In this document: piece by piece, positions 1 through 35,668 of the stretch
Layout: each line of letters starts with the position of its first letter
Position numbering within the stretch: the stretch's first letter is position 1
IMG/VR virus record: IMGVR_UViG_3300045125_000144
Span: 1-35,668 of that record
Length of the DNA: 35,668 nt
Origin: a virus
Direction: 5' to 3' (one strand)
Notes under the pieces: model-generated
Told to the model about the DNA's origin: nothing
The model's input: only the letters and a program-made list of their open reading frames with translations
Databases searched by the model: none
Program-made: the position numbers and the translations under genes

Positions 1-92
1 GTGTACTTCGTTCAATTGATTATCGCATTTGGTGTGTTAACCGTTTTCGCATTTATCGTGAAACGCTTTCGCGTTTTTCGTGCGCCGCTTCA
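1..92 (+). other. Sequencing adapter with 50-bp Mu transposon end (technical sequence)
   Basis: Bases 43-92 match the 50-bp end of phage Mu used in MuA-transposase library kits, ending in GTGCGCCGCTTCA. Bases 1-42 look like a noisy copy of a nanopore rapid adapter (TACTTCGTTCA near the start, GTGTTAACC just before the Mu end). The same sequence returns in inverted orientation at 35579-35668. This is not phage DNA. An open frame that starts at base 1 and runs into the phage is a chimera whose first 31 residues come from adapter. Confidence 0.95.
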
Positions 93-579
93 ACCATCAT
101 ATGATTTGGATGGTAAAATAAATTATTATATTACTAGAACATTTAAAAATGATGTTGATAAACATCAAACATACAAATTACCGAATGCTGACAAAAGGAG
201 ATTATTTTCAATGAAAAAAATATAAATTGGAATGCGACAGTTTATATTGTTGAAGCATATTTTGAATATACTACAATACCTGTAAATACAATTGTTTTAT
301 TAGGTAAATCTTTATATGATAATATTTTAACAAAATTGATTAAATATAAACCTAATGTTGTCATAATGTTAAATCCAGATGCAATTGAAAAACGGCAAGA
401 TTTTAACTATAATAAGACTCCAAACTCCTCTTTAGAAATTCAGGAACGATTATTGTCATTAGGTTTAGAGAATGTTAAAGTACAAATGCATAATGATGAT
501 AAAGATTTGAATAATAATATGCAAATTTATGGAAAAAATTATATATTTGATTTACTTAAAATCAAATTTAAAACAATAA
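93..579 (+). CDS. DNA primase, C-terminal toprim part (5' truncated)
   Basis: The insert begins inside this gene, so the N-terminal zinc-finger part is missing. Joining two frames (indel near 215-235) gives a protein with the segment VYIVEAYFEYTTIPVN, then LLGKSLYDNIL, then VVIMLNPDA. This is the layout of a toprim domain (glutamate motif, then a DxD-type motif) in T4-like primases, where one expects VEGPFD and LDPDA; the departures are probably read errors. A primase of this kind makes RNA primers at the replication fork with the replicative helicase. The gene ends near 579-597, close to the next start. The family call rests on pattern recognition; another toprim protein is possible. The exact stop is uncertain because of a second indel near 560. 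Confidence 0.6.
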
Positions 580-598
580 TGCAATTTATTTGTATGAA

Positions 599-1132
599 AT
601 GGAATCTAAATGTTAGATATACAAAAGAAAAAACAGGACAAAGAAATATTACAAGAAATATGAGAAATTAGTCTTAAATTACTTTTATTCCAAAACATCT
701 GACCCACAACTATCAAAAGATTTGAGTGCAGAAACAATGAGCAAAATAATTATTAACTATCAGTAAGAAACTTGATAAAAAAACTTTAGATAATTGGGTG
801 TATATTGTTACACAAAATCATTTTTATGATTATGTTAGGAAAATTAACAGAAAAAAATATAAAAATATACTTCTTAGAATGGTAATTCAGAAAGAATTGA
901 CCCTGTTGAAATTAGACCTGATTATGAAAATCAATTAAATTCTGTGAATGATATTATGAAAATTTGTCAAGATGAAACTTTAAAAAATTTTTATGAAAAT
1001 AAATATTTGAAACACTATGACAATAAGACGATTATAAAAGAAATGAATTTTTCTTATCAAAAAATCAAAGATTTTGACCAAAAATTAATAACTTTTTTAA
1101 AGACAAATCATACTGATAACCTATTTACATGA
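599..1132 (+). CDS. gp55-like RNA polymerase sigma factor (late transcription)
   Basis: Joining frames (indels near 612, 655, 765 and 885) gives about 178 residues starting MESK; T4 gp55 has 185. A sigma region 2-like stretch reads LDNWVYIVTQNHFYDYVRKI, resembling the core-binding/-10 helix of sigma-70 proteins (W..T.N...DY.RK). The C-terminal third reads FYENKYLKHYDNKTIIKEMN, then FSYQKIKDF, which resembles the helix-turn-helix of region 4. T4 gp55 is a minimal sigma that binds host RNA polymerase and recognises late promoters, so a gene of this size next to replication genes fits well. The window contains a recurring promoter-like motif upstream of structural genes that this protein could read (inference). 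It could instead be an ECF-type sigma; a sigma-family protein of some kind is the firmer claim. Confidence 0.62.
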
Positions 1133-1144
1133 AATAATAGGTTG

Positions 1145-1902
1145 ATGCGTGTGACTAGAAAAAACAAGAAAATATACAATTGAAGAAACTGATGCCGATA
1201 AACTAAGAGAAAGAAAGATGATATTAGAAAAAAGGTTGGTAAACCATATTTAAAAATTGATGCCTAAGACAGAAAATCAACAAAAGTTTATCGATGAAAT
1301 CTTAAATAATGAAGCAATGTATGTGATTGCAACAGGAATTGCAGGAGCAGGAAAAAACGCATATTGCTCTAATTCAGGCAATTAACTTACTTTTATCTTA
1401 TGACAATGAATATACTAAAATTAGAATATTTAAACCTTTAAAACAATTACAAAATGAAGATATTGGTATATTGCCCGGAGGTGTTGAAGAAAAGCTTGAA
1501 TATGTTTTAATGTCATACTCAATGCAGTTAAATAAACTATTAATCCCAATTGCATTAGAGATACTTTTTAAAGAAAAAATCATTGAAATTATCCCAATGG
1601 GCAATCTTAAGAGGTTTATCTTTAGATAATATTAATATATTTGATGAATTTCAAAATGTATCGGTTGATAATGCTGAAACAGTATTAACTCGTCTTGGAA
1701 GAAGGTGGTAAAATGATTATCATTGGTGATATTCGCCAAAGAGATTTTAAAGATAAGAAAGATAATGGATTAATGTTTTTAACTAAAGCATTTTAAAGAT
1801 TTTGATGATCATGTTAAAATTATTGAATTCGTTGATTCAGACTGTGTTAGGAGTCCATTAATCCAAAAAATAACTAAATTATTTGATGAGAAAAAAGTAT
1901 AA
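1145..1902 (+). CDS. phoH: PhoH-like ATPase
   Basis: Reconstructed across indels near 1170, 1230, 1262, 1355, 1605, 1703 and 1793. The N-terminus MRVTRKTRKYTIEE is basic. The core begins TENQQKFIDEIL, followed by the Walker A motif GIAGAGK at about 1338-1360. The stretch GGVEEKLEYVL follows, and a Walker B-like segment INIFDEFQN lies near 1630-1655. Further on come IIIGDIRQRDFKD and VDSDCVRSPLIQKI, all typical of PhoH ATPase domains. Total about 250 residues, as in phage PhoH. PhoH proteins are predicted RNA-related ATPases and are common in phages; the role here is unknown. The stop overlaps the next ATG by one base, indicating one transcript. Confidence 0.87.
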
Positions 1903-2158
1903 TGAAAAAATTTGTTAGATAATATCGTAAAAACTAAACTTGGAAGAATTTTAGACCATCTTTTTGTCGGTTTTGAGTTCTTTTTACCTAAATTTGCCAT
2001 ATATTTGATTGTACCAACACTTATATTCTCATTTATGGCAATTCTTTGGGGTTAAATGGGTAACAGATACATTGATGTTAAAATTGACATTGAGTGTTTT
2101 ACCTGATTTTTATTTTGGTGCATTTTGGTATATTTATAGAACAACAAGATTAGACTAA
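1902..2158 (+). CDS. Small membrane protein, unknown function
   Basis: The ATG overlaps the PhoH stop codon. Reading through indels near 1912 and 2052 gives about 85 residues. A hydrophobic stretch, FFLPKFAIYLIVPTLIFSF, forms one transmembrane helix; a second possible one is LPDFYFGAFWYIY near the C-terminus, before a basic end RTTRLD. There is no signal-peptide cleavage site that I can see. I do not recognise the family. It is the last gene before a strong terminator, so it closes the transcript that carries primase, sigma factor and PhoH. Confidence 0.55.
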
Positions 2159-2175
2159 AACAATAACAAAATATT

Positions 2176-2211
2176 ATCCTGTTTGTAGTAAAATATAAAC
2201 AGGATTTTTTT
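2176..2211 (+). terminator. Rho-independent terminator after PhoH operon
   Basis: A perfect 9-bp stem ATCCTGTTT / AAACAGGAT with a 12-base loop is followed directly by a run of seven T. It lies 17 bases after the preceding stop codon and 19 bases before the nrdB start. Confidence 0.85.
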
Positions 2212-2229
2212 ATACTTTAATAAACAAAA

Positions 2230-3180
2230 ATGATTACAGAAAAAAAGAAATTATTACAGACCATTTGAATACGAAGAAGCATATAATTTTTATATTAAAC
2301 AACAATTAGTTCATTGGACTAAAGATGAGATTAAAATGGCTCAAGACCTGCAAGATTGGAATTATCATTTAACTGAAAGTGAAAAAAAGGTTGTTGGTGG
2401 TATTCTTAAAGGTTTTACAACAAATGGAAATTTTAGTTGGAGATTATTGGAGAAATGTAGCCAATTGGTTTCCAAAACCTGAAGTAGCTATGATGGCTAG
2501 TGTGAATAGCTATTTTGAAACGATTCATCAGTCTTCGTATGCAATGATTAATGAAGAATTAGGATTAGATGATTTTCAAGCATTTATGCATGATGAGGAA
2601 ACAAAAGCAAAGTTGGAATATTTTATGGATAATCCAAATACTTCTGATGTTTTTGACATTGCAAGAAGTTTAGCAGTTTTTTCAGCATTTGCAGAAGGGT
2701 GTTTATTATTTTCTAGTTTTGCGGTTCTTTTAAGTTTTCAAAAAGAAAATTTACTTAAAGGTGTATCACAAATAGTTAATTTCTCTATTAGAGATGAGGA
2801 AATACATTCTCAAGGTGGAATATATTTATTTAATACGCTTTGTAAAGAAAATACAAATATTAGAAAATTATTAGAACAAGATATCTTAGAAGCAGCTAAA
2901 TTGACAAAAGATTTAGAATTTGCTTTTATTGATAAATTATTTGATAATAATACAATTAGAACACTTAGCAAAGAACAATTAAAAGAATTTTATAACACAT
3001 AAAATTAATGTTAAACTCAAAGCATTGGGTTATGAAGCACAATTTTATGTATCTCAAGAATTATTGCAAGAAATGTCTTGGTTTGATGAATTGTCATCTG
3101 CACAAAAAATAGGTGATTTCTTCGCAGTAAGAGTTAGTGATTATACTGATGTGAATTTTAAAGCAACTGATTTATTTTAA
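2230..3180 (+). CDS. nrdB: Ribonucleotide reductase class Ia, small subunit
   Basis: About 316 residues after correcting indels near 2245, 2425 and 2995. This subunit holds the di-iron/tyrosyl radical that starts reduction of ribonucleotides by NrdA. Visible ligands and radical site: the segment ETIHQSSY (ExxH plus the radical tyrosine at the expected spacing), the glutamate in AFAEGCLLF, and the second ExxH in RDEEIHSQGG. The tail KATDLF is short and acidic/hydrophobic, as expected for the NrdA-binding peptide. It starts at ATG 2230 just after a terminator, so it should have its own promoter. nrdA follows four bases after the stop. The large uninterrupted part runs 2427-2995. Confidence 0.93.
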
Positions 3181-3184
3181 CATT

Positions 3185-4909
3185 ATGATAGATAATTGAA
3201 AGAGAATATTGATTATCCAGATTGGATGAAAGAGGAAGGTTTAAAAACCTTAAAAAGACAACATCTTTTAGATAATGAAACTCCTAAAGAAATGTACGAA
3301 AGAATTGTTAAAACTTTAAGTGAAACATTATTTAGTACAACAAATGCAAATCAAATTTCTGTAAAAGAATATCAGAAATTCAAACAAAATGGTTTGAATA
3401 TATGTGGAAAGGATGGCTTTCTCCTGCAACACCAATTCTTGCTAATGCAGGAACTAACAGAGGATATACAATATCATGTTTTATCGAAAGAGTGGAAGAT
3501 AGTTTAGATGGTATTTATCAAAAAGTACATGAATTAGCTATGTTAACCAAAGCAGGTGGTGGTGTTGGCATTACTTTTGATAAAATAAGGGGTAGAGGCG
3601 AACCTATTGGTACAGGTGGGTTTTCAGAAGGTACAATTCCATTTATTAAAGTTTATGATTCCGCTATTATAGCTGCTAATCAGGGAAATGTCAGGAGAGG
3701 TGCTGCTTCTATTAATTTACCTATAAGACATAAAGATGTAAAGAATTTCTTAAAATTAGACAACCAAAAGGTGATGTTAATAGACAATCATTAAATCTTA
3801 ATCATTGTATTACAGTTGATGATTATTTTATGGAGGGATTAAAAAATAATTCTGAAAATTTAGAATTATGGGCAGAAGTCCTTTCAACAAGAATGAAAAC
3901 AGGTCAACCTTACATTATGTATTATCATAATGCTAATAGGTTTAAACCTATGGATATGATTAAAAGAAATCTTAAAATCGATGGCACAAATATCTGCACA
4001 GAAATTATGGCCCCACATGATAAAGACCATACAGTTGTGTGTGATTTAGCATCTATTAATATGGTTAAATATGATGAGTGGAAAGATGATGAAGAATTTA
4101 TAGAGTTATCATTATTATTTTTAGATACAAATATGTCATTATTTATATCACAAGCTAAAAATAAAATTGGTTTTGAAAATGCAGTTAGATTTGCTAAAAA
4201 ATCAAGATTATTAGGTTTAGGTATTTTAGGTTGGCATAGTTATTTGCAAAAGAAAAAAATACCATTTGTATCATTTCAATCAAGGGGATTAATAAATAGA
4301 ATAGGAGTTTATTTAAAAGAAAAGGGTGAACAATATAATAAAAAATATGGAAAATTATTAGGTAATCCTGAATGGTGTGATGAAAATAGAAATTTAGCAT
4401 TATTTGCTATTGCACCAACAACTACAACAGCTTTAATTATGGGTGGTGTATCACAAAGTATTGAACCAATTATTGCTAACGCATGGGTTCAACAATCTGC
4501 AAAAGGTACATTTATTAGAAAAAATGAAAATTTTGAGAGATTAATATTTAAAAAATATCCTGAATACAATACACCTGAATTTTGGAATAAACTATCTGTT
4601 GAACATAAAGGTTCTTGTCAATGGTGTGATTTTTTAACACAAGAAGAAAAAGAAGTATTTCTTACTGCTTATGAAATAAATCAGTTAGAATTAGTTAAAC
4701 AGGCTGCAATATTTCAAAAATATGTAGACCAAGGAATATCTCTTAATCTTTTCTTTCCTGCTGATGTAGAAGCAAAATGGTTTAATAAAGTACATTATAG
4801 TGCATGGGAAGAAGGTATTAAATCACTATACTATGTTAGAACAGAAAGTATCTTATCAAGAGATATGAAAGGTGACACATTTAGCGATTGTTTATATTGT
4901 AGTGGATAA
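3185..4909 (+). CDS. nrdA: Ribonucleotide reductase class Ia, large subunit (short form)
   Basis: About 575 residues after joining frames (indels near 3197, 3400 and 3765). It reduces ribonucleoside diphosphates together with NrdB. Catalytic parts are all present: the first redox cysteine in YTISCFIERV, the NxCxE motif in TNICTE, the second redox cysteine in VVCDLASIN, the radical-transfer tyrosine pair in SLYYVRTES, and the C-terminal CxxC (DCLYC) that is re-reduced by a thioredoxin or glutaredoxin. The N-terminal ATP-cone found in long NrdA proteins (about 90 residues) is absent; the protein starts directly in the ten-stranded barrel region. The enzyme may thus lack dATP shut-off, useful for a replicating phage (inference). 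A bidirectional terminator follows. Confidence 0.93.
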
Positions 4910-4965
4910 TTAATTTAAAAAGATAATATCAAAATTTTTTCATACTGTTTATTATATATAAAAAT

Positions 4966-4991
4966 AAAGCCCCTTATTTAGGGGCTTTTTT
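4966..4991. terminator. Bidirectional terminator between convergent nrdA and hsp20
   Basis: Stem AAAGCCCC / GGGGCTTT with a 7-base loop (TTATTTA), flanked by T6 on the right and an A-rich stretch on the left, so it can act on both strands. It sits between nrdA (plus, ends 4909) and hsp20 (minus, ends 4995). Confidence 0.88.
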
Positions 4992-4994
4992 AAT

Positions 4995-5374
4995 TTATTT
5001 GATTTTAATCTTAATTGTTTTTGATTCACTCTCTTCTTTCAATTTGCATTCAATATTAAGAATACATTTCTCAAACTTAACATCAATATTATCCACATCA
5101 TAAAACTTTGATGGTAAATAATACTTTTTATAATACTGACTATTTAACATACTTGAATTAGCTTCAACTGTCAAATAGTCATTTTCATATGATACAGAAA
5201 CTTCATCTTTATCATATCCTGCAAATTGTAATTGTTTTTTAAAATCTTTAAAATTATAAAATTTTTCATTTTCAATAATTTTTGGTTATTAGACAATTCT
5301 TTAATTAATGAAAATGTGTCATCGGTATTAAACCAATTGGTTTTTAAATGTTTTTCTAAATCAAAATTTATCAT
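4995..5374 (-). CDS. Small heat-shock protein (Hsp20 / alpha-crystallin)
   Basis: About 126 residues from ATG 5374, joining frames across indels near 5280 and 5215. The N-terminal part MINFDLEKHLKTNWFNTDDT is a short variable arm. The crystallin-domain core reads AGYDKDEVSVSYENDYLTVE, the typical A-G-x-x-K-x-x-I/V-x-V...L-x-V pattern. It is followed by YYLPSKFYDVDNIDVKFEKC and a lysine/isoleucine-rich tail (KTIKIKIK). Hsp20 proteins are ATP-independent holdases; they occur in T4-like cyanophages and related phages, where they may protect scaffold or host proteins during infection (known for the family, role inferred). It is expressed alone, bracketed by terminators on both sides and preceded by a host-type promoter element. 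Confidence 0.85.
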
Positions 5375-5392
5375 AGTAATATTTTTTTAATT

Positions 5393-5400
5393 CAAATATA
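5393..5400 (-). promoter_or_regulatory. Possible host-type -7 element upstream of hsp20
   Basis: TATATTTG on the minus strand exactly fits the Bacteroidota -7 consensus TAnnTTTG. It lies 18 bases before the hsp20 ATG and just after a terminator. No TTTG was found at the canonical spacing upstream (a TTTG 12 bases away is too close), so support is partial. Confidence 0.35.
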
Positions 5401-5413
5401 CAACTTTTATACC

Positions 5414-5441
5414 AAAAAAATCCCATCGGAAACCAATGGGA
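5414..5441 (-). terminator. Terminator after the tail tube gene
   Basis: On the minus strand TCCCAT and ATGGGA pair around an inner GG/CC, giving a 6-bp stem that can extend to 9 with one wobble. A run of seven U follows. It begins 29 bases past the gp19 stop and separates the tail transcript from hsp20. Confidence 0.78.
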
Positions 5442-5469
5442 ATTTTTAATTTTAAAATCGCTATACTTA

Positions 5470-5964
5470 TTAGTAATTATTTTCAGCGATATCGTAACTC
5501 AATGTTAGAGTAATTTTTTGTACTTCATCACTAGTATATTCATTTTTTCCAAAATCAATATTACTAATGAAAGCACCAAAAAGTGTAAACTGTTGAACAC
5601 CAACAAGAGTTGGGTCAAGAGCAACAAGTCTTAAATCTTTCTTATAACTAGAAGCATAACCCATTCTTCCTGTAAGGTTTTCAGCACATAATCTATACCA
5701 TTCCAAAATTAACTGAACGGAAGATGGTCCTTGTAAATCAATCAATTCTACAGTCAAATCATCGAAGGTAACATGACCTGCAACTTTTTGCTCATAGTTC
5801 AAATATTTAATTGGAACTGAATTGACTTTCATTTTTGGTCTATCAACTGCATTAACAATCCAAGTATATTTACTCATTTCAATATCTTGAGGGAAGAACA
5901 ACTCAAACCTATTAGGTCTGAGTGGTTCATATTGGGTAGGTACATTTCTAAATCCTTGTGGCAT
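5470..5964 (-). CDS. Tail tube protein (gp19-like)
   Basis: An intact 164-residue frame; T4 gp19 has 163. It forms the inner tube of the contractile tail through which DNA passes. The N-terminal MPQGFRNVPTQYEPLRPNRF, then FPQDIEMSKYTWIVNAVDRP, and later HVTFDDLTVELIDLQGPSS and the segment near 120-130 (LRLVALDPTLVGVQQFTLFG) match the conserved layout of T4-like tube proteins. It starts 36 bases after the sheath gene stop, as in T4 (18 then 19). The upstream sequence is A-rich without a Shine-Dalgarno site. A terminator follows. Confidence 0.92.
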   Translation of the reverse strand: MPQGFRNVPTQYEPLRPNRFELFFPQDIEMSKYTWIVNAVDRPKMKVNSVPIKYLNYEQKVAGHVTFDDLTVELIDLQGPSSVQLILEWYRLCAENLTGRMGYASSYKKDLRLVALDPTLVGVQQFTLFGAFISNIDFGKNEYTSDEVQKITLTLSYDIAENNY

Positions 5965-6000
5965 TTTATTTCTTTATTTTAAGTAGTTTCTTTTTATTGT

Positions 6001-8763
6001 TTATCCATTAAATTGTATTGCACTTGTAGATTTATTTACAACAAAGGTTAGACCAATAAATTCAACTGCACCGATTGGTAAGAGTTCAATTACAAAGTAA
6101 ATTTCATTTCTATCTCTACTTTCAGGTGTATTTAAGGTATTATCTAATCTAACTTTGAATGTTTGTAAACCTCTGTTATCTTGGATAACTTTAAGTTTCT
6201 TATTAGATTCGGCAATAAAATTAGTTGCCAATACATCATCATTAGGTTCAAATAAGTAAAGTCTAGCTTGAGCAGAAATGATTTGTTTTGCATAAAGAAG
6301 AAGTCTTCTTACATCGATTCTATCAAGTTTAGAATCTGCAACTTGTAAGGTTTTCTGTCCGTAAACAAACACACCCGGAGTATTGTTAGAGAATTTAACA
6401 ATCGGATTCAATCTACCAAGATATAAAGTATCTCTATCAGATTCTTTAAATGTTTTTCTTACATCCCTAGCATTTGGAAGACCGCCTCTATTAAGACCTG
6501 CTGTGGCAAACCAAATAAATGAAGTTCTATCAGCTAAAGCCATAGCTTTTAATACTTCACCTGTTGGAGGAATGAAGATATTAGTATTACTATCAGGGTC
6601 TTTTTCTTAATATATGGTACATAAGTAGCAGCATAAGAAGAATCAATGTTTGCATTATCTAAATCATCAACATAAGAACCTGCAACTACAGTAGCAGTAT
6701 CATTTAGATTTGCATCAGGAGCATCAATGATGTAAAGAGCATCTTGACGAATATCTTCAATAATTTCAAGTGCATCTTTTACAAGTGCATCATTATTCTG
6801 CCAATTGATGCCCGGTGTTGCAAACAAGTTAATTGGTGTTCTTTCAGTATCTTCATATATCTGATATGCTTCTTTATAGGCATTATAATCTGAATTCAGC
6901 AAATTCACTAGCACCTCCTTGTTTAAATAAAGCAGTATTTGACCTTCCACCTGAAAACTTCATAATTTACATCCCAACCATCAAAACCACCTGCCGGAAC
7001 TACAACAAATTTACGTTTAGTTATATCTTTGTATGCACCTGAAGCAACACTTGCAGTATTTGAAATAGTGCCTGAACCAACTTCAAATTGACCAATTGTA
7101 TTTCCTGCTGAATCTGTATATGTTCCTGTAGCACCTGAATCCAAGTGAAACCCTTTAGTTTTATAAAGACTAGTAGCAGCATCATTAGCACCAATATATC
7201 TAAATAAATCATCATTAACTGAAAGACACTTTAGTTGATGAAGTATCAAAAGCTTTTTCAGAAATACCAAGATAAGTTTTAAGAGGTTTATCAGTTGATG
7301 CATAACTTGTTTTATATATCATTACAGGAGTTGCTGTTGAACTTGCTGCACCTGTAGATGCTGTAGTATAACTTTAATTGGTAACCTTCAAATCCACAAG
7401 GAATTGATGTGATTGGAGCATTTACGTTAACATTGACATAAATATATATTGACCTTGCATCTTCTAAGAATGAACTATCTGCATCACTATAAACACCACC
7501 AATTTTTCTCATAATAAAGTTAGTTATCTTCAGGATTCATGGTGCATCTTCCAAATCTTTCAAGAATTGAAGGATTAGTATCAGTATCATTATAATCTCT
7601 AACAACAACATCGAATTCTTTTGTGGTTGGATTAATATTTTCGATTGCAATTTTTACTTTTTTATTTGCAGCATCACCATCAGAATAAGAAATAAATTTA
7701 AATAATCTACTTACACTACTACCATTTAGTTCAGAAACAAGCCAAGGTGTTTCAGGATTGGTATAAGTTGCTTTATAATTTGAAAATGTTGTTGATGTTA
7801 GTGGTAAAATATTTTTAATATCAATAATTAAATTTTCAGTAGCAAGTTTTCTAATCAAATCAGGATAAACAGCTTCAACCCAAAGATTAGATTTACTATC
7901 TGAATTTTTAGAACCCATTGCTTTTGCAATATAATTTGATGATGTAACATCTAAATTAAATTGTAAACGCCTCAGTTACACTTGTACCAACAGCAGTCAA
8001 TGTAAAGTTTGCAAGAGGTGAATTTAATGTATTTGTAAATGTACCTGTTACAGAAGAAATATTAAATGTCGCATCATCTTGTGAACCACTACCTCTACTT
8101 CTTAGTAATGCAACAACCATGTTATCATATGTTGGGTCTGTTTGTGCAGTATATGTAAAAGATGTAAATGTTGCATTACCACTTAATGGAGATGAACTAT
8201 AATCAGAAACAGTAACATAAGCACTAGATGCGGTAAATACGCTAGAACTATTTCTTAAAAAAGATATGCTAGAAACATTATTATACGTACCATTACCAGT
8301 AACATTAAAACTAAAACTTATAGAATTTGAAGTAAATGTTACAGCACTAGTTCCGCTAAATGTAGTTGTTCCTGTTGAAGAGGAAAAACCGATGTTTGTG
8401 CTGATGTTGATGTAAGACATTTACCACCAACAGTAATTGCCCATGCTTTACCTGCATTATAACCTGATTTTCCAAGAATTCTTGTAAAATATAATTGATT
8501 ACCTTCTTCTAAAAATGAATATGCATATGTTGGTGCTAAATATTTCATTTTACCTGAACCATCAGGATATTTTTCAGTACTTGTTCCACCAAAATATCTC
8601 CTAAATTCAGATTTATCTGTAACCAAAATCGGTGAAAAAGCAGGTCCTTTTAAAGTTTCCCCTGCCATGCCAACTGATGTGATACCTAACGATGGGGTTG
8701 AAGCGAAACTTCTGTCAATTTCTTGAAATTTAACGCTTGGTGATTTAAAATTAAATTTGCCAT
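6001..8763 (-). CDS. Tail sheath protein (gp18-like) with a Ser/Thr-rich insertion
   Basis: About 920 residues when frames are joined (indels near 8745, 8400, 7960, 7510, 7310, 6930 and 6545); T4 gp18 has 659. The N-terminus reads SPSVKFQEIDRSF, then STPSLGITSVGMAGETLKGP, the typical start of sheath proteins. LEEGNQLYFTRILG follows. The C-terminal 180 residues (6001-6543) carry TSFIWFATAGLNRGGLPNAR, then LNPIVKFSNNTPGVFVYGQK, and the conserved end with RIDVRRLLLYAKQII. The sheath contracts to drive the tube into the host. Between about residues 110 and 265 lies a beta-rich segment full of Ser, Thr, Gly and Asn (about 7965-8420 on the map), an insertion relative to T4 that is probably surface exposed (inference). 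Two further regions, around 7300-7500 and 6950-7290, also enlarge it. Confidence 0.92.
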
Positions 8764-8782
8764 GTTTTATAATATGATTTAT

Positions 8783-8790
8783 TATAAATA
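8783..8790 (-). promoter_or_regulatory. Late-promoter-like motif upstream of sheath gene
   Basis: The minus strand reads ACTATTTATAATAAA, 19 bases before the gp18 ATG. The same motif precedes several other structural genes here. The core TATTTATA is the reverse complement of the T4 late promoter TATAAATA. It falls just beyond the stop of the gp5-like gene (8842). Confidence 0.5.
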
Positions 8791-8841
8791 GTTTTTATTT
8801 TTATGGTTTAATTAATTTTTATGTTTTTAGCTAATAAATTT

Positions 8842-9770
8842 TCAATATTTTTGCAACTCAGTAGTAAGATTATTAATATTTGTGTCTTTTATTGGTTGTG
8901 ATTGTGGATGTTGATGTATATGGTTTAAAAATGCTTCGAGTTAATGTTCTTAAATATTTACTGTCAATTCACCATATAACATTGATTGTGAATTTCTTCT
9001 CAATTCCTCAATATCATCTTTTGTAAGAGTCCTTTTAAATTTATATCTACCCTTATGTGATACTAAATAGAATTTCATCACCTGCGGTTAAACCGTATGA
9101 TGTATTTTCATCAATAAACTCTAATATTGAATATGCAGGATTTTTAAAATTTTGCTCATCAGGTCTATTCTTTTTTATGTTTACCTGCTCTTAATGTAAC
9201 TTTATTATCTGATTGAGAAATGTCAGTATTATTTCTCCCAATAATCGTAACATCATCAAGATTACCCTCTTTTAATGGTGGTGTTGTATTATCAACAGGG
9301 AAAATATTTACTTCAGTAGTCTTTTTATTTTTTGATTTTACTTTTAAAGGGTCTGTTGTCAAGTTTTTGGTATTAGCAATTGCACTTTTAATATTTAACA
9401 TACCAAAAACATCCTGATTATCATTTATAATATTTTCACAATTTGAAAGTAAAGGTCCAATCCAAAATCTATTTGCACTTAATTGAGATTTTTTATTTTC
9501 TAATGCACTACCCATTAAAATTAATACAGCTTCACCAACTTTTGGCATTACATGTATAATTCTTGACATCAATGGATAACATAATGGTAATTTATCATTT
9601 GGTGTTTTCATTTCATCCACATTGTCAATAAATACACGAATTTTACCACTATTTTTATCATCATCAACACTTATAACTTTAGCGATATAAATATTATTAA
9701 TAATTGGAATCGGTTGCAATCTTCTATTGCTCAACGATTCTCTTCCCCATGTCAATTCACCATCTGCCAT
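8842..9770 (-). CDS. Baseplate hub OB-fold protein (gp5-like), no lysozyme domain seen
   Basis: About 308 residues; the first 201 are in one intact frame, then an indel near 9178 and others near 9065 and 8945. The N-terminal MADGELTWGRESLSNRRLQP is followed by an OB-like barrel (IYIAKVISVDDDKNSGKIRV, then PLCYPLMSRIIHVMPKVGEA), with FWIGPLLSN close behind. This is the pattern of T4-like gp5 N-terminal domains, which sit at the centre of the baseplate under the tube. T4 gp5 also has a lysozyme domain and a beta-helix spike of VxGxxxxx repeats. Neither is visible here; after the barrel there is IGRNNTDIS, then KVTLRAGKHKK, and a linker of low complexity. Cell-wall digestion must then be done by another protein (inference). 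The start is 3 bases from the preceding stop (9773). Confidence 0.72.
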
Positions 9771-9772
9771 AA

Positions 9773-12700
9773 TTATACAGGTAACTTAATTTTTACAGTA
9801 TCACTATATGTTACTGAACTTAAATTGATATTATTAATTGTTGTAAAATATTTTTTTGATGCAATTCTATAAAAATATGTTGTTCCATATAGTTAATATA
9901 TCATTTGTTGCTGTCCAATCAAATGTATAACTATAACTTGTATTATCAAATTCATATGCTGTTTCTGCTGAATAAACAGTATTACCTGTCAATCCTGTAT
10001 TTGTAATATCATAAAATTGATGAATAAAACTTCCAACAATATTATTTTCAATTAATTTATCAATACTCCAATTTATTGTATAATTTGGACCTGTTGCTTC
10101 AATTAACTCCGTTACTATTGCATTATAGTTTGTAAAATAAATAACAGAAAATACACTTTCATTAATTGGTGTATATAATAAAACTATTTTATTAACATCA
10201 AAAGTTGAAATAGTATAATCAATATTTTTTGTTAAAAGTAAACCATTATAATAGACTAGGACATCACTACCATTAATTCTTTGATTAGATAATGTTATTT
10301 CATAATAGCCCGTACTAGCACTAACTATTTGGCTTGAACCTGTAAATTGTAAATCTTCTTTTACAACTTTTTGTGTGTTTAAAGAATTTCTATAATAAAC
10401 TCAACAGTTGTAACATCATCATGTAATGATGTTAATCTTTGATTTAAAATAAAATGAACGATTTCTTAAACTTGGCAATGTAACCTGTATTATTATTATC
10501 TACATTCTATTGTCTTTTGCAATGTAATACCGCTTTACAGAAACAATTACATCACCAACAGGTTCAAATGTTATTGTACAATGCCGTAACCGAATTTTGT
10601 AAAAATTGCATATTTTCAATGAATAATGAACTAGTATCGTTTTGTTGTGTATTTATCTGTAAAACAGGTTTATCAGGCTCACTTTTTGATACAAAATAAT
10701 AATCATCTAAATTATTATAATTATTATACAATGGTGTATATTCTGTTTTATTTAATAATGTACTAATACTTGAACCTGTATTTGTTGTAAATGTGCTATA
10801 ATTAAAATATCTTTGACTTTTATTATAAAGGCTTTGTTCCACCTGTAAAATTAGTATAACTTTGTACTGTATACCCTGAAATTACGAATAAGTCGCATTG
10901 ATTATATGGTGAAATAGCACTAAATGTTGTTGCAGTTTGAGGACAAGTTGCATATTCAAAGTATGGTTTTACTAATATATTCGGAATCATCATCTAAATA
11001 CAGAACCCGACTACTATAGCTGTTGATAAAATATTTGTACGCTGTAAACGCTGTATATCCGGCTGCTTGATAATGTATAGAACTGGTGTATCAGCAGAAT
11101 CCTGTAGTGTTTCTATCATATTTATGTAACAGTATAGTAGAAATTTGTTGTGCTTGCTGATAATGTGGATGTTGCTGATGTAAACTCAAATGTTATTGTT
11201 TGACCTGTTTCAGAGGTCTTATTGAATATTGATGGCCTCGTGTTAGACTTGATAATGCTATTTTGGTAGCACCTGCGCCACAAGAAGCTCTGATTTCTCA
11301 TTTTCACATATTTCACCACCCCATAATGGTTGTAAGATTTTACATTTTGTGTCAGCACTTGCAAATGCATCCGTATCAATGCTACCTCCGTATCACTAAG
11401 ACTTGACATCATCCTTCTATTGTAGCATAACAGTTATATCGATCTTCATAAAGTATCAAAAAACTCAGTCTCAATTGTTGGCGATGCAACTTCTGTTTCG
11501 ATTGGTAATTGTACTTCTGTTTGCAAATTCAGAACCATCATCTATACCATGTTTATAACTATATTTTTGTGGTAAATACAGTATTTCTTATGCTAAATAC
11601 ATCACTTACAATTGTAGTAGCAGGTATAAATTGTTTTACAAATGTATCAAAAGTATTATCTAAACTATCAATATAATTTTATAAATCCATACAATTTCTT
11701 TTATTTGATTATTATCGGCATAATAATCATAATATAAGTTTGTTAATGATGGTAATGTGAACCAATTGCTGAATCACTTACTTTTCTATTTTGGGCATTA
11801 ATAAATGATGAATATATTTTATCAACATATTGTGCAAAAGTCAATTGAGTTGTATCAATCTTATTTGAATCTCTTTTGAGGATATGTTGAAGAGGTACTA
11901 CCTATACTTGAAACAGGATAATTATATTGTTGATTAAAATTATAAACATCACATTCAATTGCTTTAGAAGCGTCAATATTTAGATTTACTTCTTTTGTAT
12001 TTATAATTAATCTTGAATCATTTACATCATAATTTGTATTTCTTCCTGCTTGAAGAATGCGTACTTAGCACTTTCATAATAAACCCAAGATTTTTTATTA
12101 TCAACAGTCTTGGTTACATTATAATCCTAATTTTCTGTAAATATTAATAAAATCTTGCCCACTATCCTCAATACCATTTGATTGAAAATATTGACTTAGT
12201 TGTAAATGTTGGATTTATGGGAAAACCATCTAATCATATGCAGGTTTAACTAATACCTTCATCAGTATTATTTATTGTAATAATCGCATGATTTACGTAT
12301 TAATTGGTGCATCAACTACATAAACATGTCTCATCAAAAGTAATTAAACAATCAGGCGCACCAATAAATGAAAATATTGTTTCAATTGCCTTTTCTTGTT
12401 CCTTTTGATTTCAAAAACCAAGATGTATTTATTGTAAGTCTTCTCCAAAGTTCAATATCAACTTCAGCAAGAGAAGCACTTATATCCGTATCACCACTTT
12501 TATCATTTGCAAATACTGATGAAATTAAATCTTTATCATTGATAATATTTTGTGCCTTCCAACCTAAAGTTCTTGCAAGATTTTTAATTAATGTATCAGG
12601 TATATTATTTATTTTATCATAAGTAACAGTATTGATATTCATTAATGAATCAATAAATAACTTAATTTCATCAATTTCTTTACCATACACTTTTAAATAT

Positions 12701-13757
12701 TGATTCAGATTTAAATGAATCAGTACTATCAAAATCAATTAAAGTTTTTGGAATAAATTTACGAATAATAAGATTTGATTTATATTCATCATATAAATCA
12801 CCAACTTCAAATAATTTCTCTAAAAAATCAACATAAACAACTGATTCAGTATCTAAATTGTAACCATCACTTTTTAATGGAAAAGTAAAATTATAATCAA
12901 TAAATAATAATTCACCATCCTCATCCAACTTGAGGTATTTTAAATTTAAATATATATTTTGGTAGTATTTTTACTTAAAAAATATCTTTCAAGGTCATTT
13001 AAACCACCATAAAATTTATTAAACTCAATATCATTTGGTTTTAAAACAAATTTTTGACTTATATTTTGTGGTGGTAGAATTACCTGAAAATGGATTACCA
13101 TTTACACTAAAATATAAATATGATGAATTTGAATTAGCTAAAACCTGTAAATCCATTTATAGCATAGTCAGTATTATTATGAAGTAATACATAATCTAAA
13201 AATCTTGTGGTTAAACTATTAATACTATTGGAAGATAAGACTTAAATTATCATAAAGATTAATATAAAACGGATTATCAATTACAGTAACAGGTGTTCTA
13301 AATGTTGATACATCATTCGTAGAATCATATGTATAACCTATAATATTAAAATATGATATACCACTAATATATGTGTCAAAAAATAAACCTCCCGGAAATT
13401 TATTAATAATATTATTTACTGCAAATCTAAATTTCTCCTTTAAAGAACCATAAGCAGCATAACTTGATAAATTAGTTACGTCAAGATTTAATTTTAATTT
13501 ATTAGTTATTTTAATAAAATTATTAAGTTCATCTAATATTATTAATTTTTAAACTCGCTAAGAGATACATTCTTTTGGAGTTATTGTAATTCTCTTTTCT
13601 CTTTTAATAGTTGTATTAGTTGAAAAGACTAGTTGATAACTTTACACCACCATTAAATATAGTAGTCTGAAAACTATCATTGAATACCGAAAAGATGGTA
13701 TAGAATCTTTGTTAACTGCTTTACTAACCAATGTATTTTAATCTTTTGCCACTTACT
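9773..13757 (-). CDS. Large tail/baseplate structural protein, C-terminal beta repeats
   Basis: About 1,300 codons are open on this strand if many indels are bridged; it could be one gene or two, and I cannot place an internal boundary. The start is unclear: no clean ATG follows the promoter palindrome, and the first coding signal appears near 13757 (SGKRLKYIG, then SKAVNKDSIPSF after an indel). A middle part is clear at 12382-12928: DGELLFIDYNFTFPLKSDGY, then ARTLGWKAQNIINDKDLISS, then ELWRRLTINTSWFLKSKGTR. The last resembles a motif I associate with baseplate-type proteins of distant T4-like phages. The C-terminal third (9773-11412) is beta-rich, with YYEITLSNQRINGSDVLVYY followed by NGLLLTKNIDYTIS, and FnIII-like endings. 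This suggests exposed adhesion or wedge domains. Located directly upstream of the hub gene in the same transcript, a baseplate wedge or fibre role is likely; the exact T4 counterpart is unknown. Confidence 0.5.
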
Positions 13758-13762
13758 ATTGA

Positions 13763-13796
13763 TTTTATATAAATAGTTCGAACTATTTATATAAAA
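13763..13796. promoter_or_regulatory. Perfect 34-bp palindrome with two face-to-face late-promoter-like motifs
   Basis: The 34 bases are identical to their own reverse complement, centred on TTCGAA. Each arm contains TATAAATA (13768-13775 plus strand; 13784-13791 minus strand) and, read toward the gene, ACTATTTATATAAAA. On the plus side the motif ends 10 bases before ATG 13802; on the minus side the leftward structural gene begins about 10 bases away. It thus looks like one compact control region for both divergent structural blocks. A hairpin function is also possible, although AT-rich. Confidence 0.7.
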
Positions 13797-13801
13797 CTAT
13801 C

Positions 13802-16800
13802 ATGAGAATTTTAAATTTTCTAAAAACCAATAACGAAACCGTAAATCTTTAAGAGTAAAGACAAATATTGGTGATAAATATATCAATGTTAGTCTTGGTC
13901 AAACTTATGAATCTTTGGATATATTATCTTTTAAAGATTTTTCAAAAAGATTTATATAGACTTTTTGATGCTGATTATGGTGTAATTGTTGGTAGAGTAT
14001 TAGGTCAAGGTGTTGGAATACCAAATTGTAGAGTTTCTGTTTTTATTTCTCTTGATGAAGAAACAACTTCAACACCTAGTACTTTAGAAGATATTAAAAA
14101 ATAGAAGCCACAGCAATATATCCATATACAAGTGTATTTGATAAAGATAGTGAAGGTAAAGTTTATAATCTGTTACCAAAATATAGTAAAAATAGAAATT
14201 TTAATGGATTTCCTGATAATGATTATGGTATTGGTTCAACACCTAAAACACCTGTTGGTACTTTTCCTGAAAAAGAAGAGGTATTAATTAATGAAACTGT
14301 TGCATATGTTTATGATAAATACTTAAAATATACAACAGTTACAAATGAAAGTGGTGATTATATTTTAACTGTTCCATCAAATAGGACATATATCTGTACA
14401 CATGTCTTGTGATATCACAGATATTGGCAGATTTTCAACCACACCTGCATTGTTAAAATTAGACGGTTATCCTGATAATTCTTTTACAGAAGATGGTACA
14501 AGAATTAATGACCAATTACCATTAGAAACATTACCAAATATTGATATACAAAACATACCAATAAGTGTAAAACCATTATGGTCTCAAGATATTGATAATA
14601 CAAATATTGGAATTAATCGTTTAGATTTTACATTAAATAAAAAAATTAAACCATTTATTACTGTTGTTGGAAATCATTTACACAAAACAATAGAACTTGT
14701 AGGGTGATCGAATAATGTTTAGACTTTTCATGGGTTTAAGAAATTTTTGTATTGGTAAATGTCAAGATTTGTCATCGACTGATTTTTCATTAATAATTGG
14801 GTTTAGATTATGTATTGATTTTATCGATTTTGATGAGTTTATAGGTATACGCATTGAGATACAAGTTTGCCGTCTTGTTATAATTTTGCTTTTTGTATAA
14901 AAATTAAAAATATAATACCATTTTTTAGTTTATTTTTATTTAAAAATAAATATTGTGCATTAAATGGCGGTAGAAATGATTATGAGGCATTTGATATAAT
15001 TAATCTTGGCAAAACTAATGTTTGTACAACAAGTGAGGCATTAAGCGTTTTAGATGGCGATATCTGACGATTTATTTATACAATCAAGCATATAAGTGAT
15101 AATTTAAATTTTAAAATATTTTCATTAGATAATAAAATTCCTGATGAGGATGCTAAGTACAAATTAATAAATGATCCAATTAATAGTCAAATTTATGAAA
15201 ATGGGATTATGAAGAAAATATAAAATTTTTTGCAAGATACAAAATATATTACATATCAACATCGATGGTAATTTTATCTTACAAATATTATGTGGATAGA
15301 AAAAAAGTAATAACAAATGAAAATGGGGATTTAATTGAGGTTTCAAATGATTCTTCAGACGGTGTTTATACTCGAATTCTAGAGGACATTTATACGTAAC
15401 AAACAATGCAGAAATTGATAATCCACCAACCAGAAATAGAGTTGGCAGAAATTGCAATGAAAATAACCTCAATTATTAGATTACGGTAATCCAAATAATA
15501 AATAATAATAGTACATTTAAGCAAATGGATTTGGAACCATGGTATTTTTAAATACGGTAACATATATTCAGTAGCACAATATAATAAAGTTAATTATGCT
15601 AATATGATACCTGAAAATGAAGCAAACGTTGAAACATCTTTTTTCACTGATATTTGTAGTCCACTGCAAGGTTTTTTGAACGTTTTTGATAATTATGATA
15701 ATGCTAAATCATTTACAGAGCAAACAAAATATTATATTTTTTGGTGCAGATGAAATAAACGAAGAAAGTTTTACAACACCATCAAATATACCAAGTTCAA
15801 ATACGTTGGATAACAATTATTTAGATTATTATAATCATATTACGTTAATAGGAAAAGATGAAAATAATACAACTCGATGCTTCTGGTGATTTAATAACCG
15901 ATAATTATAACACCACATATGAAAATACTTTAAATAACAGAATAAAGCCATTAATAAATATTATGAATTTGGTGATATGAATATGGTACTATCAAATAGT
16001 AAAAAAGGTTTGAATTTGTATAATAAATTAATAACAGACCAATTAAGTATACGAATACTAACCTATACGGACATTAATTTTGAAATACCATCTGGTTTGA
16101 ATAATGAATGGGATATTAACATTGAATTAGGTAACACACAAAGAAACGTGTTTTTTCAATATAATGTTGATGGTACATTGTTTGGTGATAATAAAGAATA
16201 CATGTTCACGTTATCAAATCAAGTACCAATATTAGAATTTACTGATTCAAATGGATTCGCTAGAGTTTTTGATATAACATTTGACGCTGTTAATTTTTAT
16301 AGATGGTATCAAATACCAGCTAATTTAACATCAAATTTATCACCTGAATTTTGGAAATTAAATATAGGTTTGTCTGGTGATTTCGAAATAAAAAAACATT
16401 TGGTAGAAAACTCTAACAACAATATATACAAATAATACAATAAGTAATTTTATAAACTAAAAATGGGTGTAGTACGTGCATTTTCAATAAAAAATCAATG
16501 GATGAATTTAAGTTTATACTTTATAAACTTTATGTATAAGACAAAAAATAATCCAATAAATAATAGAGTCTGTGAATGGATAACTAAAAAAGATAGATTA
16601 AAAGATAATAATAATCCAATAGGTGGTGGACAAAAAAATAATAAATGGTTGGCTAATGGCGATAATATTAAAACAGATTTTATAGAAATAAATAAAGAAG
16701 ATTTTATTTATTTATTTGAAAATAAATTTTTAGGTTTTAGAATAAATAAAAATAACTTAAAAGGTTCTTATAAAAGAACTGATAATATAACATACGCTAA

Positions 16801-19135
16801 TGTTACAAATCAAGAAAATAATAATAACGACCCATCATTAATTTACTTTTTAAAAGGTACAAATACCAATGATATATTAAAATATTTAGTTAGTGCAAAA
16901 ATTATATGATAGAACAAATTAGGCCAAAAGATAAATATATAATTGCTCAAGATGAGAATTTAAATTTGAATTTATCATTAAAAACTAATTTTAATGATTT
17001 AAATGAATTTAATAACACTAGAGTAATATCTTTGAGTTGATTTATTCAATAAAGAAAGAAATGAATCTATAAAATATAGAATATATGGGAATATAAATTT
17101 TGTTTCATTTTTAAGAAATAAAAAAACAAATCCATCAAATATAACTGATATGTTTAATGATGACTATACATCCACAGGATTTAATTTGGAAGATTTCTTT
17201 GATATAAAATTATTTAGATTAACATTAAATCAATTCTATCAAAACCAGACAACCAATTATATTGAAGAACTTACTGCAATAACAAATGATAATAATTATA
17301 AATTAAATTTTTATGGATTTGGAAGAAATATATATAATGAAAAAATTTATAACTTTAAATTTAATACATTAAATATTGACCCATATGAATTAAAAAAATT
17401 GATAATGATTTAATTTTTGATAATTCTGTTTATTTAGGGTTTATTCCAAAACAAAGTAGCACTTACGATATTTATGAAAGAATTATTGATACAGATACAA
17501 TAGTTACATCATTAGACCCAAATACAAAATATGGATATGTAGAATCATCATTTACAGAAAATAAAAATAATATTAGTTGAGATTATAAATTTAAATTCAC
17601 AATTTTCAAATACTGAATTTAAAAAATATTTTAGTTCTAATCTACAAAATATGTTAAAAGTTTTAAATATTGATGTGTCAACAGATAATATTAATTTAAA
17701 TTCTAGATTTATTAAAAATTACATTGGAATTGGAAATGGTGATTATAAAACAAAAGCTTCATTAGATTTAACACAAAATACCCTTAAAGGTAATTTTATA
17801 TCTTTTGATAAAGAAAATTATTTATTTAATGAATTACAAAGTAAAGATTATATTTTAGCATTAAAATATATTGATACATATGCAGGTAATCCTCAAAATT
17901 TTCAAAATTATATTAACTCAAATTATTCTGCTTTTACATATACATCCTCAAATACGGATTATACAATTAAGATTAATTTTTTATTTAAGTTTAATCCATT
18001 TCATAAAATTGAATTAAAGAAATATGAACCAAGTATAGAAGAAATTTATAGCGGTATAACAACAGATATAATACCACCTAGAACAGCTTTAGTTATTAGT
18101 GGTAAGACAATATGGAAAAATTTATTACAATATGGTGACCCTGATAATTATGATAATCCATTTTTAAATAATACACATTATTTTTATAATGATATTAATT
18201 TTTATCTTAAACCTGATTTTTCTGACAAAAATACTACAATTTTAGTAAATGAATTTATTCTTAATTTTACAAACAATAACTTTAAAGTTTAATAGGCAAA
18301 ATATTAAGATAAATCCTAATAAAACCAAAACCATATGTTAAGTATTGTAGACTGAATTTTACTAGGCGGTCTTTCTTTAAATTTTGATATAACATCAAAA
18401 ACAGTGATTTTACACCAAAAAGTGAATCATTAAAAAAATATATTGATTCTGAAATTAATAAAGTAATCAATCAATCTTTGCTTAGAAGATAAAGATATCG
18501 AACATATATTTCTTTTAAACCTAAAATACATTCGTTTTAAGACCCTACTTTGGTAAATAAACCATCATATAGTGGCGCAGGTTTTACATCCCTATACATA
18601 ACAGGAAATACTACTTTTAAAGAAGAAAGATTTTACTTGTTTGATTTATATGATACATATTGTAGATATCTAATCAAAATTTAATATCAAGAAACTTTGC
18701 AAAAATGTCAAAAATTGTTACAACAGAGATGTCAACAGATATTTATTTTGAAAACAAAAAAATGAATAAAGAATATACAAATATATATCTTCCATCGTAT
18801 TTTATAAATACAACTGCCGATACTTTTTATTTAAAAATATCGTTTTTTAATGCTACAAATGGAAAATTAAGATTTTTCGAATGCTCAAAAACAGAAACAG
18901 ATGGTTCTTAAAAAATTATTTTAAATTGAAAGTAAATAAAAATAATAATACATATGAAATTCTAAATGGTGATATATTAGATAATGGTGATATAAGTCAA
19001 ATCATTTATATTAAATATCAGAAGTGATTGAACCAAATAAAGAATTAAATAACACCAAACCCAAATGGATTACCAAGAATTAAACCAACCATAAAACCAA
19101 AAAAAACTATAACAACAAAAGGCAAATTCATATGA
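13802..19135 (+). CDS. Very large virion structural protein (probable tail/baseplate)
   Basis: Reading frames on this strand add up to about 1,780 codons with many indels. I see no convincing internal stop/start pair, but more than one gene cannot be excluded. The start MRILNFLK is followed by an N-terminal part with DADYGVIVGRVLGQGVGIPN, then CRVSVFISLDEE, and later TNESGDYILTVPSNRTYI. This resembles a carboxypeptidase-regulatory-like beta domain found in surface proteins. Then come NGGRNDYEAFDIINLG near 14970, LGNTQRNVFFQYNVDGTLFG near 16130, and an Asn/Lys/Ile-rich stretch through 18290. The end reads PNGLPRIKPTIKPKKT. Size, position opposite the tail block and beta-rich composition suggest a baseplate or tail-fibre protein (inference). 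Bases 14708-14860 are hard to read in any frame. The next gene overlaps its stop by 4 bases. Confidence 0.5.
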
Positions 19136-19338
19136 TAGAATTATTAATTACATTTTTTTAGGAATATTTATACCTAAAGTTTTTATTTTGTGCATCATTA
19201 TTGTTTATATGCACATTTTATATATTTTTCTAAAGTGCAGTTAGAAAACAAGAAAAATTATCAGAAAATTTAACAAAAAAAGATAATTTGTATTTTTTCT
19301 TATCAATAACTTATATATTTACATATATTTTCCTATGA
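19132..19338 (+). CDS. Small membrane protein, unknown function
   Basis: The ATG overlaps the previous stop (ATGA). About 68 residues when indels near 19160, 19187 and 19234 are bridged. MIELLITFF, then FIPKVFIL and ASLLFICTFYIF form one or two transmembrane helices. A charged middle KQEKLSENLTKKDNLYFF follows, then a second hydrophobic end SITYIFTYIFL. The stop overlaps the next ATG (again ATGA), so translation is probably coupled. The size and topology recall small holin-like or membrane accessory proteins, but I see nothing diagnostic. Confidence 0.45.
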
Positions 19339-19783
19339 AACTAAAAAAATAATTGAAGAACTTAAAAACTATATCGTTCAAATAAACTTTGACGATTTTA
19401 TTGATGTTTATGTATCATTTCCAAGTGATTGGGATATGACACCATTTTTTGATGAGAATGAAGTTTATATATTAGAAAACCCTAAAAAAACATTTGAAGA
19501 TAGTGGAAGACAATATAATATTTATCAATTTCTTTTAAAGTCTGTTGATTATACAGATGATTTGTTTAATATCTTAGTTGCAAATTAAAAATACTTTCTT
19601 AGAAGAGAAAAAATGATTTTTGAATTAAATCAAAAACTTGAACAAGAAAAAAGACAACTTGAAGATAATATCAATAAAGAAAATCAATTTAATTCATGGT
19701 GATAATACAATACAAGTAAAAAAACTAAAAATGAAATTGTAGAAAAGATAGAAGAAGTAAATGAATTAAAGAGTATTGAGTGA
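19335..19783 (+). CDS. Unknown protein with C-terminal coiled coil
   Basis: About 150 residues. The N-terminal part is clean: MKLKKIIEELKNYIVQINFD, then DFIDVYVSFPSDWDMTPFFD, and later GRQYNIYQFLLKSVDYTDDL. After an indel near 19587 a helical, charged stretch continues (MIFELNQKLEQEKRQLEDNI) and ends IEEVNELKSIE. No family is recognised. The acidic globular part followed by a coiled coil, and its place between a membrane protein and neck genes, suggest an assembly or virion accessory protein (weak inference). A short ACTAATTATAATAAA motif follows, before the next ATG. Confidence 0.55.
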
Positions 19784-19814
19784 TATTATGACTAATTATA
19801 ATAAATAAGTCATA

Positions 19815-20949
19815 ATGATTTTTAAAGATTCACAAGAGCAAGAAAAACTTTATAGACAAATCAGAGTATCAATAGGTGAACCTGTCCGTGATTATGGGGA
19901 TTGGGTTACAGAAGATATTATTGATACCTCATGTTGAAATGGCTTTAGAAGATTATATTTCTTATTTGGATAATTGGTTAATTGAACAACAATGGTCTTC
20001 ATTAGAAGGTCTTGATATATAGTTCATCAAACTTTATTGAAGCATTTACAACAAAATCACTTGATTTTGAAAAATCATTTGCTATCGCATATGGTAAACA
20101 AACAGGTATTTCAACATTAGGTGATTGGGAACTTAAAAGTGATTATGTAACTATTTCATGCTAATACACAAGTATATTCAATCCCTTCAGGAAGAGAAAT
20201 TAATGAAGATTCTTTGGTACACACCACCTACAAATTGCAACAAATATTCTTGACCCTATTGGTATGGGTGGTGGATGGTTTGGCTGCACCTACAGGATGG
20301 TATTATGCCAATGTACCTGCACAAGCAATGTTACCATCATTTTCATTAATATCTATCCACTATGGATAGATTACAAAAGAAGAAAATTATTCAAAGTGAA
20401 TTAACTTATCGTATAACACCCGGACCAAATAAAACAAAAAAATTATTTTTATATCCAATACCTGGTAGCTAGAGATGAAATTGTTGGTAAGTTTGGTAAA
20501 ACAGAAGAGGGTGCTAAAGTATGGTATTTCTATTATGATACATCAGATACTAAACGAAGAGACCTTATGTCTTGAAGAAAATGAGGATATTGTAAAACTT
20601 CCTTCCGATGTTCCTATTAGAATGAAAAAGTGGGATAATATGAATCCACCATCTAAAAACAAAGTTAGAAGATTAGCTGTAGCTTATATTAAAAAAATAT
20701 CTTGCAACTATTTGGGCAAAGACATCAGGTAAATTAAATTACCACAAAGAGATGAAATGCTTGAAATTGATTACAAATATTTTGCTGATGATTATGAAAA
20801 GGAAAAAAGATTTGATATTTAAAGAATTGCAAGAAGACTTAGCAGGATTTACATCAAAAAATTATGGAAAATAAAGCATCTATTGGTGAAAATCTAAATA
20901 AGAGGTATTGCAATATACACCTGCACAAACTCAAATTATTTGGAAATAA
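19815..20949 (+). CDS. Neck protein (gp13-like)
   Basis: About 375 residues with indels near 19935, 20020, 20165, 20215, 20280, 20360, 20470, 20560, 20700 and 20825. Recognisable pieces: SIGEPVRDYGDWVTEDI at the N-terminus, then LEDYISYLDNWLIEQQWSSL. Next come GKQTGISTLGDWELKSDYVT, the glycine-rich DPIGMGGGWFGAP, then YRITPGPNKTKKLFLYPIPG and VRRLAVAYIKKY. T4-like phages encode gp13 just before gp14, and the next gene here looks like gp14. These proteins form the neck collar that closes the head after packaging. T4 gp13 has about 309 residues, so this is somewhat longer. The assignment rests on layout and gestalt; a different neck or completion protein is possible. Confidence 0.5.
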
Positions 20950-20953
20950 ATAA

Positions 20954-21447
20954 ATGAATAGAAGTCAATTTTATAATCGATAAAGATTTTCAAGTTGAAT
21001 TGAGAATGTCCAAAGAATATATTAATGAGGACATGGGTATCTTTATTTATTTATTTCCATTAGTATTACTGACTCAAAAAAAGATATATATGGAGAAAGT
21101 TTACCGACTGAAAAAGAATTTTTAGAGCCTGTTAAATTAAGTTCATTTGTTTCTATTCCAAATCTGAAGTTAGTAAAATAGGTGGACCTATGGTTGTAAA
21201 TGAAAATATGGAAACTGTTAAGTTCGGTATTTATTTGGATGAAATAGAAAAATATGAAATAGACCCTAAAAAGGGGTGATTATATTCTTTATGATGACAA
21301 TCAAACAAAAGATTTTTTGAAATCAATACTATTACCAATATTGCAACCTCTAATCAAATGTATAATTATAAACCTTTCTTTAAAGAAATTACATCAACTT
21401 ATGTAAAAGATTACAGGTTACCTCAAAACTTAAAAAATTATATTTAA
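20954..21447 (+). CDS. Neck protein (gp14-like)
   Basis: About 164 residues after bridging indels near 20980, 21055, 21160 and 21280. It begins MNRSQFYN, then KDFQVELRMSKEYINEDMGI. A central segment reads DIYGESLPTEKEFLEPVKLS. Later parts are VKFGIYLDEIEKYEIDPKKG, then DYILYDDNQTKDFFEINTIT and NQMYNYKPFFKEIT. The YGES segment and the GDYI-(Y/E)...FEI layout match the gp14 type of neck protein, although T4 gp14 (256 residues) is longer. The start lies 5 bases after the previous stop, and the next gene starts 2 bases after this one ends. Confidence 0.52.
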
Positions 21448-21448
21448 C

Positions 21449-21520
21449 ATGGAAAATAAAGGATGTGGTTGTGGTTCAACACAGAAACCAACCGTAATAG
21501 TAAAAAGACCTAGAAGATGA
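21449..21520 (+). CDS. 23-residue Cys-rich peptide
   Basis: A very short frame, MENKGCGCGSTQKPTVIVKR followed by PRR. It lies in the 70-base gap between the gp14-like gene and the next membrane protein gene and overlaps the latter's start (ATGATG). A GCGCG cysteine cluster and a basic end are the only features. Its tight packing in the gene string supports real translation, but with this read quality it could also be the start of a longer protein whose frame was lost. Confidence 0.35.
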   Translation: MENKGCGCGSTQKPTVIVKRPRR

Positions 21521-21808
21521 TGGAAAATTTATTTTTATCAATTGCAATTGGTTTTTGTTCTGCACAAATAACCAGAGTTAGACTTTTCTTTTAATGAAGG
21601 AAATATATTTGATTGGTATTATGTTTTTTATTGAAATATGTTGAACCAATCTCAAAAAATTAGCAAAACCATTAGGTATCTGTATTAAATGTTTTTCAGT
21701 TTGGGTTTGCTTTTTCTTTTCTAATCTTTTCTATGTATTTAAATATCCCTTGGTATTTTTTACTTAATATCTGAAGGAGTAAGTGCTTATATAATCTATA
21801 GAGAGTAA
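21517..21808 (+). CDS. Membrane protein with CxxC motif, unknown function
   Basis: About 97 residues with indels near 21575, 21630, 21650 and 21755. The start MMENLFLSIAIGFCSAQI is a hydrophobic N-terminal helix. The middle carries LLKYVEPISKKL, then AKPLGICIKCFSVWVCFFFS, where CxxC sits at the mouth of a second membrane helix. It ends SEGVSAYIIYRE. Similar small phage membrane proteins with P-L-x-x-C-x-x-C-x-x-x-W are familiar from Bacteroidota phages, without known function (recollection, not checked). Its 3' end overlaps the convergent minus-strand gene by 13 bases with no terminator between them. Confidence 0.55.
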
Positions 21809-22196
21809 ATATCTTTACAATCATTTTCCTTTACATACATTTTAACTAACCTACCTGCAATAGCATTGGCTGTATCTTCTATTACCCCACCTATATCAGG
21901 TACATTCACCCTTTAGTTTTCCTTGTAAGTCTTGCTTTTGATGTACTAATTCGTGTGCTATTGTTCTTAATTATATCAGCAGTTTGCCTACCCTCTGCAA
22001 TAACATGCACACATTTATCCTGTTGGATTATATCCACCTGTGGTTATTTGTAAATGATTATTTTTTAGTAATAAAAAAATCCTAATATCATTAGTAATAT
22101 CTAATTCATCTCTACAAAACTTTAAAAATTAGACAAATGCTTAAATTTAGTAGGGCTTAAATCACTTAATTTTTTTGAATAAGAAATCTTAATCAT
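21796..22196 (-). CDS. Small putative metallopeptidase (HExxH)
   Basis: About 133 residues after bridging indels near 22125, 22025, 21970 and 21915. It starts MIKISYSKKLSDLSPTKFKH and contains a segment IAHELVHQKQDLQGK. This has the HExxH zinc-binding signature of minimal metallopeptidases, with the preceding helix ADIIRTI. The C-terminal NVPDIGGVIEDTANAIAGRL contains a glutamate that could be the third zinc ligand (E in IEDTAN). It lies directly downstream of the capsid gene on the same strand but after a terminator, and has its own promoter-like motif 6 bases before ATG. Function is unknown: capsid maturation, host wall or regulatory cleavage are all open. Confidence 0.65.
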
Positions 22197-22202
22197 TTTT
22201 AT

Positions 22203-22210
22203 TATAAATA
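22203..22210 (-). promoter_or_regulatory. Late-promoter-like motif upstream of HExxH gene
   Basis: The minus strand reads ACTATTTATAATAAAA, ending almost at the ATG (gap of 6 bases). It follows the capsid gene terminator. If it acts as a -10 element the message would be nearly leaderless. Confidence 0.5.
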
Positions 22211-22216
22211 GTAAAT

Positions 22217-22243
22217 AAAAAAGGGTGGAATAAATCCACCCCT
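22217..22243 (-). terminator. Terminator after the major capsid gene
   Basis: Minus strand: GGGTGGA, loop TTTAT, TCCACCC, followed by six U. It begins 15 bases after the gp23 stop. High GC in the stem stands out from the AT-rich surroundings. Confidence 0.88.
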
Positions 22244-22257
22244 TAATTTTATCTATC

Positions 22258-24043
22258 CTAATTATGATTAGAATAGTATCTAATATAGAATTCAGCAGGA
22301 GAAGCAGTTGGTAAACCTTGTACCAATACTTTACCATAGAACCTGTTGTTAACGACTTTCTTCGCATAACGAGTCATGATACCCATTACAGGTTTGAAGT
22401 CAGCAGGGTTAATGGTTTTTGGCATAAGCATCAACGGTACATATGGAGCGTAGATGTAACCTGCGTGGAAGATTGAATCTCCTTTGTGTCCTACAAGAAC
22501 AACACCAGCGAGGTGCATAAGCATCAACATTATACTGTGTATCTGTTAGCAACTGAACCAACTTTTTCAATACCTAATGAGAACTTAGTTTCTTCAGCAG
22601 AAGCATCAGAAGCATGGAAGTACTCAAGGTCATTGAAAACAGCAGCAACTTCAGGAGAACATACAACCCAGTTTGCACCACCACGAAGTGTGAATTTCAT
22701 GATACGAGCAGAGATTTGATTAATTTTAGTAATCAAATCTTGGTTTGTAATCCTTACGAGTTAAGTGCAAGACCACACTGATATTAACTCTTCTGTCAAT
22801 AACCACTATAATCGAAGAATTCAACATGGGAAGCAGACTTACGAAGGTCACGAAGGATTTCACGGTCCAATTTCACCTCCGATACAACTTCAGAAAGAAG
22901 ATGCAGTTAATTCAGCCTCAACATCAATTGAGTGGAAAGCATTAACATCTTGCTGAAGTTCAGGAGTGAAGGTAGCACCCAACATTCTCTTCTCAACAGA
23001 CACATCGATAAAGTCGAAAGTGAAAGTTACTTGAGGAATTTCAGCATCTTCTTCTAAAGAAGAATATGATTCTATAAGTAGCAGTAAATACAACTTGTGC
23101 GCCTGTAGAAGCAGAGTAACCACCTGTAGTAGCAGTAGATGGATTAAGACCATAAACACCACTAGCATTTACAGAATCAAACAAAAGTTCAAGAGTAATG
23201 TAGTTAGTTCCTTTAGCAACCAATTCTTTAGCATAAGCTTGCATTGGAACTCTGAATGGAATTGAAGTTCCTGCTGGAATGTTATAATCAGTAGTTGCAA
23301 GACTTAACCTAAATCTCTGTTAGAGTAATCTTTAAGACTCATTAAGAATGCTTCTGTATCAATGATTTGACCTGAAGGACCTAGTTAATTTACCTTCGTT
23401 AGTAGTACTAAATACCTGTTAATCTAACTTGAACTCTACTTGTTGAAGGTAGCACCTGTTCCTGCTGTACCTGCAATTGTTTGCAAAGCAACAGATAGTA
23501 TTAGTAATTCTACCTTTAGTTCTATCGAATAGACCACCATCATCATCTAAAGTTACTTCCTGAACTATAGAATGAATCATAAAGTGAAGTAGTCTGATAA
23601 CCGAGTATTACCAGCTTTTACACCTGCCTGATTATAATAAGCAGCTGCATTGCTATAATACACCATCAAATGCTGTATGACCGCTAGTAAGCGCAACTCT
23701 TGTAGAGATTTTAGGGTTAATGAAATACAAACGACCAATCGGCATGTTCATAGCCTGAACAGATACGATTTCATTTGCAAGTAATTTTTGGAAAACACGT
23801 CTGATGATTGGGAAAGCAACTGTCTCAAAAGAACCTGAAGATGTAGCATCAGTAGATTCGTTAATGAGGTAAGAAGCTTGGTTCTCATACAATTGAGCAA
23901 TGTTTTCAGCCATGTGACCTTCAAGGCCATCAAGCAAGTCCGAATTGATTCCATTTTTCGGTAATTAATTCACGCTGTTCTCTAAGTTGGCTGTATTCCT
24001 GACCAACTTTTCCTGAGTTAAGGATTTCGGTAATTCCGTACAT
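22258..24043 (-). CDS. Major capsid protein (gp23-like)
   Basis: About 590 residues with indels at roughly ten places. It starts MYGITEILNSGKVGQEYSQL, then ITEKWNQFGLLDGLEG and MAENIAQLYENQASYLINES, the typical N-terminal signature of T4-like gp23. Further on: FETVAFPIIRRVFQKLLANE, then VSVQAMNMPIGRLYFINPK. Near 22990-23040 lies SVEKRMLGATFTPELQQDV, and near 22870 SEEIDREILRDLRK. The C-terminus has ARIMKFTLRGGANWVVCSPE and the conserved GYIYAPYVPLMLMPKTIN plus VMGIMTRYAKKVVNN. It forms the head shell as hexamers and is normally trimmed by the gp21 protease. It lies downstream of scaffold and protease, as in T4, with a terminator after it. There is no Shine-Dalgarno sequence; upstream is A/T only. 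Confidence 0.96.
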
Positions 24044-24066
24044 AATTTTTAAAGTTTTTAATTTAA

Positions 24067-24074
24067 TTTAAATA
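24067..24074 (-). promoter_or_regulatory. Late-promoter-like motif upstream of gp23
   Basis: Minus strand ACTATTTAAATTAAAT, 23 bases before the gp23 ATG, in the 93-base gap after the scaffold gene. It differs by one base from the motif before other genes. A dedicated promoter for the major capsid protein would be expected. Confidence 0.45.
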
Positions 24075-24136
24075 GTAAGATTTTTTTTATTTTTATTATT
24101 TCTTACCAAAATTATAGTTAAGTAATTGTTTAAACC

Positions 24137-26169
24137 TATTGACTTTCATCATTTTCATTGATTAAGTTCTTTTCTGTGACAATAGCATTGTCAGTTCTAT
24201 GAACTTTACCAACTTTATTTTGTACTGATTCATTTTAACATTGAACCATCTTTAACTGTTTGCCCTTTTGCAAACTCATTTGTTAAGTGAAATATAAGTT
24301 TCTTTAATTTGTTCTTTTGTTTGTGCATTTGCAAAACGATAAACGATTTCACTCTTTTCATTTTCTCTAAGAGGATGTTCAAGTAAAAACTTATTTACAA
24401 ATCCTGCTTTTAATGCACTAATTGTTACATCATAGACTTTATTTTCTAATGATTTAACTTTATTTGTAAATCCTTCATTGCAGACTTTTCTTTTCTGCTT
24501 CAAGTTTTTTAAGTTGCTTTCATGTAAAGCATGCAACTTCTTCCATATTCTTCTTCAGCTAAGTGGTCTGAATGTCTTTCTTCTCTGATATTCTAGGACT
24601 AGGTGCTTCGATGTTTATTAGCTTGATGAACGTCTCAAAGACATACCTTCTTCCATTTCTTCTTCTTCTTTCATAGAAGCAATCATTTCTTCAATTTCAG
24701 CTTCGGTTAAATCTTCTCATCATAATCTTCTTCAGGGCATAGTTTTGAATTTCATCTAGGATTTGTACCATCTTGGTCTCCATAATCTCCACCTTCAGAA
24801 CCACCATCATCTTCAAGCATAGAATACATTTCTTCAAGTTCTTCCATAGTCATATCTTCAAACATTTCTTCCAATTCACTTGTTTGACCAATAGAACCTT
24901 TTGGCATACCTGAATTTTGTCTAAATTTATTTTGAATATCTGTTGCAGCAGATTCATTTCTGCTTGCACCTTTGTAATTTATCTAAACCACTTACTTTTT
25001 CAACATCATGCATGGTTTCTTCAACATCCATTTCAGCAAGCATTTCATTTAATCGTCTTCTGTCATTTCAAATTCTTCATCATACATTGATTGACTTTCT
25101 GGTGTATTCATATCGATTTCATACATTATTTCTTCATTTTCTGGAGAATATTCTTCATCTTCATATGATTCATCATATAAATCTTCATCCATCATTGAAT
25201 GACCATATCCCTCATCAATAAGAATCATCTTCCATTGAAGAATAACCTTCATCATCATATGACTCATCATATAAATCTTCTTGCATTTCTCTACCATATA
25301 TTTTCTTTAACAACAAAAGAATCTTCTTCATCCATGTTGTAATATGCTTCAACCAATTTATTAAAACTAACGTCTCTTAAATCTTTAAGAACTTGTTTTT
25401 TTGTATTTCTCATTTTAGTATTATTTCTTTTTAAATTTTCATCTAATCCATCGAAACCTTCATCAGACAACATTTCTTGTGCGGTATCTTTTGCTAACAG
25501 ATATTGCTCCTTCAAAATCACCTTCTTCTAAGTAAGATTCGATTTCATCAAGACCATTTGCAAATATTGCAGTATCACCTAAATCACTACTAGTTAATCC
25601 ACCTGCTTGTTGTGATATCATAACATCAACTAATTTTTATAGCAGCTTTTCTTGCACCCAACTTGATTAACCCAATTTTGAATAGTTTGTACACCTTTTT
25701 CTGATAAGCCTTCGGTTATTTGTTTTTTCCTTTATTGATTTATTATTTCTTGATTCTTTTAAAACTTTATCATCAACAACAGCACTCATAAATTCATCTT
25801 CTTCATCATCAAAGTTAATATCACCCTCTTCACTCTCTTCATCCTCATCACCACTCTCTTCATCCTCATCATCACCCTCTTCATCCTCATCATCACCCTC
25901 TTCATCCTCATCATCCTCATCATCATCGGAAGGGTCTGTTTCAAGTTCTTCTTCGTCAGATTTTTAAGTTCATTCAATATTTCATCAAAATTGACATCTT
26001 CTTTTTCATCATCTTCTGAAATCAATTTTTCAAATAATGCGGCAGATTTTTTTTCAAGAATGTCAGCATTTTCGTTAATTAATTGTTCTTTGGCAAGTTC
26101 CAAAGATTCGTTTTTAATATTTTCTAGTTCTTGTAAACTATCTTGCAATAAAGATTTTTTATTATCCAT
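24137..26169 (-). CDS. Acidic prohead scaffold/core protein (gp22-like)
   Basis: Up to about 675 codons when frames are joined; an internal gene boundary cannot be excluded because indels are dense between 24540 and 25100. The start MDNKKSLLQDSLQELENIKN is a helical, charged arm. Then comes a block of Glu/Asp with a 7-residue repeat EEGDDED, a segment AGGLTSSDLGDTAIFANGLD, a second acidic Tyr/Met/Asp/Glu block (DLYDESYDDEGY, then SMMDEDLYDESYEDEEYS), and a helical C-terminal part with KAGFVNKFLLEHPLRENEKS. It lies between the gp21 protease and the gp23 capsid gene, exactly where T4 has the scaffold gp22 (269 residues). It is also strongly acidic and helical, as core proteins are. It is likely degraded by gp21 after assembly. 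The size, about twice that of T4 gp22, is unusual. Confidence 0.6.
25821..25926 (-). repeat. 21-bp tandem repeats encoding EEGDDED
   Basis: About five imperfect tandem copies; two adjacent units start at 25871 and 25892, exactly 21 bases apart. They encode an acidic heptad in the gp22-like protein. Such repeats expand and contract easily, and the copy number in this read is itself uncertain. Confidence 0.75.
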
Positions 26170-26204
26170 TTTATTTTATTATCTATATTTAATTAGTAAA
26201 AAAA

Positions 26205-27362
26205 TTAGTTACCAATAATTTTTCTTATCGAATCATCATATTTTTTTACATTATTGTTTTGAATATTTACAGATTCTTGTAAATTATCATTTTTAGTTTC
26301 TAAAAATAAATATGCGTTTGGTGTAGATGGTGTTGCAACAAGGTCAAAACAGATAAGTTCAAAATCATCTTGAACAATATTTTTTCCACCTACTTTTTTA
26401 ACACTACCTAATCCTCTTGATGAAATACCAAGTTTAAGATTTCTTTGTAGATATAATGCAATTTTATCACCAATAGTCCAACCAATACCATCTCTCATAA
26501 ACGAGTCACTAACAATAATGTCAAGTGTTCCAAATACTGCGTTGCCTGACCACCAAGTTTTTGCAATTCTATGAGATATATTTTGTAATGAGATTGTAAC
26601 TGAATTACCGTTCCATAATGCATATCCATTATCTCTGACCAAAAATGTACTATTTGGTGTTTCAATACATACAACTTTACCATTATAATTTTGTTTTTCT
26701 ACTTTAATATCTTCAATATTAATTTCATTCAATTCAAATTCATTATCCCATAATGATTGATTGGGTATAAAAAGAGAATTAGTATTATTATCTAAAATTT
26801 CTTGAGCAGTAATAAAAAATTTTTCTTTTTTATTATTATTTACATAAAATCTATGATTTGGTGTTACCAAGAGGTCTATATACCTTCCTTTTAGTGAAAT
26901 CATTTCACCATTATAATCTTCATTTATTACAGTTAATACAGGTTGTAATTCAATTTCATTGGTTTCTGTATTTAATGTAAAAACTTTTTCACCAACAATA
27001 ACATCTTTAATTAATTTCCAACCCGATTCTGTAAAAACTTCTGCTGTTTCACGGTGACATTCGGGATGGTCTGCTTCATTAAGTGCTGCATAATCATTTA
27101 TAAGTTTCTGATATTCATTAATTTGTTTTTCTAATATTGGTCTTGGATATACCCTACCATTACGATTTAATACATCAGCTTCTTGAAGTTTACAATCAAT
27201 ATAGAAATGACCATCAAAATCATCTATTTTAACTTTTGAATTTAAATCTTCAAAAATTTTTTTATTATTTATAGTTAAATCATTACTAATGATACCCGCA
27301 TCAGTTTCTACTAATAAACCATAACCTTCTTGCCCCTCTTTTAGTAGTTGTATATTAGTCAT
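26205..27362 (-). CDS. Prohead protease (gp21-like) interrupted by an in-frame intein
   Basis: One intact frame of 385 residues. Removing the intein (residues 102-253) leaves 233 residues; T4 gp21 has 212. The protease matures the prohead by cutting scaffold and capsid proteins. Family marks: VLNRNGRVYPRPILEKQINE, then the catalytic histidine H99 in NEADHPE. After the intein come SVTISLQNISHRI, and the nucleophile region GISSRGLGSV (S314/S315 of the precursor). FELICFDLVATPSTPNAYL is also typical. The extein join would read ADHPE-SVTISLQNISH, exactly the conserved spacing of these proteases. The ATG overlaps the previous stop by one base. Gene order portal, hypothetical, protease, scaffold, capsid is as in T4-like phages. 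Splicing must precede protease activity. Confidence 0.95.
   Translation of the reverse strand: MTNIQLLKEGQEGYGLLVETDAGIISNDLTINNKKIFEDLNSKVKIDDFDGHFYIDCKLQEADVLNRNGRVYPRPILEKQINEYQKLINDYAALNEADHPECHRETAEVFTESGWKLIKDVIVGEKVFTLNTETNEIELQPVLTVINEDYNGEMISLKGRYIDLLVTPNHRFYVNNNKKEKFFITAQEILDNNTNSLFIPNQSLWDNEFELNEINIEDIKVEKQNYNGKVVCIETPNSTFLVRDNGYALWNGNSVTISLQNISHRIAKTWWSGNAVFGTLDIIVSDSFMRDGIGWTIGDKIALYLQRNLKLGISSRGLGSVKKVGGKNIVQDDFELICFDLVATPSTPNAYLFLETKNDNLQESVNIQNNNVKKYDDSIRKIIGN
26604..27059 (-). mobile_element. Mini-intein (152 residues, no homing endonuclease) in the prohead protease
   Basis: Precursor residues C102 to N253. Block A: CHRETAEVFTESGW, starting with the cysteine nucleophile. Then IKDVIVGEKVFTLN. 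Block B: YIDLLVTPNH, with the TxxH motif at T167-H170. Block F: VVCIETPNSTFLVRDNG. Block G: ALWNGN followed by S254, the +1 extein nucleophile. Between B and F only about 60 residues remain, too few for a LAGLIDADG or HNH endonuclease, so this is a splicing-only form. The residue before the terminal asparagine is glycine (G252), not the usual histidine; such variants splice in other inteins. No frameshift interrupts the frame in this stretch, unlike most genes of the window. Confidence 0.93.
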
Positions 27363-28126
27363 TAATTATTTGAGTTTAAGTTTTTGATTTCAAAAAGTTT
27401 TGACAAACTGTTTATTGCTGATTGGGAATCATATTCCAAATTATCAATGAAATCAAATGTTTCTGTTAAAACTTCTGAACTGATATTATCTTTTTCATTT
27501 AATAAGAAAATTCTTTGTTGACTTTTTATAATTTTCAAAAACATGTTTTTTCTGTTTTTCATCACCTTTAATAAAACTAGAAATAACTTCCAATTCATCT
27601 TGCTCCATGTTGGAAAATTTCTCTTCTAATTTTTTTAGCCAAATTAAAAATATGACTTACTTTAAAAGTATTATCAGTTTTTTTAACTTGATTATCTTGT
27701 TTCATTGTCAATGACTCAATTAAGAAATTAACCGATTCATGTAATTTATTGACATTGGTAATTTTTTTAAAAACACTTTCATTAATGACATTTTCAATAT
27801 TTTTGTTAAGTTTTAATTTATCTTCTGATAATTCAATTTCTTTTAAATCAAATTTTTGAATTTTTTTATTTTCTTTTAGTAATATATTTTTATCAATCTT
27901 AGATAAAGCAGAAACATTAGCTTCAATAAATCTTAAAGATTCATTATAATCCAAATTATGTTTCTTTTAAATTTTCATAAATTGTATATTCTAACATAAA
28001 GAATAGGTGATGATTTAATTGTCTTTAAAAATCTTCATATAATTTTTTATACTTATTAGTATTATCAATTAAATCTTGAGAATATGCTTTATTTAATTTT
28101 GACTTGACATTACCAAAATTTATCAT
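27362..28126 (-). CDS. Unknown protein between portal and protease genes
   Basis: About 254 residues after bridging indels near 28030, 27962, 27620 and 27520. It starts MINFGNVKSKLNKAYSQDLI, continues with SSPILYVEYTIYENL, and is then helical and rich in Lys/Glu/Asn. Examples are LSKIDKNILLKENKKIQKFD and LHESVNFLIESLTMKQDN. It ends SLSKLFEIKNLNSNN. T4 has the small core proteins gp67 and gp68 at this place; this one is larger but similarly helical and charged, so a prohead core role is possible (inference from position). A promoter-like motif lies 14 bases upstream of its ATG. The protease ATG overlaps its stop. Confidence 0.62.
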
Positions 28127-28140
28127 TTTTTTGTGTTTAA

Positions 28141-28148
28141 TATAAATA
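28141..28148 (-). promoter_or_regulatory. Late-promoter-like motif upstream of the gene before gp21
   Basis: Minus strand ACTATTTATATTAAA, 14 bases before ATG 28126 and 17 bases after the portal stop. Same motif and orientation as at 8783, 22203 and 35481. Confidence 0.5.
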
Positions 28149-28164
28149 GTATAAAATATCATTG

Positions 28165-29969
28165 TTATTCTTTTATTAATCTATTTAATTCAGTAGTCTT
28201 TTTAAATAGTTCTTCACTTAAAAATCCTGCACCACTTGGTGTACCACCACCTGTCGGAGGCGCACCACCACCCATTTCAGGTCCACCCATAGGAGAACCA
28301 CCTCCCATTTCAGGCCCACCACCCATAGGAGGTGCGCCAATACCACCTCCAAGACTATTATCTATTTGTTGTTGTTCACCACCTTGAGGTTGTGTTTCAA
28401 CATTAAATCCTGCATTTTTATACTTAATCATTTTATCCATAAGACCTGAAGATTTAAGTAACATACCCGCTCCCTTAACTTCTTCACCAATCTTAGATTC
28501 AAGCATTTGCTCCTGAAGGTCATTAATAATATCTTCTTCAGACATATGGAAAAATTTCTTTTTACCCATCATTTCTGACATTGGCTTTAATCCTGTATTT
28601 TGATTTGGCGTTGTTGCAGCCTGAGTATACTTCTAATTTAGATTTCCAAATTTCAAGTTGAAGTAAATCTGATGCAGTTGATGGATTGTTAAGAGATAAT
28701 TTAAAATCATCAATATATGATTCATAATCACCACCAAGTAATCCTAAATGAATAATAGCAATCTTATTAAGTTCACCAAGTAATGCTTGTTGAATACGAT
28801 TTACTTTTCTTGCAAAACGAATATCAAGCATTGATAAGTTCTTACCTTCTCCCGATGCTTGGTCAGAAGAAAACCCAAGTAATGTTTTATGAATACCTAA
28901 TCCAGTAAACAGATTATCACGTAGATACGTAATATCTAGAAATTGCTTCAAGATTAGATGCGGCTGCTAAAGTATCAACAAAATTACCTGATGTATTTCC
29001 TCTATCAGCAATAAAAATATCTTCATCCATTGATGCGATATTATATTTAAAGTTAATATCACCTGTCTTAGGGTCAACTAATTTCTTTTTCTTTACATTA
29101 TTAGCAAATGCTTCAAGGATTTGTGGAACATCTTCAGGTGGAACATTACCAACAGGAACTTTATAAATTCTTCTTTCTGCTGCTCTTGTAATACGATAAA
29201 CCATCATAGCATCTTCCATCATAAAGAGTTGCTTATATGTTCTTCTTACTTTTTCATAAACACTACAACCATATGGAAGCCTATCACCTGTTACCTAATA
29301 ATCTAAAGTGTGACAACCTGATAATCCATGTATTCTTCTTCTCCACCTGAATTTGGGTCTTTATATTTGAAGAATGCTCTGAATCTTTGTTTAGTATCGT
29401 ATTTTTCGTTTCTTTCAACAAACTGTGATGCAAGTTGTCTAAAATCAACAACACCATTTTCTTTTGAAAGTTCTAAGTAAACAAAGTTATCACCATATTG
29501 ACAGCATATTTCTACACCATTGGAATAGATTTGTGTTAACATCCATAACCTTATAAAAAAATCTTTCAAGTTCTTTTTTAACTTTTTCAGATGAACAATA
29601 AACATTTAAAACTTGACCTGTATCACTTTTTGTTGTGGTTGCTTCTTCAGATAATAAATCTAATGCAGCACCTAAAATTGGATAACCATCCATTGATAGA
29701 TAATCATAGTAGAGCATCATTCTGCTCGACTCATACATCAACTTTCGTTGGTCGTTACCTCTATCAATTTTAGTACTTTGAGTTCTAGTAAAATTTTATA
29801 GCACCATCTTCTACAGCTTTTGTAGCTGCATCATCTTGTGATGCTGCGGTAATAAATTCTTTTTGTAGTGGTGCTTCAAGTCCTACCTTGAGTGCTGTCT
29901 AAAGCATCTGTTGCCCTTTTAAAGAAAGTGTTTAGATTTGAAAATAAACCTTTATTATCTATCTGCCAT
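28165..29969 (-). CDS. Portal vertex protein (gp20-like) with Gly/Pro/Met-rich tail
   Basis: About 600 residues over several indels (near 29955, 29890, 29795, 29515, 29300, 28935 and 28620); T4 gp20 has 524. It begins MAD, then NKGLFSNLNTFFKRATDALD. Signature pieces: MLYYDYLSMDGYPILGAALD, then DFRQLASQFVERNEKYDTKQ. HFRLLGNRLPYGCSVYEKV comes next, then LFMMEDAMMVYRITRAAERR with IYKVPVGNVPPEDVP. These are textbook portal segments. Near the end lies EDIINDLQEQMLESKIGEEV. The portal is the dodecameric channel at the packaging vertex and the nucleus of head assembly. The last 50 residues are an unusual flexible tail with repeats of PMGGGPEMGGG type (28240-28370), not present in T4. The next minus-strand gene begins 39 bases on. 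Confidence 0.94.
28240..28370 (-). repeat. Imperfect tandem repeats coding for Gly/Pro/Met portal tail
   Basis: The DNA repeats ccacccat-type units with small changes, coding for PMGGG / PEMGGG / PPTGGG. The stretch is locally GC-richer than its surroundings. It lies in the last part of the portal gene. Confidence 0.6.
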
Positions 29970-29989
29970 AATTAATAAAATACGTTTTT

Positions 29990-29997
29990 ATTAAATA
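29990..29997 (-). promoter_or_regulatory. Weak late-promoter-like motif upstream of the portal gene
   Basis: Minus strand GCCTATTTAATAAAAA, 20 bases before the portal ATG, in the 71-base gap after the terminase stop. It keeps CTATTTA but lacks the preceding A. Confidence 0.35.
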
Positions 29998-30040
29998 GGC
30001 AAGAAATAGTTTCACCTAACAAATATGTATGGGTTGTTAT

Positions 30041-31793
30041 TTATTTTGATGTCTGACGTTCAGGTATATCTATACTATTACCATTTGTGTACCAATCTTT
30101 CCCTTTAATATATCATTCTTTCTTTCATAGTTTGCATCTTGCCCATCTTGACTAATCATTTTCTTTTGAAACTCAGCATTCATATCAGTAAATTCATCAC
30201 CTTTTCTAATTACTGCTGATTTAGCATAAACTTAAATATATATTTAATTCATTTCCAATAGTTTTGAAATACATATATACTGCAAATAACATACCTGTTG
30301 CAATTAATAAGTCATCATGCGCTGAACGCATGTGGTCATATCTATTTGTATTTTCATTAAATACAAATGTTTTAATTTCACTTAACAATCTAATTGAATT
30401 AATTAATGCTTCACCTTCCCTTAATCTTCTTTCAAATTCTCTTAAAACATAATCACGAATTGCACCACTTTTCATAGTGAATCCCGGTTGCAATTCACCT
30501 CTCTTGCAAAGATTTTAATTGTACTTTAACATCATTTTGTCTTGGCCTATCGTAATGCAATTTTTTATATTTGTTATTAACTAAATATCTAACAACAGAT
30601 ATACCCCATCCTCCTGTAACATCTATAATAATGTATGCAAAATTATATTTTGTACCATATTGTAAACATAATTCACCCATAATTTCAAGTGGCACTCTTG
30701 CTTGATATTCACCAGCTCTGAAACGTTGCAACATATTTACAGGGGTCATTTTTAAATATTTGAATTGTAGAATATGTCACCATCACCGCTACCTTTTGCA
30801 ACGTCACAAGATAGATAATAATCATAACCATCTATTGGTTCTTCCCATATCCAAAGATTATTATCAAATTCTGTTTTAATAGGTTCATTTACAAGTCTTT
30901 CAATTCTCATAATAGTTTTCATCAACATAGGTTGCCACCTGAACGCTAAGAATTTATTTTCTAATTCTTGTGCAATTCTTCTTGGGTCATTATTGAATGT
31001 TTGACACATATCTCTAAACCATGATGATGATTCATAACCCATATTTTTAATTCTTTATATTTTTGTGCTTCTTTTTCTTCAACAAAGTCTTCACCTCTAA
31101 TCCATATCAAATCCTCATTATATCTTGGGTCTTCATACCAATTAATTTCAACAACTTTAAAGTTATTTTTTCCTGTTCTTGCCCCTTCATAACGAGCATA
31201 ATATGTTGGGTCAAGACCTCTTGGTGTTGAGTTTAATATAATCTGACCACCTGCTGACATTGTACCTGATGCGGATGACATAAATTCTTCACCCTCTTCC
31301 AGGAACGCAGCCTCATCAATAAATAATATATCAGGGGTAAAACCCTTAAACCATCAGCAGATGCAGCGAATGCTTGTAGTGTTGCACCATTATTATAAAT
31401 CTTAATCTCTTTTGTATCTGATTCAGTTGGTATTCTATTAAATATATCTTTTGGTAAATTATTTATAATTGAGGCTATCTGATAAAAAATACTTTCCTTT
31501 GTAAGAGTTTAAGTTTATTAGCTGCTACACCAACTTTAATATCTTTTCTAAAAACCAATGAATGTGCTAAATAAAGACATGTTACTGTGGTAATACCACC
31601 TTGACGATACTTAGCAACTAATATTCTATTACTTTGATTTGTATGTTTCTAATACCTGAATTTGTTGTGGTAATAATTCAAAGGGTACAAACTGCTGTTT
31701 TTTCTTATCCCAAACCTTACAATATTTTTTTGCAAAGTACTCTATATCAATAGCGCACTTAGCATATTCCATCATTAATTCATGCTTAGTCAT
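30041..31793 (-). CDS. Terminase large subunit (gp17-like)
   Basis: About 584 residues, with indels near 31645, 31490, 31350, 31050, 30770, 30510 and 30230; T4 gp17 has 610. It packages DNA using ATP and cuts it with a C-terminal nuclease. N-terminal ATPase: the adenine-binding region VPFELLPQQIQVLETY, a Walker A-like loop RILVAKYRQGGITTVT, and Walker B DILFIDEAAFLEEG. ILNSTPRGLDPTYY is the coupling motif, followed by a DMCQTFNNDPRRIAQE segment. Nuclease: YLSCDVAKGSGDG, then YIIIDVTGGWG, and the late acidic pair in AHDDLLIATGMLFAV. In the Walker A loop the usual lysine in GKT is replaced by isoleucine (GIT); a lysine lies four residues before the glycines, as in other deviant terminase P-loops. 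The end ERQTSK is basic. Confidence 0.95.
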
Positions 31794-31803
31794 GGGGTTT
31801 TAA

Positions 31804-31811
31804 CTTAAATA
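31804..31811 (-). promoter_or_regulatory. Late-promoter-like motif upstream of terminase
   Basis: Minus strand ACTATTTAAGTTAAAA, 10 bases before ATG 31793, partly overlapping the stop codon of the preceding gene. The gap matches those at 13784 and 35481. Confidence 0.42.
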
Positions 31812-31812
31812 G

Positions 31813-32247
31813 TTAATCTTCAAACTTTATGTCATTGTTCCTTAATACTTCACGTACACCATAATAAGAGTCACCATATCTAAAAACAATAAGATTTTTA
31901 TTAAGCGAAGACATTTTTTTATAATCTTCAACATATTCCCATGCAAGCGCAACTATTCCAAATACAGCGTCATAGCATCCTAAATTCACCCGAATCAACA
32001 ATACAATCAAATTCAATTGAATCAGATGTTACTTCCATTACTTTTTTATAAACCCTTTTCTTGGTGGGTAAACACCCAAATCACATATGGGCCTCCCATT
32101 GAGACCAATACAATCATCAGGATTATTTGAAAATATGAATTCTAATTTTTGAGAACCATTATGAGTTTCACCAACAGGATTTATATAAACTAATTTAAAT
32201 CCTCTCTTAACCTTAATAGGTTCTACATTGATATATTCTTTTTCCAT
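31813..32247 (-). CDS. Unknown protein upstream of terminase
   Basis: About 142 residues from two frames joined near 31990-32040. It begins MEKEYINVEPIKVKRGFKLV, then YINPVGETHNGSQKLEFIFS, with GLNGRPICDLGVYPPRKGF. The second half is YDAVFGIVALAWEYVEDYKK, then NKNLIVFRYGDSYYGVREVL. The beta-rich first half and a helical, aromatic middle suggest a small globular protein. No family recognised. Gene 17 of T4 is preceded by the small terminase gp16, but gp16 is mostly helical; this protein does not look like it. Confidence 0.6.
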
Positions 32248-32262
32248 AAAAATAAAAAATAT

Positions 32263-32671
32263 TCATTTCTTTTCTAAAAACCTAGTAAAGAAATCATCTA
32301 ATTTTTTTGTATGTTCATTTAAGTTTTGAAGTGTTGCTTCTAACTTAGTGATAGCTTCTGTATTTTTTTGAATCATTACTTGAAATTTATCATTATTTTC
32401 TTTTTCACTATCAAATAACTCATCAATTAATTTAGTTCATTTTAACATCTGAACTTTCTAATACTGAAATTCTTGTTTTCAATTTCACTGTATATCAGTC
32501 ATCTATTTTTCAAAATTTGACTTTTGAGTTTTTCATCTTCTTCTAAAGAGTTAATTTATATTTTGTAAAACAGGTATTAACAAAAACATATGTTAAGACT
32601 GTACCAACAATTGCTGATAGTGCAGTAAAAATTAATTGCTCAGCAGGTGGTAATGTAGTATCTAATAACAT
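32263..32671 (-). CDS. Membrane-anchored coiled-coil protein
   Basis: About 136 residues with indels in the middle (32430-32570). The start MLLDTTLPPAEQLIFTALSA, then IVGTVLTYVFV makes one N-terminal transmembrane helix. The rest is a long charged helix: EEDEKLKSQILKNR, then FDSEKENNDKFQVMIQKNTE and AITKLEATLQNLNEHTKKLD, with an a/d hydrophobic pattern typical of a coiled coil. It ends FFTRFLEKK. A single N-terminal membrane helix plus coiled coil is the layout of phage spanins and some holin partners, yet it lies in the head block, so I do not assign a function. Confidence 0.6.
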
Positions 32672-32703
32672 ATTAATTTTATCTAATTTTCTTTTAATTC
32701 TCT

Positions 32704-33565
32704 TCAATCAAAATACTTACGTTTTCTTTTATGAATTTCTTGTTCTAATTGTTCTTTTAAAATCAATTTTGCTTCTTGTTTTTAGATTTCTAACAAAAGT
32801 TTCATCTAATTTTTCTGTAGATGGTTCTTCAACAGGTGCTTCCTCTATCAGGAGCAGGTTCTTCATCAGGTGTATCCTCTGTATCCGATACTTGTGAACC
32901 TTTAATTTTTTTATAGAAACTTTCATTTCTCTTTATCTGAAAGTTGTTTAAAATCATCACCAATAGCAGTAATTAACGCTATTCATAGCGTTTTTAATAT
33001 CTTTCTTATCTAATGCTTTTTGGTCTTGAAGGTCATTAATTAACTTGACCAAGTTTACCTACAGTTTCTTGAAATTCTTTTTAGTATCAGGTGCTTCTTC
33101 ACCACCTTCGGGAGGCAGCAGGTTCTTCTTCAGCAGGTGCAGTTGCTTCAGCAGCCGTTGCGGGTAAGTTCGAGCAGGTTCTTCAGCAGCAGGCATTTCA
33201 CCACCCATATCGCAGCAGCAGGTGCTTCACACAGGTTCAGCACCTGCTTCAGTTCACGAATACCACGCCAAAATTTCATTTGCATATAGCTTCTGGGCCT
33301 TCAACACCTTTGACCTGTAGGAGTAGGTATCCACAGGTGCTTCAGCAGCAGGTGCAGTTGCATCAGCAGGAGGTAGTTCTCCACCCATATCAGCAGCAGG
33401 TGCAGGGTTGCGGCTTGATCCTTGTATCTAAATCTTTTTAAAAGTTTATCTTGGTCGCTTTTGCTTACAGCTTTTTCTTTTTGGTGTTTCTTCCGTTTCT
33501 TCTTCTGCTTCAGTTAATAATCTTAATTTATGAGCATTATTTTGTGCTTCACAAATAAAAGACAT
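32704..33565 (-). CDS. Ala/Pro/Glu-rich repeat protein, unknown (possible head core)
   Basis: About 285 residues with many indels, especially 33060-33440. It starts MSFICEAQNNAHKLRLLTEA, then EEETEETPKRKAVSKSDQDK. The centre is a low-complexity stretch of Ala, Pro, Glu with repeated units PAADMGGE (33197-33228 and 33377-33405). Then comes a helical part: EFQETVGKLGQLINDLQDQK, then LDKKDIKNAMNS and IGDDFKQLSDKEK. The end is another acidic linker and a basic helix (EAKLILKEQLEQEIHKRKRK). The disordered linkers flanking helical parts recall prohead core or scaffold proteins, but this is inference only. The GC content of the repeat region is clearly above that of the neighbours. The ATG lies inside the overlap zone with the previous gene's stop. 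Confidence 0.6.
33197..33405 (-). repeat. Imperfect direct repeats coding for PAADMGGE
   Basis: Two stretches of about 30 bases, 180 bases apart, both contain the core CCACCCATATC followed by GCAGCAGGTGC within several bases. They lie in a longer Ala/Pro/Glu-coding segment (33110-33420) that also repeats GCAGCAGG-type units. Confidence 0.6.
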
Positions 33566-33570
33566 TTTAT

Positions 33571-33851
33571 TTATAGCTTTTCAAAATTATTATATTTTTC
33601 AATTCCAAAATTAGAATTTAAACCACCCAAATGTTTAAAATCAAGTTGGATTAGTACTTCTTTGTGTATATATTTTAAATAATAAGTTTTATTTTCGTGA
33701 ATAATACCAAAGTATACCCATCTAAAGTTTTTTGAGTTTTTAATATAGAAGGTTTTAACTCAACTTTTTTATTACTATCAATTGCTAACCTTTTAAAGTT
33801 TTCAGCAATCTGCTCTTTAGCTGCTTTCTTCTCTATTAATTTTACTTGCAT
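33571..33851 (-). CDS. Unknown small protein
   Basis: About 93 residues with one indel near 33700. MQVKLIEKKAAKEQIAENFK forms a charged helix. A beta-rich half follows: KTLDGYTFGIIHENKTYYLK, then YIHKEVLIQLDFKHLGGLNS. The stop TAA lies within TATAAATA, 5 bases before the next ATG. No family recognised; GYTFGIIHENKTYYLKY reads like a small beta-sheet virion domain. It is transcribed with its neighbours in a dense string of minus-strand genes. Confidence 0.6.
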
Positions 33852-33895
33852 CTCGCTCTTTTTATCATTTTATTAAAATTTTTTTACTTTCTTAT

Positions 33896-34135
33896 TTATT
33901 TATTAATATCTTCTTCTTTTTCTTTCAAAAAAGTTTTCTTTTTTTAACATTTCATTTTCTCTTTGAAGAGATTCAAGTTTTGATTCAAGCATTTTATGTT
34001 TAGTTTGATTAAATACTTCATTAAAATCAACTTCATCTAAAGATTTTTTCTATAACCTTCTTTTAATTTAATTCTCTTTTTTTGCTTGATTCAAAATTTT
34101 CAAAAAACTATATTATAAAGTTGTTTATTAGTCAT
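33896..34135 (-). CDS. Small coiled-coil protein
   Basis: About 80 residues with indels near 34100, 34045 and 33935. MTNKQLYNIVF, then SLDEVDFNEVFNQTKHKMLE and SKLESLQRENEMLKKENFFE make almost the whole protein a helix with a leucine-based heptad (L at every seventh position in KLESLQRENEML). It ends KEEDINK. Upstream, ACTAATTATATTAAAA is a weaker form of the promoter-like motif. Role unknown; a small core or chaperone protein is conceivable. Confidence 0.5.
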
Positions 34136-34151
34136 AAGAATTTTAATATAA

Positions 34152-34921
34152 TTAGTTACCTTTTATAGAAAACAATTTATTTACTATATCTTTTTTATCA
34201 TTTTTGACAATATCAAATACTTTTTTGTTTCTCAAAACTCTTTAAAAACTAAATTATCGACAGAAAACTCCCCTTCTGTTTGTGTAGCTTTGCCACGCTC
34301 TTTTTTTAATTTTTTTAAGTACTTTATTATAATTTTCAATTTTTTTAATTGAATCTTTCACCATTGATATTTTATTTAAGATATCTAAATATTTGTTTAC
34401 TTTTTTGAGTAATTAAATGTCTATCAACATCAGGTAATTTATATTTTGGTGTCTTAACCCATTTATTATTTAATATTGAATACATTGCACTTTTACCAAC
34501 AGCTTGTTCATTTATGTCTTGTGCATCATATTTCTACAGGATAATTATCAATTTTTACATCATTAGATGTTCCCCATGCTGTCCCCTTTTTTGTAAAAAA
34601 TAATTCATAACAAAATCAGTATCATCCTGACACATCTTTGTAATCAATAAACAATATGTAAATCAATATCTGAATTATCTGTTGTAATTATAGTTTGCTA
34701 AACTACCTGTAAATATTATATCTTTAATTTTAACCTTTAGAATCTAATTCTAAACTATTAAAATAAAATTTAGCAAGATTTACACAAATTTTTTCTAATT
34801 GAATTTTTTAATGATTATTCAACCAAAATTTTGGATTCAAAGATTTGTGATATTCAATCTCAACATCTGATTTTAATTTAGATGGTATTTGTTCTTCTTC
34901 CATTATTAATGATTCATTCAT
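34152..34921 (-). CDS. Predicted nucleotidyltransferase-fold protein
   Basis: About 255 residues after bridging indels near 34810, 34730, 34690, 34650, 34610, 34540, 34400, 34315 and 34240. It starts MNESLIMEEEQIPSKLKSDV, then EYHKSLNPKFWLNN. The key segment is IIFTGSLANYNYTTDNSDID followed by LHIV. This is the GS...(D)xDxDxH signature of MNT-type nucleotidyltransferases: the glycine-serine and two acidic residues that bind metal and nucleotide. Later parts are AQDINEQAVGKSAMYSILNN, then KWVKTPKYKLP and a helical end. Such phage proteins are often called nucleotidyltransferases; the substrate is unknown. It could modify a nucleic acid or protein, as in toxin systems, but no antitoxin partner is evident nearby. 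Confidence 0.7.
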
Positions 34922-34928
34922 TGAAATA

Positions 34929-35440
34929 TCAATCCCACATATCACTAACTTTAATATTTTTTAAATTTAATGTCCCGTTGAATCAATGGTTTATAATAAC
35001 CCTTCATATATACATACTCCATAAGATAAAATAAATATTTAGGGTCAATTTTATCTACTGCTGTTACTTTAATACCGATATGTTCAGATTCTTTTACAGG
35101 TTTACCAACTTTATCTTCACTACCTCTTCTAATAACTAATCCAAAAATCAGCATCAGGAAAAATTTGTTTTAGCATTAATAAATAAACCTAACTTAGATT
35201 CATTTAATAAATATTTATTAAACGATTCCTCTAACTTAGCCTTTTTAAGTTTGGTATAATATTTTGGATTTTCAGCCAAATGGTCCATTGCCATTCTTTT
35301 AGCTTGTGATTTACTTTCGGTATGTTCCATCTCAGCTTTCATGCCCATTTTAAGTTGTGTTGTAATATCCTCAATATGACTACTTCATGTTTTTTAGCAA
35401 TTTCAGGCAATGTTAGTTTATCAGCTGTTCCACCTTTCAT
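34929..35440 (-). CDS. DUF5661-like protein
   Basis: About 168 residues with indels near 35385, 35162 and 34955. It begins MKGGTADKLTLPEIAKKHEV. Then comes the block QLKMGMKAEMEHTESKSQAK followed by RMAMDHLAENPKYYTKLKKA. The pattern G-x-x-x-E-x-E-H-T...A-x-x-I/M-A-M-D-H-L-x-E-x-P-x-Y-Y is that of the DUF5661 family, small proteins of unknown function common in phages. The second half has DADFWLVIRRGSEDKVGKPV, then KYLFYLMEYVYMKGYYKPLI. It ends just before the nucleotidyltransferase gene (34921), which is read next. Confidence 0.68.
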
Positions 35441-35480
35441 TATCGAAATATCGTATTTTATACATATAATTAGAAAAAAC

Positions 35481-35488
35481 TATTTATA
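35481..35488 (+). promoter_or_regulatory. Late-promoter-like motif before the truncated right-end gene
   Basis: Plus strand ACTATTTATAATAAAA, 10 bases before ATG 35499. It is the same sequence and spacing as at the palindrome (13784) and shows that the motif follows gene orientation, not a fixed strand. Confidence 0.5.
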
Positions 35489-35498
35489 ATAAAATTTT

Positions 35499-35578
35499 AT
35501 GTTTAGATTTAATCAAAAAAAGGCAAATAAAGATTCTGATGAAGTTAAAACGATTGTTAGCTATAACAAAGGGTGCAA
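35499..35578 (+). CDS. Truncated unknown gene (5' end only)
   Basis: Starts MFRFNQKKANKDSDEVKTIV, then SYNKG, and is cut by the adapter. Only about 26 phage-coded residues remain, basic and charged. It is divergent from the DUF5661-like gene with a promoter-like motif upstream. No function can be given. Codons after 35578 are adapter. Confidence 0.5.
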
Positions 35579-35668
35579 TGAAGTGGCGCACGAAAAACGC
35601 GAAAGCGTTTCAATGATAAATGCGGAAAACGGTTAAAACACCCAAATCTGATCCCACTGAACGAAGTA
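35579..35668 (-). other. Inverted sequencing adapter with Mu end (technical sequence)
   Basis: Bases 35579-35630 are the reverse complement of the Mu end at 43-92, beginning TGAAGTGGCGCACG, with a mismatch and two extra bases. 35631-35668 is the reverse complement of the adapter arm (GGTTAAAACACCC, ending GAACGAAGTA). Insert DNA therefore ends at about 35578. Confidence 0.95.

Follow-up and report, generated by a model that had tools for sequence, protein, structure and literature searches.

A conserved palindrome between two divergent phage genes as a probable pair of back-to-back late promoters

The genome of bacteriophage T4 contains exactly two close opposite-strand pairs of the late promoter box TATAAATA: one is back to back at the 26|51 junction, and the other is face to face at 4|53. 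The 26|51 pair (TATTTATAAATA) comprises one-block late promoters without a −35 element, which fire outward from the 50 bp separating two divergent structural genes and whose boxes overlap by 4 bp. Scarlato et al. are said to have described it, in Virology in 1989, as overlapping divergent late promoters. At 4|53 (77349–77371), the boxes lie in a 47-bp gap between divergent genes, symmetrically about the centre (TATAAATA-N7-TATTTATA), and point inward. A diverged late box, CTAAATA, together with a diverged gp55, has been reported for the T4-like phage Aeh1 (PMC1524935). In bacteria, the bidirectional promoters described by Warman, Grainger and co-workers share a −10 element and have starts 7–25 bp apart, with 18 bp as the commonest distance (PMC10268837). 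Exclusion at such promoters is documented in E. coli, where it is of consequence only if one of the two directions is highly active (PMC12825309).

Here, we describe a comparable site in an IMG/VR virus record of 35,668 bases, the whole of which was analysed (hereafter, the window). The window is error-rich, with frameshifts breaking conserved genes. The same sequence of about 90 nt, which we take to be the nanopore rapid-kit adapter, was found in inverted orientation at both ends (positions 3–92 and the last ~90 bases), and the record looks like one untrimmed nanopore read, probably with its adapters left on. Among the recognisable genes, the plan is T4-like. The minus strand carries genes for the tail tube (5473–5973), the tail sheath (about 8 kb), the major capsid protein (22–24 kb) and the portal (about 29–30 kb), the sheath and portal being named through relatives. 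A head protease gene on the same strand (26208–27365) has a Hint/intein-like insert, which was matched by thymidylate synthase, ribonucleotide reductase and PhoH profiles (families with inteins) and is probably an intein. The names ribonucleotide reductase, PhoH-like and terminase, as used for the window, come from reading only.

At positions 13763–13796, the window contains a perfect palindrome of 34 bp (halves TTTTATATAAATAGTTC|GAACTATTTATATAAAA), which is its own reverse complement. The next longest perfect palindrome in the window has 20 bp; when the window was shuffled 200 times with dinucleotides preserved, the maximum was usually 14–20 bp and reached 26 bp once. The exact 34-bp sequence was searched for in other viral contigs with no match, and named phages gave no direct DNA or protein matches around the site. 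The palindrome is not a read artefact, because relatives carry it. Thus, the observation of an earlier note on this DNA, that a perfect palindrome stands out in an error-rich read, is borne out by self-complementarity, shuffles and relatives alike.

The same note had placed the palindrome at the split between two opposite blocks of very large structural genes, and it does lie at a divergent junction between structural blocks. On the minus strand, the left gene begins with GTG at 13752 (GTG GCA AAA; 9790–13752, lower boundary approximate) and is frameshifted in the window. The right gene starts at ATG 13802 on the plus strand, and its 5′ part, which aligns with relatives, covers 13802–14704, with the 3′ end lying beyond 14704 and not delimited. 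In accurately sequenced relatives, both are intact ORFs, of 1310–1330 aa (left) and 786–1067 aa (right), and the gap between them, as listed for two relatives, is 49 bp. Neither protein matched a PHROG or Pfam family, and a search of bacterial genomes for relatives of the right gene found none. It is plausible that both genes encode tail proteins, for which they are candidates.

Based on the results below, we suggest that the palindrome is very probably a pair of identical late promoters standing back to back, with their cores 6 bp apart, which would fire outward. Each promoter would be a single block, ACTATTTATATAAAA (group consensus ACTATTTATAATAAA), without a −35 element. The right arm (13782–13796, plus strand, core CTATTTA at 13783–13789) would drive the right gene, and the left arm (13763–13777, minus strand, core at 13776–13770) the left gene. 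Their PSSM scores were 17.3 and 16.9, respectively, the best possible being about 18.3. The spacer between the cores, TTCGAA, occupies 13777–13782. The right core ends 12 nt from its ATG and the left core 17 nt from its GTG, both within the genome-wide mode; in most cases, the motif lies 11–18 nt from the start codon. If the core occupies the same −13 to −7 interval as in T4, transcription would start at 13796 (+) and 13763 (−). Both coordinates coincide with an outermost base of the palindrome, and in each RNA this first base would be A. The mRNAs would then diverge, their leaders being some 6 and 11 nt long. We infer both the promoter nature of the motif and its late timing, as well as the exact start sites.

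Compared with T4 26|51, the site has the same kind of one-block promoters without a −35 element, the same outward orientation and a similar gap of ~50 bp between divergent structural genes. It differs in that the box of the T4 pair is TATAAATA and its boxes overlap, whereas the consensus here is ACTATTTATAATAAA and the cores are 6–7 bp apart; moreover, the pair in the window genome is a perfect palindrome. Paired late promoters are already known from T4, and what differs here is the box and the spacing. A late promoter of the T4 type carries TATAAATA at −13 to −6 in the gene direction, while the sense motif of this group is ACTATTTATAATAAA, although a single block at −10 without a −35 element is common to both. 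The Aeh1 box also differs in sequence from that of the group, and Aeh1 keeps the T4 direction. As in bacterial bidirectional promoters, symmetric DNA would drive both directions here, and one polymerase would probably exclude the other (PMC12825309, PMC10268837); however, the cores in the window are separate, with predicted starts 33 bp apart, and do not form a shared −10 element.

The direction of the motif rests on statistics, because the core shares its letters with the T4 box in reverse. For four relative records (about 310 kb), words were counted within the 60 nt preceding each ORF start. The top 8-base word in the gene direction was ACTATTTA, with 53 occurrences versus 1.9 expected, the counts coming from related genomes and hence not being independent. 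The group consensus upstream of genes, again in the gene direction, was ACTATTTATAATAAA. At co-directional starts of G001, G002, G004 and G006, CTATTTA occurred 53 times in sense and 5 times in antisense (3.7 expected per strand). Over positions −50 to −1 relative to the core, the information never exceeded 0.2 bit, i.e., there is no −35 element. As a positive control, T4 was passed through the same pipeline; TATAAATA ranked first, with 13 sense and 0 antisense occurrences, and therefore the method recovers a known late promoter in the right direction. A related motif, (C/A)TATTTATAATAAA, was found in sense in Flavobacterium phage immuto, which is distantly related by its portal protein and where TATTTATA occurred 20 times in sense and 5 times in antisense.

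These counts bear on the arrangement assumed in the earlier note, namely two boxes of the T4 type, TATAAATA, that face each other across 8 bp. In that case, transcription would start at the palindrome centre and each transcript would cross the other box. The word is indeed present on both strands, as TATAAATA at 13768–13775 (+) and TATTTATA at 13784–13791, with 8 bp between them, and the face-to-face pair of T4 4|53 shows the same geometry. However, at the same co-directional starts of G001, G002, G004 and G006, TATAAATA was found 8 times in sense and 31 times in antisense, and [AT]ATAAATAGTT once in sense and 13 times in antisense. In addition, the window holds 17 copies of TATAAATA against 13.8 expected, which is no enrichment, and the right arm of most relatives reads AATAAATA instead. 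The sense motif of the phage group is thus (A)CTATTTAT(AATAAA), the complement of TATAAATA; therefore, the motifs stand back to back across a 6-bp gap and point outward, the opposite of the 4|53 boxes. Consequently, we consider inward-facing boxes improbable. The idea of a two-way late control site survives as a probable two-way late promoter site, but the strand on which the note had read the motif was wrong. It should be noted that searching such genomes for the T4 word TATAAATA selects the wrong strand.

The relatives were collected by IMG/VR scans, for which the right-gene protein and alignments of both flanking proteins served as queries. Besides the window, eleven distinct genomes keep both genes divergent. 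The element TATAAATAGTT-N2-3-AACTATTTA was present in the gap in 12 of the 12 distinct genomes (the window included; the genomes are related, and the counts are not independent), with the cores always 6–7 bp apart. This is the conservation between the same two genes that had been proposed as a check on the site. Only the central two or three bases vary freely (CG, ATT, CAG, AAG, GTC, AT, GT and ATG in the window and relatives). The arms were invariant in all 12 genomes, whereas of the 58 synonymous third positions examined in the right gene, only 14 were. The outer right arm of the relatives is usually TTAAAA rather than TATAAAA, and perfect symmetry over the full 34 bp is therefore a feature of the window genome; one relative (L041) has 16-base arms identical to those of the window around a 3-bp centre. 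Two distant relatives (L046 and L047, 36–39% identity) serve as a natural control: their right gene is co-directional with the preceding gene, the palindrome is absent and one half-site only, AATATTTATCTAAAAAT, is found. Thus, the symmetry goes with divergence.

Single copies of the motif were found elsewhere in the window, which contains 10 strong copies versus 0–7 (mean about 2) in 20 shuffles; they precede, among others, the genes for sheath, capsid and portal. On the minus strand, copies lie upstream of the tail sheath gene (8785–8791, score 17.6), the major capsid gene (24069–24075, 16.0), a small gene that follows the capsid gene (22205–22211, 17.1), a head-block gene (28143–28149, 17.1) and the portal gene (29992–29998, 12.7), as well as before the presumed terminase region (31806–31812, 15.2; terminase by reading only). 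On the plus strand, one copy precedes a PhoH-like gene (1121–1127, 16.0; PhoH by reading only). In relative G001, sites resembling the copies at 24069–24075 and 29992–29998 precede genes of phrog_138 and phrog_213, respectively. A second divergent junction of the window has a good plus-strand promoter (35480–35486, score 17.9) with a degenerate minus-strand copy (CTAATTA) beside it, and a pair resembling it was found in G001 (104465/104473). Other divergent junctions (G001, G002, G006 and others) have similar core pairs with spacings of 3, 7, 11, 15, 22 and 23. The spacing is mostly 3, 7, 11 or 15, i.e., in steps of four, among few independent junctions. At some junctions, face-to-face pairs ACTATTTATNATAAATAGT, a palindrome of another type, stand directly before start codons (G001:52318/52334, G002:51983/51999, G006:121454/121470 and G001:15387/15403).

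The copies also bear on whether the palindrome is an operator on which a dimeric phage regulator controls adjoining promoters. Dyad symmetry, a conserved core spacing of 6–7 bp and a free centre are typical of a dimer site. However, the half-site of a dimeric operator would be found only in pairs, whereas this one occurs singly and directionally before many single late genes. Moreover, the core spacing varies among the other divergent junctions, and the 49-bp gap needs no further promoter-like element. On this basis, an operator appears highly improbable. A perfect AT-rich palindrome of 34 bp can extrude, but the least credible reading is a structural DNA element (a cruciform or a site of recombination, packaging or replication) or else a hairpin in the RNA. 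Relatives tolerate free variation at the two or three central bases as well as outer arms that differ from each other. The site is tied to the divergent junction and is missing from genomes with the co-directional gene order, and the palindrome would be untranscribed under the promoter model.

Returning to the back-to-back promoters, perfect symmetry results when one good copy of the promoter is abutted to another, and no further role is needed. Because the cores are 6 bp apart, the footprints of two polymerases must overlap, and initiation would therefore probably be exclusive at any moment. Closeness between divergent genes is shared with the overlapping late promoters of the 26|51 kind, the footprint overlap here being deduced from geometry. 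The earlier claim that only one polymerase could bind at a time hence remains plausible on the same geometric grounds, without the facing motifs from which it had been derived. Mutual exclusion is a reasonable inference, and late phage promoters could work in the strongly active regime in which exclusion matters. The note had also raised a switch or an even-splitting device as possible roles; exact equality of the two directions is not favoured by the outer arms, which are unequal in most relatives. It is also possible, but rather doubtful, that the T4 late box was replaced in this group by its opposite-strand look-alike ACTATTTATAATAAA, read by the small phage sigma factor described below, and that the close pair is kept for mutually exclusive initiation, which would link the output of the two large structural operons. 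Competition at divergent promoters has so far been studied mainly in E. coli, and a conserved, close and symmetric pair would offer a natural case of polymerase competition at strongly active divergent promoters.

Three relative records encode two proteins of the sigma-70 family, of about 300 aa and 173–184 aa. The small one (173 aa in relatives) is frameshifted in the window, where its fragments were matched by reading at approximately 600–1130 (+). Its relative L014:9267–9788 matches Sigma70_r2 (7.9e-6) and phrog_1740 (2e-8), and its C-terminus ends in an invariant DxLFT. The C-terminus of T4 gp55 is hydrophobic and acidic and forms the clamp-binding end (PMC2988020). No match to gp55 was obtained with PHROG profiles (phrog_234 and phrog_12791), nor was the pairwise comparison of the small sigma with T4 gp55 significant. 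The gp45 clamp family PF02916 was found in T4 but not in G001, G002, G006 or immuto, and the structure predicted for the small sigma was of low confidence (pLDDT 39). The motif may be recognised by a sigma factor of the phage, probably by the small one, which we put forward as a candidate late sigma factor, as a lead only. The larger factor, with regions 2 and 4, adjoins the small one (L014:7375–8286 and relatives). For this uncultured marine phage group, the analysis thus yields a testable late promoter consensus together with a candidate sigma factor.

A Bacteroidota host is suspected, on the basis of the kinship with immuto by portal protein and of Shine–Dalgarno-like sites, which are nearly absent (2–6% of starts versus 64% in T4). 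In the upstream regions of G006, TGTAAGAT and TGATATAT were also enriched and possibly represent a second promoter class, early or middle.
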